The translations under genes were made by a program, and so were the position numbers. Shown here in pieces: positions 1-64,000 of a stretch of 64,000 nt of DNA. The notes beneath the pieces are model-generated. The model searched no databases, was not told the DNA's origin, and worked only from the letters and a program-made list of their open reading frames with translations. Where the stretch lies: the NCBI RefSeq assembly GCF_026341515.1, contig NZ_JAPEOK010000001.1:9114001-9178000 (forward strand), in the 5' to 3' direction. Position 1 is the stretch's first letter. The number at the start of each line of letters is the position of its first letter. Source of the stretch: Streptomyces sp. NBC_00878. GTDB lineage: Bacteria; Actinomycetota; Actinomycetes; Streptomycetales; Streptomycetaceae.

Positions 1-6
1 GTGTAA
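1..6 (+). CDS. Last codon and stop of an upstream gene (possibly fmt)
   Basis: The window opens with a valine codon and TAA, followed by a hairpin and then a new ribosome binding site. This is compatible with the end of a plus-strand gene whose body lies outside the window. In Streptomyces, methionyl-tRNA formyltransferase (fmt) normally precedes rsmB. That is an inference from gene order, because six bases cannot identify a product. Confidence 0.3.
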   Translation: M

Positions 7-12
7 GCGGTC

Positions 13-31
13 TTTCGCCCTTGAGGCGAAA
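13..31 (+). terminator. Short hairpin after the upstream gene
   Basis: A 7-bp perfect stem (TTTCGCC / GGCGAAA) with a 5-nt loop lies just after the TAA at 4-6. A second 6-bp hairpin (CCCGGC / GCCGGG, 71-88) sits in the leader of rsmB. There is no T tract, so termination is only suggested. Either could be an untranslated-leader structure. Confidence 0.35.
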
Positions 32-107
32 CCCTGTCCTCTGCCCTGCCTTGCAAGGGTTCGATTCTTCCCCGGCCTGAAAGCCGGGCATCCGCGAAGG
101 AGATCCG

Positions 108-1538
108 GTGAACGAGCAGTCCCGTCGGCCCCGGCAGCAGGGCAAGCCGTACCGTCGTCCCAAGAAGGACCCCGTGCGGATGCTTGCCTTCGAGGCGTTG
201 CGGGCGGTGGACGAGAGGGACGCGTACGCGAATCTCGTGCTGCCGCCGCTGCTGCGGAAGGCGCGGGAGAAGGAGGGCTTCGACGGGCGGGACGCGGCGC
301 TGGCCACGGAGCTGGTGTACGGGACGCTGCGTCGGCAGGGGACGTACGACGCCGTCATCTCCGCGTGTGTCGACCGGCCGTTGCGCGAGGTCGACCCGCC
401 GGTCTTGGACGTGCTGAGCCTTGGCGCGCATCAGTTGCTCGGGACGCGGATTCCGACGCACGCCGCCGTGTCCGCGTCGGTCGACCTGGCGCGGGTCGTG
501 CTCGGGGACGGGCGGGCGAAGTTCGTCAACGCCGTGCTGCGGAAGATCGCGCAGCATGACCTGGACGGCTGGCTGGAGCTGGTCGCGCCGCCCTACGACG
601 ACGATCCCGAGGATCATCTTGCCGTCGTGCATTCGCATCCGCGATGGGTCGTCTCGGCGTTGTGGGACTCGTTGGGAGGCGGGCGAGCCGGGATCGAGGA
701 CCTGCTCGAAGCCGACAACGAACGGCCCGAGGTGACCCTCGTTGCCCGGCCGGGGCGCTCCACCGCCGGTGAACTCCTCGGCGTTCTCGGGGAGGAGAGC
801 GCGCTGCCGGGGCGCTGGTCGCCGTACGCCGTGCGGCTGTCCGAGGGGGGCGAGCCGGGCGCCATCGACGCCGTACGCGAAGGGCGGGCCGGGGTGCAGG
901 ACGAGGGCAGCCAGCTCGTGGCGCTCGCCCTCGCCAACGCGCCCGTTGACGGACCGGACAAGGCATGGCTCGACGGCTGCGCCGGACCCGGTGGCAAGGC
1001 GGCCATGCTCGCGGGACTAGCCGCCGAGCGCGGGGCCGTGTTGCTCGCCTCCGAGAAGCAGCCGCACCGGGCCGGGCTGGTCGCGAAGGCCCTCGCCGGG
1101 AACCCCGGGCCGTACCAGGTCATCGCCGCCGACGGGACGCGGCCGCCGTGGCGTTCGGGGACCTTCGACCGCGTACTGATGGACGTGCCCTGCACGGGGC
1201 TGGGCGCACTGCGTCGTCGCCCCGAGGCCCGCTGGCGGCGGCGCCCCGACGACCTGGACGGGTTCGCGCCGTTGCAGCGCGGGCTGCTGCGCACGGCGCT
1301 CGACTCGGTGCGGGTCGGCGGGGTTGTCGGGTACGCCACCTGCTCGCCGCACCTCGCCGAGACGCGGGCCGTGGTCGACGACGTGCTCAAGCAGCACGGC
1401 GGCTCGGCCGAACTCCTCGACGCCCGCCCGCTCTTCCCGGGCGTACCGGCGCTGGGCGACGGCCCCGACGTACAGCTGTGGCCGCATCTGCACGGGACGG
1501 ACGCCATGTATCTGGCGCTGATCCGCAGGACGGGCTGA
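108..1538 (+). CDS. rsmB: 16S rRNA (cytosine-967-C5)-methyltransferase RsmB (Fmu/Sun)
   Basis: Transfers a methyl group from S-adenosylmethionine to C5 of a cytosine in 16S rRNA, in the cytoplasm. The 476-residue protein has an N-terminal NusB-like RNA-binding domain (about residues 20-150) followed by a RsmB/NOP2 methyltransferase domain. The SAM motif LDGCAGPGGK is near residue 286. The two cysteines of this m5C family are in DVPCTGLGALRRRP (about 361) and GYATCSPH (about 413). The GTG start is chosen because AAGGAG lies about 6 nt upstream. Family-typical length; no defect seen. The gene converges on the MmpL gene across a tandem-repeat array. Confidence 0.92.
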   Translation: MNEQSRRPRQQGKPYRRPKKDPVRMLAFEALRAVDERDAYANLVLPPLLRKAREKEGFDGRDAALATELVYGTLRRQGTYDAVISACVDRPLREVDPPVLDVLSLGAHQLLGTRIPTHAAVSASVDLARVVLGDGRAKFVNAVLRKIAQHDLDGWLELVAPPYDDDPEDHLAVVHSHPRWVVSALWDSLGGGRAGIEDLLEADNERPEVTLVARPGRSTAGELLGVLGEESALPGRWSPYAVRLSEGGEPGAIDAVREGRAGVQDEGSQLVALALANAPVDGPDKAWLDGCAGPGGKAAMLAGLAAERGAVLLASEKQPHRAGLVAKALAGNPGPYQVIAADGTRPPWRSGTFDRVLMDVPCTGLGALRRRPEARWRRRPDDLDGFAPLQRGLLRTALDSVRVGGVVGYATCSPHLAETRAVVDDVLKQHGGSAELLDARPLFPGVPALGDGPDVQLWPHLHGTDAMYLALIRRTG

Positions 1539-1564
1539 GGCTCGGCCGTCAGGCCAGACTCAGC

Positions 1565-1718
1565 TTGTGGGCCATCGCTTGTGGGCCATCGCTTGTGGGC
1601 CATCGCTTGTGGGCCATCGCTTGTGGGCCATCGCTTGTGGGCCATCGCTTGTGGGCCATCGCTTGTGGGCCATCGCTTGTGGGCCATCGCTTGTGGGCCA
1701 TCGCCTGTGGGCGATGGC
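1565..1718. repeat. 14-bp tandem array, ten perfect copies plus one inverted-type copy
   Basis: The unit TTGTGGGCCATCGC is repeated ten times without error from 1565 to 1704. It is followed by an eleventh degenerate unit (1705-1718) whose core GGCGATGGCC is the reverse complement of the array core. The array fills almost the whole gap between the convergent rsmB stop (1538) and the MmpL stop (1740). The 42-nt translation period gives long open frames on both strands, but these are artefacts of the repeat. Expect copy-number variation between strains. Confidence 0.97.
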
Positions 1719-1719
1719 C
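1696..1719. terminator. 10-bp perfect hairpin at the end of the 14-bp array
   Basis: GGCCATCGCC (1696-1705), loop TGTG, then GGCGATGGCC (1710-1719). It is positioned between convergent genes, where a bidirectional terminator is expected. Any of the ten upstream direct copies can pair with the single inverted arm, so alternative hairpins with longer loops are possible. Terminator function is inferred. Confidence 0.6.
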
Positions 1720-1739
1720 GGCTTGCGTCGGCGGTTGGG

Positions 1740-3932
1740 CTAGTCCGGCGGGGCTCCCGGACTCGATGCCGGTTCCGGAGAGCCGGGGCCGGTGCCGGTG
1801 GTCGTTGGCGGGCCCGCCGTGCCCCCGTCCTCGTGGGCCAGCCGGTTTGGCCACCACACCTTCGGGCCCACGTCCAGGAACAGGGACGGGACGAGCACCG
1901 AGCGGACGATGAACGTGTCCAGCAGCACGCCCAGGGCGACCGCGAAGCCGATTTCGGCGAAGGCGACCATGGGGAGCGTGCCGAGGGCGGCGAAGGTTCC
2001 GGCGAGGACCAGGCCTGCCGAGGTGATGACCGCGCCGGTGGTGGCCAGGCCCGTCACCACGCCCTTGCGCGTGCCCTGACGGGCCGCCTCCTCGCGGATG
2101 CGGGTGGTCAGGAAGATGTTGTAGTCGATGCCCAGCGCGACCAGGAACACGAAGACGAACAGCGGGAAGTCCGTCGACTCGCCCGCGTAGTCGAAGATGT
2201 GGCGGAACGCGAGCGCGCTGATCCCCAGCGCGGCGGCGAAGGACAGCACCACCGTGCCGATCAGCAGCAGTGGGGCGACCAGGGCGCGGAGCACGGCGCA
2301 CAGGATCAGCAGGACCACGACGAGCACCAACGGGATGATCAGGATGTTGTCGTGGGTCGTCGCCTTGTCCATGTCGAGCAGCGCGGCCGTGCCGCCGCCC
2401 ACCTGCGCGTCGGCGTCGGGTACGTCGTGCACGGCGTCCCGTACCCGCTCCACCGTCTGTTTCGCGGCCTCGCTGTCCGCGGGCGCGGTCATGGTGGCCT
2501 CGAAGAGGACCTTGCCCTCGAACTCGGGTTTCGTGCCCGGTGGCAGGCCGAGTGATTCCGGTTCGACACCGCGGGTGGCCGCGACCGTCCGGCCGACCTC
2601 CTCGGCCTGGGCGCGGTTGCTGACGATGACGAGCGGATCGCCGCTGCCCGCAGGGAAGTAACGTGCGGATACTTCCTGGCCGACGATCGAGTCGGGTTTG
2701 CCGGTGAAGGCGTCGGCGTTGCTGATGCCTTCGGCACGCAGCTGGATCAGGCCCAGCGAGACCAGCGCGAGCGCCGCCGCCGTGACGGCCCAGATCATGC
2801 GCGGGCGGATGGAGATACGGCGGCCCATGCGTGCCCAGACACCGCTCTCGGTCGGGTCGGGGGAGCCGAAGTGCGGGATCACCGGCCAGAAGATCCAGCG
2901 GCCGAAGATCACCAGCAGGGCCGGGAAGAGGGTCATCATCGCGACCAGGGCGACCGCGACGCCGATGGCGGCGACCGGGCCGAGGCCGCGCGTCGAGTTC
3001 ATCTCGGCGGCGAGCAGTACCAGCATGCTCAGGACGACGGTCGCGCCGGACGCGAGCACCGCCGGGCCCGCCCGGTGCAGGGCAAGCGCCATCGCCTCGT
3101 GGCGGTCCTCGTGGCGGCGCAGTTCCTCCCGGTAGCGGGCCACAAGGAGCAGGGCATAGTCCGTCCCGGCGCCGAAGACCAGGACCGTGAGAATGCCCGC
3201 GCTCTGCCCGTTGACGGTCAGGCCCGCGTGCTCCGCGAGGAAGTAGATCAGCGCCTGCGCGGTGAACAGCGCGGCGACCACACCGAGCAGCGGAACCAGC
3301 AGCAGCGTCGGACTGCGGTAGGTCAGCAGCAGCATCACGATGACGACGGCCATCGCCGAGAACAGCAGCGTGGAGTCGATACCCTCGAAGGCCTCGGAGA
3401 AGTCCGCGGACGTACCGCCCGGGCCGGTCACGTGCACGGCGAGCCCGTTCCCGCCCTTGCCGGTCACGTCACGGATCGAGTCGACGGCGGGCGAGATCTC
3501 CTCCCAGCCCTTCTCGTCCATCCTGATGGGGACGAGGATCTGCGCCGCACGCGGATCGGTCTCCCGGTCGAACACCGGGCCCCGGGTCTCGGCGCCGAGG
3601 ATGCCGTGCGCACGCAGTTCCTTGATCTGGCGTGCGTCCTCGGCGATCTGCGCCCGTTCCTCGGCCGTCAGGCCGCTCTCACGGGCGTACACGACCACCG
3701 CGGGGATCTGTTCCGGCCTGAAGTCCTCGGAGATCTCCAGGACTTGGGTGGACTCGGCGGATCCGGGCAGCCAGGACGCCGCGTCGTTGTCCTGCGCGTC
3801 GGTGAGTTTCGAGGCGAAGGGCGCAATCAGGAACAGCAGCACCAGCCACAGTCCCACCACGATCCATTTGCTGCGTCGGCCGCACACCAGCCAGCCGACC
3901 CCGCGTCCCTGCTTCCCCTGTGTGTCCGTCAT
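1740..3932 (-). CDS. MMPL/RND-family membrane transporter
   Basis: Integral membrane exporter of the MmpL branch of RND transporters, powered by the proton gradient; substrate unknown (family members move lipids, siderophores or drugs). The 730-residue protein has the duplicated layout of the family: TM1 near the N terminus, a large extracytoplasmic domain, TM2-6, a second soluble domain, then TM7-12. Membrane-embedded acidic residues are seen in GAGTDYALLL (about 257) and GIDYNIFL (about 601). I start at MTDTQGKQ (3932), preceded by a GGGGG stretch, rather than at an upstream in-frame start at 4091 that would overlap the promoter region. It diverges from rpe, and a palindrome at 4025-4034 could control it. 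Confidence 0.88.
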   Translation of the reverse strand: MTDTQGKQGRGVGWLVCGRRSKWIVVGLWLVLLFLIAPFASKLTDAQDNDAASWLPGSAESTQVLEISEDFRPEQIPAVVVYARESGLTAEERAQIAEDARQIKELRAHGILGAETRGPVFDRETDPRAAQILVPIRMDEKGWEEISPAVDSIRDVTGKGGNGLAVHVTGPGGTSADFSEAFEGIDSTLLFSAMAVVIVMLLLTYRSPTLLLVPLLGVVAALFTAQALIYFLAEHAGLTVNGQSAGILTVLVFGAGTDYALLLVARYREELRRHEDRHEAMALALHRAGPAVLASGATVVLSMLVLLAAEMNSTRGLGPVAAIGVAVALVAMMTLFPALLVIFGRWIFWPVIPHFGSPDPTESGVWARMGRRISIRPRMIWAVTAAALALVSLGLIQLRAEGISNADAFTGKPDSIVGQEVSARYFPAGSGDPLVIVSNRAQAEEVGRTVAATRGVEPESLGLPPGTKPEFEGKVLFEATMTAPADSEAAKQTVERVRDAVHDVPDADAQVGGGTAALLDMDKATTHDNILIIPLVLVVVLLILCAVLRALVAPLLLIGTVVLSFAAALGISALAFRHIFDYAGESTDFPLFVFVFLVALGIDYNIFLTTRIREEAARQGTRKGVVTGLATTGAVITSAGLVLAGTFAALGTLPMVAFAEIGFAVALGVLLDTFIVRSVLVPSLFLDVGPKVWWPNRLAHEDGGTAGPPTTTGTGPGSPEPASSPGAPPD

Positions 3933-4024
3933 GGCGACCCCCGTAGCCGCGTGTGGAGCTGGTGGGCGGCCAAGGATGGCACGGGCCGCGAGGCCGGTGC
4001 AGTCCCTCGGCGGGGTTGGTATAT

Positions 4025-4034
4025 ACCGATCGGT
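4025..4034. promoter_or_regulatory. Palindrome ACCGATCGGT, candidate TetR-type operator
   Basis: A perfect 10-bp palindrome flanked by AT-rich sequence (TATAT...) sits in the 173-bp divergent region between the MmpL gene and rpe. Many TetR-family regulators of MmpL exporters bind sites with an ACCG/CGGT core. No TetR gene is adjacent, so any regulator would act from elsewhere. Inference from position and symmetry only. Confidence 0.4.
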
Positions 4035-4105
4035 CCGGGTCGAGGACCTAGGGGACCTCGGGGACTGGGGAGAACAACCCGCGCCGGGCATGGCACGCTT
4101 ACCGT

Positions 4106-4792
4106 ATGGCCGCGCAGATCAACCCCAGCATCCTGTCCGCCGACTTCGCCCGCCTTGCCGAGGAGGCCAAGGCGGTGGAAGGGGCTGACTGGCTCCATGT
4201 CGACGTGATGGACAACCATTTCGTCCCGAACCTCACGCTAGGTGTGCCGGTCGTAGAGTCTCTGGCCCGTGCTACGGACACGCCGCTGGACTGCCATCTG
4301 ATGATCGAGGACGCCGATCGGTGGGCGCCGCAGTACGTAGAAGCGGGTGCCGGTTCCGTCACCTTCCATGTCGAGGCGGCCGCCGCACCCGTGCGGCTCG
4401 CCCGCGAGATCCGGGCCAAGGGCGCCCGCGCCTCCATGGCCCTGCGGCCCGCGACTCCCATCGAGCCGTACGAGGATCTGCTCCCCGAGCTCGACATGGT
4501 GCTGATCATGACCGTCGAGCCGGGCTTCGGAGGCCAGGCCTTTCTCGACATCATGCTGCCCAAGATCCGCCGCACCCGCGAGTTGATCAACAAGCACGGC
4601 CTGGAGCTGTGGCTGCAGGTCGACGGCGGGGTCTCGGCCGCCACCATCGAGCGCTGCGCCGAGGCGGGCGCCGACGTCTTCGTGGCCGGTTCGGCGGTGT
4701 ACGGGGCGGCCGACCCCGCCCAGGCGGTACGTGCACTGCGCACGCAGGCGGAGGAGGCGACGGCCCAGGCAGCATGGGCATGCGACCACTGA
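4106..4792 (+). CDS. rpe: Ribulose-phosphate 3-epimerase
   Basis: Interconverts D-ribulose 5-phosphate and D-xylulose 5-phosphate in the non-oxidative pentose phosphate pathway; cytoplasmic, metal-dependent TIM barrel. The 228 residues match the family length. Visible signatures are PSILSADFA at the N terminus, the metal-binding [20 protein letters not shown], the VEPGFGGQ loop and the late VDGGV with its catalytic aspartate. The ATG is preceded by only a weak ribosome site, but no in-frame alternative fits the conserved N terminus better. The next gene is a sugar-phosphate-sensing regulator of the SorC family. Confidence 0.95.
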
Positions 4793-4894
4793 GCCAAGGG
4801 AACGTGAACGCCGCCCCTCAGGGCTGATCAAGTACGCCGGATCTGCAAGGATGAACGGCGAGTCCAGAGTGTGAACAGCAGTGAGGAGAACGCC

Positions 4895-5914
4895 GTGTCG
4901 GGTATGTCGGCGGGCCGGTCGGCCATGCGGATGGGACCCGCTGAGCTGGTACAGGCGGCGGCCATGGCCCGCCGCTTCTACCTGGAGGGCAAGTCAAAGA
5001 TCCAGATCGCCGAGGAGTTCGGCGTCAGCCGCTTCAAGGTGGCCCGGGTCCTGGAGACCGCTCTCGAACGGGATCTCGTCAGAATCGAGATCCGCGTCCC
5101 CGCCGAGCTGGACGCGGAGCGCTCCGACGCGCTGCGCGCCCGGTACGGCCTGCGGCATGCCGTCGTCGTCGAGTCCCCGGCCGATGCCGAGGAGTCACCC
5201 GACCCGGAGAACCTCGGCGAGGTCGCCGCCGACCTGCTCGGCGAACTCGTCGCCGAGGGCGATGTGCTCGGCCTCGCCTGGGGCCGCTCCACCATCCACA
5301 TGGCGGCCGCGCTCGACCGGCTGCCGCCGTGCACGGTGGTGCAGCTGACGGGTGTCTACGACGCCGGGACGGCCGAGCGCGGCTCGGTCGAGGCCGTCCG
5401 CCGGGCCGCCCAGGTCTCCGGCGGCGACGCCCACCCCATCTACGCGCCGATGCTGCTGCCGGACGTGGCCACCGCGGCGGCGCTGCGCAGCCAGACGGGG
5501 ATCGCCCGCGCCTTCGAGTACTTCGACAAGGTCACCGTCGCCTGTGTCTCGATCGGCTCCTGGGAGGCGGGCATCTCGACGGTGCACGACATGCTCACCG
5601 AGGAGGAGCGCGCCCACTACGCCACCCTCGGTGTCGCCGCGGAGATGTCCGCGCACCTCTTCGACGCCGAGGGCCGCCGGGTCGGGCGTGACCTGGGTGA
5701 GCGCTGCATCACCGTCGAGGCGGACCGGCTGCGCCGTATCCCCGAGGTCGTCGCGATCGCGGGCGGTCAGCGCAAGGGTGCCGCCATCGACGCGGTGCTG
5801 CGGTCCGGGCTCGTCACCAGCCTGGTGACGGACACCTCCGCCGCGGACTATCTGATGACGGCGGGCACGACACCGCGTCCGGCGCTGAACCGGGCGGACC
5901 CCGACGGGCCGTGA
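4895..5914 (+). CDS. SorC/DeoR-type sugar-binding transcriptional regulator
   Basis: N-terminal helix-turn-helix (ARRFYLEGKSKIQIAEEFGVSRFKVARVLE, in two stretches around residues 25-55) followed by a SorC sugar-phosphate-binding domain with the glycine-rich GLAWGRSTI segment and the late VAIAGGQRKGAAIDAVLRSG motif. Such proteins are effector-responsive regulators of sugar metabolism. The start at GTG 4895 is chosen because GAGGAG lies about 5 nt upstream. An in-frame GTG at 4871 would add eight residues. It follows rpe by about 100 bp, so a link to pentose phosphate flux is plausible but not shown. Confidence 0.85.
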   Translation: MSGMSAGRSAMRMGPAELVQAAAMARRFYLEGKSKIQIAEEFGVSRFKVARVLETALERDLVRIEIRVPAELDAERSDALRARYGLRHAVVVESPADAEESPDPENLGEVAADLLGELVAEGDVLGLAWGRSTIHMAAALDRLPPCTVVQLTGVYDAGTAERGSVEAVRRAAQVSGGDAHPIYAPMLLPDVATAAALRSQTGIARAFEYFDKVTVACVSIGSWEAGISTVHDMLTEEERAHYATLGVAAEMSAHLFDAEGRRVGRDLGERCITVEADRLRRIPEVVAIAGGQRKGAAIDAVLRSGLVTSLVTDTSAADYLMTAGTTPRPALNRADPDGP

Positions 5915-6004
5915 GCCTTCGAGGCTCTGACGGCGGCTCGGCAGAGGCTTCGGCAGCGGTTCGGCAACGTGTCGCGTGGGGACGGCTGTGGCAGCATCGG
6001 CGAC

Positions 6005-6251
6005 ATGCTGCTCCGGTCCGTCCCCCGCCTGTTTTCGGGGCAGAGGATCGGCCCCGTACGCCAAGGACGGCGCCGTGTTCGGGAACTTCGAGCGGGAGTT
6101 GCCGCGGCACGAGCGGGGCTGTTTTCGCGAGTACGTCGTACGGACGCCCGGCGAGCGGGACCGTGGGGCCCGGCGCATTGTCACGGGGCGGGGTGGCGAG
6201 GTCTACTACACCGATGATCACTACAACTCGTTCAGGACGGTGCTGAGATGA
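6005..6251 (+). pseudogene. Broken guanyl-specific ribonuclease (RNase Sa/barnase-like)
   Basis: The frame ending at 6251 encodes the C-terminal two thirds of a microbial RNase domain: PYAKDGAVFGNFE, then FREY (catalytic Glu), RGARRI (catalytic Arg) and TDDHY (catalytic His). The N-terminal helix and secretion signal of the family are missing in that frame, which is closed by TGA at 5928. A different frame starting at ATG 6005 (MLLRSVPRLF) looks like the beginning of a signal peptide and runs out of frame at about 6040. This fits an internal deletion with frameshift. Its stop overlaps the start of barstar (ATGA). Confidence 0.65.
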
Positions 6252-6580
6252 CGCACGACGTGGCGGGCCGCCATGTGGTCGCGCTGGACCTCGACGGAGT
6301 CGCGGACAAGGCGGGCCTCATGGAGCGCTGCGTACGCGCGCTGGAGCTGCCGGACTGGTTCGGCCGCAACTGGGACGCGCTCGCCGACAGCCTCGGCGAC
6401 TCCTCCGTATGGCCCGCGGCCGCATCGGGGAAGGGGTTGCTGGTCGTCGTCACCGGCTGGCGGCCGTACGCGAGGACGCGGCCCGACGAGTGGGAGATCG
6501 CCGAGGACGTGTTCGCCCAGGCGGCGGACCGCACCCCGGCGCTCGCCGTGGCGCTGGCCCTTGGAGGATCCCACCAGTAG
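6248..6580 (+). CDS. Barstar-family ribonuclease inhibitor
   Basis: Small acidic cytoplasmic protein (110 residues) with the barstar signature LPDWFGRNWDALADSL, whose acidic helix plugs the active site of guanyl-specific RNases, then a second strand-helix unit ending in LALGG. The ATG overlaps the TGA of the RNase remnant, the usual toxin-inhibitor coupling in Streptomyces. The inhibitor frame is intact although its neighbour is not. It may now protect against RNases made elsewhere or be a relic. Confidence 0.85.
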   Translation: MTHDVAGRHVVALDLDGVADKAGLMERCVRALELPDWFGRNWDALADSLGDSSVWPAAASGKGLLVVVTGWRPYARTRPDEWEIAEDVFAQAADRTPALAVALALGGSHQ

Positions 6581-6641
6581 CCCGCTGACCAGCCTGGACG
6601 ATCGGCCCGGGGCGCGCGCACCCGCCGACATGGGACAATGA

Positions 6642-8150
<1,509 letters not shown>

Positions 8151-8160
8151 CGCGACCCTC

Positions 8161-8216
8161 TTCTGGTTCGTTCTTCTGGTTCGTTGTCTCCCGCTTCCTT
8201 CGTTGTCTTCTGGTTC
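8161..8216 (+). repeat. Three copies of TTCTGGTTC in a pyrimidine-rich stretch
   Basis: TTCTGGTTCGTT occurs at 8161-8172 and 8174-8185, and TTCTGGTTC again at 8208-8216. The copies run directly into the 42-bp palindrome. The tract is T/C-rich and unlike the surrounding coding sequence. No function is recognised. Confidence 0.7.
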
Positions 8217-8254
8217 CGTCAGGCCCTCTTGACGTCAAGAGGGCCTGACGGAAC
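8213..8254. promoter_or_regulatory. Perfect 42-bp palindrome between guaB1 and an HTH gene
   Basis: Each base from 8213 to 8233 pairs with its partner from 8254 to 8234, with no loop; the centre is TTGACGTCAA. It lies 62 bp after the guaB1 stop and ends 9 bp before the next ATG. It could be the guaB1 terminator (the RNA would fold with a small forced loop) or an operator for the downstream HTH protein, which would then bind its own leader. Both roles are inferred; the symmetry is seen directly. Confidence 0.75.
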
Positions 8255-8263
8255 GCTGAGGGC

Positions 8264-8659
8264 ATGACGACACCACAGAGCATCGAGCCCCAGCACACGC
8301 TGCTGACCGCCGTGGCCCGTCTCGACGGGCTGCGCCTGAGGGAGTCGCTGGCCGGGGCGGGGAGCGACGAGGAGGCCCTCGACCGGGGCGAGCTGCTCGA
8401 ACTGCTCGCGCTGAGCGAGGTGGTGGCCCGCAAGGCCGCGTACGGGCGGCAGTTGAGCGTGCGCGCGGCCCGCCGGGCCGGGGCGTCCTGGTCGCAGATC
8501 GGGGCCGCCCTGGGGACCAGTAAGCAGGCCGCCTGGGAGGCCCACAACCGGTGGATCGACGAGCAGGCGGCGGTCCACGGGCAGCCCGGGCGGATGGGCT
8601 TCGACGAGGACGACCTGGCCGAGGCGCGGGCCCTCGCGGGGGAGCCGGACGGGGCCTGA
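8264..8659 (+). CDS. Conserved hypothetical protein with C-terminal helix-turn-helix
   Basis: 131 residues. An acidic N-terminal half (DEEALDRGELLELLALSEVVA) is followed by a basic segment RQLSVRAARRAGASWSQIGAALG and TSKQAAWEAHNRWI, which reads as a helix-turn-helix. A short acidic tail follows (DEDDLAEARALA). This resembles small actinobacterial HTH proteins of unknown role. Its start codon almost abuts the 42-bp palindrome, suggesting autoregulation. No enzymatic motif, membrane segment or signal peptide is seen. Confidence 0.7.
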   Translation: MTTPQSIEPQHTLLTAVARLDGLRLRESLAGAGSDEEALDRGELLELLALSEVVARKAAYGRQLSVRAARRAGASWSQIGAALGTSKQAAWEAHNRWIDEQAAVHGQPGRMGFDEDDLAEARALAGEPDGA

Positions 8660-8788
8660 GCGGGCGGCCCGCGGGGCCTGCCACCCGGCGGTCGGTCGGG
8701 GTCCGGATGGCCGCCGGGGTCGTGTTCTACTTCAGTTGCGGCTGTCGCCGCTCCCGTTCCGCCACTCCAGAGAAGTGATCGACCCGCA

Positions 8789-9241
8789 GTGCTGAACGAT
8801 CTCGACGAACGCATCGTGCACGCCCTCGCGGAGGACGCCCGCCGCTCCTACGCCGACATCGGGCAGGAGGTGGGGCTGTCCGCGCCCGCGGTGAAGCGGC
8901 GGGTGGACCGGTTGCGGGCCACCGGGGCGATCACCGGGTTCACCGTGCGGGTGGATCCGGCCGCGCTCGGGTGGGAGACCGAGGGGTTCGTCGAGATCTA
9001 CTGCCGGCGGAACACCTCGCCCGAGACCATTCAGCGTGGGCTCGAGCGGTATCAGGAGGTGGTGGCCGCGTCCACCGTCACGGGGGAGGCGGATGCGATG
9101 GTGCAGGTCTTCGCCTCCGACATGCGGCACTTCGAGCGGGTGCTGGAGCGGATCGCGGGGGAGCCGTTTGTGGAGCGGACCAAGTCTGTGCTGGTGCTTT
9201 CGCCTTTGTTGCGGAGGTTTTCTTCGGGGTCGCCTACGTAG
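8789..9241 (+). CDS. Lrp/AsnC-family transcriptional regulator
   Basis: 150 residues with the family layout: N-terminal winged HTH (LDERIVHALAEDARRSYADIGQEVG... SAPAVKRRVDRLRATGAITGF) and a C-terminal RAM/ACT-like ligand-binding domain (VEIYCRR ... VVAASTVTGEADAMVQVFASD). Such proteins usually form octamers and respond to amino acids. It starts at a GTG with little ribosome-site support. It converges on the gntR gene, and a hairpin-containing repeat lies between the two stops. The target is unknown. Confidence 0.88.
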   Translation: MLNDLDERIVHALAEDARRSYADIGQEVGLSAPAVKRRVDRLRATGAITGFTVRVDPAALGWETEGFVEIYCRRNTSPETIQRGLERYQEVVAASTVTGEADAMVQVFASDMRHFERVLERIAGEPFVERTKSVLVLSPLLRRFSSGSPT

Positions 9242-9263
9242 GTGTTTGTGCGGGTTGGATGGC

Positions 9264-9345
9264 GGCTGCGGGTTCGTTGTGGCTGGTCGCGCCCACGCGG
9301 CGGAGCCGCACAACGTCACAGCCCCGCGCCCCTTTGGGGCGCCCC
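9264..9345 (-). repeat. Dispersed Streptomyces intergenic repeat with terminator hairpin
   Basis: Read on the minus strand this begins near GGGGCGCGGGGCTGTGACG and ends ...GGGCGCGACCAGCCAC. A shortened relative occurs at 50907-50940 on the plus strand, sharing both ends but lacking the middle. It contains a 7-bp stem GCGCCCC-TTT-GGGGCGC at 9326-9342 that lies between the convergent lrp and gntR stops and probably terminates both. I recognise this as a repeat common between Streptomyces genes, from memory. Confidence 0.65.
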
Positions 9346-9356
9346 CGTGCCGTTGG

Positions 9357-10106
9357 TCAGAAGTCCGACTGGCCTGGCTGTCTTGCCAGTGCGTTGTTCG
9401 CTATGGAGTTGTGGACGCTGAAGGTGATCGCGTCCGAGCGGTAGCGGTCGTCCGACCATTCCACCGGGCGGCCTTCGCGGGTCGTGGTGATGCGGCGGAC
9501 CCGCAGGAGGGGGCTGGTGCGGCGGATGTCGAGGAGTTCGGCGTCCTGGGCGCCGGCCGCCACCGCGTCGATGACGTGCTCGCCGTAGGCGAAGACAAGG
9601 CCCGTGTCCTCGTACAGCCGCTGGGTGACCGAGGGGCAGTCCGGTTCGACCGCCTCGACGGCGGGGGAGATCCAGGCCGCGTAGACCGTGCGCTCCAGGA
9701 GGACCGGTTCGCCGTCCAGGCCGCGTACCCGCAGGACGTGCAACACCGGGGTGCCCGTGGGCAGTTGGAGGCGTACGGAGTCCTCGGGGGCGGCCGGGCG
9801 GTACTGCGACGACACCACGTGGCCCGTCGCCTCGCGGCCCATCGCGCGGGCCCACTGGGCGAAGCTGCGCAGTTCCTCGAAGGTCTGGCTGCGGCGGCTG
9901 GCGAGAACCACGCGGCGCGCGCCCTGCCGGGAACCGATGAGGCCCTCCGACGTCAGGGTGGCCACGGCCTGGCGGACGGTGCCGCGGGAGACGCCGTAGC
10001 GGGCCGCGAGGTCGGTCTCGGCGGGCAGTCGACTGCCCACCGTGTACTCCTCGCGGTCGATCGCCCGTCTGAGCTCCTCGGCGATCTCCTCGTGTCGTGC
10101 CGCCAT
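9357..10106 (-). CDS. GntR-family (HutC/UTRA) transcriptional regulator
   Basis: 249 residues. N-terminal winged HTH (AARHEEIAEELRRAI ... LPAETDLAARYGVSRGTVRQAVATL, about 3-70) and a C-terminal UTRA effector domain (VLHVLRVRGLDGEPVLLERTVYAAW... WSDDRYRSD). UTRA regulators sense small metabolites such as phosphonates, sugars or amino acids. It is transcribed away from the ABC importer genes, and a good GntR-type operator lies between them (10256-10273). It is therefore inferred to repress the importer and possibly itself. Confidence 0.88.
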   Translation of the reverse strand: MAARHEEIAEELRRAIDREEYTVGSRLPAETDLAARYGVSRGTVRQAVATLTSEGLIGSRQGARRVVLASRRSQTFEELRSFAQWARAMGREATGHVVSSQYRPAAPEDSVRLQLPTGTPVLHVLRVRGLDGEPVLLERTVYAAWISPAVEAVEPDCPSVTQRLYEDTGLVFAYGEHVIDAVAAGAQDAELLDIRRTSPLLRVRRITTTREGRPVEWSDDRYRSDAITFSVHNSIANNALARQPGQSDF

Positions 10107-10255
10107 GCTCCCCCTCTGTGCGCAGGTGTGCCCCCTTGATCAGCCTAGACGAGGATCGCTGGTGACACGTGCGCCCGGCGAGTGGCAGGGAAATCAAGGG
10201 TCACGGTTTCGACAATGTTTACCAACTGGTCATCAATGCCGGGCCTACTGAGGCC

Positions 10256-10273
10256 AACTTGTTCAGACAAGTT
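10256..10273. promoter_or_regulatory. Inverted repeat AACTTGT-TCAG-ACAAGTT, likely GntR operator
   Basis: Two perfect 7-bp arms around a 4-bp centre, with the GT-N4-AC core typical of GntR-family operators. It sits 54 bp before the start of the binding-protein gene and 150 bp before the divergent gntR gene. This makes it the best candidate site for the adjacent regulator. Confidence 0.7.
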
Positions 10274-10327
10274 CTGCCGACAAGCCCTGAGTCTCGTGTG
10301 ACCCCTGCGCGCCCCCTGGAGAAGAAC

Positions 10328-11473
10328 GTGACCGTGTCCCTGCCCAGAACAGCCGTCTTTGTCGGCGCCGCCGCACTCGCCCTGAGTGCCTGCGGCGCGG
10401 CCCCCGACGACACGACCACCACCACCGACGGCAAGAGCGCCGCCACCGCGACCTCCGCGGAGGCCTTCGGCGGCATGGACGCCCTGGTCAAGGCAGCCAA
10501 GAAGGAGGGCACGCTGCAGGCGATCGCGCTGCCCCGCGACTGGGCCAACTACGGCGCGCTGATCGACGGCTTCCAGAAGAAGTACGGCATCAAGATCGAG
10601 GTCGAGAACCCCGACGGCAGCAGCCAGGACGAGATCAACGCCGTGACGTCGCGGAAGGGCCAGGACCGGGCGCCCGACGTCCTCGACCTGGGCAGCTCCT
10701 TCGCGCTCAGCGCCGCCCAGCAGGGACTCCTCGCGCCCTACAAGGTCGCGGGCTTCGCCGACATACCCGAGGGGCAGAAGGACGCGAAGGGCCGCTGGTT
10801 CAACGACTACGGCGGCTACATCTCGATCGGCTGTGACGCCAAGCGTGTGAAGACCTGCCCGACCACCTTCGCGGAGCTGCTGAAACCGCAGTACAAGGGT
10901 CAGGTCGCCCTCAACGGCAACCCCACCAAGTCCGGTTCGGCCTTCGGCGGTGTCTGGGCGGCCTCCCTCGCGAGCGGCGGCTCCTTCGACGACATCCAGC
11001 CCGGCCTCGACTTCTTCGCCAAGCTGAAGAAGAACGGCAACTACACGCCCGTCGAGTCGACTCCCGCCACGGTCGAGAAGGGCGAGACGCCGATCAGTAT
11101 CGACTGGGACTACCTCAACGCCGGTTACGCCGAGGAGTTCAAGAAGAAGGGTCTTGACTGGAAGGTCTCGGTCCCGTCCGACGGCAAGTTCTCCCAGTAC
11201 TACTCGCAGGCCATCAACAAGGACGCCCCGCATCCGGCCGCCGCCCGCCTCTGGCAGGAGTACCTCTACAGCGCCGAGGGCCAGAACCTCTGGCTCAAGG
11301 GATACGCCCGCCCGGCCCTGATGACCGCCATGGAGAAGGCCGGCACGCTCGACAAGACCGCCGCCGGCAAGCTCCCCGAGGTCTCCGGTACGCCCTCCTT
11401 CCCGACCGAGGCCCAGCAGAGCAAGGCCAAGACCGTGCTCGGCCAGGGCTGGGGCAAGGCCGTCTCCGGATGA
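10328..11473 (+). CDS. ABC importer substrate-binding lipoprotein
   Basis: 381-residue extracellular solute-binding protein (family 1 type, close to iron/thiamine/2-aminoethylphosphonate binding proteins). The N terminus is a lipoprotein signal: hydrophobic core then the lipobox LSAC about 18 residues in. A Thr/Ser/Ala-rich spacer precedes the mature domain (GGMDALVKAAKKEGTLQAIALPRDWANYG...). The GTG at 10328 is chosen because GGAG lies 6 nt upstream; an earlier in-frame start at 10169 would precede the operator. First gene of a four-gene transporter operon with overlapping starts and stops. Substrate not determinable; a phosphonate or phosphate ester is a guess from the downstream HAD/EEP protein. 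Confidence 0.85.
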   Translation: MTVSLPRTAVFVGAAALALSACGAAPDDTTTTTDGKSAATATSAEAFGGMDALVKAAKKEGTLQAIALPRDWANYGALIDGFQKKYGIKIEVENPDGSSQDEINAVTSRKGQDRAPDVLDLGSSFALSAAQQGLLAPYKVAGFADIPEGQKDAKGRWFNDYGGYISIGCDAKRVKTCPTTFAELLKPQYKGQVALNGNPTKSGSAFGGVWAASLASGGSFDDIQPGLDFFAKLKKNGNYTPVESTPATVEKGETPISIDWDYLNAGYAEEFKKKGLDWKVSVPSDGKFSQYYSQAINKDAPHPAAARLWQEYLYSAEGQNLWLKGYARPALMTAMEKAGTLDKTAAGKLPEVSGTPSFPTEAQQSKAKTVLGQGWGKAVSG

Positions 11474-12369
11474 CCGCGACCCTCACACGTGTGGACGTGG
11501 CGCCCGCCGCTTCTCAGAAGCGGCGGCGCCACGCGCCCGGCTGGCTCGCCGTCGTCCCGCTGCTCGCCTTCGTGGTGCTCGCCTTCGGGATCCCCGCCGT
11601 CGCCATGCTGAACGGCGCCTTCACCGTCAAAGACCCTGCCACCGGGGCGACTTCGTACACCACGGCGAACCTGACCGCCTCGCTGAAGGGCGCGTACCTC
11701 ACCGCCCTGCTCGGCAGCGTCAAGCTGTCCGCCGTCTCGGCGGTCGTCGCCACCGTGCTCGGACTCCTGCTCGCCCAGGCCGTGGTGACCTCCCGCTTCC
11801 GCGCCCTGCGCGAGGCCGTGCTCACCGCGTCCGGCGTCCTCGCCAACTTCGGCGGCGTCCCGCTGGCCTTCGCCTTCGTCGCCACCCTCGGCAACTCCGG
11901 TGTCCTGACCCGTTACTTGGGCCTCACGGACAAGGGCTGGAACCTCTACAGCTTCTGGGGACTGGTGATCGTCTACCTCTACTTCCTCATTCCGCTGATG
12001 GTCCTCACCATCACGCCCGCCCTCGACGGACTGCGTGTCCAGTGGCGCGAGGCCGCGCGGAACAACGGCGCCACCGCGGTCCAGTACTGGCGGCACATCG
12101 CCCTGCCCGTCCTCGCACCCTCGCTGCTCGGCGGGTTCGTGCTGCTCTTCGGCAGCTCCTTCGCCGCGTACGCCACCGCCGCGGCCATGGTGGGCAGTTC
12201 GGTCCCGCTGGTCACCCTGCAGATCGCCGACGCCATCTCCGGCAACGTCCTGGTCGGCCAGGAGAACGTGGCGCTCGCCCTCAGCCTCGACATGGTCCTC
12301 GTCGCGGGCCTGGTGATGGCCGTGTACCTGCCCCTGCAACGACGGAGCGCGCGATGGCTCGAAGCATGA
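11470..12369 (+). CDS. ABC transporter permease, first subunit
   Basis: 299-residue inner-membrane permease with six predicted hydrophobic segments and the cytoplasmic EAA loop (WREAARNNGATAVQYWRHIALPVLAPSL, around residues 195-222) that docks with the ATPase. The ATG overlaps the TGA of the binding-protein gene, indicating translational coupling. Related to the PotB/ThiP-like permeases of family 1 importers. Confidence 0.87.
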   Translation: MTATLTRVDVAPAASQKRRRHAPGWLAVVPLLAFVVLAFGIPAVAMLNGAFTVKDPATGATSYTTANLTASLKGAYLTALLGSVKLSAVSAVVATVLGLLLAQAVVTSRFRALREAVLTASGVLANFGGVPLAFAFVATLGNSGVLTRYLGLTDKGWNLYSFWGLVIVYLYFLIPLMVLTITPALDGLRVQWREAARNNGATAVQYWRHIALPVLAPSLLGGFVLLFGSSFAAYATAAAMVGSSVPLVTLQIADAISGNVLVGQENVALALSLDMVLVAGLVMAVYLPLQRRSARWLEA

Positions 12370-13229
12370 CCTCACCCGCGCCGGGCCCGAAGGCGCCGGC
12401 TCGGAGCCTCAACAAGCCCGCACGTGTACGTACGTGGCGCGGGGTCGTCCTCGCCGGCGCCGCGCTCTACTTCCTGGTGCCGCTGGCCGCGTCCGTGATC
12501 TTCACGGTCGACGTGCCGGGACAGGGCGTCACCTTCGACGCCTACACCCAGATCTTCAGTACCGAAGGGTTCGTCTCCAGCCTGCTGCTCTCGCTGGAGC
12601 TGGCCGCCGCCACCATCGCGATCGTGCTGCTGCTGATGGTGCCCGCCATGGTCGCGCTGCGGCTCAGCGCGCCGAAGCTGCGGCCCGTCGTCGAGATCGT
12701 GTGCTCGCTGCCGCTCGTCGTCCCGCCGATCGCGTTCGTCGCCGGGCTCGGCACAGTCCTGAAATGGGGGCCCGAACACCTTTCCCGCACCCCGCTGTTC
12801 CAGACGTTCGTGGCGATCCAGAACCCCGACTTCCCGTTCGTGCTCGTCCTCGCGTACGTCGTGATGGCGCTGCCGTTCGTGTACCGGGCCTTGGACGCCG
12901 GGTTGCGCGCGATGGACGTACGCACCCTGGTCGAGGCGGCTCGCAGCTGTGGCGCGGGCTGGCCGCAGGCCCTCGTACAGGCTGTGCTGCCGAATCTGCG
13001 CGGGGCGCTGCTCAACGCGTCGTTCCTCACGCTGGCCCTGGTGCTCGGCGAGTTCACCGTCGCCCAGCTGCTCGGCTTCCAGCCGTTCGCCGTGTGGATC
13101 GTCAACGTCAGTGGCTCGCAGGCCCAGTTGTCCGTCGCCGTGTCCGTGCTCAGCCTGCTCGTCACCTGGGCACTCCTTCTCGCGCTCGCCGGATTCGGTG
13201 GGCGCTCCCGTACCGCTTCCCGGGGATGA
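12354..13229 (+). CDS. ABC transporter permease, second subunit
   Basis: About 291 residues with six hydrophobic segments and an EAA loop (LVEAARSCGAGWPQALVQAVLPNLRGAL, around 185-212). It pairs with the preceding permease as a heterodimer. ATG 12354 is chosen because GGAG lies 6 nt upstream; ATG 12366, which overlaps the previous stop as ATGA, is an alternative. Three bases separate its stop from the ATPase start. Confidence 0.86.
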   Translation: MARSMTSPAPGPKAPARSLNKPARVRTWRGVVLAGAALYFLVPLAASVIFTVDVPGQGVTFDAYTQIFSTEGFVSSLLLSLELAAATIAIVLLLMVPAMVALRLSAPKLRPVVEIVCSLPLVVPPIAFVAGLGTVLKWGPEHLSRTPLFQTFVAIQNPDFPFVLVLAYVVMALPFVYRALDAGLRAMDVRTLVEAARSCGAGWPQALVQAVLPNLRGALLNASFLTLALVLGEFTVAQLLGFQPFAVWIVNVSGSQAQLSVAVSVLSLLVTWALLLALAGFGGRSRTASRG

Positions 13230-13232
13230 ACC

Positions 13233-14303
13233 ATGACCGCAACCACGCTTGAGAAGGCGGCCACGGTGGCCGCGACCGTCGAATTCAAGGGCCTGCGCCG
13301 GGAGTTCGGCTCGTCCGTCGCGCTCGACGGGCTCGACCTGACCGCGCGGCCCGGCGAACTCCTCGCCCTGCTCGGCCCGTCCGGCTGCGGCAAGACCACG
13401 GCCCTGCGGATGCTCGCCGGGTTCGAACACCCCGACTCCGGTGAGGTGTTGGTCGACGGCGAGGACGTCACACGCGTCCCGGCACACCGGCGCGACGCCG
13501 GGATGGTCTTCCAGTCGTACAGCCTCTTCCCGCATCTCAGCGCGGTCGACAACGTGGCCTTCGGGCTGCGGATGCGCAAGGTGCGTACGGCCGAACGGCG
13601 GGCCCGCGCGGCCGAGTTGCTGGATCTCGTCGGGCTCGGCGACAAGGGCGCGAACTTCCCCCACCAGCTCTCCGGCGGCCAGCAGCAGCGCGTGGCACTG
13701 GCCCGCGCGCTCGCGCTGCGGCCCCGCGTCCTGCTGCTCGACGAGCCTCTGTCGGCGCTCGACGCCAAGGTGCGGCTCACGCTGCGCGACGAGATCCGCC
13801 GGCTTCAGCAGGAACTCGGCATCACCACCCTGTTCGTGACGCACGATCAGGAGGAGGCCCTGTCGATGGCGGACCGGGTCGCCGTGATGCGGGCCGGACG
13901 GCTCGAACAGTGCGCGGCTCCGGCGGAGTTGTACGGCCGGCCCGCGACCGCGTTCGTCGCCGAGTTCGTCGGCACCATGAGTCGCCTTCCGGGGCGGGTG
14001 GCCGACGGGATCGTCGAGGTGCTCGGGCAGCGGCTGCCGGTCGACGGCGAGGCGCCCGCCTCGCCGGAGGTGGACGTGCTCGTGCGGCCCGAGGTGGTGC
14101 GGGTGACGGCCGAGGACGCCGGCGACGCCCGGGTCGTCTCCTCCGCCTTCCTCGGCGCGGCCACCCGCGTCACCGTCCGGCTCCCCGACGGCACCGAGGT
14201 GAAGGCCGACCTGCCGACCCACGAGGCCGCCGCACTGGGCGCGGGCACCGCCGTGACCGTGAGCCTGCCGGAGCGCCCTGTCCTGGTCGCCGACCGCCTG
14301 TGA
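13233..14303 (+). CDS. ABC transporter ATP-binding protein
   Basis: 356-residue nucleotide-binding subunit energising the two permeases. Walker A GPSGCGKTT (48-56), Q-loop in VFQSYSLFPHL, signature LSGGQQQRVALARAL, Walker B LLLDEPLSALD and the switch HDQEEAL are all intact. The C-terminal hundred residues form a TOBE-like regulatory domain (DVLVRPEVVRVTAED). It belongs to the family 1 (PotA/FbpC-like) importers. The stop is followed within 12 bp by the HAD-EEP fusion gene, so all five genes probably form one transcript. Confidence 0.92.
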   Translation: MTATTLEKAATVAATVEFKGLRREFGSSVALDGLDLTARPGELLALLGPSGCGKTTALRMLAGFEHPDSGEVLVDGEDVTRVPAHRRDAGMVFQSYSLFPHLSAVDNVAFGLRMRKVRTAERRARAAELLDLVGLGDKGANFPHQLSGGQQQRVALARALALRPRVLLLDEPLSALDAKVRLTLRDEIRRLQQELGITTLFVTHDQEEALSMADRVAVMRAGRLEQCAAPAELYGRPATAFVAEFVGTMSRLPGRVADGIVEVLGQRLPVDGEAPASPEVDVLVRPEVVRVTAEDAGDARVVSSAFLGAATRVTVRLPDGTEVKADLPTHEAAALGAGTAVTVSLPERPVLVADRL

Positions 14304-14314
14304 GAGAGAGCTGC

Positions 14315-15979
14315 GTGACCCCCCACACTCCCCGTCCCCTGCCTTCCCCTCACTCCGCCCGCACTTCCCAACAGCCGCTCCAGGCCGTCCTGTTCGACAT
14401 GGACGGGACCCTCGTGGACACCGAGCGGCTGTGGTGGGAGGCGGTCGAGCACGTCGCGGTGGGGCTCGGCCGGCCGCTCGCGAAGGCCGACGAGGAGGAT
14501 GTGCTCGGGCGGCCCGTCGAGCACACCGCCGAGGTGCTGAGCCGGGCCACGGGCGCCCCGTTCGCCGAGGTCGCCGCGGACCTGCACCGGGAGTTCGCCG
14601 TCCGGGTGCGCTCCGGTGTCGTGGCCAGGCCCGGCGCGCTCCGGCTCCTCGACGCCCTGGCCGCGGACGGCGTGCCCACCGCCCTGGTGACCGCCTCGCC
14701 GCGCGCCATCGCGGACCTCGTCGTCGAGTCGCTGGGCACCGGACGCTTCGCGGTCACCATCACTGCCGACGACACCCCGCGCACCAAGCCCGCCCCCGAC
14801 CCGTATCTCGCCGCCTGCCGCGCCTTGGGCGTCGAACCCACCGCCTGTGTGGCCGTCGAGGACACCCGGACCGGGGTCTCCTCGGCGGAGGCGGCGGGCT
14901 GCGCGGTGCTCGCGGTGCCGTCGCTCGCGCCGATCGCCGCAGCTCCCGGGCGCACGGTGCTGGCTAGCCTGGAGGACGTGACCACGGCACGACTCCGCGA
15001 CATGATCACGGCCCGTGAGCCGCTTGAGCAGGGCGGGCCACGTGAGCAGGGCGGGCCACGTGAGCAGGCTGAGCCGCACGAGCAGGGTGAGCCGCATGCG
15101 GCGCATGAGCTGTATGCGGCGCGCGAGCTGCGTGAGCCCCGTGAACTTCGCGTGATGAGCTGGAACCTCTGGTACGGCGGCACAAAGGTCAGCGATCACC
15201 GCGAGAAGCAGCTCAAGATCATCCTGGAGAACGGCGTCGACGTGGTCGGCCTCCAGGAGACGTTCGGCACTGCCGCCCGGGAACTCGCCGACGCACTGGG
15301 CTGGGAGTACCACCAGGCGGGCGAGAACCTCGGCGTCATCAGCCGGTATCCGATCACCGGCCGGCTGGGCGCCGCGGACCCCGGTTTCTACGGGGCGACC
15401 GGCGTACGGATCCGGGTGGGCGGACGCCAGGACGTCGTGCTGTGGAGCGCCCACCTCGACTGCGCGCCGTACGGACCGTACGAGGCCTCCTTCGACGGGC
15501 TCGCCGCGCCCGGCCTGACGGCCCACGAGTCGGGGCGGCTGGGGCAGGTACGGGAGATCCTGACCGCGATGGCCCCGGACCTCGCCGCCCGCGACACCAC
15601 TCCGGTCCTCCTGGTCGGCGACTTCAACGCCCCCTCCCACCTGGACCGCGCGGACGCCGAGTGGCCCGTGACCAGGGCCGCGGAGGAGGCGGGCCTGCGC
15701 GACTCCTACCGCGAGGCACACCCCGACCCGGTCCGGAGCCCCGGCCACACCTGGTCACCGGTCCACCCGGAGCACGAGGACGGCAGCGGGCGCCCGGAGC
15801 CGCAGGACCGGATCGACTACGTGCTGTACGCGGGCGCCGGGCTCCGGGTGCTCAACTCCCGGACCCTCGTCACCGGCACTCCGCGCCCCTGGCCCGACGT
15901 CGAGGACAACGCCTGGCCCTCGGACCACGCGGCGGTGATCACGACATTCTCACTGGGCGGGGCGGCTGGTCCCGCCTAG
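14315..15979 (+). CDS. HAD hydrolase fused to an endonuclease/exonuclease/phosphatase domain
   Basis: A single 554-residue open frame with two enzyme domains. Residues about 22-225 are a HAD subfamily IA phosphatase: DMDGTLVDT (D28, D30), a Thr/Ser motif VTASPRA, and VEDTRTGVSSAEAAGC. Residues about 278-550 are an EEP (DNase I-like) phosphohydrolase: SWNLWYGG, GLQETFG (Glu), GDFNAPSH (Asp/Asn) and WPSDHAAV (Asp-His). A low-complexity linker of EQGGPREQ-type repeats (about 233-275) joins them. The start at GTG 14315 follows GAGAGAG. Last gene of the ABC operon, so the pair could hydrolyse an imported phosphodiester in two steps (inferred). Confidence 0.85.
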   Translation: MTPHTPRPLPSPHSARTSQQPLQAVLFDMDGTLVDTERLWWEAVEHVAVGLGRPLAKADEEDVLGRPVEHTAEVLSRATGAPFAEVAADLHREFAVRVRSGVVARPGALRLLDALAADGVPTALVTASPRAIADLVVESLGTGRFAVTITADDTPRTKPAPDPYLAACRALGVEPTACVAVEDTRTGVSSAEAAGCAVLAVPSLAPIAAAPGRTVLASLEDVTTARLRDMITAREPLEQGGPREQGGPREQAEPHEQGEPHAAHELYAARELREPRELRVMSWNLWYGGTKVSDHREKQLKIILENGVDVVGLQETFGTAARELADALGWEYHQAGENLGVISRYPITGRLGAADPGFYGATGVRIRVGGRQDVVLWSAHLDCAPYGPYEASFDGLAAPGLTAHESGRLGQVREILTAMAPDLAARDTTPVLLVGDFNAPSHLDRADAEWPVTRAAEEAGLRDSYREAHPDPVRSPGHTWSPVHPEHEDGSGRPEPQDRIDYVLYAGAGLRVLNSRTLVTGTPRPWPDVEDNAWPSDHAAVITTFSLGGAAGPA

Positions 15980-16102
15980 GCTGGGCGTCATGACCTGGCG
16001 ACATTGATCTACCAGCCGTGCCTCCCGAGGGGCCCGAGGACCGCCTCGGACGCCGTATCTCCGGCGTCCGAACTGTCCCTGCGGTCCCTGCGGGAAGGCC
16101 TC

Positions 16103-17473
16103 ATGACTCTCTCACCTGCGCGTGCGCCCGGCTCCGGTCCCGGCTCAGACCCTGCCGTCCGTCGGTTGACGGCCACGCTGTACGGCTACGCGTTCCTCGA
16201 CGACTTCGTCCTGCTCTACCCGGTGTACGCCCTGCTGTTCAGCGACACCGGGCTCACGATCTGGCAGATCTCCTCGCTGTTCGGCCTGTGGTCGCTGACC
16301 GGTGTCCTGCTGGAGATCCCGTCCGGCGTCTGGGCCGACGCCGTTTCGCGGCGTGTGCTGCTGTGGTTCGGCCCGCTGCTCACGGCCGCCGGATTCGCCC
16401 TGTGGGTGCTTGCCCCGTCGTACTGGGCCTTCGCCCTCGGCTTCGTCCTCTGGGGCGCCCATGGAGCGCTCGGCTCCGGCGCGCTGGAGGCCCTGGTGTA
16501 CGAGGAGCTCGACCGGCTCGGCGCGGCCGACCGGTACGGGGCCGTCATGGGCCGGGCCCGCGCGGCCGGGCTCGTGGCCGTGATGGCGGCGATGGCGCTG
16601 GCCGGGCCGGTGTTCGCGTTCGGCGGCTATCCGGCCGTCGGGTTCGCCAGTGTGCTGGCCTGCCTGCTGACGGCGGCGGCCGCGACCCGGTTTCCGGAGC
16701 ACCGGGAATCGGCGGGCGTGGCGAAAGGTGGCGGGTTCAACCGCCACTCCGGCCACGATCCCGGAGACGGACCCCGCGACGGCCTCGGCGGTGGATCCGG
16801 CGACGGCTTCGGCGACGGAGTCCGCCACGAGCGCGGCCGCGTGACCGGTGGCGGCCTCGGCGGTGGATCCGGCCGTGGCTGGACCCGGATGCTTCGGGTC
16901 GGGTTCGCCGAGGTCCGTGATGACCGGTCCGTTCGCGGGGCCCTGCTGCTCGTTCCGGCCGTAAGCGCCGTGTGGGGCGCCCTCGACGAGTACACACCGC
17001 TGCTCGTCCGCGACGCGGGTGTCGCGGAAACTGCCGTACCGCACTGGCTGTTGCTGATCTGGGCGGGGGCGACGGTCGGCGGGTTGCTTGCCGGTGCGGG
17101 ACAGCGGCTGGGCTCGGGCGGGTTCGCCGGGCTGCTCGCGGTCTCCGCACTGGCACTGGCCGCTGGTGCGTGGGCGAAGACTCCGGCCGGCATCTGGCTG
17201 GTGGCGGTCGCCTTCTGCGGATTCCAGCTGGCGACCGTGCTGGCCGACGCCCGGCTTCAGGACCGTATCGCCGGAACCGGCCGGGCCACCCTGACCTCGG
17301 TGGCCGGCGTGGGCACCGAACTGACCACCGTCGCCGTGTTCGTCGCCTACTCGGTGGCCGCGACATCGACCACGCACGGTGCCGCGTTCGCGCTGTTCTC
17401 GGTGCCCTACCTCGTGACGGCGGTGTTGCTGGCGGCCGCCGGGAAGGGGGCCGCCCGCCGGACGGGCCCCTAG
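16103..17473 (+). CDS. MFS transporter with glycine-rich central loop
   Basis: 456-residue major facilitator protein, two blocks of six hydrophobic segments. The first block carries the loop GVWADAVSRRVLL typical of drug-efflux relatives. The cytoplasmic loop between the halves (about residues 212-255) is enlarged by a Gly/Asp-rich stretch encoded by duplicated DNA (two 21-bp copies at about 16783 and 16854). ATG 16103 is chosen because GGGAAGG precedes it closely; the longer frame from 16004 adds a non-membrane leader. Its TAG stop is the first three bases of the repeat element 17471-17674. Substrate unknown. Confidence 0.83.
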   Translation: MTLSPARAPGSGPGSDPAVRRLTATLYGYAFLDDFVLLYPVYALLFSDTGLTIWQISSLFGLWSLTGVLLEIPSGVWADAVSRRVLLWFGPLLTAAGFALWVLAPSYWAFALGFVLWGAHGALGSGALEALVYEELDRLGAADRYGAVMGRARAAGLVAVMAAMALAGPVFAFGGYPAVGFASVLACLLTAAAATRFPEHRESAGVAKGGGFNRHSGHDPGDGPRDGLGGGSGDGFGDGVRHERGRVTGGGLGGGSGRGWTRMLRVGFAEVRDDRSVRGALLLVPAVSAVWGALDEYTPLLVRDAGVAETAVPHWLLLIWAGATVGGLLAGAGQRLGSGGFAGLLAVSALALAAGAWAKTPAGIWLVAVAFCGFQLATVLADARLQDRIAGTGRATLTSVAGVGTELTTVAVFVAYSVAATSTTHGAAFALFSVPYLVTAVLLAAAGKGAARRTGP

Positions 17474-17674
17474 GTCGTGTCCGCAAAGTCCCTCCTGCCC
17501 GGCGACGCCTGGCACGTACTCTCGCCGCACCGGGCGAAGCCCCACGTACAACCAGTACGAGGGACTCCGCCCGGCACTCCCCCAGCCTCCGGCCGGGGGG
17601 ACCCCCAGAGCACGCACCAGACGCCGCCGGGCCCGCCCTCCGGGCGGACGACGGGACTTTGCGGACACGACCTA
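17471..17674. mobile_element. 204-bp MITE-like element with perfect 22-bp terminal inverted repeats
   Basis: TAGGTCGTGTCCGCAAAGTC at 17471 is repeated in exact reverse complement at the right end (17653-17674); 22 bp match perfectly. The outermost TA on each side can be read as a duplicated target (CTAG context both sides), as made by IS630-like and some IS5-family transposases. No transposase frame is inside, so it is non-autonomous. The inside includes a palindromic CCCCCAGCCTCCGG / GGGGGGACCCCC segment. The stop codons of both flanking genes fall in the terminal repeats. Confidence 0.85.
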
Positions 17675-18367
17675 GAACTTCGGGTTCCAGGGCACGACCG
17701 TGAAGTCGCCCGTGCCCTTCTTGACCTTCTCGAAGGGCGCGGAGCCGACGCACTTGGGCAGGTCCTTCGTCTCGACGGGGTTTCCGGTGGAGGCCCAGCT
17801 GTAGCCGAGCCGGTCGCGTCCTCCGGTGTCGTGCACCGTGATGCCGACCCGTGTGCCCTTGGCGCCGGGCAGGTCGGAATCGGTGACGACACCGGAGACG
17901 ACGGCCACCTTGCCGCCGGTGACGAGGCAGTCCACCTCGGCCTTCGCCCAGGCACCGTCGCCGTCGGCGTAGTGGCTCCACTCGAAGGTGCCGGTGGCCT
18001 TCAGCGGATCGTCGTTGTTCTTCGCCGCCAGATGCGCGTCGAAGGAGAACGTGATGTCGTCCCCGGCGGACCGGTACAGCTTCGCGCTGCCGGTGAGCGC
18101 GGCGGCCTCACGCCGCGGCTCACCGGACGCGGCGGCGGGGGCCGACCCGGAGGCGGTGGACGGCACTGCGATGGCGGGCGGTGCTGCGCTCGCTGAGGCG
18201 ACTGAGGCGACTGAGGTGTCTGGGGTGTCTGAGGAAGCTTTGCTGCTGGAGGCGGCTGCGCTGCTGTTCGACGGCGTGGCGGAGGCAGTGGCAGTGGCTG
18301 ACGCGGCGGCCCCGGCGGTGAGGAGCAGCGCGGCACCGAGCACGGCGGTCTTCGTACGGCGGTTCAT
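17672..18367 (-). CDS. Secreted protein of unknown function
   Basis: 231 residues with a Sec signal peptide (MNRRTKTAVLGAALLLTAGAAASATA), a Ser/Ala/Thr-rich low-complexity linker to about residue 90, and a C-terminal globular domain (LTGSAKLYRSAGDDITFSFDAHLA... HDTGGRDRLGYSW ... KCVGSAPFEKVKKGTGDFTVVP) with two cysteines that could form a disulfide. I do not recognise the domain. The start at 18367 is preferred over 18535 because it gives the signal peptide and the longer version would be coded by a tandem repeat. The TAG stop lies in the right end of the MITE-like element, so the original C terminus may have been altered. Confidence 0.72.
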   Translation of the reverse strand: MNRRTKTAVLGAALLLTAGAAASATATASATPSNSSAAASSSKASSDTPDTSVASVASASAAPPAIAVPSTASGSAPAAASGEPRREAAALTGSAKLYRSAGDDITFSFDAHLAAKNNDDPLKATGTFEWSHYADGDGAWAKAEVDCLVTGGKVAVVSGVVTDSDLPGAKGTRVGITVHDTGGRDRLGYSWASTGNPVETKDLPKCVGSAPFEKVKKGTGDFTVVPWNPKF

Positions 18368-18380
18368 GTCGGCCCTTTCA

Positions 18381-18492
18381 ACGGATCGGCTTGGGTGGAA
18401 CGGTTTCGACGGTTCGGCTTGGACGGTTCGGTTTCGACGGTTCGGCTTCGCCGGTTCGGTTTCGACGGCACGGCTTCGATGGATCGGCGGTC
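18381..18492. repeat. Degenerate 14-bp tandem array upstream of the secreted-protein gene
   Basis: Eight contiguous 14-bp units with consensus ACGGTTCGGYTTCG start 14 bp before (minus-strand sense) the ATG of the secreted protein. The array therefore forms its leader and perhaps promoter spacer. Only a few positions vary. The period equals that of the 1565-1718 array but the sequence is unrelated. Confidence 0.88.
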
Positions 18493-18772
18493 GGCGCGGA
18501 CAGCACTCACTGTCCCGGCGCCGGCGCCGCGCCACATCCCGCCGAAGGCTGCACCGCGCCTCCGCCGCCCGGCGGGGGAGTACGCCCCTGACCTGCGCCT
18601 CTGGGAGGAGGAGCCCTCATACCAGGCGAGCGCAACGGATCGCCGCCGGACCGCCGACGGACGCAACGATTCGTTCACCGGCGCGCAACGGCTCCTCCTT
18701 GTCCGCCCCAGTCCGCCGCCCGTACCGTCTATCTGGCCCCCGAACCCCCTCCGATCCCGGCGAGGAACACGC
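18493..18772. other. Intergenic region before davA
   Basis: Remaining part of the 405-bp divergent gap between the secreted-protein gene and davA. It should contain both promoters. A GAGGA ribosome site precedes davA at about 18762-18766. Apart from GC-rich inverted stretches (GGCGCGG / CCGGCGCCGG) I see no clear operator or RNA element. Confidence 0.5.
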
Positions 18773-19561
18773 ATGCGCACCGCCCTGCTCCAGAGCTCCG
18801 GCCGTCCCGGCTCCGTCGTCGAGAACCTCAAGGTCCTCGACGAGGCCGCGGGCCGTGCCGCCGCCGCGGGCGCCGGGCTCCTCGCCGCCCCGGAGATGTT
18901 CCTGACCGGCTACGCGATCGGCGCCGACGTGCACCGCCTCGCCGAGCCCGCCGACGGCGACGCCGCGGACGCGGTAGCCGAGATCGCCTGCCGGCACGGC
19001 GTGGCCGTCGCCTACGGCTACCCGGAGCGCGCGGCGGAGCTGGTCTTCAACTCGGCCCAGCTGATCTCCGCCGACGGCACGCGCCTCGCCAACTACCGCA
19101 AGACACACCTCTTCGGCTGCTTCGAGCGGGACTGGTTCACCCCCGGCGACGAGCCGGTCGTCCAGGCCGAGCTGGACGGCCTCCGGGTCGGCCTGATGAT
19201 CTGCTACGACGTGGAGTTCCCGGAGAACGTCCGCGCGCACGCCCTCGCCGGTACCGACTTCCTCGTGGTGCCCACGGCCCAGATGCACCCGTTCCAGTTC
19301 GTCGCCGAGTCCGTCGTACCGGTGCGGGCCTTCGAGAACCAGATGTACGTCGCGTACGTCAACAGGGTCGGTGCGGAAGGGGAGTTCGAGTTCGTCGGGC
19401 TCTCCACGCTGGCCGGCCCCGACGGGGGCGCCCGGGCCCGCGCCGGCCGCGGTGAGGAACTCGTCCTCGGTGACGTGGACCCCGCCCTCCTCGCCGCCTC
19501 ACGCGAGGCGAACCCGTACCTGAAGGACCGCCGCCCCGGCCTCTACGGGTCCCTCGTCTGA
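18773..19561 (+). CDS. davA: 5-aminopentanamidase (delta-aminovaleramidase), nitrilase superfamily
   Basis: 262-residue carbon-nitrogen hydrolase that would convert 5-aminopentanamide to 5-aminovalerate plus ammonia. The catalytic triad is visible: E41 in APEMFLTGY, K110 in NYRKTHLFG and C144 in ICYDVEFPE. Length and sequence recall Pseudomonas putida DavA (PEMFLTGYNIG, NYRKTHLFGELD, ICYDIEFPEN, from memory). The ATG at 18773 has GAGGA upstream. The next gene encodes the DavB-like lysine monooxygenase that makes the amide substrate, which strongly supports the specific assignment over a generic amidase. Confidence 0.87.
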   Translation: MRTALLQSSGRPGSVVENLKVLDEAAGRAAAAGAGLLAAPEMFLTGYAIGADVHRLAEPADGDAADAVAEIACRHGVAVAYGYPERAAELVFNSAQLISADGTRLANYRKTHLFGCFERDWFTPGDEPVVQAELDGLRVGLMICYDVEFPENVRAHALAGTDFLVVPTAQMHPFQFVAESVVPVRAFENQMYVAYVNRVGAEGEFEFVGLSTLAGPDGGARARAGRGEELVLGDVDPALLAASREANPYLKDRRPGLYGSLV

Positions 19562-19673
19562 CATCCCCGAGGCCCTCGGGCCACCTCCGGGCAGGCCCCA
19601 GATCCACCGGGCCTGCCCCAGACCCACCAGGCAGCCTCACCACACAGCTTTCCCCGCAAGGAGTCCGTACCCC

Positions 19674-21380
19674 ATGACGTCCACGGTGCCCCCCGCCGTC
19701 CCGCACACCGACGCGCAGCCGCCGATCACCATGTTCGGCCCGGACTTCCCGTACGCGTACGACGGCTTCCTCGCGCATCCCGCGGGCCTGGGCCAGATAC
19801 CGGCCACCGAGTTCGGCGCCGAGGTCGCCGTGATCGGCGGCGGGCTGTCCGGCATCGTGGCCGCGTACGAGCTGATGAAGATGGGGCTCAAGCCCGTCGT
19901 GTACGAGGCCGACCAACTCGGCGGCCGGCTGCGGACGGTGGGCTTCGACGGGTGCGACCCCTCGCTCACCGCCGAGCTGGGCGCGATGCGCTTCCCGCCG
20001 TCCTCCACGGCGCTCCAGCACTACATCGACCTGGCGGGGCTGCGGACCGAACCGTTCCCCAACCCCCTCGCCGAGGCGACGCCCTCGACCGTCGTCGACC
20101 TCAAGGGCGAGTCACACTACGCGACCACCGTCGACGACCTGCCGCAGGTCTACCGCGACGTGATGAACGCGTGGAGCGCCTGCCTCGAAGAGGGCGCCGA
20201 CTTCCGCGACATGAACCGTGCCATGCGCGAGCGCGACGTGCCGCGCATCCGCGAGATCTGGGCAAAGCTCGTCGAGAGGCTCGACGACCAGACCTTCTAC
20301 GGCTTCCTCTGCGCGTCGGAGGCCTTCACATCCTTCCGGCACCGCGAGATCTTCGGCCAGGTCGGCTTCGGCACGGGCGGTTGGGACACGGACTATCCCA
20401 ACTCGATCCTCGAAATCCTGCGTGTTGTCTACACCGAGGCCGACGACCACCACCGAGGCATCGTCGGCGGCAGCCAGCAACTCCCGCTGCGCCTGTGGGA
20501 GCGCGAGCCGGAGAAGATCGTGCACTGGGCGTACGGAACGTCGCTGGCCTCGCTGCACGACGGGACGCCGCGACCGGCCGTGACCCGCCTGCACCGCACG
20601 GCGGGCAACGGGATCACGGTCACCGACGCCTCCGGCGACATCCGTACGTACCGGGCGGCGATCTTCACCGCCCAGTCCTGGATGCTGCTGTCCAAGGTGG
20701 CCTGCGACGACGCGCTCTTCCCGATCGACCACTGGACGGCGATCGAGCGCACCCACTACATGGAGTCCTCGAAGCTCTTCGTGCCGGTCGACCGGCCGTT
20801 CTGGCTGGACAAGGCCGTCGACGACAGGGGAAATCCGACCGGCCGGGACGTGATGTCCATGACCCTCACCGACCGGATGACGCGCGGGACCTACCTCCTC
20901 GCTGACGGTCCCGACAAGCCCGCCGTCATCTGCCTCTCCTACACCTGGTGCGACGACAGCCTGAAGTGGCTGCCGCTGTCCGCGAACGAGCGGATGGAGG
21001 TCATGCTGAAATCGCTCGGCGAGATCTACCCGAACGTCGACATCAGGAAGCACATCATCGGCAACCCGGTGACCGTGTCCTGGGAGAACGAGCCCTACTT
21101 CATGGGCGCGTTCAAGGCCAACCTGCCCGGCCACTACCGCTACCAGCGGCGCCTTTTCACGCACTTCATGCAGGACCGGCTGCCCGAGGACAAGCGGGGC
21201 ATCTTCCTCGCGGGCGACGACATCTCCTGGACGGCGGGCTGGGCCGAGGGCGCCGTCCAGACCGCACTCAACGCCGTGTGGGGCGTCATGCACCACTTCG
21301 GCGGCGCGACGGACCCGGCCAACCCCGGCCCCGGCGACGTGTACGACGAGATCGCGCCGGTGGAACTGCCCGAGGACTGA
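19674..21380 (+). CDS. davB: L-lysine 2-monooxygenase (flavin amine oxidase family)
   Basis: 568-residue FAD enzyme predicted to convert L-lysine and O2 to 5-aminopentanamide and CO2. The dinucleotide-binding motif VIGGGLSGIVAAYE is near residues 52-65, followed by YEADQLGGRLRT. The N-terminal FGPDFPYAYDGFLAHPAGLGQIPA, GAMRFPPSSTA, REIFGQVGFGTGGWD, MTLTDRMTRGTYL and AGDDISWTAGWAEGAVQ segments match my recollection of Pseudomonas DavB throughout. Tryptophan 2-monooxygenases share some of these, so the substrate is inferred mainly from the DavA partner 113 bp upstream. The gene converges on the DUF5995 gene. Confidence 0.87.
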   Translation: MTSTVPPAVPHTDAQPPITMFGPDFPYAYDGFLAHPAGLGQIPATEFGAEVAVIGGGLSGIVAAYELMKMGLKPVVYEADQLGGRLRTVGFDGCDPSLTAELGAMRFPPSSTALQHYIDLAGLRTEPFPNPLAEATPSTVVDLKGESHYATTVDDLPQVYRDVMNAWSACLEEGADFRDMNRAMRERDVPRIREIWAKLVERLDDQTFYGFLCASEAFTSFRHREIFGQVGFGTGGWDTDYPNSILEILRVVYTEADDHHRGIVGGSQQLPLRLWEREPEKIVHWAYGTSLASLHDGTPRPAVTRLHRTAGNGITVTDASGDIRTYRAAIFTAQSWMLLSKVACDDALFPIDHWTAIERTHYMESSKLFVPVDRPFWLDKAVDDRGNPTGRDVMSMTLTDRMTRGTYLLADGPDKPAVICLSYTWCDDSLKWLPLSANERMEVMLKSLGEIYPNVDIRKHIIGNPVTVSWENEPYFMGAFKANLPGHYRYQRRLFTHFMQDRLPEDKRGIFLAGDDISWTAGWAEGAVQTALNAVWGVMHHFGGATDPANPGPGDVYDEIAPVELPED

Positions 21381-21424
21381 GCGCTCTCCCGGGTGACCAC
21401 CTGGTCAGCCGCCCGGCCTCCGGG

Positions 21425-22123
21425 TCAGTGGTACGCGAGAGGAGTGAGCAGGCACCGGCCCACCAGCCCCACCCCCATATCGAGCCGCTCGACGAACTCC
21501 TCGGCCAGGTCGGGGAGTTCCCGCAGCGCCCACACCGCACGGGCGGCCGACCACGCCGCGTCCCGGGCCCGGTCCAGGCTCCACGCGCCGAGCAGATGGG
21601 TCAGCGGGTCGGCGATCTGGAGCAGATCGGGGCCCGGCATCAGATCTTCGCGGATGCGCTCCTCCAGCGAGACGAGGACATCCCCCACGCGGTCGAACGC
21701 GTCCTCCAGCTCCGCCGGTTCGCAGTCGAGCGTACGACAAGTGTCTACAACCGCGAGCGCCAGATCGTGCCCAATGTGCGCATTGATGCCCGCAAGGGCG
21801 AACTGCAACGGACGTACTCCTGGATGCCGCCGGAGCTGGAACAGCGGCCGCCAGCAGGCGGGGGGACGGCGCTCGTCCGCGACCGCCTCGACGGCCGCCA
21901 GGTAGCGCTCCGCGAACAGTACGTCCAGCGTGATCGCGGCCCGCGCATCGGTGAACTGCCCTGCGTCCAGGCGCCGATCGACCTCTTCGGTGACGGCGAG
22001 ATAGACGCGGTTGAAGACCGCGACACCGTCGCGCTCGGGCCAGATCGCGTCGAGCGCCCGCATCCGGTGCACCACCGCGTCGACGCCGTGCACGCGAGCC
22101 GTGAACTGTTTCAACCGCACCAT
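21425..22123 (-). CDS. DUF5995-family protein
   Basis: 232-residue soluble, mostly helical protein with no signal peptide. The stretch FNRVYLAVTEEV ... FAERYLAAVEA ... RPLQFALAGINAHIGHDLALAVVDTC, with histidines in an NAHIGHDL motif, is the recognisable core of the actinobacterial DUF5995 family; it might bind a metal. Activity unknown. Transcribed towards davB and divergently from the GH6 gene, with a 100-bp intervening region. Confidence 0.78.
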   Translation of the reverse strand: MVRLKQFTARVHGVDAVVHRMRALDAIWPERDGVAVFNRVYLAVTEEVDRRLDAGQFTDARAAITLDVLFAERYLAAVEAVADERRPPACWRPLFQLRRHPGVRPLQFALAGINAHIGHDLALAVVDTCRTLDCEPAELEDAFDRVGDVLVSLEERIREDLMPGPDLLQIADPLTHLLGAWSLDRARDAAWSAARAVWALRELPDLAEEFVERLDMGVGLVGRCLLTPLAYH

Positions 22124-22223
22124 GGGGGCAGGGTCCCAGGCTTAGGGTGTCCGGAGGGCCGCCGGGCCGCACGCTTCCCCAGAACGGGGGAACACGTGGG
22201 CCCCGGAGGAGGGGGAGAACCAC

Positions 22224-23417
22224 GTGTCAGGCCAACGTGCCCAGCGCCTGGCCGAACGCAGGGTGGAGCGCAGGCGCGCCGCCCGGCGCAGCGCCATGGT
22301 CGCCGTGGCGTCCGCGGTCGCCGTGGTCGGCACCGTGACGGGGATGATGTCCGCGCTCGACGAGGGCCGCGGCACCGACGAGGCACGCCCCGACGTGACC
22401 AGTTCACCGCTTCTGCAGCCGCTGCCCGCCGTGCCCACTCCCACGCCCTCGGAGACGTCCGCCTCCCCGTCGCCCTCCCCGTCCAGGACCAAGGCCAAGG
22501 CGAGCCCGAAGCCGTCGAAGACCGAGGCGACGAAGCCGCGGACGGAGCCCGTGTCCGGCCAGCTCTACCGCCACCCCGATTCCAACGTCCTCGACTGGAT
22601 AAGCGACCACCGCGACGACCCGCGCCGCCCGGTGATCGAGTCCCGGATAGCGGCCCAGCCGGCCGCCATGTGGTTCGCGGACTACACGCCGTCGAACATC
22701 ACCTCCCGGGTCAGGGCCGTCACGTCGGCGGGCTCGGCGAGGGGCCAGGTCCCGGTCGTCGTCCCGTACGCGATCTCGAACCGCGACTGCGGCGGTGCCT
22801 CGCAGGGCGGTGCGCCGGACCTCGGGGCGTACGACGGATGGATCGACAAGTTCGCGGCCGGCCTTGGCTCCGACGACGTCATCGTGATCCTGGAGCCCGA
22901 CGCGATCGCCCAGTCCGACTGCCTCTCCGAAGGCGACCGGGCCGCCCGCTTCGCCTCGCTGGCCCGCGCGGGACGCGTCCTCAAGACGGCCAACCCGAAT
23001 GCGCGGGTCTACTTCGACGCGGGCCACTCCGGCTGGAACACACCGGAGACGGCGGCCGACCTGCTGCGCCGGGCCGGTGCCGCGTCCGCCGCCTCCTCGG
23101 ACGGCATCTTCAGCAACGTCTCCAACTTCCACCGGACGAGCGACGAGGTCGCCTACGTCCGCCGGACCCTCGACGCCCTCGGCGGTCCCGCGAGCCTGGG
23201 CGGCGTCATCGACACCAGCCGCAACGGCAACGGCGCCCCGCCCGCCGGCGTGTGGTGCGACCCCGAGGGCCGGAAGCTCGGACAGGCACCGACCCTGCGC
23301 ACCGGAGAGGCCAGGATCGACGCCTATCTGTGGGTGAAGCTGCCCGGGGAGTCCGACGGCTGTCAGGGCGCGCCGGGCACGTTCGCACCCGACTACGCCT
23401 ACGACTTGGCACGCTGA
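22224..23417 (+). CDS. Glycoside hydrolase family 6 (secreted or membrane-anchored glucanase)
   Basis: 397 residues. A basic N terminus precedes one hydrophobic segment (MVAVASAVAVVGTVTGMMSAL), then a Pro/Ser/Thr/Lys-rich linker to about residue 112 and a GH6 catalytic domain. GH6 hallmarks are VVVPYAISNRDCGGAS, VIVILEPDAIAQSDC and the late WVKLPGESDGC; family enzymes cleave beta-1,4-glucans with inversion. The signal segment may act as an uncleaved anchor. GTG start with GGAG upstream. In Streptomyces, GH6 proteins can also act on the organism's own cellulose-like surface glucans, so the role may be degradative or developmental. Confidence 0.85.
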   Translation: MSGQRAQRLAERRVERRRAARRSAMVAVASAVAVVGTVTGMMSALDEGRGTDEARPDVTSSPLLQPLPAVPTPTPSETSASPSPSPSRTKAKASPKPSKTEATKPRTEPVSGQLYRHPDSNVLDWISDHRDDPRRPVIESRIAAQPAAMWFADYTPSNITSRVRAVTSAGSARGQVPVVVPYAISNRDCGGASQGGAPDLGAYDGWIDKFAAGLGSDDVIVILEPDAIAQSDCLSEGDRAARFASLARAGRVLKTANPNARVYFDAGHSGWNTPETAADLLRRAGAASAASSDGIFSNVSNFHRTSDEVAYVRRTLDALGGPASLGGVIDTSRNGNGAPPAGVWCDPEGRKLGQAPTLRTGEARIDAYLWVKLPGESDGCQGAPGTFAPDYAYDLAR

Positions 23418-23419
23418 CC

Positions 23420-23459
23420 GACCCGCCGACCCGCCGACCCGCCGACCCGCCGACCCGCG
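23420..23459. repeat. 8-bp direct repeat GACCCGCC, five copies
   Basis: Four exact copies and one variant directly after the GH6 stop codon, in the 50-bp gap to the convergent MFS gene. A simple slippage-prone tract; no recognised role. Confidence 0.85.
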
Positions 23460-23467
23460 CGGCCGGT

Positions 23468-24682
23468 TCAGGGCCTGGGGTCCGGAACCTTCGCGTCCGC
23501 CGGGGCGACCTTCCCGCCGCTCTGGCGGCCGCTGGTGCGCAGCACGCCCGCGAACGCGGCGACGCCGCAGGTCAGCACCGTCACCAGGACGAAGGACGTC
23601 ACCAGACTCGTCGCGTCCGCCACCGTGCCGATCGCGGACGGCGCGATCAGACCCGAGGTGTACGTGATGGTCGCGACGCCCGCGATGGCCTGGGACGGGT
23701 TGGGGCCGCTGCGACCGGCCGCGGCGAAGCAGAGCGGGACCACGACGGCGATACCGAGGCCCAGCAGCGCGAAGCCCGTCATGGCCACGGCGGCGCTCTG
23801 GGCGACCACGACGAGCAGCGCACCGAGGGCCGCCAGGACACCGCTGACGCGTACCGTACGGACCGGACCGAAGCGGTCCACCACCGCGTCGCCCGCGAAC
23901 CGCCCGATCGCCATGGTGAGCGCGAAGCCCGTCGTGCACGCGGCCGCGACCCCCGCCGAGCTGTCGAGGACGTCCCGCAGATACACCGCCGACCAGTCCA
24001 GGCTCGCCCCCTCCGCGAACACCGCGCAGAAGCCGATCGCGCCGATGAGCAGCGCCGACTTCGGAGGCAGCGCGAAGCGCGGGGGCGGTTCCTCGTCCTC
24101 GGTGGGACGCAGGTCCAGCACCCACTGACAGGCGGCCACACCGAGCAGCGTGAGCGTCACCGCCGCGAGCGCGTGGTGCAGGCGCGCGTCCGAGCCCAGA
24201 TGGGCGGCGAGCGTGCCTGCCGCCGAGCCGATCAGGGCGCCCGCGCTCCACATGCCGTGCAGCCCGGACATGATCGACTTGTCGAGCCGGTTCTCGATCT
24301 CGACGCCCAGCGCGTTCATCGCCACATCGGCCATGCCCGCCGTCGCGCCGTAGACGAACAGGGCCGCGCACAGGGTGACCAGGTTCGGCGCGAGCGCCGG
24401 GAGGACGAGGGCGAGCGTCCACAGCGAGATCAGGCCGCGCAGGGCCGCGCGGGCGCCGAAGCGGTGGCTGACGCTGCCCGCGAGCGGCATGGCCACGGAG
24501 GCGCCGATCGCGGGGAAGGCGAGCGCCAGGCCGAGTTGGCCCGGGCTCACGGAGGCGTGGTCCTGGATCCACGGGACGCGGGTCGCGAACGAACCGGTGA
24601 CCGCGCCGTGCACGGCGAACACCGCCGCCACGGCGTACCGGGAGCGCCTCACCTCTCGCTGGTCGTAGACCACGTCACTCAT
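23468..24682 (-). CDS. MFS transporter
   Basis: 404-residue major facilitator protein with twelve hydrophobic segments. The first loop reads SFATRVPWIQDH, and a mid-protein DWSAVYLRDVLD motif is found in FucP/YbjJ-like carriers that often move sugars. ATG 24682 is the natural start; the longer frame upstream is the complement of the ROK gene. It diverges from the ROK regulator, sharing the operator at 24738-24760, so the ROK protein probably controls it. Confidence 0.85.
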   Translation of the reverse strand: MSDVVYDQREVRRSRYAVAAVFAVHGAVTGSFATRVPWIQDHASVSPGQLGLALAFPAIGASVAMPLAGSVSHRFGARAALRGLISLWTLALVLPALAPNLVTLCAALFVYGATAGMADVAMNALGVEIENRLDKSIMSGLHGMWSAGALIGSAAGTLAAHLGSDARLHHALAAVTLTLLGVAACQWVLDLRPTEDEEPPPRFALPPKSALLIGAIGFCAVFAEGASLDWSAVYLRDVLDSSAGVAAACTTGFALTMAIGRFAGDAVVDRFGPVRTVRVSGVLAALGALLVVVAQSAAVAMTGFALLGLGIAVVVPLCFAAAGRSGPNPSQAIAGVATITYTSGLIAPSAIGTVADATSLVTSFVLVTVLTCGVAAFAGVLRTSGRQSGGKVAPADAKVPDPRP

Positions 24683-24737
24683 TCTCCCGGCCCCTCCCCG
24701 TCCTCTTCCTGTCCTCTCCCCACTGTGCTGCCGTAAA

Positions 24738-24760
24738 CTATCAGGAACCCTGCCTGATAG
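24738..24760. promoter_or_regulatory. Inverted repeat CTATCAGG-N7-CCTGATAG, likely ROK operator
   Basis: Perfect 8-bp arms separated by 7 bp in the 133-bp gap between the divergent MFS and ROK genes. It is AT-rich relative to the genome. ROK-family repressors bind such palindromes and respond to sugars or sugar phosphates, so joint control of both genes is inferred. Confidence 0.7.
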
Positions 24761-24815
24761 ATAGGCGGTATCGGGCCGCGCCGCCCCGGCCCCACCGATC
24801 TGGAAGGATCCCGGC

Positions 24816-26045
24816 ATGCCCGCATCACCGAGCACCGCCCGGGCCATCAACGACCGGCTCGCCCTGCGTCTCCTCCAGCAGGAGGGCCCTTTGACGGCAG
24901 GGCAGTTGAAGCAGCTCACCGGCCTGTCCCGGCCTTCGGTCGCCGACCTCGTAGAACGCCTGGCCGCGGCCGGACTCATCGGCGTCGTGGGGGAGTCGGG
25001 CACCCGGCGCCGCGGCCCGAACGCCAAGCTGTACGGGATCGTCGCCGACCGGGCGCACCTGGCCGCACTGGACGTACGGACCGAGGGCGTGGCCGTCCTC
25101 GTGTCGGATCTGCTGGGCTCGGTGCTGGCCGAGGCGTCGGTGCCGATCGGCGACGAGACGGACACCGGGCCCGCCGTCGAGCAGGCGGTCGCGCTGGTCG
25201 AACGTACGGCCAAGGAGGCCGGCGTCGAGCGGCTGCACACCATCGGTGTCGGAGCCCCGGGACTGATCGACCCCGCCACCGGCGAACTCCGCGGCTCCTC
25301 GGGGCTGCCCGAATGGCACCGCCGCCTCGTCGCGGCGTTGCAGGAGCGACTCCCGGCCCGCGTCCTCGTCGAGAACGAGACCAACCTCGCCGCGCTGGCC
25401 GAGCAGCGCGACGGAGCCGCACGGGACCGCGACACCTTCGTCCTGCTCTGGCTCGGCCACGGCATCGGCGCGGCCGTCGTCCTCGACGACGTCCTGCGGC
25501 GAGGTGCCTCCGGCGGTACGGGCGAGATCGGCTTCCTGCCGGTGCCGGGTACGAACGGCCTGCCGTCCGCGACGGACTGCGAGGGCGGTTTCAACTCCCT
25601 CGCGGGCGCCGCGGCGATCACCGAACTGGCGGCCCGGCACGGGATCGTGGCGCCCGCCGTGTCCCACGAACCGCATGCGGCGGCGCTGGTGCGGGAGGCG
25701 GTGCGGCGGGAGGCGGTGACGGGGGTCGCGGTGGGGCGGGTCGCGGCCGACGCCGGGGAGCCCTCGGCTTCGGGATTCCTCGACACGCTCGCCGATCGCG
25801 TCGTCCTCGGGGCCGCGTCCGTCGTCGCCGTGCTGGACCCGGGATGCGTGGTCCTCGCGGGCGAGATCGGCGGGGCGGGCGGCGAGGCGCTGGCCGCCCG
25901 TGTCCAGGACCGGGTCGGCCGAATGTCGCCGCTGCCCACCGAGGTGCGGGCCGGCACCCTCGGCGGCGGCGCCGTGCTCCGCGGGGCGCTGCTGATGGCG
26001 CGGGACGGGGCCCAGGACGAACTGTTCGCACCTCCGGAGAGGTGA
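24816..26045 (+). CDS. ROK-family transcriptional regulator
   Basis: 409 residues. N-terminal winged HTH (LRLLQQEGPLTAGQLKQLTGLSRPSVADLVERL, in two stretches around 15-50) followed by a ROK sugar-kinase-like fold (IGVGAPGLIDPATGEL; VENETNLAALAEQ; GHGIGAAVVLDDVLRRGASGGTGEIGFLPV). The zinc-binding cysteine cluster of ROK kinases is reduced to TDCEGGFNSL, and the protein is probably a regulator without kinase activity. Divergent from an MFS transporter with a shared palindrome. Confidence 0.87.
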   Translation: MPASPSTARAINDRLALRLLQQEGPLTAGQLKQLTGLSRPSVADLVERLAAAGLIGVVGESGTRRRGPNAKLYGIVADRAHLAALDVRTEGVAVLVSDLLGSVLAEASVPIGDETDTGPAVEQAVALVERTAKEAGVERLHTIGVGAPGLIDPATGELRGSSGLPEWHRRLVAALQERLPARVLVENETNLAALAEQRDGAARDRDTFVLLWLGHGIGAAVVLDDVLRRGASGGTGEIGFLPVPGTNGLPSATDCEGGFNSLAGAAAITELAARHGIVAPAVSHEPHAAALVREAVRREAVTGVAVGRVAADAGEPSASGFLDTLADRVVLGAASVVAVLDPGCVVLAGEIGGAGGEALAARVQDRVGRMSPLPTEVRAGTLGGGAVLRGALLMARDGAQDELFAPPER

Positions 26046-26416
26046 GACCGCCTCCGGGGAGGCGACGGCCGCCCGGGGGTCCGGCGGTCGCCTCCGGCGA
26101 GGTGACCAGGGCGGTCGGTGTCCGGGATCGGAGACCCGGCGGCGGGGCAAGGGCCTCCGTCACCGCCGCCGGGTCGTTCTGGGGACGGGCCGGCGAACGC
26201 GGAGCCCGAAAAGGCATCAGTGAACGCAGACCCTAAAGTGGACTAGACCACAGCGTCAAATAGGTATGGACCAATGGTAAGGCGCCGTGTCCGAACGGTA
26301 GTTGGTCCTTCGTGAGTGTTCAGTGAAGTCCATCTGCACGCCCTGTGAGGCAGCCCACAGCATTCGCCCGCATGGGCGTCGATCAGGCGTGGCACACTGA
26401 GTCTGTACCAGAAGCA
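26046..26416. other. Gap between the ROK gene and the FMN riboswitch
   Basis: About 370 bp without a convincing gene. It holds a dre-like palindrome at 26237-26252 and should contain the promoter of the rib transcript upstream of the aptamer. The stretch 26290-26410 (GTTGGTCCTTCGTGAG... GGCACACTGAGTCTGTACC) is the best place for that promoter, but I cannot mark -35/-10 boxes with confidence. Confidence 0.5.
26237..26252. promoter_or_regulatory. dre-like site (DasR-type palindrome)
   Basis: AGTGGACTAGACCACA matches the recalled DasR-responsive element AGTGGTCTAGACCACT at 14 of 16 positions. DasR is the GntR regulator of N-acetylglucosamine and chitin metabolism. It lies 180 bp upstream of the FMN riboswitch and 190 bp after the ROK stop, so the controlled gene is unclear. 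Confidence 0.45.
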
Positions 26417-26543
26417 GCGCACTCCGGGGTCGGTGAAAGTCCGAACCGGCGGTTACAGTCCGCGACCCGGTCGCTTCCAGCGGCCGGTTGACCAGGTGAA
26501 ATTCCTGGACCGACGGTTAAAGTCCGGATGGGAGGCAGTGCGC
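26417..26543 (+). ncRNA. FMN riboswitch (RFN element)
   Basis: The conserved RFN core is directly readable: GGTGAAAGTCCGAACCGGCGG near 26432-26452 in two halves, then GACCGACGGTTAAAGTCCGG near 26508-26527 and ATGGGAGGCAGTG. The closing stem P1 is formed by GCGCACT (26417-26423) and AGTGCGC (26537-26543), a perfect match. It senses flavin mononucleotide and would repress the rib operon when FMN is high. About 156 nt separate it from the ribE start, enough for an expression platform sequestering the AGGAGG. Confidence 0.95.
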
Positions 26544-26699
26544 GGCGGGCGGGCATTCGTGCGCGCCGCCGTCTGTTTCGACGTGTCCCACGGGCACGTC
26601 CTACTACGCGGCGTCGCCCCCGGTGTCCTCGCTCGCTCATATCTGTCGTCATCGACAGGCCCCGGAGTCCGTGCCCGAAGAGGCAGGAGGACCCGGGAA

Positions 26700-27335
26700 G
26701 TGTTCACCGGAATCGTCGAAGAGCTGGGTGAGATCACCGCCGTCGAGAACCTCGGCGACGCCTCCCGTTTCCGGCTCCGTGGCCCCGTAGTAACCGAAGG
26801 CGCCCGCCACGGCGACTCCATCGCCGTCAACGGTGTCTGTCTGACGGTCGTCGAGCACGAGGGCGACGAGTTCACCGCCGACGTGATGGCGGAGACCCTG
26901 GACCGCTCCAGCCTCGGCGTCCTCGCCGTCGGCTCCCGCGTCAACCTCGAACGCCCCATGGCCGTGGGTGAGCGCCTCGGCGGACACATCGTGCAGGGCC
27001 ATGTGGACGGCACGGGCGAGGTCATCGAGCGCAAGCCGTCCGAGAACTGGGAGATCGTGAAGATCTCCCTCCCCGCGGACCTCACGCGTTACGTGGTCGA
27101 GAAGGGCTCCATCACCGTCGACGGCATCAGCCTGACCGTCGTCGAGGCGGGCCCCGACTTCTTCACCGTCAGCCTCATCCCGACCACCCTCGACCTGACC
27201 ACGCTCGGCCTCAAGCAGCCCGGCGACCCGGTCAATCTGGAGGTCGACGTGATCGCCAAGTACGTCGAGCGACTGCTCGGCGCACGGGGAGAGCAGCCGG
27301 CCGCGCTGCCCGGCACCCAGGGAGCGACGTCGTGA
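26700..27335 (+). CDS. ribE: Riboflavin synthase, alpha chain
   Basis: Dismutates two molecules of 6,7-dimethyl-8-ribityllumazine to riboflavin. The 211-residue protein starts [11 protein letters not shown], the invariant family N terminus, and has the two lumazine-binding repeats (about 1-90 and 98-188), each with a [13 protein letters not shown] / [12 protein letters not shown] motif. GTG 26700 is chosen because AGGAGG lies 9 nt upstream and conserved sequence begins there. First gene of the riboswitch-controlled operon. Confidence 0.94.
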
Positions 27336-27976
27336 ACTGGCTCAACTCCGAGGCGTTCACGCTCTTCGGCCAGCACATCAAGTGGGCCGACATGATCGGC
27401 AACGTGATCGGTCTCATCGGCCTCGCCCTCGGCTGGCGGCGGTCCATCTGGACCTGGCCCGTCCAGTTCCTGTCCGGTGCCATCCTCCTCGCGGCCTTCG
27501 CCACCGCCCACCTCTCCGGCAGCGCCGGCAAGCAACTGGTGGTCATGGCGGTCGCCCTGTGGGGCTGGTGGCAGTGGAACCGTGGCAAGGGCGGTGCGCA
27601 GGACGGCTCCATCGCCGTGCGCTTCGCCACCTGGCGCGAGCGCGGGTACCTCCTCGGCGCCGCGGCCGTCGGCACCCTCGCGGTCGGCAGCCTCTTCACC
27701 GCGTACCCGACGCTCTCCTGGGACCCCTGGCCGGACGCGTACATCTTCGTCGGCACGGTCGTCGCGATGTACGCCCAGGCGCGCGGCATGGTCGAGTTCT
27801 GGTTCGCCTGGCTGCTCGTCGACCTGGTGGGCGTGCCGCTCAACTTCGCCAACGGCTTCGCCTTCTCCGGCTTCGTCTACATCATCTACGGCGCGCTCGT
27901 CCTGTGGGGCATGCGCGACTGGTGGCTGCGCTCCCGCAAGGCCGGGCAGCCTCTCCCGGAAGGAGCCCCGGCATGA
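27332..27976 (+). CDS. ribM: PnuC-family riboflavin transporter RibM
   Basis: 214-residue membrane protein of the PnuC family with about seven hydrophobic segments ([45 protein letters not shown] ...). PnuC proteins generally move nicotinamide riboside, but the member inside actinobacterial rib operons (RibM of Streptomyces davaonensis and Corynebacterium) transports riboflavin, and the riboswitch context supports that. The conserved WGWWQWNRG motif is present. GTG start overlaps the ribE stop (GTGA); the stop overlaps the ribBA start (ATGA). Confidence 0.88.
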
Positions 27977-29325
27977 CATCCCACCCGTCTCCCACCCCCG
28001 CCCTGAACGAGGCGCTTCGCGCCGCCCCCCTGTGCGCCGAAGTCTGGTACAGCACGGGCCACGATCAAGACGTCTCGGACTTCGCGCTCGACCCGGTCGA
28101 GCAGGCCATCGCGGACATCGCGGCGGGCCGCCCGATCGTGGTCGTCGACGACGAGGACCGGGAGAACGAGGGCGACCTCGTCATCGCCGCCGAGAAGGCG
28201 ACCCCCGAGATCATCGCCTTCATGATGAGCGAGTGCCGCGGCCTGATCTGCGCGCCCATGGAGGGCGACGAGCTCGACCGCCTCCAACTCCCGCAGATGG
28301 TCGAGAACAACACCGAGTCGATGCGCACCGCCTTCACGGTCTCCGTCGACGCGGGGCCCGCGTACGGCGTGACCACCGGCATCTCCGCCGCCGACCGTGC
28401 CACCACGCTCCAACTGCTGGCCGGCGGCGCGGCAGCGGCGGACGACTTCGTGCGCCCCGGCCACATCTTCCCGCTGCGCGCCAAGCCCGGGGGCGTCCTG
28501 GTCCGCAACGGCCACACCGAGGCCGCCGTCGACCTCGCCCGGCTCGCGGGTCTGCGCCCGGCCGGCGCCATCGTCGAGATCGCGGGCGAGGACGGCCGGA
28601 TGCTGCGCCTGCCCGAGCTGATCCCGTTCGCCCGCAAGCACGGCCTGACGATCATCTCCATCGAGGACCTGATCGCCTACCGCCGCACCGCCGAGCCCAC
28701 CGTCCGCCGCGAGGCCGAGACCCAACTGCCCACCGCCTTCGGCGAGTTCACGGCCTTCGGCTACCGCTCCATCGTGGACGGCGTCGAGCACGTCGCCCTC
28801 GTACACGGCGAGATCGGTGACGGCGAGGACGTCCTCGTCCGCGTCCACTCCGAATGCCTCACCGGCGACATCTTCCACTCGCTGCGCTGCGACTGCGGCC
28901 CCCAGCTCGAAGCCTCCCTGGAGCGCATCCAGGCCGAGGGCCGCGGCATCGTCGTCTACCTCCGCGGCCACGAAGGGCGCGGCATCGGGCTCCTGTCCAA
29001 GCTGCGCGCGTACGAACTCCAGGAGCAGGGGCACGACACCCTCGACGCCAACCTGGAACTGGGCCTGCCCGCCGACGCCCGGGACTACGCGGCCGGCGCG
29101 CAGATCCTGGACGACCTCGGGGTGCGCAGCCTGCGCCTGATGACCAACAACCCCGACAAGACCGACGCGCTCCTCCGCCACGGCCTCACGGTCACCCGGC
29201 GCGAGCCGATGCCCGTACAGGCGGGCGAGCACAACCTCCGGTATCTGCGCACCAAGCGGGACCGGATGGGACACGACCTGCCCTGGCTGGACCCGACCAC
29301 CGTGTCGGCCTGCGGCAACCAGTAA
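27973..29325 (+). CDS. ribBA: Bifunctional DHBP synthase / GTP cyclohydrolase II
   Basis: 450 residues catalysing both entry reactions of riboflavin synthesis. The N-terminal domain (about 38-240) is 3,4-dihydroxy-2-butanone 4-phosphate synthase with [12 protein letters not shown] and [10 protein letters not shown]. The C-terminal domain (about 255-445) is GTP cyclohydrolase II with the zinc ligands in [18 protein letters not shown] and RGHEGRGIG. Forty N-terminal residues precede the first domain. ATGA coupling to ribM; ribH follows after 29 bp. Confidence 0.95.
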
Positions 29326-29354
29326 CGAAGAAAAAAGCACGAGGAGACACAGAC

Positions 29355-29840
29355 GTGAGCGGCAAGGGCGCACCCGAACTGTCCGTACGCAACTGCAGCG
29401 ACCTGCGGGTCGCCGTCATCGCGGCACAGTGGCACGAGAAGGTGATGGACGGTCTCGTCGACGGCGCGCTGCGCGCCCTGCACGAGTTGGGAATCGACGA
29501 GCCGACCCTCCTGCGGGTCCCCGGCAGCTTCGAGCTGCCGGTCGTCGCGAAGGTCCTCGCGGGCCGCGGGTACGACGCGATCGTCGCGCTGGGCGTCGTC
29601 ATCCGCGGCGGCACCCCCCACTTCGAGTACGTGTGCCAGGGCGTCACCCAGGGCCTCACCCAGGTCTCCATCGACACCGGCGTCCCCGTCGGCTTCGGTG
29701 TGCTGACCTGCGACACCGAGGAACAGGCCCTGGACCGCGCGGGCATCGAGGGCTCGAACGAGGACAAGGGGCACGAGGCGGTGACGGCGGCGGTGGCGAC
29801 GGCGGCCACCCTCCGCTCAGTATCCGAACCCTGGCGCTGA
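29355..29840 (+). CDS. ribH: 6,7-dimethyl-8-ribityllumazine synthase
   Basis: Condenses the ribityl-aminouracil with the DHBP product; forms icosahedral or pentameric shells. 161 residues with [52 protein letters not shown] (active-site His) and [20 protein letters not shown] start with GAGGAG 8 nt upstream. The operon lacks ribD, which must lie elsewhere in the genome. Confidence 0.95.
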
Positions 29841-29874
29841 GCGAACGGCGGTTGCGCGTAGGGTGGGCAGCACC

Positions 29875-30147
29875 ATGTCCAATAAGACGTTCGAGGAGCT
29901 CTTCGCCGAGCTCCAGCACAAGGCCGCCACCGGCGACCCCGCCACTTCCCGCACCGCTGAGCTGGTCGGCAAGGGCGTCCATGCCATCGGCAAGAAGGTC
30001 GTCGAAGAGGCCGCCGAAGTCTGGATGGCCGCCGAGTACGAGGGCAAGGAAGCGGCCGCCGAGGAGATCTCGCAGCTGCTCTACCACGTCCAGGTGATGA
30101 TGGTCGCCCGCGGAATCTCGCTGGACGACGTCTACGCCCACCTGTAA
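29875..30147 (+). CDS. hisE: Phosphoribosyl-ATP pyrophosphatase
   Basis: Second step of histidine biosynthesis (PR-ATP to PR-AMP). 90-residue all-helical protein with [31 protein letters not shown] (the EEAAE metal-binding motif) and [13 protein letters not shown]. It starts 34 bp after ribH and precedes hisG by 48 bp; the linkage ribH-hisE-hisG is common in actinobacteria. Monofunctional: no hisI domain is attached. Confidence 0.94.
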
Positions 30148-30195
30148 GTCTCCTGGTTCCACCCAAAACCCCGTCACGCAAAGGAAGCCGACCTC

Positions 30196-31062
30196 ATGCT
30201 GCGCATCGCCGTCCCCAACAAGGGTTCCCTGTCAGGCCCCGCGGGGGAGATGCTGCATGAGGCCGGCTACCAGCAGCGCCGGGAAGCCAAGGAGCTGCGG
30301 ATCGTCGACCCGGAGAACGAGGTCGAGTTCTTCTACCTCCGCCCCCGCGACATCGCGATCTACGTCTCCTCCGGCAAGCTCGACATCGGCATCACCGGCC
30401 GCGATCTGCTCATCGACTCCGGCGCCAACGCGGAGGCCATCCTCCCGCTCGGCTTCGCCCGCTCCACCTTCCGCTTCGCCACCAAGCCCGGCACGGCAGG
30501 CTCCGTCGAGGACCTCGCCGGTATGACCGTGGCCACCTCGTACGAGGGCATCGTCGCCAAGTACCTCGCCGACCACGGCATCGACGCCTCCGTCGTCCAC
30601 CTCGACGGCGCCGTCGAGACGGCCATCGAGCTGGGCGTCGCCGAGGTCATCGCGGACGTCGTCGAGACCGGCACCTCGCTGCGCAACGCGGGCCTTGAGG
30701 TCTTCGGCGAGCCGATCATGAAGTCCGAGGCCGTCGTCATCCGCCGCGCCGGCGCGGCGGCCACCGGAGCCTCCGAGGAAACAGAGCCCAAGGTCCAGCA
30801 GTTCCTGCGCCGCCTCCAGGGAGTCCTCGTCGCGCGGACCTACGTGATGATGGACTACGACTGCCGCGTCGAGCAGCTGGAGAAGGCCGTCGCCCTCACC
30901 CCGGGCCTGGAGTCGCCGACCGTCTCGCCGCTGCACAACGAGGGCTGGGTCGCCGTGCGCGCGATGGTCCCGAGCAAGGAAGCCCAGCGGATCATGGACG
31001 ACCTGTACGACATCGGCGCGCGGGCCATCCTGACCACGGCCATCCACGCCTGCCGCCTCTAA
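30196..31062 (+). CDS. hisG: ATP phosphoribosyltransferase, long form
   Basis: First and feedback-controlled step of histidine synthesis (ATP plus PRPP to PR-ATP). 288 residues, the HisG-long type that carries its own C-terminal ACT-like histidine-binding domain (about 212-285; LTPGLESPTVSPLHNEGWVAVRAMV). The PRPP-binding EVIADVVETGTSLRNAGL is visible. Its TAA overlaps the first base of the hairpin element 31062-31225, so that element is in the 3' untranslated region of this transcript. Confidence 0.95.
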   Translation: MLRIAVPNKGSLSGPAGEMLHEAGYQQRREAKELRIVDPENEVEFFYLRPRDIAIYVSSGKLDIGITGRDLLIDSGANAEAILPLGFARSTFRFATKPGTAGSVEDLAGMTVATSYEGIVAKYLADHGIDASVVHLDGAVETAIELGVAEVIADVVETGTSLRNAGLEVFGEPIMKSEAVVIRRAGAAATGASEETEPKVQQFLRRLQGVLVARTYVMMDYDCRVEQLEKAVALTPGLESPTVSPLHNEGWVAVRAMVPSKEAQRIMDDLYDIGARAILTTAIHACRL

Positions 31063-31225
31063 CGACCTCGGGGGAGATAGGGAGTGGATCAAGGAGTGGC
31101 GTCTGGTGCGTGCGATCGCAAGGCGCCGGGATGTCCTCGTAGCGGAGCTACTAGGGCATTTCGGCAACGCGGCGAGCGTGCGTGCCAGACGCCGCGACGC
31201 CACTCCCTATCTCCCCCGAGGTCGT
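31062..31225 (+). repeat. 164-bp element folding into one long hairpin
   Basis: The ends (31062-31087 and 31200-31225) are a perfect 26-bp inverted repeat. Inside, 31098-31114 pairs with 31177-31193 and 31121-31143 with 31147-31169, closing on a GGA loop at 31144-31146. At least seven inner pairs are G-U when read as plus-strand RNA, so the fold is better as RNA of that strand than as DNA or minus-strand RNA. It lies between hisG and the PH-domain gene. I recall similar sequences in other Streptomyces genomes. Confidence 0.8.
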
Positions 31226-31239
31226 AAGGACCGCCCACC

Positions 31240-31728
31240 ATGTCGGACGCACCAGAGCTGCCCGCTCTTCCCGTCACCTTCCGGCCGGGCCGTACCCGAG
31301 CCGTCCTGCTGACCGCCGGTGCCACGATCTTCGTGGTCATCACCACGGTCGCGATGCTGCTGGAAAAACTCGGCCCGGGGGAACGCAGCAGCTTCGTCTT
31401 CACCGGCGCCCTGCTCTTCGGCGTGCTCGTACTGCTCTCCAGGCCGAAAGTCGTCGCCGACGAGTCCGGGGTCACCGTCGTGAACATCGCCAGCAGCCGA
31501 CGGCTGGCCTGGCCGGAGATCCTGCAGGTCAACCTGCGCCCCGGCGACCCGTGGGTGTTCCTGGACCTCAGCGACGGCACCAGCCTGCCCGCGCTCGGCA
31601 TCCAGCCGGGCATCGCCAAGCAGCGTGCGATCCGCGACGCCCGTACGCTGCGCGCCCTCGCCGAGACCCGCTCCGTCCACGTGCCCGACGGACAGCAGGA
31701 AGACCAGCACGACGAACATCACGGCTGA
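31240..31728 (+). CDS. PH-domain membrane protein
   Basis: 162 residues: a short N terminus, two hydrophobic segments (about 22-42 and 52-67), then a bacterial PH-like domain (VVADESGVTVVNIASSRRLAWPEILQVNLRPGDPWVFLDL) and an acidic, glutamine/histidine-rich tail. Bacterial PH domains of this type are thought to organise protein complexes at the membrane; activity unknown. It follows hisG and the hairpin element, probably on the same transcript if the hairpin does not terminate. Confidence 0.8.
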   Translation: MSDAPELPALPVTFRPGRTRAVLLTAGATIFVVITTVAMLLEKLGPGERSSFVFTGALLFGVLVLLSRPKVVADESGVTVVNIASSRRLAWPEILQVNLRPGDPWVFLDLSDGTSLPALGIQPGIAKQRAIRDARTLRALAETRSVHVPDGQQEDQHDEHHG

Positions 31729-31778
31729 CTCTCGGCCTTCCACCCTGCCGCACGGGCCCATGTCTTGATTAATCTGTT

Positions 31779-31807
31779 GGCGGAGGCGTTTTCGTTGCGC
31801 CTCCGCC
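31779..31807. terminator. 10-bp hairpin between the PH-domain gene and the CNNM pair
   Basis: GGCGGAGGCG, 9-nt loop, CGCCTCCGCC, perfect pairing. It is 50 bp after the PH-domain stop and 120 bp before the next start, inside an otherwise unusually AT-rich patch (TTGATTAATCTG). Intrinsic terminator or leader structure. Confidence 0.55.
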
Positions 31808-31927
31808 GCTGACATTCCACCCGGTATTCAGCGGCCCCCTGCTATTCGAGGAGTGACTCCCTCCAGCGATGGACGGATCGTCCTGTAGTACCTGCGCCGC
31901 CCCCTCCCGACATATCGAGGCGGCGGC

Positions 31928-33322
31928 ATGACCATCCCCTTGCTGCTCCTCGGGGCGGCGTTCCTGTTGATTCTCGCCAACGGCTTCTTCGTGGCGGCCG
32001 AGTTCGGCCTCGTCACGGTGGAGCGCCCCGACGCCGAGAAGGCCGCCGCCGAGGGCGACCGACGGGCCCGTACGGTCGTCAACTCGCTCAAGGAGCTGTC
32101 CTTCCAGCTCTCCGGCACCCAGCTCGGCATCACCATCACCTCGCTCGTCGTCGGCATGCTCGCCGAACCGGCGCTCGCCGAGCTCCTGAACGGCCCCATC
32201 ACCGCGGCCGGCATCCCCGAAGGCGCTGTGTCCGGTGTCGCCGTGGTCTTCGGCATGCTGCTGGCCTCGGCCGTGCAGATGGTGATCGGCGAGCTCGTGC
32301 CCAAGAACTGGGCGGTCTCCAGGCCCATGCAGGTCGCGCGGTTCGTCGCGGGCCCGCAGCACGCCTTCTCGACCGTCTTCCGGCCGGTGATCTCGGGGCT
32401 GAACTCCGTGGCCAACCGGCTCGTCCGCACACTGGGCGTCGAGCCCACCGCAGAGCTGGCGTCCGCCCGCACCCCCGGCGAGCTCGTCTCCCTGGCCAGG
32501 CACTCGGCCCGGGCCGGCGCCCTGGAGCAGGACACCGCCGACCTGTTCGTCCGTACGCTCTCGCTGGCCGACCTCACCGCGCAGCACGTCATGACCCCGC
32601 GCGTGAAGGTCAGCGCCCTCCAGTCCTCCGCGACCGCCGAGGACGTCGTCAACCTCACCCGCGCCACCGGCCTGTCCCGCTTCCCCGTCTACCGGGAGCG
32701 GATCGACGAGATCGTCGGCATGGCGCACCTCAAGGACGCCCTCGCGGTGCCCTCGCACGACCGGCTGCGCACGCCCGTCACCCGGATCGCCCAGGCCCCG
32801 CTGCTCGTCCCGGAGACGCTGCCCGTGCAGCCCCTCCTGGAGCGGCTGCGCAACGAACAGCCCATCGCCGTCGTCGTCGACGAATACGGCGGCACGGCCG
32901 GCGTGGTCACCCTGGAGGACATCGTCGAGGAACTCGTCGGCGAGGTCCGCGACGAGCACGACGACGTACTCAACGAACCCCCCGAACTCGCCGCCGCACC
33001 GGCCGAGGACGGCCGGCCCGCCTGGGACGCCGACGGCAGCTGCCGCGTCGACATCCTCCAGCGGATAGGCCTGGACGTCCCCGAGGGCCCGTACGAGACG
33101 GTCGCCGGCCTCGTCGCCGATCTGCTCGGCCGGATCCCCGCACCCGGCGACAAGGCCGACCTGCCGGGCTGGCGCCTCTCGGTGCGCCAGGTCGGGCACT
33201 ACCGGGCCGAACGGGTCCGGCTGGTCAGGATCGCCGGTGCCGCTCCGGCTTCCGCGGCCTCGGCTGCGGCTTCGGCGTCGTCGGCTTCCGTTTCCGCTTC
33301 CGCGGTGGAGGCAGCCCGATGA
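31928..33322 (+). CDS. Hemolysin C/CorC-family (CNNM) transporter-like protein
   Basis: 464 residues: DUF21/CNNM membrane domain with three or four helices (about 1-195, including LILANGFFVAAEFGLVTV), a CBS pair (about 215-340; VMTPRVKVSALQ ... VVVDEYGGTAGVVTLEDIVEELVGEV) and a C-terminal CorC/HlyC domain. Homologues are linked to magnesium or cobalt efflux and to antibiotic tolerance. The tail ends in a low-complexity Ala/Ser run. Stop overlaps the next ATG, so it is co-translated with a paralogue. Confidence 0.88.
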   Translation: MTIPLLLLGAAFLLILANGFFVAAEFGLVTVERPDAEKAAAEGDRRARTVVNSLKELSFQLSGTQLGITITSLVVGMLAEPALAELLNGPITAAGIPEGAVSGVAVVFGMLLASAVQMVIGELVPKNWAVSRPMQVARFVAGPQHAFSTVFRPVISGLNSVANRLVRTLGVEPTAELASARTPGELVSLARHSARAGALEQDTADLFVRTLSLADLTAQHVMTPRVKVSALQSSATAEDVVNLTRATGLSRFPVYRERIDEIVGMAHLKDALAVPSHDRLRTPVTRIAQAPLLVPETLPVQPLLERLRNEQPIAVVVDEYGGTAGVVTLEDIVEELVGEVRDEHDDVLNEPPELAAAPAEDGRPAWDADGSCRVDILQRIGLDVPEGPYETVAGLVADLLGRIPAPGDKADLPGWRLSVRQVGHYRAERVRLVRIAGAAPASAASAAASASSASVSASAVEAAR

Positions 33323-34428
33323 GCGTGCTCCAACTCCTGTTCGCCGTCCTGCTCGTGCTCGCCAACGGCTTCTTCGTCGGCGCCGAGTTCGCGCTGGTCT
33401 CCGTCCGCCGCAGCCAGATCGAACCGCTCGGCACCGCACGGGCCCGGCAGGTCATGTACGGCCTGGAGAACCTGCCGCAGATGATGGCCGCCGCGCAGTT
33501 CGGCATCACCGTCTGCTCGCTGACGCTCGGCGCGGTCGCCGAACCCACCGTCGCGCACCTCCTGGAGCCGGTGTTCCACGCCGTGCACCTCCCCGAGGGC
33601 ATGATCCACCCGCTCGGGTACGTCATAGCCCTCGCCGCGGTCGTCTTCCTGCACCTCGTCGTCGGCGAGATGCTGCCGAAGAACCTGGCGATGGCCGCCC
33701 CCGAGAAGACCGCGCTGTGGCTCAGCCCCGGCCTGGTCGCCTTCGCCCGGCTGTGCAAGCCGGTCACCCTGGGTCTCGGCGCCTGTGCCCGCGTCATCCT
33801 CAGGCTCTTCCACGTCGAGCCCAAGGACGAGGTCGAGGCGGTCTTCACCAGCGAGCAGCTCAACCGGCTCGTCGAGGACGCGGGACAGGCCGGCCTCCTC
33901 GACCCCGAGGAGCAGGAGCGCCTGGAGGACGCCCTGGAACTGGGCTCCCGCCCGGTCACGGACGTGCTCCTGGACAGAGAGTCCCTGGTGACCGTCGGCC
34001 CCTCGGTCACCCCGGGCCAGGTCGTCGCGCTCACCGCACGCACCGGGTACTCCCGCTTCCCGGTGGCCGCCGAGAACGGCGCCTTCATGGGCTACCTGCA
34101 CGTGAAGGACGTACTCGACCTGGAGGAGTCCGAGCGGGCCGTGCCGCAGCAGGTCTGGCGCCCCATGACGACCCTCGGGGCCGAACTCCCGCTGGACGAC
34201 GCCCTGACCGTGATGCGGCGCGCCGCGACACACCTCGCGCAGGTCGCCGACGCGTCGGGCAAGGTGCTCGGCCTGGTCGCCCTGGAGGACGTACTGGAAC
34301 TGCTGGTCGGCGAGGTCCGCGACCCCGCCCACCGGCAGGCCCCGCCGGTACGGGTCGGCGAGCCGCGCAAGGAGACGCAGGATCCGGCGCCGGGCCAGGA
34401 GGCGGCGGAGCAGGCACTGGCGAGCTGA
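33319..34428 (+). CDS. Second hemolysin C/CorC-family (CNNM) protein
   Basis: 369 residues, paralogous to the preceding protein: CNNM membrane domain (VLANGFFVGAEFALVSVRRSQIE) and CBS pair (DVLLDRESLVTVG ... LGLVALEDVLELLVGEV). It lacks the C-terminal CorC/HlyC domain and ends in a short Gln/Pro/Ala-rich tail. The two probably form a heteromeric membrane complex. ATGA overlap with the partner. Confidence 0.87.
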   Translation: MSVLQLLFAVLLVLANGFFVGAEFALVSVRRSQIEPLGTARARQVMYGLENLPQMMAAAQFGITVCSLTLGAVAEPTVAHLLEPVFHAVHLPEGMIHPLGYVIALAAVVFLHLVVGEMLPKNLAMAAPEKTALWLSPGLVAFARLCKPVTLGLGACARVILRLFHVEPKDEVEAVFTSEQLNRLVEDAGQAGLLDPEEQERLEDALELGSRPVTDVLLDRESLVTVGPSVTPGQVVALTARTGYSRFPVAAENGAFMGYLHVKDVLDLEESERAVPQQVWRPMTTLGAELPLDDALTVMRRAATHLAQVADASGKVLGLVALEDVLELLVGEVRDPAHRQAPPVRVGEPRKETQDPAPGQEAAEQALAS

Positions 34429-34439
34429 GGGCTCACGAC

Positions 34440-34485
34440 CGGGGTGGGGCCGCGGAAACCGGAAGGTTTCCGCGGCCCCACCCCG
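34440..34485. terminator. Bidirectional terminator, 21-bp perfect stem
   Basis: The left arm (34440-34460, CGGGGTGGGGCCGCGGAAACC split by grouping) pairs without mismatch to 34465-34484 and the G at 34485, with a 4-nt GGAA loop. It lies between the convergent CNNM pair (stop 34428) and the AAA ATPase gene (stop 34499). One of the most stable hairpins in the window. Confidence 0.85.
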
Positions 34486-34498
34486 TTTCGCGTGCCGC

Positions 34499-36367
34499 TC
34501 ACATCGGCGAAGGATCCTGCGGCCCCCGCCCCGACAGCACCTCGCCGTACGCCTGCATCAGATCCGGCAGCCGCAGCGTGGACAGGTCGTCGCGGCTCAG
34601 GCTGCCCGCGTAGCCCGACAACCGCAGATCGCGGTAGGCGCAGCTCTTCTCGTACAGCGTGCGCAGGAAGCGGCCGTTGCCGAGCTCGTCGATCCAGCCC
34701 TGGTCGACGACGTGCCCGCTGATGGAGCGCAGCTCGTCGATGGCCTCCTCGTCCCACACGTCACCGTTCTCGGCGGCAAGTACCCCGCCGATCGAGGTGA
34801 GTTCGAGCGGACGGTACGAGGGGAAGTCGACGCGGGTCGTGAAGCGGGAGGAGAGCCCGGGGTTGGCGGCCAGCAGGCGGTCCATGCCCTCCGGGTAGCC
34901 CGCGAGGATCACCACCAGGTGGTCACGGTTGTCCTCGGCGCGCTTCAGCAGCACCTGCAAGGCCTCGTCGCCGTACGCGTCGCCCTTGCCGTAGCCGGAG
35001 TTGGAGAGCGAGTAGGCCTCGTCGACGAAGAGGACACCGCCGATCGCGGAGTCGATCAGTTCGTTGGCCTTCACGGCGGTCTGGCCGAGGTACTCGCCCA
35101 CCAGGTCGGCTCGTTGGGCCTCGACGAGGTGGTCGCCGCCGAGCAGGCCGAGCGCGTAGAAGACCCGGCCGAGGATACGGGCCACGGTCGTCTTGCCGGT
35201 GCCGGAGGGACCCGAGAACACGAAGTGCCGCTTCGGCGGCTGGACCGGCAGACCCTGTCCGGCCCGCAGCCGCGCCATGTTCAACTGGGCTGACAGCGCC
35301 TTGACTTGGCGCTTGACCGGTTCGAGGCCGACCATGCGCTCCAGCTCGGCGAGCGCCTCTTCGAGCAGCGCGGGGTCGGTGGGCCCGGTCGGCAGATGCG
35401 GCGGACTCACCGGCACGATGGCCTTCTCGCGGACCCGGTCCGCCTCGGAGGGCAGCGCGCCCGACGGCGGCGGTTCCGGCTCCGAGAGCTTGAGATCACG
35501 GCCCTCGCCGCCGAACAGCGGGTCGACGCCGTCCGGGCCGTCCAGGATGTCCTGCCCGACCCCGGTGAGCGTGATCGCCGCGAGGTCGGCCGTGTCGTCG
35601 TACCCGTCGCCCTCGGAGATCGCGGCGAGCCGCGCGGAGGTGTCCATGAAGGCCGGGTCGACCCGGTGCACCGCCCGGTACAGGGGCAGGGCGGCGGCGG
35701 AGCGGCCGGTGCCCTCGTGCGCCCGCGCCAGCCAGTACCGCAGCTCCTTGCGCTGCGGCTGCTCGCTGCGACAGCGCATCAGCGCGGACGACAGCAGGGG
35801 CTCGGCCTGCCCGTACATCTCCAGGCGAACCCGTGCCATGCCGCCGAAGAGGCCGGCCTCGATGCCCAGCATCGGATCGTCGATCAGCGGATCCGTGTGC
35901 CGGACCAACTGCTCCCAGTCCTTGACCAGATACGCCCGGCAGGCGTGCAGGAATCTCACCTGCGGATCCGTGTCCACCGGCGGCAGGCCCGCCAACGCCC
36001 GGTCCAGCTCCGGGACATGACGTCCGTCGAGCCAGTGCGAGGCGTGCGCGAGCAGCAGATCGCGCGGCGACTCCAGGACCGGCTGCACCCACCAGCCGAG
36101 CCAGTACCAGGAGTTGAGCGTGCGCCGGTGACGCGAGCGCTGTTCTCCGAAGCGATCCCGATGCCGGAACATCCGCAGCAGCGCCGTCGTCGTGTCGACG
36201 CGGAGCGCGTGCAGCCCGAGCCAGCCGTCGGCCATGGCCGGATCCATCCGGACCGCGGCGCGGAACTCCTCCTCCGCCTGCGGATAGGCCCCCATCGTGT
36301 AGGCGTCCACACCTCGCAGCCAGGCGAGGTCGGCCGGGGCCTCGGGGCCCTGCGTGCCGAAGTCCAT
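34499..36367 (-). CDS. EccA/CbxX-type AAA ATPase with N-terminal TPR-like region
   Basis: 622 residues. The N-terminal half (to about 300) is a TPR-like helical repeat region (AYPQAEEEFRAAVRMDPAMADGWLGLHALR ...), followed by a Pro-rich linker and a CbxX/CfqX AAA domain: Walker A GPSGTGKTTVARI, Walker B VLFVDEAYSL, sensor-like VVILAGYPEGMDRLL and arginine finger region GLSSRFTTRVDF. This is the layout of EccA from type VII (ESX) secretion systems, but no other ESX gene is nearby. The start is ATG 36367; GTG 36370 is possible. Confidence 0.86.
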   Translation of the reverse strand: MDFGTQGPEAPADLAWLRGVDAYTMGAYPQAEEEFRAAVRMDPAMADGWLGLHALRVDTTTALLRMFRHRDRFGEQRSRHRRTLNSWYWLGWWVQPVLESPRDLLLAHASHWLDGRHVPELDRALAGLPPVDTDPQVRFLHACRAYLVKDWEQLVRHTDPLIDDPMLGIEAGLFGGMARVRLEMYGQAEPLLSSALMRCRSEQPQRKELRYWLARAHEGTGRSAAALPLYRAVHRVDPAFMDTSARLAAISEGDGYDDTADLAAITLTGVGQDILDGPDGVDPLFGGEGRDLKLSEPEPPPSGALPSEADRVREKAIVPVSPPHLPTGPTDPALLEEALAELERMVGLEPVKRQVKALSAQLNMARLRAGQGLPVQPPKRHFVFSGPSGTGKTTVARILGRVFYALGLLGGDHLVEAQRADLVGEYLGQTAVKANELIDSAIGGVLFVDEAYSLSNSGYGKGDAYGDEALQVLLKRAEDNRDHLVVILAGYPEGMDRLLAANPGLSSRFTTRVDFPSYRPLELTSIGGVLAAENGDVWDEEAIDELRSISGHVVDQGWIDELGNGRFLRTLYEKSCAYRDLRLSGYAGSLSRDDLSTLRLPDLMQAYGEVLSGRGPQDPSPM

Positions 36368-36801
36368 CACGTCCCCCACAAACCGTGCCCCCGTTGATCG
36401 CCGGGCGGGCCGGTGCCCGTCGGCAGTCTTCGTCGAACCGCTGTGCCGCGGACGGGAGTTGCGTTCGGTGCGGAGAGCTGCCGTCCGAATGTCGCACCGA
36501 GAGGCATCGTACCTGCGGGGGAGTACCGGGCCGAAGGGTGCCGCACGACAGGTTCTCCGAGGTGGGAGCAGATGGGGCGCACCCGGCATGGTGACCCAGG
36601 GTGAACAAATCGAGCCTCGGAGCGTCCGAAAAACGGCTGTGGGCAGAACGAAGCCCCCGATCACGGGGGAACAACCGGGGGCTTCGCGTCTGCGGGGCGG
36701 CCCCAAAAGGCCGCACATTCAGAACGTAAGTCCTGTACGGCCCCCGGGTCAAGCCGAGTTGGAGGACTCAGGCAACTTCTCGGAGGTGGGTCTTCACAAG
36801 T
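36368..36801. other. 434-bp gap before the AAA ATPase gene
   Basis: Contains the AAA gene promoter region and, at 36649-36686, an 11-bp hairpin (CGAAGCCCCCG / CGGGGGCTTCG, 16-nt loop) that probably terminates the upstream minus-strand gene. A second small hairpin GCGGCC / GGCCGC lies about 36697-36714. No tRNA or coding sequence is seen. Confidence 0.55.
36649..36686 (-). terminator. 11-bp hairpin downstream of the nucleoside-kinase-like gene
   Basis: CGAAGCCCCCG (36649-36659) and CGGGGGCTTCG (36676-36686) pair perfectly around a 16-nt loop. It lies 116 bp beyond the stop of the minus-strand kinase-like gene and upstream of the AAA gene, a sensible terminator position. Confidence 0.6.
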
Positions 36802-37356
36802 TCAGCACACCGATGCGGGACCGTCACGGTCAGTGACAGCGAAGCCCTCCTTCGATGTCGCAGCAGGTCCCGGGAGCACCTCAAATCCCTCTGGCCACTG
36901 CAGCACCAGAAGATCGGCGAACGGTTTTGAGGGGTCCTTGGTGAAGTGCCGACGCTCCGCCCGGACCCACCCCTCCCAGAACGCGCTCTGCGCCGAACCG
37001 TCCCTCTGCCGCCCGCGCTCCCACGCGTCCTCGTCGGTCAGCTCCATCCACAGCAGCCGCGCGAGCCACGGCCTCAGTGTGCGACGGCCGGCACCCACTC
37101 CCTCGACGATGACCACGGGTGCGGGCGGCAGGTCGCGCGGCGGTCCGAAGCCGTGCGTGACCCAGTCGTACGGCCGGTAGCGCGCCGTGCCGCCCCGGGA
37201 CAGCGGCTCGACGACCTCCCGGAGCAGCCGCCCGGTCCAGGCGAAGAGCTCCTCGTGCGTGGCGATGTCGTCCAGGTGCAGCACGGGGGCGCCACCCAGC
37301 GCCTCGGCCAGACGGTCCGCGAACGTGGTCTTCCCCGAGCCCGCGTGCCCGTCCAC
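36802..37356 (-). CDS. Uridine kinase-like P-loop protein, N terminus uncertain
   Basis: P-loop NTPase related to uridine kinases: Walker A GHAGSGKTTFADRL at the very start, LHLDDIATHEELFAW, then VVIVEGVGAG. Phosphotransfer to a nucleoside or similar small molecule is the family reaction. The only in-frame GTG (37356) starts inside the first beta strand. The same frame continues upstream through about 50 plausible residues (ending PSCGPVRLVG) without ATG/GTG/TTG until TGA, although CTG codons exist at 37392 and 37401. A frame starting MILLSPPEYPG (ATG about 37535) becomes offset at a CTCAC-type repeat. A recent frameshift or rare start is possible. Confidence 0.65.
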   Translation of the reverse strand: MDGHAGSGKTTFADRLAEALGGAPVLHLDDIATHEELFAWTGRLLREVVEPLSRGGTARYRPYDWVTHGFGPPRDLPPAPVVIVEGVGAGRRTLRPWLARLLWMELTDEDAWERGRQRDGSAQSAFWEGWVRAERRHFTKDPSKPFADLLVLQWPEGFEVLPGPAATSKEGFAVTDRDGPASVC

Positions 37357-37641
37357 GCCGACGAGCCGGACGGGGCCGCAGGACGGCGGCAGCCGGTGCA
37401 GCCGGGAGGCGAGGGCGTGGAGGTGGATGAGGGGTCCTTGGGTGAGGTGAGGTGTGGTGGGGTGCGGCGCGTACGTGTTCGGGAGGAAGCCGGCCCGGGT
37501 ACTCCGGTGGGCTCAGGAGGATCATTCTACCGAGGCCGATACCGATGAAATCGTACGAAAAGGTATAAAGTTCCGCCGTTGTCGTGCCCGTTCCCGTGCA
37601 TTGGACCTGACCGTTCCGGATACCCTGGGGGTCGCCCGCCC

Positions 37642-39021
37642 ATGACCAGAGCTGAACAGCCGTCCCGCAGAAACCTCCTGGCCGTGGCGGTCGCCGCGGC
37701 CACCGCGGGCGCCGCGAGCCCGGCGTCGGCCGCCGGCCGGACGGCCGACACCGCGAGCCCCCGGACCGCCGCCCCATCGAAAGCCCTTGCGAACCTCGTG
37801 GACAACCGTGCCTGGACCTCGTACGCCGACTGGCGCGGTGGTACCGCGGCGGGCACCCGTGCCGTGGAGGGGACACGCCCGAGCCTGGTCATCGAGACCG
37901 CCGAGGGCCGGAAGGACTACGAGGACCCGCACGCCGGCAGGACCGCCGCCTGGGAGTACGCGCGCTGGACCTCGCCCGTCCACCGTCTCGCCGTTCCCTC
38001 GACCGAGGTCGTCGCCTCCTGGAACGCGCGGACCCCGGCGGGCACCTGGCTCCAGGTCGAGCTGACGGGCACGTACTCCGACGGCACGGACACGCCCTGG
38101 TACGTGATGGGCCGCTGGGCGGCCGGGGACCAGGACATCAAGCGGACCTCGGTGGACGGCCAGAGCGACGGCAGGAGCAGTATCCAGACGGACACCTTCG
38201 CCATCGACGACACGGCCTCGGGCCTGCGCCTGGTGTCGTACCGGCTGCGGCTGACCCTGTACCGCAAGCCCGGGACCACGGCCACGCCGACCGTGTGGCG
38301 GCTCGGCGCGATGGGCTCCGACGTCCCGGACCGCTTCACCGTCCCGGCCTCGACGCCCGGTCTCGCGCGGGAGCTGACGGTGCCGCGCTACTCGCAGGAG
38401 ATCCACGCCGGCCAGTACCCCGAGTACGACAACGGCGGCGAAGCCTGGTGCAGCCCCACCTCCTCCCAGATGATCGTCGAGTACTGGGGGCGGAAGCCCG
38501 CGGCGGCGGACCTGGCCTGGGTCAGTCCCGGGTACGCGGACCCGCAGGTGTGCCACGCCGCCCGGTCCACCTTCGACCACCAGTACGCCGGCTGCGGAAA
38601 CTGGCCCTTCAACGCCGCGTACGCCGCGACGTACCAGGACCTCCAGGGCGTGGTGACCCGGCTCCGCTCGCTCGCCGACCTGGAGACGCTGATCGCCGCC
38701 GGAATCCCGGCCATGACGTCCCAGTCCTTCCTCAAGTCCGAGTTGACGGGGGCGGGTTACGGCACCGCGGGCCATCTGATGACGGTCATCGGTTTCACCG
38801 CCGGCGGTGACGTGATCGCCAACGACCCGGCCTCGCCCGACAATGAGTCGGTGCGGCGCGTCTACCGGCGGCGCGAGTGGGAGAACGTGTGGCTCCGCAC
38901 CAAGAGGTACAACGCCTCCGGGAAGGTCGTCTCCGGCACCGGCGGGGTCTGTTACGTCTACTTCCCGGCCGACCCCACGGCCGGCCAGCGGGAGGCGCTG
39001 ACCGCGGTGGGTATTCGCTGA
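37642..39021 (+). CDS. Secreted C39-like cysteine peptidase
   Basis: 459 residues. Twin-arginine type signal (RRNLLAVAVAAATAGAASPASA) predicts Tat export. The middle is a beta-rich domain (about 50-250). The C-terminal domain is a papain-fold C39-like peptidase with catalytic Cys in GEAWCSPTSSQMIVEYWG, His in GTAGHLMTVIG and Asp/Asn in NDPASPDNE. Substrate unknown; not linked to a bacteriocin exporter. It diverges from the kinase-like gene, and an AGGTATAAAG box about 75 bp upstream may be its -10. Confidence 0.84.
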   Translation: MTRAEQPSRRNLLAVAVAAATAGAASPASAAGRTADTASPRTAAPSKALANLVDNRAWTSYADWRGGTAAGTRAVEGTRPSLVIETAEGRKDYEDPHAGRTAAWEYARWTSPVHRLAVPSTEVVASWNARTPAGTWLQVELTGTYSDGTDTPWYVMGRWAAGDQDIKRTSVDGQSDGRSSIQTDTFAIDDTASGLRLVSYRLRLTLYRKPGTTATPTVWRLGAMGSDVPDRFTVPASTPGLARELTVPRYSQEIHAGQYPEYDNGGEAWCSPTSSQMIVEYWGRKPAAADLAWVSPGYADPQVCHAARSTFDHQYAGCGNWPFNAAYAATYQDLQGVVTRLRSLADLETLIAAGIPAMTSQSFLKSELTGAGYGTAGHLMTVIGFTAGGDVIANDPASPDNESVRRVYRRREWENVWLRTKRYNASGKVVSGTGGVCYVYFPADPTAGQREALTAVGIR

Positions 39022-39116
39022 GTGACCAAGCTCTCTCCCGTAAAAGCCCGATTCGGTGGCAAGGTGGACAGAACGGTGGGGGGAGTCCACCGAAAGACCG
39101 ACGTGAGCGAGCTGCC

Positions 39117-39275
39117 ATGACCACGACCTCAGCCACCGCGGGAGCCACCGCCGGACGTGCCCGCGCTCGTACCGGCGGCCCCAAGGACGACGGGCCCAAG
39201 ATCCTTGAGCACGTCATGGGCTGGACGTTCGTGGTCGTGCTGGCGATGCTCGTGACGCAGCTCGGTCTCGTCTGA
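39117..39275 (+). CDS. Small single-span membrane protein (52 aa)
   Basis: MTTTSATAGATAGRARARTGG, a basic N terminus, then PKDDGPKILEHVMGW and one hydrophobic helix (TFVVVLAMLVTQLGLV) ending the protein. The orientation is likely N-in. I recall near-identical short proteins in other Streptomyces genomes. The ATG is preceded by GAGCGAGCTGCC, a moderate ribosome site. It lies between the peptidase and the TetR gene. Function unknown. Confidence 0.7.
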   Translation: MTTTSATAGATAGRARARTGGPKDDGPKILEHVMGWTFVVVLAMLVTQLGLV

Positions 39276-39362
39276 TCGCAGTCGAAGAGAGTCGAACAGG
39301 CTGCTGGCACTGCTCTGCCATACTGCGGATGTCCCGCTCGCAGTTGGAGACCAGGTCCGGAA

Positions 39363-40028
39363 TTGAGTAACAGTCCACAGCGTGGTGCCGACCGCCCCGG
39401 AGCGCGCGGCACCGACCGTTCCTTAGCGCGCCGCGCCGAACTCATCGCCATCGGGCGGAAGTTGTTCGCCGACACGTCCTACGACGCGCTGTCGATGGAC
39501 GACATCGCGAAACAGGCGCACGTCGCCAAGGGATTGATCTACTACTACTTCAAGTCCAAGCGCGGCTACTACCTGGCCATCGTCCAGGACTCGGTGGCCG
39601 ACCTGATCTCCCGGGCGGCCGGCGGTCTCGAACTGCCCCCCGAGCAACGGGTGCACCGCACCATCGAAGGCTATCTGCGCTACGCCGAGCACAACCACGC
39701 CGCGTACCGCACCATCATCAGCGGAGGCGTCGGCTTCGACGCCGAGGTGCACGCCATCCGGGAGAGCGTGCGGGAGGCCATCGTCGAGACGATCGCCGAA
39801 GGAGCGTACGGGCGACGGAAGATCGCCCCGCTGCCCCGGATGGCGCTGCTCGGCTGGCTGTGCAGCGTCGAGGGGGCCACCCTCGACTGGATCGACCACT
39901 ACGGCATCCCGCGCGACCTCATGCGCGAGCTGCTGGTCAAGATGCTCGGCGGCACGATGCGCGCCATCGAGGAACTCGACGCCTCCTACCCGGCCCCGCG
40001 GCCCGCGCGCCGGGATGGGAACCGTTGA
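39363..40028 (+). CDS. TetR-family transcriptional regulator
   Basis: 221 residues: disordered N terminus, HTH domain (LARRAELIAIGRKLFADTSYDALSMDDIAKQAHVAKGLIYYYFKSKRGYY, in pieces, about 20-75) and a helical ligand domain. It starts at TTG 39363, the only start before the conserved region in this frame. No adjacent transporter or enzyme gene indicates its target. The chitinase gene converges on it. Confidence 0.87.
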   Translation: MSNSPQRGADRPGARGTDRSLARRAELIAIGRKLFADTSYDALSMDDIAKQAHVAKGLIYYYFKSKRGYYLAIVQDSVADLISRAAGGLELPPEQRVHRTIEGYLRYAEHNHAAYRTIISGGVGFDAEVHAIRESVREAIVETIAEGAYGRRKIAPLPRMALLGWLCSVEGATLDWIDHYGIPRDLMRELLVKMLGGTMRAIEELDASYPAPRPARRDGNR

Positions 40029-40092
40029 CGGGAACCGGTGAAGGGCGAGGGCCCGCCGACCGGCCCCCGCCCCAAGTGCCGTACCGGCAAAG

Positions 40093-41370
<1,278 letters not shown>

Positions 41371-41445
41371 CGTGTCTCCTCGTGGGGGAGAGGGGAACGG
41401 GTGCCAATTGGCATGAACGCGATGAAGCGTTGGAGCGAAACAGTA

Positions 41446-41461
41446 GGAGGACTAGACCAGT
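41446..41461 (-). promoter_or_regulatory. dre-like site upstream of the chitinase gene
   Basis: On the minus strand, ACTGGTCTAGTCCTCC matches the recalled DasR-responsive consensus ACTGGTCTAGACCACT at 13 of 16 positions. Position 76-91 bp before the chitinase start is typical for dre sites of chitinase promoters, where DasR represses until glucosamine phosphates accumulate. Confidence 0.65.
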
Positions 41462-41703
41462 GAGGTCAATGGTTCGGACCAGGCGGCACAGAATTCGGTA
41501 CTCTTGAGTAAGCGGTCGTTAACTGGTGACTCGGTGCCCCGGATCGGGCATACTCACAGCGCACAGCCGCTGATCAGCCGCTTCCGCGACCCGGAGGCGC
41601 GAGCATCCGCAGTGCCGTCAGACCAGGCCCAGTGAGACCAGGCGGGGCAGCCCCACCCAGGCGTGCGCTCGCCGAAGTGCCCGACATGGAAGAGAGCGTC
41701 ACC

Positions 41704-42912
41704 ATGCCCGACCGCGCCCCGCAGCCGGTGGACCGTCACCTGCCCACCGACGAGGCCCGGGATCTGATCTCGCTCGTCCGCGACATCGCGCAGCGCGAGA
41801 TCGCCCCGAAGGCGGCCGAGGAGGAGGATGCCGGGCACTTCCCGCGGGAGGTCTTCGCACTGCTCTCGGAGTCGGGACTGCTCGGCCTTCCGTACGGTTC
41901 CGAGTACGGGGGCGGAGACCAGCCGTACGAGGTCTACCTCCAGGTCCTCGAAGAGCTGGCCGCTGCCCGACTCACCGTCGGCCTCGGGGTCAGCGTGCAC
42001 TCGCTCGCCTGTCACGCCCTCGCCAACTACGGCACCAAGGAGCAGCGGTCCGAGCATCTGTCGGCCATGCTCGGCGGCGGCCTCCTGGGGGCCTACTGCC
42101 TTTCGGAGCCGTCATCAGGCTCGGATGCCGCCAGCCTGCGTACGAAGGCCGTACGGGATGATGGGGGTACCTCCCGATCGAGCGAAGCCGAGAGTGGGGG
42201 AGAGTGGGTGATCACGGGCACCAAGGCCTGGATCACGCACGGCGGGGTCGCAGACTTCTACACCGTGCTCGCGCGCACCGGCGGTGAAGGGGCGCGGGGC
42301 ATCACGGCGTTCCTGGTGCCCGGCGACGCCGAGGGGCTGAGCGCGGCGGCGCCCGAGAAGAAGATGGGCATGAAGGGATCGCCCACCGCCCAGGTTCACT
42401 TCGACGGGGTGCGGATCTCCGGCGACCGGCGCATCGGCGACGAGGGCCAGGGCTTCGCGATCGCCCTGTCCGCGCTCGACTCCGGGCGGCTCGGCATAGC
42501 GGCCTGCGCGATCGGGGTGGCCCAGGCCGCGCTCGACGAGGCGGTCGCGTATGCCGCCGGACGGCGGCAGTTCGGCCGGCCGATCGCGGACTTCCAGGGC
42601 CTGCGCTTCATGCTCGCGGACATGGCGACGCAGATCGAGGCGGGCCGGGCGCTCTACCTCGCCGCGGCCCGGCTGCGTGACGCGGGACGGCCGTTCGCCA
42701 AGCAGGCGGCCATGGCAAAGCTGCACTGCACCGACACCGCGATGAAGGTCACCACGGACGCCGTCCAGGTGCTCGGCGGATACGGCTACACGGCGGACTT
42801 CCCCGTGGAGCGCCTGATGCGCGAGGCCAAGGTGCTCCAGATCGTCGAGGGCACCAACCAGATCCAGCGGATGGTCATCGCCCGTCACCTCGCGGGTCCC
42901 GAGTCGCGCTGA
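41704..42912 (+). CDS. Acyl-CoA dehydrogenase
   Basis: 402-residue FAD enzyme oxidising acyl-CoA to the 2-enoyl-CoA. Family marks: AYCLSEPSSGSDAASLRTKA, WVITGTKAWITHGG, MGMKGSPTAQVHFDGVRI, QFGRPIADFQGLRFMLADM and VEGTNQIQRMVIARHL with the catalytic Glu. ATG 41704 is used; ATG 41686 is an in-frame alternative. Between VRD and GEWVITG there is an extra GGTSRSSEAESG segment encoded by a dispersed palindromic repeat (42161-42201). The 3' end overlaps the convergent minus-strand gene by 38 bp. Confidence 0.9.
   Translation: MPDRAPQPVDRHLPTDEARDLISLVRDIAQREIAPKAAEEEDAGHFPREVFALLSESGLLGLPYGSEYGGGDQPYEVYLQVLEELAAARLTVGLGVSVHSLACHALANYGTKEQRSEHLSAMLGGGLLGAYCLSEPSSGSDAASLRTKAVRDDGGTSRSSEAESGGEWVITGTKAWITHGGVADFYTVLARTGGEGARGITAFLVPGDAEGLSAAAPEKKMGMKGSPTAQVHFDGVRISGDRRIGDEGQGFAIALSALDSGRLGIAACAIGVAQAALDEAVAYAAGRRQFGRPIADFQGLRFMLADMATQIEAGRALYLAAARLRDAGRPFAKQAAMAKLHCTDTAMKVTTDAVQVLGGYGYTADFPVERLMREAKVLQIVEGTNQIQRMVIARHLAGPESR
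42161..42201. repeat. Palindromic repeat inserted in frame in the acyl-CoA dehydrogenase gene
   Basis: GGGGGTACCTCCCGATCGAG, then CGAAGCCGAGAGTGGGGG. The reverse complement closely resembles 61124-61164 inside a glycosyltransferase gene, sharing CCCCCA, CTCGGCTTCGCTCGA and ACCCCC. I recognise this as a dispersed Streptomyces repeat. It adds about 13 residues to a surface loop without breaking the frame. Confidence 0.8.
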
Positions 42913-43273
42913 ACCGCACATAGCCGTACATCGCCGAGGGCGCCACGAGCCGGACCCACTCCGGGTCGTGGCGGCCGGGCAGGGTCCGGCCGCGGTCCGC
43001 CCAGGCCCGGATCAGGGCCCGGTAGATGGGGGGATCCAGGGGCTGCTGGTGCGTGTGGGATCCCTGGGACCCGTCTGACCCCTGAGATCCCTGCGGCCCT
43101 TGTGATCCCTGGGCCGCTTGCGTCCAGTGAGCTCCCTGCGTTCCCTGCGTCCACTGGGTCCCTTGCGCCCACGCTGTCTCCTGGGGCGCCAGGGTCCCCA
43201 GGGGAACCGATTCTGCCGGCACGGGGAAGAGGATCCGGCGACGGCGTTCCGCTTCTGCGTATGTGGAGGTCAT
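42875..43273 (-). CDS. Conserved hypothetical protein with Gly-Gln collagen-like tract
   Basis: 132 residues. The C-terminal part (PPIYRALIRAWADRGRTLPGRHDPEWVRLVAP, in two stretches) is a conserved streptomycete segment of unknown function. The middle (about 38-75) is low-complexity with QGTQ/QGSQG repeats, G at about every third position as in collagen-like sequences, and periodic tryptophans. No signal peptide. The last 38 bp overlap the acyl-CoA dehydrogenase gene tail to tail. Confidence 0.68.
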   Translation of the reverse strand: MTSTYAEAERRRRILFPVPAESVPLGTLAPQETAWAQGTQWTQGTQGAHWTQAAQGSQGPQGSQGSDGSQGSHTHQQPLDPPIYRALIRAWADRGRTLPGRHDPEWVRLVAPSAMYGYVRFSATRDPRGDGR

Positions 43274-43342
43274 ACCGAGGCCAACGGGTCCGAAGTCGGA
43301 CAGGTCACCGGCGCGGGGATTCGCCCGTGAGTTCGCGACGTG

Positions 43343-43376
43343 CCCTCGTGCGGGACGTCGCAGGTCCGCACGAGGG
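43343..43376 (+). promoter_or_regulatory. 11-bp hairpin in the 43274-43487 divergent region
   Basis: CCCTCGTGCGG (43343-43353) and CCGCACGAGGG (43366-43376) pair perfectly around a 12-nt loop containing GACGTC. It lies about 110 bp before the start at 43488. Possible operator or leader structure. Confidence 0.45.
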
Positions 43377-43487
43377 GCGTCCAGGACTCTGGCTCCCCGC
43401 AGCCTTCTGACGTACCGTCAACTCCGCCGCCAGGGGGCCGCACCCCTCCGGGTGACGTCACGCGCCGTACGCCCCGGGAGGCAGCCG

Positions 43488-44612
43488 ATGCCCGACGACC
43501 GCCCCGTAGCCCTCGACGAGTACCCCGTGCACCAGGTCCCCCTCTCGATGAAGCACGTGGCGACAGGGGACCGGAACGCGTACGACCGCTGCATCTTCCA
43601 GGTCTTCGACCACCAGGGGCGGGCCCTGCTCGTCCTGGGCCTGGGGGTGTACCCGAACGTCGGGGTGATCGACGCGTACGCGACCCTGCGCGTCGGCGAC
43701 ACCCTGCACGCCGTGCGCGCCTCCGACGCGCTGGACGACGACACCCGGATGACGATGGCGGTGGGCCCGTTGCGGATCCTGGTCGAGCGGCCCCTGAAGG
43801 ACTTCGTCCTGAGCTGCGCGGCCGATCCCGACGACCCGGACGGACTGTCGTACGAGATCACCTGGTCGGCGCAGTTCCCCGCGCTGTGGGAGCCGCATCA
43901 CCTCCAACGCCGGGGCGCCCGCCTCACGTTGGAGGGCCGACGCTTCGTGCAGGCGGGCCGCTGCGAGGGCTGGATCCGGGTCGCGGGGGAGGAGATCCGG
44001 CTGTCCGCTGGCGGCTGGACCGGCACCCGCGACCGCAGTTGGGGCACGCGCCCGCTGCCCGGCGAGGAGGGCGGCCGGCTCGCCGAGGAACACCGGACCG
44101 AAGGCTTCCACTGGCTCTGGTGTCCCGTCCGCTTCGAGGACCGCTTCCTGATGGTCGTCACCCAGGAGGACGCCGACGGCTACCGGACCCTGAACGACGC
44201 GACGCTCGTGCGGAACGGCGAACGCGACCGTCAACTCGGCTGGCCCCAGGCCGAGATCACCTACCGGAGCGGAACCAGGCATCCGAAGCGTGCGCTCGTC
44301 CACCTCGGCGACTTCCGCAAACCGTCGGAACTCGGCGTCGAGATCCTCACCTCCTCCCCGCTCGCCGTCGGAGCCGGCTATCCGCCCGCCGAGGACTGGC
44401 AGCACGGCACCTGGCGGGGGCGCGGCTGGACCGACCGGCGTACGTACGACCTTTCGGACCCCGCCGCGCTCGGGCTCGCCGCGTACGGCGTGACCGACCA
44501 CGCCGCCCGCTTCACGCTCGACGGGCAGGTGGGGCACGGGATCTTCGAGCACGGCTCGTTCGGACGGCACGACCCGAGCGGGTTCACCGGCTTCGACTCG
44601 GTTGCCCCGTAG
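43488..44612 (+). CDS. Conserved protein of unknown function (374 aa)
   Basis: A soluble, beta-rich protein with no signal peptide. Segments such as DRNAYDRCIFQVFDHQGRALLVLGLGVYPNVGVIDAYA, WGTRPLP and GFHWLWCPVRFEDRFLMVV (in pieces) recall the DUF7064/7065 or CrtC-like lipocalin proteins that sit with acyl-CoA dehydrogenases and aminoglycoside-phosphotransferase-like kinases. Catalytic activity unknown. ATG 43488 has GGGAGG upstream. Its TAG is inside the first unit of a 20-bp repeat. Probably an operon with the APH-like gene. Confidence 0.75.
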   Translation: MPDDRPVALDEYPVHQVPLSMKHVATGDRNAYDRCIFQVFDHQGRALLVLGLGVYPNVGVIDAYATLRVGDTLHAVRASDALDDDTRMTMAVGPLRILVERPLKDFVLSCAADPDDPDGLSYEITWSAQFPALWEPHHLQRRGARLTLEGRRFVQAGRCEGWIRVAGEEIRLSAGGWTGTRDRSWGTRPLPGEEGGRLAEEHRTEGFHWLWCPVRFEDRFLMVVTQEDADGYRTLNDATLVRNGERDRQLGWPQAEITYRSGTRHPKRALVHLGDFRKPSELGVEILTSSPLAVGAGYPPAEDWQHGTWRGRGWTDRRTYDLSDPAALGLAAYGVTDHAARFTLDGQVGHGIFEHGSFGRHDPSGFTGFDSVAP

Positions 44613-44660
44613 GGAACTTGGTTACCCCGTAGGGAACTCGGTTGCTCCGTAAGGAAGTTG
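44601..44660 (+). repeat. 20-bp tandem repeat, three copies, spanning a stop codon
   Basis: Units GTTGCCCCGTAGGGAACTTG, GTTACCCCGTAGGGAACTCG and GTTGCTCCGTAAGGAAGTTG lie at 44601, 44621 and 44641. The first contains the TAG of the 43488 gene; each later copy carries TAG or TAA at the same place. The third ends 23 bp before the next ATG. Confidence 0.9.
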
Positions 44661-44683
44661 ACGGCGAGGGAGGGAGCGAGGAG

Positions 44684-45778
44684 ATGGCAACGGCACCCCG
44701 TCCGCGTACGACCACGCGCGACCCGGAGGAACTCACGCGACGGCTGACCGCCTGGCTCGGCGGACGGCTGCCCGGCGCCAAGGCGGTCGACGTCCGTGCC
44801 CCCGCCTCCAACGGCCTGTCCAGCGAGACCCTGCTCTTCGCCATCGAGCACCCCGAACCCCCGGTCCACGCCTGCGCGTTGAGACTCGCGGCGGACCCGG
44901 CGGCGTACACCGTCTTCCCGGTCTACGACCTGCCGCGCCAATACCGCACCATGCGACTGGTGGCGGACCGTACGGATCTGCCCATGCCGCGGATGCTGTG
45001 GCTGGAGGAGGATCCTGGGCCCCTCGGGGCGCCCTTCTTCGTCATGGGACGCGTCGAGGGCCGCGTACCGCCGGACGTCATGCCCTACACGTACGAGGGC
45101 AACTGGCTGCACGCGGCGAGCGACGCCGAGCGGGAGCGACTGGAGGCCGCCTCGGTCGGACTCCTCGCCCGGCTGCACGACCAAGTCCCGGTCAGGGAGG
45201 CGGACTTCCTCGCTTTGCCGGGCGACGACAGCCCGCTGCGACGCCATGTCGAGGCCCAACGGGCCTACTACGCATGGGTGACTGACGGGCTGTCACGGTC
45301 ACCACTCATCGAGGACGCCTTCGACCGGCTCGACGCGCTCTGGCCCCGCGACGAGGGCGAGACGGTACTCAACTGGGGTGACGCACGCATCGGGAACGTC
45401 ATCTACGACGGCTTCGAACCCGTCGCCGTCCTCGACTGGGAGATGGCTGCCCTGGCCCCGCGCGAGGTCGACCTCGGCTGGATGATCTACCTGCACCGCT
45501 TCTTCCAGGACCTCACCGTGAGCTTCGGCCAGCCCGGACTGCCCGGCTTCCTGCGCCGGGACCGCGTGGAGCGGCGCTACGCCGAACTCACCGGCCGCAC
45601 ACCGCGGGACATGGTCTTCCACATCCTGTACGCGGCCCTGCGGCACGCCGTCGTGATGCTGCGTATCGCCTACCGGCAGGTGCACTTCGGTGAGGCCGTC
45701 GTCCCGGCGGATCCGGACACGCTGATCCTGCACCACGACAGACTACGAGCCATGGTGCAGGGCAGTTACTGGAACTGA
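44684..45778 (+). CDS. Aminoglycoside-phosphotransferase-like (APH) family kinase
   Basis: 364 residues with a protein-kinase-like fold: an N-lobe with ASNGLSSETLLF, hinge VMGRVEGRVPPDVMP, catalytic loop LNWGDARIGNVIYD (usual His-Gly-Asp here Asn-Trp-Gly-Asp), and DWEMAALAPREVDLGW. Homologues next to acyl-CoA dehydrogenases are thought to phosphorylate hydroxyacyl-CoA or similar metabolites, not aminoglycosides. Strong ribosome site GGAGCGAGGAG. Follows the unknown 43488 gene. Confidence 0.84.
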   Translation: MATAPRPRTTTRDPEELTRRLTAWLGGRLPGAKAVDVRAPASNGLSSETLLFAIEHPEPPVHACALRLAADPAAYTVFPVYDLPRQYRTMRLVADRTDLPMPRMLWLEEDPGPLGAPFFVMGRVEGRVPPDVMPYTYEGNWLHAASDAERERLEAASVGLLARLHDQVPVREADFLALPGDDSPLRRHVEAQRAYYAWVTDGLSRSPLIEDAFDRLDALWPRDEGETVLNWGDARIGNVIYDGFEPVAVLDWEMAALAPREVDLGWMIYLHRFFQDLTVSFGQPGLPGFLRRDRVERRYAELTGRTPRDMVFHILYAALRHAVVMLRIAYRQVHFGEAVVPADPDTLILHHDRLRAMVQGSYWN

Positions 45779-45811
45779 CGACCGCTCAGACGGACACTCG
45801 CCGTGTGCCGC

Positions 45812-46249
45812 TCAGGCGGCCTGGTCGCGGATCACCGGCACCCGCATGGGGCGCGAGGCGGGGCCGCCGACGTGCGAGAAGGGCTGCGTGCGCCAGTCGA
45901 GGCCCTGAGGGAGCGTCAGCAGCAGGGCGGTGTCCTGCTCCTGAACCTCCTTCGTCTCGTCGGCGGGCCGGGCCCCGGCCGCCGTGCGGCCCGTACCGGC
46001 GCAGACCGTGAGCCCGAACGGGTTCCACGGCGACGCGCACAGCGCGTGCTCCGGCAGGATCTCCTCGTCCGCGAGGAGCGCGATGGGCTGCGCGCAGTCC
46101 GGGCAGAAGACCCGGTACATCTCGAAGGTGTCGTACGCGTCGAGCTCCTCGCCGTCCATGGCGTCCGGTTCAACGCCCTCCGGCTCGGGCTCGACGACGG
46201 GCTGCTGCCGCTTGGGCGCGGTGCGACCAGGGCGCTTCAGACTCTGCAT
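45812..46249 (-). CDS. Conserved hypothetical protein with CPDC motif
   Basis: 145 residues. Basic N terminus (MQSLKRPGRTAPKRQQ), an acidic linker, then VFCPDCAQPIALLADEEILPEHALC, where cysteines 52, 55 and a later one could bind zinc as a half ribbon, and a C-terminal LLLTLPQGLDWRTQPFSHVGGPASRPMR in two stretches. No known enzyme motif. The start is the most upstream ATG in frame. Convergent with the APH-like gene and divergent from the Lrp gene. Confidence 0.7.
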   Translation of the reverse strand: MQSLKRPGRTAPKRQQPVVEPEPEGVEPDAMDGEELDAYDTFEMYRVFCPDCAQPIALLADEEILPEHALCASPWNPFGLTVCAGTGRTAAGARPADETKEVQEQDTALLLTLPQGLDWRTQPFSHVGGPASRPMRVPVIRDQAA

Positions 46250-46514
46250 GGGCTACTCCCCCTCGGGTGGGCCGACAAGGCGCTGCGACCTCGACCACAG
46301 CAAGCACTTCCCGCCCCGTCTCTGCGGTAATCACGAGAACATCACGGAACCGAGCGCCATCATGTGGCGTTCGTCACATGCCGAGCGCAGGTGCCCGACC
46401 CGGTGGTTTTGTCCCCCGGGTGTCTCGTCCGCTTCTCCAGGCCACATCACAAACCGGGTATGACCTGCGCCGCAGAGTACCCGAGAGGATCAAGGGCCCT
46501 GTAGGTTCTCCGCC

Positions 46515-46955
46515 ATGGAGGAGCTGGACCGCCACATTGTGCAGTTGCTCGTCGAAGACGGGCGGATGAGCTACACCGACCTGGGCAAGGCTACGGGCCT
46601 GTCCACGTCGGCCGTGCACCAGCGGGTACGCCGGCTGGAGCAGCGCGGCGTCATCCGCGGCTATGCCGCGGTCGTCGACCCGGAAACCGTCGGGCTGTCG
46701 CTCACGGCCTTCATCTCGGTGAAACCGTTCGACCCCAGCGCCCCCGACGACATCGCCGAGCGACTGGCCGGTGTCCCCGAGATCGAGGCCTGCCACAGCG
46801 TCGCCGGCGACGAGAACTACATCCTCAAGGTCCGCGTCTCCACACCGCACGAGCTGGAGGAACTTCTCGCGCGGGTGCGCACGCTGGCGGGCGTGTCGAC
46901 CCGGACCACCGTGGTCCTCTCCACGCCGTACGAGGCTCGGCCGCCGAAGATCTGA
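46515..46955 (+). CDS. Lrp/AsnC-family transcriptional regulator
   Basis: 146 residues: HTH (LDRHIVQLLVEDGRMSYTDLGKATGLSTSAVHQRVRRL, in pieces, about 3-50) and RAM domain (LTAFISVKPFDPSAPDDIAERL ... CHSVAGDENYILKVRVST). Distinct from the one at 8789. Followed 77 bp later by an amidohydrolase gene that may be its target. Confidence 0.9.
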   Translation: MEELDRHIVQLLVEDGRMSYTDLGKATGLSTSAVHQRVRRLEQRGVIRGYAAVVDPETVGLSLTAFISVKPFDPSAPDDIAERLAGVPEIEACHSVAGDENYILKVRVSTPHELEELLARVRTLAGVSTRTTVVLSTPYEARPPKI

Positions 46956-47031
46956 CGCCCGCGCGCGTGGGGACCCCGAGTGTGGGACCCCGTGCGCGGG
47001 GCGGGTGCGCCGAGGGGCGAGACTGGTCCCC

Positions 47032-48657
47032 ATGAGTGAGAGCACCGCCACCCCCCGAACCGTGTTGCTGCGCGGCGGAGAGGTGCACAGCCCCGCCGAC
47101 CCGTTCGCCACCGCGATGGTCGTGGAACGCGGGCAGGTCGCCTGGGTCGGCTCCGAGGGCGCTGCCGACGCGTTCGCGGACGGCGTCGACGAGGTGGTGG
47201 ACCTCGAAGGGGCGCTCGTCACCCCGGCGTTCACCGACGCGCACGTGCACACCACGGCCACCGGCCTCGCCCTCACCGGCCTCGACCTGTCCGCCGCCCG
47301 CACCCTCACCGAGGCGATCGCCCTCGTACGGGACTTCGCGGCTGCCCGCCCCGCCGACCGGGTACTCCTCGGCCACGGCTGGGACGCGTCCCGCTGGCCC
47401 GAGCGGCGGCATCCGAGGCGGGACGAGCTGGACGAGGCCACCGGCGGACGCCCGCTCTACCTCAGCCGGATCGACGTCCACTCGGCCGTCGTCACCACGG
47501 CTCTCCTTGACATGGCGCCGGGCGTACGCCGGGCGGTCGGCTTCGAGGACGGCGAACCGCTCACCCGCGACGCCCATCACGCCGTACGCGCCGCCGCGTT
47601 CGCAGCCGTTACGCCGGAGCAGCGCACCGAGGCCCAGCGTGCCGCGCTGAAGCAGGCAGCCTCGCTCGGTATCGGCTCCGTGCACGAGTGCGCGGGCCCG
47701 GAGATCTCCTCCGAGGACGACTTCACCGGGCTGCTGCGGCTCGCGGCGAGGGAAGCAGGACCCCGGGTCGTCGGCTACTGGGCCGAACACGGAGAGGAGG
47801 GCGTGGCGAAGGCGCAGGCACTGGGAGCGGTCGGCGCGGCGGGCGACCTCTTCGTGGACGGCGCCCTCGGCTCGCACACGGCCTGCCTCCACGAGCCGTA
47901 CACCGACGCGGGCCACACCGGCACCGCCTACCTGGACGCCGTCGCCGTCGCCGCCCATGTGGTGGCATGTACCGAGGAGGGCCTTCAGGCGGGCTTCCAC
48001 GCCATCGGGGACGCCGCGGTGACCTCCGTGGTCGACGGAGTCCGTGCCGCGGCGGAGAAGGTCGGCCTGGCCCGCGTCCGTGCCGCCCGGCACCGCGTCG
48101 AACACGCCGAGATGCTCACCCCGGAGACGATCGCCGCCTTCGCCGAACTCGGCCTCACCGTCTCCGTCCAGCCGGCGTTCGACACGCTGTGGGGCGGCGA
48201 GGACGGCATGTACGCCGAGCGCCTCGGCGCCGAGCGGGCCCGGGCGCTCAATCCGTTCGCGGCCCTGCTGCGGGCCGGGGTGCCGCTCGCCTTCGGCTCC
48301 GACAGTCCCGTCACACCGCTCGACCCGTGGGGCACCGTGCGCGCCGCGGCCTTCCACCGCACCCCGGAGCACCGGGTGTCCGTGCGCGCCGCGTTCACGG
48401 CGCATACGCGGGGCGGCTGGCGGGCGGTCGGCCGCGACGACGCGGGACTCCTGGTACCCGGCGCGCCCGCGGACTACGCCGTGTGGCGCACCGACGAGCT
48501 CGTCGTCCAGGCCCCGGACGACAGGGTCGCCCGCTGGTCGACCGACCCCCGCTCCGGTACCCCCGGACTGCCCGACCTCACGCCCGGCGCGCGACTGCCC
48601 GTCTGCCTGCGCACCGTGGTGGGCGGTCGGACGGTATTCGTACGGCCGGACGAGTGA
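47032..48657 (+). CDS. YtcJ-like amidohydrolase
   Basis: 541-residue metal-dependent hydrolase of the amidohydrolase superfamily (amidohydrolase_3). The N-terminal metal site is FTDAHVHTTATG. Other metal or catalytic positions are in FVDGALGSHTACL, HAIGDAAV, RHRVEHAEML and FGSDSPVTPLDPW. The substrate is unknown; relatives hydrolyse N-acyl or amide bonds of small molecules. Family-typical length. Confidence 0.88.
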   Translation: MSESTATPRTVLLRGGEVHSPADPFATAMVVERGQVAWVGSEGAADAFADGVDEVVDLEGALVTPAFTDAHVHTTATGLALTGLDLSAARTLTEAIALVRDFAAARPADRVLLGHGWDASRWPERRHPRRDELDEATGGRPLYLSRIDVHSAVVTTALLDMAPGVRRAVGFEDGEPLTRDAHHAVRAAAFAAVTPEQRTEAQRAALKQAASLGIGSVHECAGPEISSEDDFTGLLRLAAREAGPRVVGYWAEHGEEGVAKAQALGAVGAAGDLFVDGALGSHTACLHEPYTDAGHTGTAYLDAVAVAAHVVACTEEGLQAGFHAIGDAAVTSVVDGVRAAAEKVGLARVRAARHRVEHAEMLTPETIAAFAELGLTVSVQPAFDTLWGGEDGMYAERLGAERARALNPFAALLRAGVPLAFGSDSPVTPLDPWGTVRAAAFHRTPEHRVSVRAAFTAHTRGGWRAVGRDDAGLLVPGAPADYAVWRTDELVVQAPDDRVARWSTDPRSGTPGLPDLTPGARLPVCLRTVVGGRTVFVRPDE

Positions 48658-49159
48658 TGTCCCGGGGTGGCGCGGCGTCGATCATGGCCCGCCACCCCGT
48701 CGCGCGACCTGCGTATCCTCCGCGCTGACCAGGCATTTGAGGGAAAAGCCCCAGGTCAAACGACTGTTGACAGCGAGCGGCAGGTGGCCGGTAGGTTCGG
48801 CCGGGTCCACCACCGGACGTCCGGCCGGTGAACTTCCGCGCAGTCGCCGCAGCGCAGTTGGGTCAGGGATGGTGTGCCGCACCGGCGCACCACCACTGGG
48901 AGCCAGGCCCAGCGCCCGCGCCACGGGGCGAGGGAACGTTCCGGCCGGATGGTGTGACCCGGGTGGGGCCCGGACGCTCAGTAGACAACGGCTTTCGGTC
49001 GACCCGCAGCCAGCGGGTCCCAGGTCGGCCCGAAGGGCGCCGGGCCCCGATCCGCAGTGCTACCTCCTTCTGGAAACTTTCCGGTCGGTGCCTCACCGGC
49101 GTGAAGAGCGGCGCTCGCTATGGTGGAGCCCCTCGCACGGAAGTCTTTAAGGGGAAGCT
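48658..49159. other. 502-bp gap before ppm
   Basis: No convincing gene on either strand. It contains a candidate promoter (48767-48797), a 12-bp palindrome CCGGACGTCCGG near 48813-48825, and several GC-rich inverted stretches. It would make a leader of about 360 nt. Open frames crossing it (for example 48828-49163) have no family resemblance or codon signature I trust. Confidence 0.5.
48767..48797 (+). promoter_or_regulatory. Candidate HrdB-type promoter
   Basis: TTGACA (48767-48772) and TAGGTT (48792-48797) with a 19-bp spacer match the housekeeping sigma pattern of Streptomyces. It points towards ppm, 363 bp downstream. Confidence 0.5.
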
Positions 49160-49927
49160 GTGAACGACGGCGGTGGGCGACAGTTCGGTCCGCTCGGCAC
49201 GACCTTGGTGATCATTCCGACCTTCAACGAGGCGGAGAACATCAAGGCGATCGTCGGCCGCGTGCGGGCTTCCGTGCCCGCGGCGCACGTTCTGATCGTC
49301 GACGACAACAGCCCCGACGGCACCGGCAAGCTCGCCGACGAGCTGACCGCCGAGGACGAGAACGTCCACGTGCTGCACCGCAAGGGCAAGGAGGGCCTCG
49401 GCGCCGCCTACCTCGCGGGCTTCCGCTGGGGCATGGAGCACGGGTACGGCGTCCTGGTCGAGATGGACGCGGACGGCTCGCACCAGCCGGAGGAACTGCC
49501 CCGGCTGCTCACCGCGCTCAAGGGTGCCGACCTGGTGCTCGGTTCTCGCTGGGTGCCGGGCGGGCGCGTGGTCAACTGGCCCAAGTCCCGCGAGTTCATC
49601 TCGCGCGGCGGCAGCCTGTACTCGCGCGTCCTGCTCGACGTGCCGATCCGCGACGTCACCGGCGGCTACCGCGCCTTCCGCCGCGAGACCCTGGAGGGCC
49701 TCGGCCTCGGCGAGGTCGCCTCGCAGGGCTACTGCTTCCAGGTCGACCTGGCGCGGCGGGCGGTCAAGGCCGGCTATCACGTGGTCGAGGTGCCCATCAC
49801 CTTCGTCGAACGCGAACTGGGCGACTCCAAGATGAGCCGCGACATCCTGGTGGAGGCCCTGTGGAGGGTGACCACGTGGGGGGTCGGGGAGCGGGCGGAT
49901 CGGATCCTGGGGCGGAAGAAGTCCTGA
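49160..49927 (+). CDS. ppm1: Polyprenol-phosphate mannose synthase (GT2)
   Basis: Transfers mannose from GDP-mannose to polyprenyl phosphate at the membrane, feeding periplasmic protein O-mannosylation and other glycans. 255 residues: VIIPTFNEAENIKAIVGRV, VLIVDDNSPDGTG, MDADGSHQPEELP (DxD metal motif), LVLGSRWVPGG and the late VPITFVERELGDSKMS. No C-terminal membrane domain, like stand-alone Ppm of streptomycetes. GTG start with GGGGAAG upstream. Confidence 0.92.
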   Translation: MNDGGGRQFGPLGTTLVIIPTFNEAENIKAIVGRVRASVPAAHVLIVDDNSPDGTGKLADELTAEDENVHVLHRKGKEGLGAAYLAGFRWGMEHGYGVLVEMDADGSHQPEELPRLLTALKGADLVLGSRWVPGGRVVNWPKSREFISRGGSLYSRVLLDVPIRDVTGGYRAFRRETLEGLGLGEVASQGYCFQVDLARRAVKAGYHVVEVPITFVERELGDSKMSRDILVEALWRVTTWGVGERADRILGRKKS

Positions 49928-49949
49928 GCCTGGGGCGGTCCGGCTGTGG

Positions 49950-50055
49950 GGATGGCCTGTAGGGATTGGCCCTAGGGACTGGCCGTAGGGATTGGCTATG
50001 CGGTTCGGATGCGCGGTGGGCTGACTCGGTCGAACTCGGTCGAACTCGTTCGACC
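49950..50055 (+). repeat. Short direct repeats after ppm
   Basis: TAGGGATTGGC-type units of 13-14 bp occur about three times between 49955 and 50000, then TCGGTCGAAC-type 10-bp units about three times between 50028 and 50053. Non-coding, between ppm and fxsA. Low information. Confidence 0.6.
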
Positions 50056-50171
50056 GCCGGGTCCGGCTTCACCCGGTCGCAGGGCCCGACTTCACCATCA
50101 CTTTCACGTTCACAGGCGTCACTGACCACCCGTTTATCCCGTACTGAGCCGGGCCCAGGCACACTGGACGC

Positions 50172-50756
50172 ATGACGCATGGCGCTTCGACTCCGCCCCA
50201 CTCCGTACGGCCCCGGCGCTCCGGCGTGCTCCGGTTCCTGCCGCTCGGCATCGCCGCATGGCTGGTGCTGGAGATCTGGCTGCTGATCGTGGTGGCGGGC
50301 GCCACGAGCGGCTTCACGGTCTTCCTGCTGCTGGTCGCCGGATTCGTTCTCGGTTGTGTGGTCATCAAGCGCGCCGGACGCCGTGCCTTCCGCGCGCTGA
50401 GCGAGACATTGCAGCAACAGCAGAGCGGGGTGCTGCCGCAGGGCGGTACGAATTCCGAGGGCAACGGTCTGATGATGCTGGGCGGGCTGCTGCTGATGCT
50501 GCCCGGGCTGATCTCCGACGCGCTGGGTCTGTTGCTGCTGGTTCCGCCGGTCCAGAAGGGGCTCAGCCGGTATGCGGAGCGGACGTTCGAGCGCAAGATG
50601 CGGGAGGCAGGCGCTGGGACGCTCGGGGGTGCCTTCCAGCAGGCACGTATCCACCGGCCTGACGGGAAGGTCGTCCCGGGCGAGGTCATCCGTGACGACG
50701 AGTCGCGGGACCGCCGTCAGGAAGACGCGGGTCCGAGGCCCCCGCTGAACGGCTGA
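50172..50756 (+). CDS. fxsA: FxsA-family membrane protein
   Basis: 194 residues with the FxsA core: two N-terminal hydrophobic segments (FLPLGIAAWLVLEIWLLIVVAG and FTVFLLLVAGFVLGCVVIKRAG) and a later LMMLGGLLLMLPGLISDALGLLLLVPP motif characteristic of the family. C terminus polar. FxsA affects phage F exclusion in E. coli; the cellular role in actinobacteria is unknown. Starts at ATG 50172. Confidence 0.9.
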   Translation: MTHGASTPPHSVRPRRSGVLRFLPLGIAAWLVLEIWLLIVVAGATSGFTVFLLLVAGFVLGCVVIKRAGRRAFRALSETLQQQQSGVLPQGGTNSEGNGLMMLGGLLLMLPGLISDALGLLLLVPPVQKGLSRYAERTFERKMREAGAGTLGGAFQQARIHRPDGKVVPGEVIRDDESRDRRQEDAGPRPPLNG

Positions 50757-50802
50757 CGCCGAGGGTTTTCCTCGCCCCCGCCGCCCCTACCCATTCCCGT
50801 CC

Positions 50803-50860
50803 CTACTCAGGGGCTCCGCCCCCGAACCCCCGCTCCTCAAACGCCGGAGGGGCTGAGTAG
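50803..50860. repeat. Imperfect inverted repeat, common Streptomyces intergenic sequence
   Basis: CTACTCAG (50803-50810) pairs with CTGAGTAG (50853-50860), with further CTCCG/CGGAG pairing inside. The inner text GGGGCTCCGCCCCCGAACCC and CTCAAACGCCGGAGGGGCTG is one I recall as widespread between Streptomyces genes. It lies between convergent fxsA and rbpA and may terminate them. Confidence 0.65.
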
Positions 50861-50906
50861 CCGCAGGAGGGGCTCAGCCTTGTGGGGCCGGAGGGTCTGG
50901 CTACCT

Positions 50907-50940
50907 AGGGGCGCGGGGAACTGCGCGACCAGCCACGACG
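50907..50940 (+). repeat. Short copy of the dispersed repeat at 9264-9345
   Basis: AGGGGCGCGGGGAACTGCGC then GACCAGCCACGACG. Shares the left GGGGCGCGGGG and right GCGACCAGCCAC(G/A)ACG ends with the reverse complement of 9264-9345, but lacks the central 30-40 bp. Together with the preceding inverted repeat it fills the 312-bp fxsA-rbpA gap. Confidence 0.7.
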
Positions 50941-51068
50941 GGCGCGCACCCAAACACGAAAAGACACCCAAAAGCCATCCGCACGCACAAAACCGCAGGC
51001 ACCGTACCCAGAGGTACGGCACCCGCGGTTGGGTGCGTGCGTTGTATGCCGCCCAGCCCCCGGAGGGG

Positions 51069-51443
51069 CTACGCGGACTTGCGGCTGTCCCGAGGGTGGA
51101 CCGCAATGTTCATGGCTCCGGAGCGAAGCACGGCCAAACGCTCTTCGAGGACCTCTTCGAGCTCCTCCCGTGTGCGCCGCTCCATCAGCATGTCCCAATG
51201 CGTACGCGCTGGCTTGGCCTTCTTTTCCTCAGGGCCGTCGCCGTCCACCAGGAGTGCCTGGGCCCCGCAGACCTTGCACTCCCACTCCGGCGGGATCTCC
51301 GCCTCCACCGAGAAGGGCATCTCGAAACGATGGCCCTTCTCGCATGCGTACTCCACGGCCTGGCGCGGAGCCAAGTCGATGCCGCGGTCCGTCTCGTAGC
51401 TGGTCACCACGAGGCGCGTGCCGCGAAGAGCTCGCTCACTCAT
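51069..51443 (-). CDS. rbpA: RNA polymerase-binding protein RbpA
   Basis: 124-residue actinobacterial transcription factor that binds the principal sigma factor and the polymerase and stimulates open-complex formation. Visible parts: N-terminal tail MSERALRGTRLVVTSYETDRGIDLAPR, zinc-ribbon-like core with ACEKGHRFEMPF and WECKVCG, basic linker (EEKKAKPARTHWDML) and the sigma-interacting C-terminal helices (RRTREELEEVLEERLAVLR). Controlled at least in part by the SigR-type promoter upstream. Confidence 0.96.
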   Translation of the reverse strand: MSERALRGTRLVVTSYETDRGIDLAPRQAVEYACEKGHRFEMPFSVEAEIPPEWECKVCGAQALLVDGDGPEEKKAKPARTHWDMLMERRTREELEEVLEERLAVLRSGAMNIAVHPRDSRKSA

Positions 51444-51504
51444 GAATCGTGCCTCCCGGGCTTGTCGCCCACAGGACAGGTGTCGCTGTCGTCGTCATCC
51501 GGTC

Positions 51505-51531
51505 AACGTCCGGTCGGCGGTAAAGATTCCC
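51505..51531 (-). promoter_or_regulatory. SigR-type promoter of rbpA
   Basis: On the minus strand GGGAAT (51531-51526), 18-bp spacer, GTT (51507-51505). This matches the SigR consensus GGAAT-N18-GTT for disulfide-stress genes. Transcription would start near 51497, giving a leader of about 54 nt. rbpA is an established SigR target in S. coelicolor. Confidence 0.85.
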
Positions 51532-51594
51532 GTTCCGGGTCATGCGTCGCCGTCGTAGCCGCCCCTTGTTGTACCCACCTGCGCCCGGTTTGTC

Positions 51595-51612
51595 ACATCT
51601 GAGAGCAGATGT
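51595..51612. terminator. Hairpin between the MFS gene and rbpA
   Basis: ACATCTG-AGAG-CAGATGT, a perfect 7-bp stem extended by near-complementary GTC/GAC flanks. It lies 87 bp beyond the stop of the minus-strand MFS gene and upstream of the rbpA promoter. Candidate terminator isolating the two units. Confidence 0.5.
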
Positions 51613-51698
51613 CACCCAGCGTTTCGGCATCTTTGACGCGCAGTAACGGTACGCCTGGCAGGCCAAACGCGTACACTACCGGCCTTTGGCCCTCGGCG

Positions 51699-53093
51699 CT
51701 AAATCCTGTCCGGAACGGGGTTGCCCGCGTCGTGCACCGCCCGGCGCACCGGAACCCTCGCGAGCAGCACGAATCCCAGCACGAAGAAGGCCACCAGCGA
51801 GATGATCGCGTCCCGATAACTTCCGGTCAGCTGGTACGTCAGACCGAACAGAAGCGGGCCGAGCCAGCTCATACCGCGGTCGCTCATCTCGTACGCGGAG
51901 AAGTACTCGGCCTCTTTGCCGGGCGGCACCAGATGCGAGAACAAGGACCGCGACAGCGCCTGGCTGCCGCCGAGGACGAGCCCGATGCCGGCCGCGAGGA
52001 CGAAGAACCAGACAGGTGCGCCGGCGGGCAGGAAGTATCCGGCGCACAGCGTCACCGTCCAGGCGACCAGTGAGCCGAGGATGGTCCGTTTGGCGCCGTA
52101 CGTCCGGGCGAGTCGGCCCATCCCGAGGGCCCCGGCCACCGCCAGCAGCTGGACCAGCAGCACGGCGACGATCAGCGTCGACTGGTCGAGCCCCAGCTCC
52201 TCGGATCCGTACACGGATGCCTGCGAGATGACCGTCTGGATGCCGTCGTTGTAGACGAGGTAGGCGAGGAGGAAGGCGAGCGTGTGCGGCTGGCGGCGCA
52301 TGCTCCGCACGGTGGCCGCCAGCTGCCGCCGGCCGTGCGTGGACGTACCCGAAGAGGTCGTCGTGCGGCGGTCGCGCAGCCGTTTGAGCGGTACGAGCGT
52401 GAAGGCGCCCCACCAGATACCGGCCGAGGCCAGGCAGATGCGGACCGCCGTCGCCTCGGAGACGCCGAAGCTGTCGTGGGCCGAGTACAGGACCAGGTTC
52501 GCCACCAGGACCAGCGCGCCCGCCGCGTACCCGAAGGCCCAGCCCCTCGACGAGACGGCGTCGCGCTCCTCGGGCGGGGCGATCTGCGGCAGATAGGAGT
52601 TGTAGAGCACCATCGAGACGGCCAGTGAGGCGTTGGCCACGATGAGCAGGAGGCCGCCCAGCAGATAGCGGTCGCCGTCCAGGAAGAACATGCCCGCGGT
52701 GGCCGCCGCGCCCAGGTAGGCGGTGACCGCGAGGAGCGGCTTCTTGCGGCCCGTGCGGTCGGCCGCCGCGCCCGCCATCGGCATCAGGAAGACCGACAGG
52801 ATGACGGACGCCGACACGCAGTACGCGAAGAAGGAGCCGGCGCGCACGGGGATCCCCAGCGGGTGCACGAACCCGTCCGCGTCCGCCGCCGCCTTGGCGA
52901 CCGACGTCAGATAGGGGCCGAGGAAGACGGTGAGCACGCTGGTCGAGTAGACGGAGCAGGCCCAGTCGTAGAAGTACCAGCCGCGTTGTTCGCGCCGCCG
53001 TTCCACGGCGTCGTCGGCCGCCCGTTCCCGCACGGTGTCGGTGCCCACCCGTGCCCTCGCTTCCCCGTCGCAGTCCCCGTACGCGGACGTCAC
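51699..53093 (-). CDS. UMF1-type MFS transporter (Atg22-like)
   Basis: 464 residues with about twelve hydrophobic segments. The N terminus GWYFYDWACSVYSTSVLTVF and the NSYLPQIAPPEERDAVSSRGWAFGYAAGAL loop (in parts) are hallmarks of the UMF1 family. A glycerophosphodiesterase gene lies immediately upstream on the same strand (16-bp gap), so the pair may handle glycerophosphodiester breakdown products, though substrates of bacterial UMF1 proteins are not defined. GTG start. Confidence 0.85.
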   Translation of the reverse strand: MTSAYGDCDGEARARVGTDTVRERAADDAVERRREQRGWYFYDWACSVYSTSVLTVFLGPYLTSVAKAAADADGFVHPLGIPVRAGSFFAYCVSASVILSVFLMPMAGAAADRTGRKKPLLAVTAYLGAAATAGMFFLDGDRYLLGGLLLIVANASLAVSMVLYNSYLPQIAPPEERDAVSSRGWAFGYAAGALVLVANLVLYSAHDSFGVSEATAVRICLASAGIWWGAFTLVPLKRLRDRRTTTSSGTSTHGRRQLAATVRSMRRQPHTLAFLLAYLVYNDGIQTVISQASVYGSEELGLDQSTLIVAVLLVQLLAVAGALGMGRLARTYGAKRTILGSLVAWTVTLCAGYFLPAGAPVWFFVLAAGIGLVLGGSQALSRSLFSHLVPPGKEAEYFSAYEMSDRGMSWLGPLLFGLTYQLTGSYRDAIISLVAFFVLGFVLLARVPVRRAVHDAGNPVPDRI

Positions 53094-53109
53094 GTGGTGC
53101 GCCGGGCCG

Positions 53110-53877
53110 TCAGACCCAGGTGCCGCGGTCCTCCAGGACCCCGCGCAGCGTCTCGATGTGATCGGTCATGATGCCATCGACCCCCAGGTCCAGGAGCCGG
53201 TGCATCCGGGCGGAATCGTTGACCGTCCAGACGTGGACCTGCAGCCCGCGCGCGTGGGCGGCACGCACGAATCGGTGATCGACCACGGGGATGCCCGACT
53301 GGGACTCCGGCACCTGGGCGCAGACCGCCGAGGGGCGCAGCGGGGCCGGGATGCCCCACGACCGCAGCCGCAGTCCGAGGACGCCCCGGGTGCCGTACGA
53401 GGTCGCCAAGCGCGGACCGGCCAGGCGCTGTGCGTGGGCGACCCGCGCCTCGGAGAAGGAACCGACGCAGACGCGGTCCCAGGAGCCGGTGCGGCGGATC
53501 AGGTCGAGCAGGGGGTGCAGTGCGGGCTCCGCCTTGATGTCGACGTTCCAGCGGACGTCGGGGAACGTCTCCAGCAGCTCCTCGAAGAGGGGGACCGGTT
53601 CGGCACCCGCCACGCGCGCGTGCCGTACGTCGCCCCAGGGGAGGTCCGCTATCCGGCCCGCCCCGTCGGTCACGCGGTCCAGCGTCGCGTCGTGGAAGGC
53701 GACGAGTTTTCCGTCCACCGTGGCGTGTACATCGGTCTCGATGTATCGGTAGCCGGCCTCGACCGCGCGTCGGAACTGGGCCGTGGTGTTCTCCAGGCCG
53801 TCCGCGGCCCCGCCCCGGTGGGCGAAGGCGATCGGGCCGGGATGGTCGAGGTAGGGGTGGCGTATCCGGGTGCTCAC
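53110..53877 (-). CDS. glpQ: Glycerophosphodiester phosphodiesterase
   Basis: 255-residue cytoplasmic GDPD (no signal peptide) hydrolysing glycerophosphodiesters to glycerol 3-phosphate and an alcohol. Motifs: FAHRGGAADGLENTTAQF (catalytic His-Arg), YIETDVHATVDGKLVAFHD (metal Glu/Asp and second His), WNVDIKAEP and the late VWTVNDSARM. Starts 4 bp inside the end of the YczE gene (ATG-type overlap), so yczE-glpQ-MFS may be one transcript. Confidence 0.92.
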   Translation of the reverse strand: MSTRIRHPYLDHPGPIAFAHRGGAADGLENTTAQFRRAVEAGYRYIETDVHATVDGKLVAFHDATLDRVTDGAGRIADLPWGDVRHARVAGAEPVPLFEELLETFPDVRWNVDIKAEPALHPLLDLIRRTGSWDRVCVGSFSEARVAHAQRLAGPRLATSYGTRGVLGLRLRSWGIPAPLRPSAVCAQVPESQSGIPVVDHRFVRAAHARGLQVHVWTVNDSARMHRLLDLGVDGIMTDHIETLRGVLEDRGTWV

Positions 53878-54584
53878 CCGCGCAGTATCGCCTGCTCCGG
53901 TTGCCCGGTGGCAACAACCGTGCTGCTACCCGATGAGGACGAGGGGACGGCGAACACTCGCAGGAAGAGCTGGGCCAACGGGCCGATGGCCACCGCGTAG
54001 AGGGCCGTGCCCACGCCGACCGTGCCGCCGAGGACGAAGCCCGTCGCCACCACGGCCAGTTCGATGGCCGTACGCACCAGCCGGATCGAGCGGCCGGTGC
54101 GCCGGTGGAGCCCCGTCATCAGGCCGTCGCGCGGGCCCGGACCGAAACGGGCCGCTATGTAGAGGCCGGTCGCCACGCCGTTGAGCAGGACGCCCGCCAG
54201 GAGAAGGGGGATACGAACCCCGAGGGTGTGTGCCTCCGGGACCAGGGCGAGCGTGGCGTCCATCGCGATGCCGACCACGAAGACGTTGGAGACCGTGCCG
54301 AGGCCGGGGCGCTGACGCATCGGGATCCACAGGAGAAGAACCGCGGCTCCGACGATGATCGATACGACACCGATGGTCAGCTCGGTCCGCTCGGCGAGGC
54401 CCTGGTCCAGGACGCTCCAGGGCGCCAGACCCAGGTCCGACTCCACGAGGAGGGCCACGCTCGCGCCGTACAGCACCAGGCCCACGTACAGCTGGAACAG
54501 TCGGCGGATGAGGTGCCCCGAACGCGGACCCGACGGCGGAGTGGACAAGAGGTGCCCCCTGGTGGCGATAGTGGCCTGACCCAT
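53874..54584 (-). CDS. yczE: YczE/YitT-like membrane protein
   Basis: 236 residues with five or six hydrophobic segments and the family-typical LYGASVALLVESDLGLAPWSVLDQGL and GPGPRDGLMTGL motifs. YczE proteins of unknown activity are repeatedly found divergent from a MocR-type regulator, as here. I start at ATG 54584. A TTG at about 54548 preceded by AGGGG is an alternative and would free the direct repeats at 54571-54601 to act as an operator outside the gene. Confidence 0.8.
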   Translation of the reverse strand: MGQATIATRGHLLSTPPSGPRSGHLIRRLFQLYVGLVLYGASVALLVESDLGLAPWSVLDQGLAERTELTIGVVSIIVGAAVLLLWIPMRQRPGLGTVSNVFVVGIAMDATLALVPEAHTLGVRIPLLLAGVLLNGVATGLYIAARFGPGPRDGLMTGLHRRTGRSIRLVRTAIELAVVATGFVLGGTVGVGTALYAVAIGPLAQLFLRVFAVPSSSSGSSTVVATGQPEQAILRG

Positions 54585-54601
54585 GACACTCTGTGGCTTG
54601 A
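54571..54601. promoter_or_regulatory. Direct repeats GTGGCYTGA 22 bp apart, candidate MocR operator
   Basis: GTGGCCTGA at 54571-54579 and GTGGCTTGA at 54593-54601, start to start 22 bp (two helical turns), between divergent yczE and mocR. MocR/PdxR-type dimers commonly bind tandem direct repeats. A CCATGG palindrome follows at about 54615. Confidence 0.5.
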
Positions 54602-54648
54602 GAAGAAACCTCTTCCATGGCCAATTCGGGAAAGGTGGACTGGAGATC

Positions 54649-56148
54649 ATGGCGCAGTGGACCTCGGCGGTAGGTGCCGCTCAGCTCGCGCGGCTGCTCA
54701 GCTCCCAGCAGGAGCGCCCGGCGGGCCCCGGCACACGCCGTCCGCCCGCTTATCGTGCCCTCGCCGACGGCATCCGTCTGCTCGTCCTCGAAGGGCGCGT
54801 TCCCGTCGCCGCGCGGTTGCCCGCCGAGCGCGAACTCGCCCTCTCCCTCTCCGTGAGCCGCACCACCGTGGCCGCCGCCTACGAGGCGCTGCGCGCCGAA
54901 GGGTTTCTGGAGTCCCGCAGGGGAGCGGGCAGCTGGACGGCCGTACCGGCCGGGAACCCGCTGCCCGCGCGAGGCCTCGAACCCCTGCCGCCCGAGGCCC
55001 TCGGCTCCATGATCGACCTGGGCTGCGCGGCCCTGCCCGCCCCCGAGCCATGGCTGACGCGTGCCGTCCAGGGCGCGCTGGAGGAGCTCCCGCCGTACGC
55101 CCACACGCACGGCGACTATCCGGCGGGGCTGCCCGCGCTGCGCGAGATGCTCGCCGAGCGGTACACCGCGCGCGGCATCCCGACCATGCCCGAACAGATC
55201 ATGGTGACGACCGGAGCCATGGGCGCCATAGACGCCATCTGTCACCTCTTCGCCGGGCGTGGCGAGCGCATCGCCGTCGAGTCGCCCTCGTACGCCAACA
55301 TCCTTCAGCTGATGCGCGAGGCCGGGGCCCGGCTGGTGCCCGTCGCCATGGCCGAGGGGCTCGCGGGCTGGGACATGGACCGCTGGCGGCAGGTGCTGCG
55401 CGACGCGGCGCCCCGGCTCGCGTACGTCGTCGCGGACTTCCACAACCCGACCGGCGCGCTCGCCGACGAGGACCAGCGGCGTCGGCTCGTCGACGCGGCC
55501 CGCTCCGCCGGCACGGTGCTGATCGTGGACGAGACCATGAGCGAGCTCCATCTGGACGAGGGCTTCGAAGTGCCGCGCCCCGTCTGCGGGTTCGACCCGG
55601 CCGGGTCCACGGTCATCACGGTCGGCTCGGCCAGCAAGGCGTTCTGGGCGGGCATGCGGATCGGCTGGGTCCGGGCCGCCCCCGACGTGATCCGCAGCCT
55701 GGTCGCGGCCCGCGCGTACGCCGACCTCGGCACCCCCGTCCTGGAACAGCTCGGCGTGAACTGGCTGCTCAGTACCGGTGGCTGGGAGCAGGCGGTGGAG
55801 ATCCGGCGCACCCAGGCCCGCGAGAACCGCGACGCGCTCGTGGCGGCCCTGCGTCGCGAACTGCCCGGCTGGGAGTACGACGTGCCGCGCGGCGGGCTCA
55901 CGCTGTGGGTGCGTACGGGCGGTCTGTCCGGTTCGCGACTGGCCGAGGTCGGCGAGCGGGTGGGCGTGCGCGTCCCCTCCGGGCCCCGCTTCGGAGTCGA
56001 CGGGGCCTTCGAGGGCTATGTACGGCTGCCGTTCACCGTCGGCGGCGCGGTCGCCGACGAAGCCGCGGCACGACTCGCCGCGGCCGCCCGACTGGTCGAA
56101 ACGGGGGCGAACGGCGGAATGGAGGCACCACGCACGTTCGTGGCGTGA
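54649..56148 (+). CDS. MocR-type regulator (GntR HTH plus aminotransferase-like domain)
   Basis: 499 residues. N-terminal GntR winged HTH (YRALADGIRLLVLEGRVP... RLPAERELALSLSVSRTTVAAAYEALRAEGFLESRRG, about 40-110) and a fold-type I PLP aminotransferase-like domain. The PLP-lysine region is VGSASKAFWAGMRIGWVR (about residue 330); ADFHNPTGALAD is the other marker. Acts as a PLP- or amino-acid-sensing regulator (YczR/PdxR-like), inferred to control the divergent yczE. GGAG before ATG 54649. The 3' end is part of a 143-bp tandem duplication. Confidence 0.88.
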   Translation: MAQWTSAVGAAQLARLLSSQQERPAGPGTRRPPAYRALADGIRLLVLEGRVPVAARLPAERELALSLSVSRTTVAAAYEALRAEGFLESRRGAGSWTAVPAGNPLPARGLEPLPPEALGSMIDLGCAALPAPEPWLTRAVQGALEELPPYAHTHGDYPAGLPALREMLAERYTARGIPTMPEQIMVTTGAMGAIDAICHLFAGRGERIAVESPSYANILQLMREAGARLVPVAMAEGLAGWDMDRWRQVLRDAAPRLAYVVADFHNPTGALADEDQRRRLVDAARSAGTVLIVDETMSELHLDEGFEVPRPVCGFDPAGSTVITVGSASKAFWAGMRIGWVRAAPDVIRSLVAARAYADLGTPVLEQLGVNWLLSTGGWEQAVEIRRTQARENRDALVAALRRELPGWEYDVPRGGLTLWVRTGGLSGSRLAEVGERVGVRVPSGPRFGVDGAFEGYVRLPFTVGGAVADEAAARLAAAARLVETGANGGMEAPRTFVA

Positions 56149-56392
56149 CGCTTCCGGCCCTCCCGCCTTCTGCGGTGACGTCTCTGTCGCCTGGGCGCCA
56201 GAAAGGCGCGGCAGGCCTGGTCGCTGCCGACTGTCTGGTGGAGCGGGCGGCGAACGGCGGAACCTAGACGCCGCGCATGTTCGTGGTGTGACGCTCCCCC
56301 TCGGGCCTTCCGCGGTGATGCCTCCGGCGTCCTGGGCACCGGGAAGCGCGGCGCGCCTGGCAGCTGGCGACGGGCGGGTGGCGGGTGGCGAG
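56107..56392 (+). repeat. Imperfect 143-bp tandem duplication across the mocR stop
   Basis: The segment starting GCGAACGGCGGAA at 56107 recurs at 56250 and the two can be aligned for most of their length (ACGCACGTTCGTGGCGTGACGC versus CGCATGTTCGTGGTGTGACGC, in pieces; GCGGTGACGTCT versus GCGGTGATGCCT). The first copy includes the last 14 codons and stop of mocR. The rest of the 305-bp gap to sffA shows no gene. Confidence 0.75.
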
Positions 56393-56453
56393 GGGAACTG
56401 GTGGAGCGAGGGTGCCGCGCACCCTCGCGCGTGACTCCTCGTGCTCGGCTCCG

Positions 56454-58076
56454 TCAGCCTTCCGCCGGGACGCCCACCGCACCCGGTGCGGTGATGCTCA
56501 CGGGGCTTTCCTGGGCCGTGGCCACGAGGTCCTTCGGGGCCGTGTCCGGCGGTTGTGCGTCCACCGGAGTCGTGTGCTGCGGCAGTAGACCGAGCACCGC
56601 CTGACGGTGGGCCTCGCTCGTCGCCTCGTCGTACGGGTCCGGGGTCGCCGGTACCTGGAGGCGGTGGACCGGGCCCGAGCCCAACCGTGCGTAGCCGCGG
56701 CCGGGCGGCACGTCGCGTGTCGGAGTCGTGGGCGGGGGAGAGCCGAGCACCTCTGCGAGCTGGCTCATCGACGCGGGGCCGAGCACGACACGCGCGCGCG
56801 TGTGCCCGCGTACCGCCTCGCTGAGTGACTCCAGGGCGTCGAACTGCTCGGCCACCACCACCGTCACACCGGCCGCGCGGCCGTGACGGAGCGGCACCTG
56901 GAGGAGGGTCTGCGGGTCCTCGCGGCCGTCGGCCGCCGCCAGGTGGCTGAGGGCGGTCGGGCGGTCGAGGAGAAGCCAGAGGGGACGCTTCGTGTCCTCC
57001 GGCGGGGTGTGACCCGCCTGCCGGGCACGGTTCGCGGCGATGAGGCGGCGCTCCGTCTCGTGCGCCGCCCACTCCAGGCCGGCCAGCGCGCCCGCCAGGC
57101 CGCATTCGACGGCCAGGACGCCGTCGCGGCCGGTCAGACACGCGAACTCGCCGGTGCCGCCGCCCTCGACGATCAGCACGTCGCCGTGCTGGAGGGCCTG
57201 CAGCGCCACCGAACGCAGCAGGGTGGTCGTGCCGCTGCAGGGCCCGCCGACCGCGAGCAGGTGCGGCTCGGTCGAGCGCCCGCCGGTGCGCCAGACGACC
57301 GGTGGAACGTCTCGCCGGTCCTCGCCGAAACCGAGTGGGAGCGTGCGCTGGACTCCCGCGGGGTCGGTGAAGCCGAGGACGGTCTCGCCCGGAGCCGTCA
57401 CGAAGCGCTGGGCGGCGATATCGGTGGGAAGCGGCGGCAGCACCGTGACCGTGAGCTGGTTGCCCTCCTCGTCCCACGTGAAGCGGTACTCGCGCCCGCG
57501 TCCCGACTTGGTGTGCAGCAACTGCTCGATACGGGCACGCGCCGCCTCCTCCCCGTCGGTGAAGTAGGCGGGGTAGCGGAGCGAGAGGTGGGAGATACGG
57601 CCGGTGTCGTCGAACTCGTACGAGGCGAAGGCCTCGTCCCACTCCCCGCCGTGCGTATAGAGCGGCGCCGGGTCGTCGGGAACCGAGAAGTAGGGGACGA
57701 GCGCTTCGTAGAGCGCCTCCAGACGCTTGGTCTGCGCCTCGTCGGGCCCCTTCGGCCCGGTCGGGGTGCGGTCGCGGCCGTGCCACGCGGATGCCGCCAT
57801 CAGGGTGATGACGGCGAGCAGTGGCCCGTACGGGACGAGGGCCACGATCAGAACGACCGAGGCCACCAGGAACAGCAGTGGACCGCGCCGGTCCTTGGGG
57901 GTGTCCGCCCACTTGCGCCGTCCGGCGGCCGCCAGCCGGCGCAGTCCACGAGTGATCGTGATCAGCGGGTGCAGGACATCGGTGGCGCTGTCGGCGGCCG
58001 TCCGGGCCAGGTCCCGGCTGCGGGCGATCTGCGCGCTGCCGGTACTGAGAATGCGGGGGAGAGGGCGCCGGGCCAC
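56454..58076 (-). CDS. sffA: SffA, FtsK/SpoIIIE-like septal protein
   Basis: 540 residues. Two hydrophobic segments (GPLLFLVASVVLIVALVPYGPLLAVITLMAA in parts, about 62-95) precede an FtsK/SpoIIIE-like domain. Studied in S. coelicolor as a DNA-translocase-like protein targeted to sporulation septa by SmeA. Here the P-loop reads GGPCSGTTTLLRS (about 275-287), with Thr where Lys is expected, and the Walker B region is LWLLLDRPT without the usual acidic pair. GTG start with AGGAG 6 nt upstream; 37 bp after smeA. Confidence 0.86.
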   Translation of the reverse strand: MARRPLPRILSTGSAQIARSRDLARTAADSATDVLHPLITITRGLRRLAAAGRRKWADTPKDRRGPLLFLVASVVLIVALVPYGPLLAVITLMAASAWHGRDRTPTGPKGPDEAQTKRLEALYEALVPYFSVPDDPAPLYTHGGEWDEAFASYEFDDTGRISHLSLRYPAYFTDGEEAARARIEQLLHTKSGRGREYRFTWDEEGNQLTVTVLPPLPTDIAAQRFVTAPGETVLGFTDPAGVQRTLPLGFGEDRRDVPPVVWRTGGRSTEPHLLAVGGPCSGTTTLLRSVALQALQHGDVLIVEGGGTGEFACLTGRDGVLAVECGLAGALAGLEWAAHETERRLIAANRARQAGHTPPEDTKRPLWLLLDRPTALSHLAAADGREDPQTLLQVPLRHGRAAGVTVVVAEQFDALESLSEAVRGHTRARVVLGPASMSQLAEVLGSPPPTTPTRDVPPGRGYARLGSGPVHRLQVPATPDPYDEATSEAHRQAVLGLLPQHTTPVDAQPPDTAPKDLVATAQESPVSITAPGAVGVPAEG

Positions 58077-58113
58077 TGCTGTCTCCTGAAGGTGCGTGCG
58101 AACGGGATGGGCG

Positions 58114-58308
58114 TCAGAACTTGATCCCGCCGAGCATTCCGGCCAGGCTCGCGCCGCCGGCCGTGATGCTCGGGGCGATGGCCGTACCCGCGAGGTAGAA
58201 CCCGAAGAGGGCGCAGACCATCGCGTGCGAGGCCTTGAGTCCGTCCTTCCGGAAGAAGAGGAAGACGATGATGCCGAGCAGAACCACACCTGAGATGGAC
58301 AGGATCAT
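58114..58308 (-). CDS. smeA: SmeA, small sporulation membrane protein
   Basis: 64 residues, two hydrophobic helices (ILSISGVVLLGIIVFLFF and AMVCALFGFYLAGTAI) joined by a basic loop RKDGLKASH, with a Gly-rich tail SITAGGASLAGMLGGIKF. Matches the small membrane protein encoded upstream of sffA in streptomycetes that localises to septa of sporulating hyphae and recruits SffA; loss affects spore maturation. AGGAG precedes the ATG. Confidence 0.85.
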   Translation of the reverse strand: MILSISGVVLLGIIVFLFFRKDGLKASHAMVCALFGFYLAGTAIAPSITAGGASLAGMLGGIKF

Positions 58309-58391
58309 GAGAGTTCTCCTGGTCGAGGGGGACAGTCACCATGAGTACTTCCAGGATCACAGGATGTATCCATACGATAAAAGGTGCAACA

Positions 58392-58416
58392 GGGTGAATT
58401 TATCGATATTTCACCC
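58392..58416. promoter_or_regulatory. Inverted repeat GGGTGAA-N11-TTCACCC upstream of smeA
   Basis: Perfect 7-bp arms around an AT-rich 11-bp centre (TTTATCGATAT). It is 84 bp before the smeA ATG, in the only strongly AT-rich patch of this part of the window (also ACGATAAAAGG, TATCCATACG). Likely part of the developmentally controlled smeA promoter; the binding protein is not identified. Confidence 0.55.
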
Positions 58417-58638
58417 GCGCGGCCCTGTCTTGCTGCACCTCCAGAGCGATCGCGCGACGGTTTTGCCGGTTTCATGGTGATCTTTGCCTCGGCCGGGCCC
58501 GGTCATGTGCCCGCGGAGCCAGTACGCTGGCGATTCACTCGTACGGCCGCACCGCTGACGGCCGCACGTTCCCGCAGTCCCGTTCGTTGTCGCGCAGTGT
58601 TGTCGCGCAGTCTTGTCCCAGTGAGAGGCGGTCCGCCG

Positions 58639-59031
58639 ATGAGTGAAGCCCCCGACCCCGAGGTCGTGGAGCTGGCGACCAAGATCTTCGATCTGGCCCG
58701 GCAGGGGCAGGCCGAGGCGCTCGTGGCATATGTGGACGCGGGTGTTCCGGCCAACCTCACCAACGACCGGGGTGACTCGCTCGTGATGCTCGCCGCCTAC
58801 CACGGCCACGCCGACGCCGTCAGCGCCCTCCTGGAGCGCGGTGCCGAGCCCGACCGCATCAACGACCGGGGGCAGACTCCGCTCGCCGGAGCCGTCTTCA
58901 AGGGCGAGGACGCCGTGATCCGGGTCCTCCTGGCCGCGGGCGCGGACCCCTCCGCGGGGACGCCCTCCGCCGTCGACACGGCTCGGATGTTCGCCAAGGC
59001 CGAACTGCTCGAACTGTTCGGCGTGCACTGA
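58639..59031 (+). CDS. Ankyrin-repeat protein
   Basis: 130 residues comprising about three ankyrin repeats (RGDSLVMLAAYHGHADAVSALLERGAEPDRINDRGQTPLAGAVFKGEDAVIRVLLAAGAD, in parts) with an N-terminal helix (DPEVVELATKIFDLARQGQAEALVAYVDAG). A protein-interaction scaffold; partner unknown. ATG 58639 follows a GAGAGGCGG site. The 330-bp gap to smeA contains the shared promoter region. Confidence 0.88.
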   Translation: MSEAPDPEVVELATKIFDLARQGQAEALVAYVDAGVPANLTNDRGDSLVMLAAYHGHADAVSALLERGAEPDRINDRGQTPLAGAVFKGEDAVIRVLLAAGADPSAGTPSAVDTARMFAKAELLELFGVH

Positions 59032-59226
59032 ACAAACCGCCTTGACCAGGCGAAACCACGATTTTGGGGGAGGCGGTACGGGGCCGCCGGAAATGCGGTC
59101 GCGGCAGCGAGAACCGCTGGGTCATCATGACGTCGTGATTCATGGACGCGATGGCTGGGCAGGTGTTGCCGCACCGCGCGGACCGTGATGCGGCCCGCAC
59201 GGGCCACCGACGAGAGGCAGAGGAAG

Positions 59227-59286
59227 ATGGTCTACAGCAAGCAGGAAACGGCGGGCGCCCCGACGTGTTGTCTCGCGGCCAGGTAA
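59227..59286 (+). CDS. 19-residue open frame ending in a Cys-Cys pair, possible leader peptide
   Basis: MVYSKQETAGAPTCCLAAR then TAA. It is preceded by GAGAGG and GAGGAAG and lies 46 bp before the HEAT-repeat gene. The adjacent cysteines and position in the leader suggest a regulatory upstream peptide (for example cysteine-responsive attenuation) or a translated short protein. No database family recognised; coding status unproven. Confidence 0.4.
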   Translation: MVYSKQETAGAPTCCLAAR

Positions 59287-59331
59287 AGCAGGATCCCGGT
59301 TGCGTCGACGCTTGATGTGAGGCTGTTTCCC

Positions 59332-60750
59332 ATGTTCGATCCGGTCATAGCGCCCAGCGGTACGCTGCTCGGCCTGCTCCAGAGGGGCCGCGGCGACGGC
59401 ACGCTGCACGCGCTCACCGCCCCGCGCGCCGAAGCGCTCGCGGCACTGAATCACTGTGTGCTGCGCGACCCCCGCCACGACTGGCAGGTGGAGAACCGCT
59501 CCCTTTACTACGCCCGTCTCTTTCTCGACCTGAGCGGTGAGCTCGACGAGATCGAGGCACACCTCTTCGACGCGGACGACGTCCTCGACACGGACGAGTC
59601 ACGCACGGGCCTCGCGCTCGCCGTCCTCGGCCATCTCGCCTCGTACGGCAGGCGTGACGCGCTCGAACTGCTCCGGCGGTACGCCGCCTGCGGCGCCAAC
59701 TGGGCCTGGGCCCTCGATGAACTGGCGCTGCGCGACGACGACGCGGGACTGCGCGCCCTCGCCGCTCCCGTCCTCGCCCGGTTCCCCGCCGATCCCGAGG
59801 GAGAGGCCGAACTGGCGGTCGTCGTACGGGACTCCTTCGAACCGCGGCCCTGGCGCCTGTGGGCCGAAGATCCCCGCGAATCCATCGGCACGCGCGTGCG
59901 TGCCGCTCAGGAATCCGGCTCCTTCGACCGATGGCAACGGCAGATGCGACCGTCCGGGCCCCGCCCGGAATGGAGCGTGCGGGCCGTCTTCGAGTGGGCC
60001 CAACAGGGCGTCGAACGCGGAGCGGCACTCCACGTCCCGGCCGCCCGATGCCTGACCGCCGTCGCCGGGCCCGAGGACCGCCCCGAGATCGTCGAGGCCG
60101 CCCGCACCGGAGACGACGGCGCGCGCTGCACCGCCCTGCGCTATCTCGCCGACAGCCAGGACCCCGACGTGCTCGACCTCATCGAGGCCGCCCAGGCCGC
60201 CGCCTCACGCCTCGTCGTGGACGCCGCCGTGGACGCCTTCGAACGGATGCGGTCCATCGCCGCAGTGGAGCGGGCGCGCGGCTGGGTCCACCGGCCCGAC
60301 GCCCTAGGCGAGGCCGCCGGGCGCGTCCTCGCCTGCCGGGGCGGCGTCCCGGACCGTGACCTCGTCCTCGGCGCCCTCCGCGAGGCCGTACGGGGCGACG
60401 GGCCCGACGCCCCGACCCTGTGGACCCTCGTCGACGGCGCCGGACGGCTGGGCATCGCCAACGCGGCCCCCGTGCTGCGGCATGTCTACCGGGAGACCGC
60501 CTCGTCCCATCTGCGCGGGCGCGCGGCCCGCGCGCTGGCCGCCACCGACCCCTCCTTCCCCGCCGGATTCGCCGTCGAGTGCCTGTGGGACTGCGAGGAG
60601 TCCACCCGCGAGGTGGCCGCGCGACACGCCGAGACCGCGGACGCCCGGGTGGTCGACCAGCTCCGGCGGCTCGCCGCCGATCCGGCCGAGGAGGCCGAGG
60701 TACAGACCGCGGTACGCAGCCGCATCGGACCGGACGCGTCCGCCGTGTGA
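59332..60750 (+). CDS. HEAT-repeat-like helical protein
   Basis: 472 residues, soluble, built of repeating helical pairs (for example TGDDGARCTALRYLADSQDPDVLDLIEAAQAAASRLVVDAAVDAFERM in parts, and HLRGRAARALAATDPSFPAGFAVECLWD). Probably a protein-binding scaffold. ATG 59332 (GAGG 8 nt upstream) is used; GTG 59317 would add five residues. It follows an ankyrin protein and a possible leader peptide. Function unknown. Confidence 0.78.
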   Translation: MFDPVIAPSGTLLGLLQRGRGDGTLHALTAPRAEALAALNHCVLRDPRHDWQVENRSLYYARLFLDLSGELDEIEAHLFDADDVLDTDESRTGLALAVLGHLASYGRRDALELLRRYAACGANWAWALDELALRDDDAGLRALAAPVLARFPADPEGEAELAVVVRDSFEPRPWRLWAEDPRESIGTRVRAAQESGSFDRWQRQMRPSGPRPEWSVRAVFEWAQQGVERGAALHVPAARCLTAVAGPEDRPEIVEAARTGDDGARCTALRYLADSQDPDVLDLIEAAQAAASRLVVDAAVDAFERMRSIAAVERARGWVHRPDALGEAAGRVLACRGGVPDRDLVLGALREAVRGDGPDAPTLWTLVDGAGRLGIANAAPVLRHVYRETASSHLRGRAARALAATDPSFPAGFAVECLWDCEESTREVAARHAETADARVVDQLRRLAADPAEEAEVQTAVRSRIGPDASAV

Positions 60751-60870
60751 ACAGCCGAGTGGACGGCGGTATGAGCAGCGGAGTGGACGGCGGAGCGGAC
60801 GGCGGTGTGAACCGCCGCGTGAAACCGTCGTGTGAGCGTCCCGTCGTCGGCCCGTATCCCGTTGGTACGG
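60751..60870 (+). repeat. 12-bp-period GAGTGGACGGCG repeats after the HEAT gene
   Basis: GAGTGGACGGCG occurs near 60757 and 60781 with related GAGCGGACGGCG and GTGTGAACCGCC units between 60757 and 60820. Degenerate, non-coding, in the 246-bp gap before the glycosyltransferase operon. Confidence 0.55.
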
Positions 60871-60996
60871 GCCCGGACGCCGGAGCGTGACCGGTCCGTG
60901 ATCCTGGGGCCTGCGGAGCGCAACGCTCACGGGACGTTCCTCAGCTGGAAAGATCCACGTTGACGCGGCCACGTCCAGCCCGACGACAACACGGGT

Positions 60997-62160
60997 ATGC
61001 GTGTCGTCATCGTGACCGAATCCTTTCCCCCCGATGTGAACGGCGTGGCCCACTGCGCGCTCCAGACCGCCCGACACCTCGTCGAGCGCGGTCACGCCCC
61101 CGTCGTCGTCGCCCCGGCCACCTCCCCCAAGTTCTCGGCTTCGCTCGAACAGGGGGGGACCCCCGTCGGGAACGGGCCCGACGCCCTCGCGCCGTGCCCC
61201 GTCGTCCGTGTCCCCTCCCTACCGCTCCCCGGCTATCCCCAGGTCCGCGTCGCCCTCCCCAGCCGACGCGTCGCCGCCGCGATCACCGAACACCGCGCCG
61301 ACATCGTCCACCTGGCCAGCCCCTTCGTCCTCGGCGTCCGCGGCATGGCCGCCGCGGGCCGGCTCGGCATCCCCGCCGTGGCCGTCTACCAGACCGATCT
61401 CGCCGGCTACGCCCGCACCTACGTGCATGCGGGCGAGGCGGCGGCCTGGCGCCGCATCCGCTCGGTCCACGCCGCCGCCGACATCACCCTCGCCCCGTCC
61501 AGCGCCGCTCAGCACGACCTGGAGGCACACGGCGTGCCCCGGGTACGGCTGTGGCAGCGCGGGGTGGACACCGTCCGTTTCCGGCCGGAACACCGGGACG
61601 ACACTCTCCGCCGTGAGCTCGCCCCGAACGGCGAGCTGATCATCGGCTACGTAGGCCGTCTCGCCCCCGAGAAGCAGGTCGAACTCCTCGCCGGAGTCTG
61701 CGGCCTGAAGGGCGTACGGGTGGTCGTCGTGGGCGACGGACCCAGCCAGCAGAACCTGACGCAGACACTGCCCGGGGCCGTCTTCCTGGGGCGTCGTACC
61801 GGCGACGAACTCGCCCGGATCTTCGCCTCGCTGGACGTCTTCGTGCACACCGGCCCCTTCGAGACGTTCTGCCAGACCGTCCAGGAAGCGATGGCGAGCG
61901 GCGTCCCCGTCGTCGCACCCGCCGCCGGCGGACCGCTCGACCTGGTGGCACACGGGCGGACCGGGCTGCTGGTCCCGCCGCGCGACGAGACCGCCGTACG
62001 CGACGCCGTGCGGTCGCTCGCCGCCGACCCCGCGCTGCGGGCCGCCTTCGGCGCCGAAGCGAGGCGTACGGTCGAGGGCCGCACCTGGGCGGCCGTCGGG
62101 GACCAGCTCATCGGGCACTACACCGACGTGCTCTCCGGACGGGCGGTGGTCGCGGCATGA
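60997..62160 (+). CDS. GT4 glycosyltransferase (GDP-mannose-dependent mannosyltransferase type)
   Basis: 387 residues, GT-B fold. N-terminal VVIVTESFPPDVNGVAHCALQTA and the donor-site GYVGRLAPEKQVELLAG, FETFCQTVQEAMASGVPVVAPAAGGP (EX7E motif) resemble MgtA-like alpha-mannosyltransferases that modify glycolipids at the inner face of the membrane. About 15 extra residues (KFSASLEQGGTPVGN) near position 45-60 are encoded by a dispersed repeat. Stop overlaps the next start (ATGA). Confidence 0.88.
   Translation: MRVVIVTESFPPDVNGVAHCALQTARHLVERGHAPVVVAPATSPKFSASLEQGGTPVGNGPDALAPCPVVRVPSLPLPGYPQVRVALPSRRVAAAITEHRADIVHLASPFVLGVRGMAAAGRLGIPAVAVYQTDLAGYARTYVHAGEAAAWRRIRSVHAAADITLAPSSAAQHDLEAHGVPRVRLWQRGVDTVRFRPEHRDDTLRRELAPNGELIIGYVGRLAPEKQVELLAGVCGLKGVRVVVVGDGPSQQNLTQTLPGAVFLGRRTGDELARIFASLDVFVHTGPFETFCQTVQEAMASGVPVVAPAAGGPLDLVAHGRTGLLVPPRDETAVRDAVRSLAADPALRAAFGAEARRTVEGRTWAAVGDQLIGHYTDVLSGRAVVAA
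61124..61164. repeat. Palindromic repeat inserted in frame in the glycosyltransferase gene
   Basis: CCCCCAAGTTCTCGGCTTCG then CTCGAACAGGGGGGGACCCC. Same family as 42161-42201 in opposite orientation. It lies between the conserved VVAPATSP and GPDALAPCPVVRVPSLPLPGYP segments, lengthening a loop after the second beta strand. Confidence 0.8.
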
Positions 62161-63350
62161 GCGGGCCCCTGCGGATCGTCCGGCTCGCCAACTTCGTCGC
62201 CCCCTCCTCAGGCGGTCTGCGGACCGCCCTGCGCGAACTGGGCGCCGGATACCTGGCGGCGGGGCACAAGCCCGTGTTGATCGTGCCCGGAGAGCGCGCC
62301 TCGGACCGCGAGACCGAACAGGGCCGGGTCATCACCCTGCCGGGCCCGCTGCTGCCCGGCACCGGCGGCTACCGCGTCCTCACCGACAAGGGGCGCGTGG
62401 CAGGACTCCTGGACGCGCTCGCGCCCGACCGTCTTGAGGTGTCCGACCGTACGACGCTGCGCTGGACCGGCGTCTGGGCGCGGCGCGCCCGGGTGCCCGC
62501 CGTGATGGTCTCCCACGAGACCGCCGACGGCGTCCTGCGCACCTGGGGCATGTCCGAGGGCATGGCCCGGCGGACCTCCGACGCCCTCAACATCCGTACC
62601 GCGCACCACTACTCACGCGTCGTGTGCACCACGGAGTTCGCGGAGCGCGAGTTCGTCCGCATCGGGGCACGCAACGTCGTACGCGCCCCGCTGGGCGTCG
62701 ACCTGGAAGGCCGGCACCCCGCGCTGCGGGACCCGGGGCTGCGGGCCCGGCACGCGCGCGTGGACGAGATCCTGCTCGTGATGTGCTCCCGGCTGTCCGT
62801 CGAGAAGAGGCCGGTCACGGGGCTGGAAGCGCTGGAGGCGCTGCTGCGCCGCGGGCGGCGCGCGGCGCTCGTCGTGGCCGGTGACGGGCCGCTGCGGGCC
62901 CGTCTCGAACAGCGGGCGCGTGAGCGGCGGCTGCCGGTCACCTTTCTCGGACACGTCGGCGACCGCGCGCTCCTGAGCGGTCTCCAGGCCTCCGCGGACG
63001 TGTGCCTGGCTCCCGGGCCCGCCGAGACCTTCGGACTCGCGGCCCTCGAGGCCATGGCCTGCGGCACCCCCGTCGTCGCCAGCGCCTCGTCCGCGCTCCC
63101 CGAGGTCATCGGCTCCGCCGGAGCCACCGCCGCGGACAACGGAGAGGCCTTCGCGGACGCGATAGGGGCGGTCCTGGACCGTCCCGAGAGCGAGCGGCGG
63201 GAGGCCGCACGCGCGCGTGCGGCCTGTTTCGGGTGGGCGGCCGCCGTCGAGGCGTTCCTCGCCGCCCACGACGCCGGTGTCCGGGTGGGACGGCCCGAGT
63301 CGCCCGTGGCCGCCCGCACGGCGGACCGGGCTCGGGAGGGCGTCGCATGA
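62157..63350 (+). CDS. GT4 glycosyltransferase, second of operon
   Basis: 397 residues, GT-B fold with N-terminal VRLANFVAPSSGGLRTALREL (acceptor side) and C-terminal MCSRLSVEKRPVTGLEALEAL, VVAGDGPLRARLE, PAETFGLAALEAMACGTPVVAS (EX7E motif). Acts on the same pathway as its neighbour, presumably adding consecutive sugars to a membrane glycolipid; donor and acceptor not determinable. ATGA overlaps on both sides show tight coupling. Confidence 0.87.
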   Translation: MSGPLRIVRLANFVAPSSGGLRTALRELGAGYLAAGHKPVLIVPGERASDRETEQGRVITLPGPLLPGTGGYRVLTDKGRVAGLLDALAPDRLEVSDRTTLRWTGVWARRARVPAVMVSHETADGVLRTWGMSEGMARRTSDALNIRTAHHYSRVVCTTEFAEREFVRIGARNVVRAPLGVDLEGRHPALRDPGLRARHARVDEILLVMCSRLSVEKRPVTGLEALEALLRRGRRAALVVAGDGPLRARLEQRARERRLPVTFLGHVGDRALLSGLQASADVCLAPGPAETFGLAALEAMACGTPVVASASSALPEVIGSAGATAADNGEAFADAIGAVLDRPESERREAARARAACFGWAAAVEAFLAAHDAGVRVGRPESPVAARTADRAREGVA

Positions 63351-64000
63351 GACCCCTCCGGTTCGTGGCGCTCGGTGACTCCCTCACCGAAGGGGTGGGT
63401 GATCCCGTGGGCGAGGGGTGGCGCGGCTGGGCCGCGCTGCTCGCCGACGGGCTCGCTCCGGCCGACGCGTCCGTGGAGTTCGTCAACCTCGCGGTCAGCG
63501 GCGCCCAGACGCGTGACGTCCTGGACCGCCAGACCCCGGCCGCGCTGGCCGAACAGCCGGACATCGCCTCGGTCGTCATCGGCGTCAACGACACGCTGCG
63601 GTGCACCTTCGACATCCGCGCCGTGGCCGAACGGCTCGACAAGGTGTACGCCGCGTTCACCGGGCAGGGCGCGGTCCTGCTCACCGCCTGTCTGCCCGAC
63701 CCCGGCTCGATGCTGGGGCTGCCCGGGGCGCTGGCCCGCCCGCTGGCACGGCGTCAGCGGGCCGTGAACGCGGTCGTGCACGTGCTGTCCGAGCGGTACG
63801 GCGCGGTGCATCTGCATGCCGCGGAAGGCGACTGGGTCACCGACCGGGCCATGTGGAGCGCGGACCGGCTGCACCCGGGGGAGCGGGGGCACCGGCAGCT
63901 CGCGCTGCACTTCCACGCGTCGCTGGCGGAGGCGGGGCTCGCCACGGGGCCCGTACCGTCCCCCGAACCCGAGTTCCCCGAGCCCACCCGGTCGGCGAGT
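63347..64000 (+). CDS. SGNH/GDSL hydrolase (runs off the window)
   Basis: Open from ATG 63347 to the last base, 218 codons with no stop. GDSL block RFVALGDSLTEGVGD at the N terminus (catalytic Ser), then the Gly of NLAVSGAQT, Asn of IGVNDTLR and the late SADRLHPGERGH (Asp-x-x-His). Hydrolyses an ester on a lipid or sugar. No signal peptide, so cytoplasmic. Its coupling to two glycosyltransferases suggests acylation or deacylation of the same glycolipid. A Pro/Glu-rich tail begins near the window edge. Confidence 0.85.
   Translation, partial: MRPLRFVALGDSLTEGVGDPVGEGWRGWAALLADGLAPADASVEFVNLAVSGAQTRDVLDRQTPAALAEQPDIASVVIGVNDTLRCTFDIRAVAERLDKVYAAFTGQGAVLLTACLPDPGSMLGLPGALARPLARRQRAVNAVVHVLSERYGAVHLHAAEGDWVTDRAMWSADRLHPGERGHRQLALHFHASLAEAGLATGPVPSPEPEFPEPTRSAS

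Follow-up and report, generated by a model that had tools for sequence, protein, structure and literature searches.

A hairpin MITE in the hisG stop codon of Streptomyces sp. NBC_00878 carries a strand-polar core shared by elements with different ends

The hisG gene of Streptomyces sp. NBC_00878 is followed directly by a long hairpin, several pairs of which are G-U in the RNA of one strand and A-C mismatches in that of the other. The locus raises the question of what this hairpin is and at which level its pairing matters. The window analyzed is the whole stretch of 64,000 nucleotides taken from contig NZ_JAPEOK010000001.1 (positions 9,114,001 to 9,178,000). A first-pass annotation had proposed that the wobble asymmetry marks a structure whose role lies in RNA transcribed in the direction of hisG, namely, a processed 3' UTR, a stable small RNA, or an element propagated by RNA-level selection.

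The plus-strand RNA of 31062-31225 was predicted to form a single rod of -132.1 kcal/mol (z -14.3; none of 200 shuffles was as good), and the minus strand of the same stretch reached -107.4 kcal/mol (z -11.0). As described in the annotation, the outer 26-bp repeats (31062-31087 and 31200-31225) pair without a break in this fold and the loop reads GGA, and an arm scan of the element returned 29-nt arms at 97%. At least seven G-U pairs had been announced; eight were counted in the plus-strand fold, all of them A-C mismatches when read on the minus strand. Folded by itself, the inner hairpin reached -75.7 on the plus and -49.1 on the minus strand. Words akin to the subterminal loop, GGATCAG and GGAGNAAGGAG, are present in other end classes. 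The coordinates of all features are collected in Table 1.

Table 1. Features of the hairpin element and of its surroundings, with positions in the window
Feature	Position	Strand	Basis
Whole element, 162-bp hairpin MITE	31063..31224	+ (the strand with the G-U pairs)	Folds, element-free relatives, other copies
Left copy of the target-site duplication (TSD), TAA, also the hisG stop codon	31060..31062	.	Element-free relatives; TNA duplications of the family
Right copy of the TSD, TAA	31225..31227	.	Element-free relatives
Left terminal inverted repeat	31063..31087	+	Sole site in its own genome at <=3 mismatches
Right terminal inverted repeat	31200..31224	-	Perfect complement of the left repeat
Subterminal asymmetric internal loop, left side (ATCAAGGAG)	31088..31096	+	Fold
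Conserved core hairpin, 98 nt	31098..31195	+	Covarying, strand-polar, common to copies with unrelated ends
G-U pairs	31097/31194, 31107/31184, 31108/31183, 31111/31180	+	Fold
G-U pairs, remainder	31112/31179, 31129/31161, 31130/31160, 31134/31156	+	Fold
Two tandem U-G/G-U steps, 5' side	31107..31112	+	31107-31108 with 31183-31184; 31111-31112 with 31179-31180
Tandem wobble steps, 3' side	31179..31184	+	Core alignment
Conserved inner internal loop, 5' side, AAGGC	31120..31124	+	Alignments A1 (genus) and A2 (outside the genus)
Conserved inner internal loop, 3' side, AACGCG	31166..31171	+	Alignments A1 and A2
Apical GGA triloop	31144..31146	+	Fold; frequent, not universal, in the family
Upstream gene hisG, whose stop codon served as insertion target	30196..31062	+	Open reading frame list; name taken from the first-pass annotation
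Downstream co-directional gene	31240..31728	+	Open reading frame list; relatives

With the downstream gene as query, matches were obtained in 99 of 101 Streptomyces genomes, its own included (98 others), and the best 30 loci were fetched. None of the 29 best-matching relatives inspected has an element behind hisG, and their next gene starts some 11-75 bases on; in the nearest relative (L263) the ATG of the downstream gene lies 13 nt past the hisG stop. The site reads CTCTGAGGAACCGCCCGCCATG in this relative and CTCTAA, element, TAAGGACCGCCCACCATG in the window, and this is most simply interpreted as a 162-bp element at 31063-31224 with a TAA duplication derived from the hisG stop. The hairpin had been said to start at the last base of the stop codon. 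Position 31062 is indeed that base, but the TAA is best read as the TSD and the element proper as starting at 31063. The insertion duplicated the stop codon TAA, which left hisG intact. Judged by the 29 best-matching relatives inspected, the hisG site is a private insertion. Being short, free of a transposase gene, bounded by terminal inverted repeats and a TSD, and known from element-free sites as well as from dispersed copies, the element is a MITE.

The same type of target recurs in the family, since direct TNA duplications (TCA, TGA, TTA, and TAA before GAG ends) were found in 28 of 162 elements, compared with 2.75 expected from a flank swap. Some IS5 groups duplicate TNA. Duplications of the TA class showed no excess in the 162 elements (69 versus 72 in the flank-swap control), and this class is indistinguishable from the control because TA is part of the target and end consensus. 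Neither a TNA nor a TA duplication was seen in 65 of the 162 elements.

The family is large. Using BLAST, a match to the core was found in 122 of 150 Streptomyces genomes, and other core types were found in 307 of 392 and 326 of 393 genomes (the sets overlap); among the matches listed, all named loci retrieved by the core word are Streptomyces. In its own genome, the covariance model placed the core at 26 sites at E <=0.01 (30 rows, of which 4 antisense duplicates were discounted; chance may account for the weakest), and 5 further copies were detected by BLAST or by the end pattern only; these copies have the inner part in common and differ in their arms. Twenty-five plasmid records, all from Streptomyces, match the element in part, none of them over more than 80% of its length, and no phage match to the element was found. 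No Rfam family reached its gathering score for the stretch in the window or for the loci of 7 relatives; the matches below threshold were chiefly eukaryotic miRNA precursors, of which the best reached 55.7 of 168 bits. Elsewhere in the window, the Rfam scan identified an FMN riboswitch at 26415-26545 on the plus strand (98.9 bits).

Individual copies show further peculiarities. Five copies of the own genome (L013, L015, L021, L023, and L027) contain a second palindromic repeat of the GGGGGTCCCCCC type within the stem, with the outer pairing retained. At L002/L029 of the same genome (7873310-7873461), the CTAG target is flanked by a 9-bp inverted repeat, a pattern that resembles an insertion into the loop of a pre-existing hairpin, e.g., a terminator, and some other copies are similar. 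At L236:1862-2251 (G070), the inverted arms around the core measure 169 nt at 96% and reach far into the flanking DNA, a pattern suggestive of strand switching that duplicated one flank on the opposite side, or else of an assembly error.

Clear arms (score >=15) were present in 162 of the 195 loci scored, and the 33 with a lower score were dropped. The ends of 161 of these elements (L236 was left out) fall into 22 clusters by a generous criterion, a figure that replaces the 102 end words, which mix registers and overstate end diversity. In 23 element pairs, the cores are at least 97% identical and the ends, at whatever shift, no more than 55% alike; the pairs include shortened arms (L047, L131, and L196), and L079 and L191 appear to be the same locus, counted twice. 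In the cleanest swap, L192 and L191 are identical at 98 of 98 core bases and have full ends that are unrelated, and in the own genome a set of 10 elements with the end CTTCTGATGGATCTCCG carries two different cores.

Some of these ends can be traced to transposons. At 9 of 56 transposase loci, end words recur as inverted pairs with a spacing of 886-1737 bp; these pairs involve 12 of the 102 end words (a raw count, with <=2 mismatches in 13-15 bases allowed). All 9 loci come from PF13340 (9 of 26), which we take to be IS5-type transposases, and none from PF13359 (0 of 30). Given these inverted pairs at PF13340 loci, at least part of the family ends are, as far as end-word matches tell, ends of IS5-type elements. 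For the ends of the GAGC class, no match was obtained at any of the 56 transposase loci. The end type of the window copy occurs in the genome searched, its own, only as the two arms of this copy, and no partner IS for it was found there. An IS transposase adjoins the core in 9 of 289 core loci, and with so few we claim no autonomous element that bears the core. At L243 (G009), a copy and a PF13340 transposase match are separated by about 100 bp.

The pairing of the core was assessed in alignment A1, which contains 100 cores below 96% identity (3 of 103 representatives were dropped, two with insertions and one short). Over 40 pairs and 100 cores, 3119 cells were Watson-Crick, 691 G-U, 24 A-C, and 161 other, cells not being independent events, and G-U outnumbered A-C in each of the 100 cores; without four wobble-rich pairs, the figures were 325 G-U versus 24 A-C. 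Loci retrieved by an exact 22-base core word (among the matches listed) contributed 43 of the 100 cores, and the 57 cores from outside this retrieval gave 389 G-U and 13 A-C cells (184 versus 13 without the wobble-rich pairs), with all 57 leaning to G-U. As a control, the arms of the same elements in the same orientation showed 32 G-U and 23 A-C among 128 mismatched cells, 73 being neither, in arms that had been chosen for complementarity. The core skew is therefore no general feature of the elements and no artefact of the orientation in which copies were read. The plus-strand fold was the more stable one in 117 of 117 elements.

Double changes were found at 24 pairs of the 100 cores, amounting to 234 cells compared with 52.5 after shuffling, and none of 500 shuffles reached 234. 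Sliding the structure by 1 to 3 columns reduced the paired fraction from 95.4% to 32-46%. Since the cores combine strong covariation with a G-U/A-C skew that the arms lack, the plus-strand pairing of the core is, on this comparative evidence, under selection, and the selected form is most likely RNA. The first-pass annotation had suggested testing genomic copies for plus-strand covariation, which is strong, and had listed RNA-level selection as one option; the family-wide polarity favors selection on the element at a single-stranded, probably RNA, level. Copies in both orientations together with no covariation had been named as the pattern that would speak against a role of the structure; orientations are indeed mixed, and covariation is present.

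The core is also found outside Streptomyces. At a threshold of 1e-4, the covariance model identified it in 25 of 148 genomes of the class, 9 of them Streptomyces and 16 not (among the matches listed), the latter belonging to the families labelled f8, f11, f13, f14, f17, f18, and f26. Most rows inspected contain the internal-loop words, GCAAGGCG on the left and either AACGC.GCGA or AACGC.GCCA on the right; IS-type ends were seen in several of the copies from outside the genus. Alignment A2 covers 12 non-Streptomyces genomes (among the matches listed), whose 48 distinct cores (52 before the removal of one antisense row and 3 repeats) comprised 241 G-U, 13 A-C, and 243 other cells of a total of 1902; 47 of the 48 cores lean to G-U and none the opposite way. 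Double changes amounted to 433 cells compared with 139 after shuffling (49 rows, the antisense one included). A2 was aligned on the model's own structure, and its pair percentages lean toward the model, but its strand is also fixed by the unequal internal-loop words. In some stems from outside the genus, GGAGGAGGAG stands opposite CGACGACGAC (read off the alignment, uncounted), which we read as repeated G-A/A-G steps that would be possible on the plus strand only. One match, L445 in G480, was rejected since it resembles an ordinary coding stretch, and G480 was excluded from further use. In L448 (G447, from another Actinomycete family), ATAGGG..GTGGATCAAGGAGTGG at the left subterminal position comes close to the corresponding sequence of the window copy, in spite of a different outermost end.

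The copies also show a directional bias relative to replication. On chromosome-sized contigs, 80 copies oppose the fork and 37 follow it (p 9e-5), with oriC taken as the contig center, 3 central copies unplaced, one duplicate locus dropped, and G311 and G297 left out because their contigs are shorter than whole chromosomes. The genes in the same loci number 258 with and 195 against. By setting, the copies with and against the fork are 8 and 17 (sense), 9 and 33 (antisense), 10 and 21 (convergent), and 8 and 7 (divergent), and as the bias is seen in sense and convergent settings too, gene direction does not explain it. With one random copy per genome, a mean of 19.3 of 63 lie with the fork (p 0.002 at 19). 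The with-fork copies, a minority to which the window copy belongs, are less stable both in the DNA fold (-84.7 versus -90.9, p 0.002) and in the RNA fold (-157.5 versus -165.8, p 0.003). This weakness affects both strands, and the difference between plus and minus is equal in the two groups (p 0.54 and 0.62). The pattern fits a loss or decay of copies in which the lagging-strand template holds the stabler hairpin; alternatively, it may reflect a preference at insertion or simply age, and the weakness on both strands makes the lagging-strand account only one reading. Transposons that prefer the lagging-strand template do exist, as reported in a paper on IS5 (PMC5493358).

The fork bias, with its presence in sense and convergent settings, is also an argument for the main alternative, a rather unlikely one, in which the plus-strand hairpin would work as single-stranded DNA, for instance at the fork or in transposition, with G-T and G-A pairs and the GGA loop as DNA features. 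G-T pairs in single-stranded DNA would yield the same polarity, a DNA fold is likewise stabler on the plus strand (-69.2 versus -59.6), and the GGA triloop resembles the GNA triloops that are stable in DNA. However, many relatives have a loop other than GNA, the plus strand is the leading-strand template in about two-thirds of the copies and hence the strand least often single, and DDE transposases act on duplex DNA. The latter two points make us favor RNA over single-stranded DNA, neither of them being decisive.

A neutral origin is very unlikely. A palindromic MITE with no function might acquire polarity by strand-biased C-to-T mutation combined with hairpin-templated repair; such repair could hold the arms complementary, and the transcripts of MITEs generally form long stem-loops (PMC2229807). 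In 46 sister pairs, however, GC-GU differences outnumber GC-AC differences by 53 to 8, and AU-GU differences outnumber AU-AC differences by 41 to 7. As the second comparison is skewed like the first, C-to-T bias alone is insufficient, and deamination was ruled out as the sole cause of the polarity. Moreover, repair should erase G-U pairs, but 82-96 of 100 cores retain each wobble of the tandem steps, the arms belonging to these elements are unskewed, and the internal-loop words persist in other Actinomycete families.

A host function of the hairpin within the hisG transcript, as a 3' UTR element or a stable RNA, is highly improbable. The window copy is sense to hisG and to the downstream gene, and many copies lie near gene 3' ends, as 41 of 125 clean intergenic copies are in convergent and 14 in divergent settings (genes were called by codon composition and eye-checked on the window only; 7 of 132 loci without a clean setting were dropped). 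Between co-directional neighbors, however, 45 copies are antisense and 25 sense (p 0.02), from which it follows that flanking transcription usually produces the minus strand and that the plus strand is not kept for lying in a neighbor's mRNA. Of the original proposal, a role at the RNA level is supported to the extent that a real, family-wide, and selected polarity favors a single-stranded, probably RNA, form, whereas the hisG direction is not supported in view of the mixed orientations, nor is a processed hisG 3' UTR, the site being empty in the relatives inspected.

Finally, coding by the core, as a small protein that would start at core residue 9 with the GTG of GGTGCGTGCG, is unlikely. An SD-like AAGGAG precedes the GTG, no stop interrupts the frame in 96 of 100 cores, and 38 sister pairs of 98-nt cores have 67, 99, and 142 changes at codon positions 1, 2, and 3, a weak third-position excess (P ~0.012 in this frame, 0.033 in any phase; column shuffle). 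However, codon changes are 111 synonymous versus 156 non-synonymous with a similar 101 to 157 in a minus-strand frame, 23 of 100 cores deviate from 98 nt (96-101), which shifts the frame, the GTG is lost in many A2 rows, and third positions of the basal stem pair mostly with third positions, so that structure alone could give the pattern.

The explanation that we prefer, with moderate confidence in it as a whole, is that of a non-autonomous element that is moved in trans and contains an end-swapping core that is kept paired on the plus strand and acts as RNA. An IS5-type transposase would move the element via its terminal repeats; in the window, the element inserted into the TAA of the hisG stop and duplicated it. 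The 98-nt hairpin module evolves apart from the ends and has become joined to many end types, and compensatory changes, G-U pairs, and the conserved purine-rich internal loop keep it paired on the plus strand only. Its working form may be the transcribed plus-strand RNA rod, which a conserved protein or RNase of the actinomycetes would recognize. As the copies are not placed sense to genes, the benefit would lie in the element's own spread or tolerance and not with the neighboring gene. The excess against the fork would then be a by-product, the stabler plus-strand hairpin being disfavored on the lagging-strand template. A more far-reaching version, which we put forward tentatively as a possibility, is a mobile structured RNA of the Actinomycetes, i.e., a trans-acting plus-strand module that would use the ends of active IS5-type transposons, exchange these ends, and bind a conserved cellular factor for its own benefit.

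Several known systems are comparable. Bacterial repeat elements of about 100-200 bp whose transcripts are long stem-loops were described by Delihas in 2007 (PMC2229807), and the effect of ERIC on mRNA depends on ERIC orientation (PMC2229807); Correia elements are treated in PMC2649163. Like ERIC, Correia/NEMIS, and YPAL, which are of this size, non-autonomous, and form a long stem-loop, most with terminal inverted repeats and TSD (PMC2229807), the present element is a short MITE; unlike them, it has a single core on many end types, a measured strand polarity, and co-directional copies that are mostly antisense. The likeness to ERIC, Correia, and REP elements is drawn from the literature, the sequence comparison consisting of the Rfam scans only. 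For most members of the IS427 group, 2-bp duplications are reported (PMC3281130). The family shares end sequences and TNA or TA-type targets with IS5-family insertion sequences (IS427 and the TNA-duplicating groups), but the element has no transposase gene, and the perfect 25-base arms of the window copy exceed the similarity between the two ends of an IS (25-base excerpts). REP/BIME elements with RAYT transposases are likewise short intergenic hairpins with strand polarity and many copies per genome, whereas REPs are not known to have the long terminal inverted repeats and direct target duplications seen here. A constant core combined with changing mobilization signals is likewise found in SINEs that have a conserved central domain and exchange their LINE-matching tails; in contrast, the present family is bacterial, has DNA-transposon ends, and is no retroposon.

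The core family appears undescribed in the literature searched, which comprised titles and abstract openings with thin coverage of subscription journals and therefore provides no proof of absence. The main text of a 2024 MITE review (PMC10969869) contains neither Streptomyces nor actinobacteri- as words, and the core family was not found among the stem-loops in the accessible part of a survey of 40 genomes that includes Corynebacterium and Mycobacterium species (PMC1590033).

Bacterial MITEs are usually taken as decayed IS ends, but in this family the interior is conserved and selected, on one strand, and the ends are exchangeable. The fork bias, combined with the weaker hairpins in the disfavored orientation, suggests that lagging-strand hairpin loss may be measurable in genomes that contain natural copies in both orientations. 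If the RNA reading is true, the family would offer a way to test the role of a parasitic hairpin as RNA and would point to an actinomycete factor that reads this hairpin.
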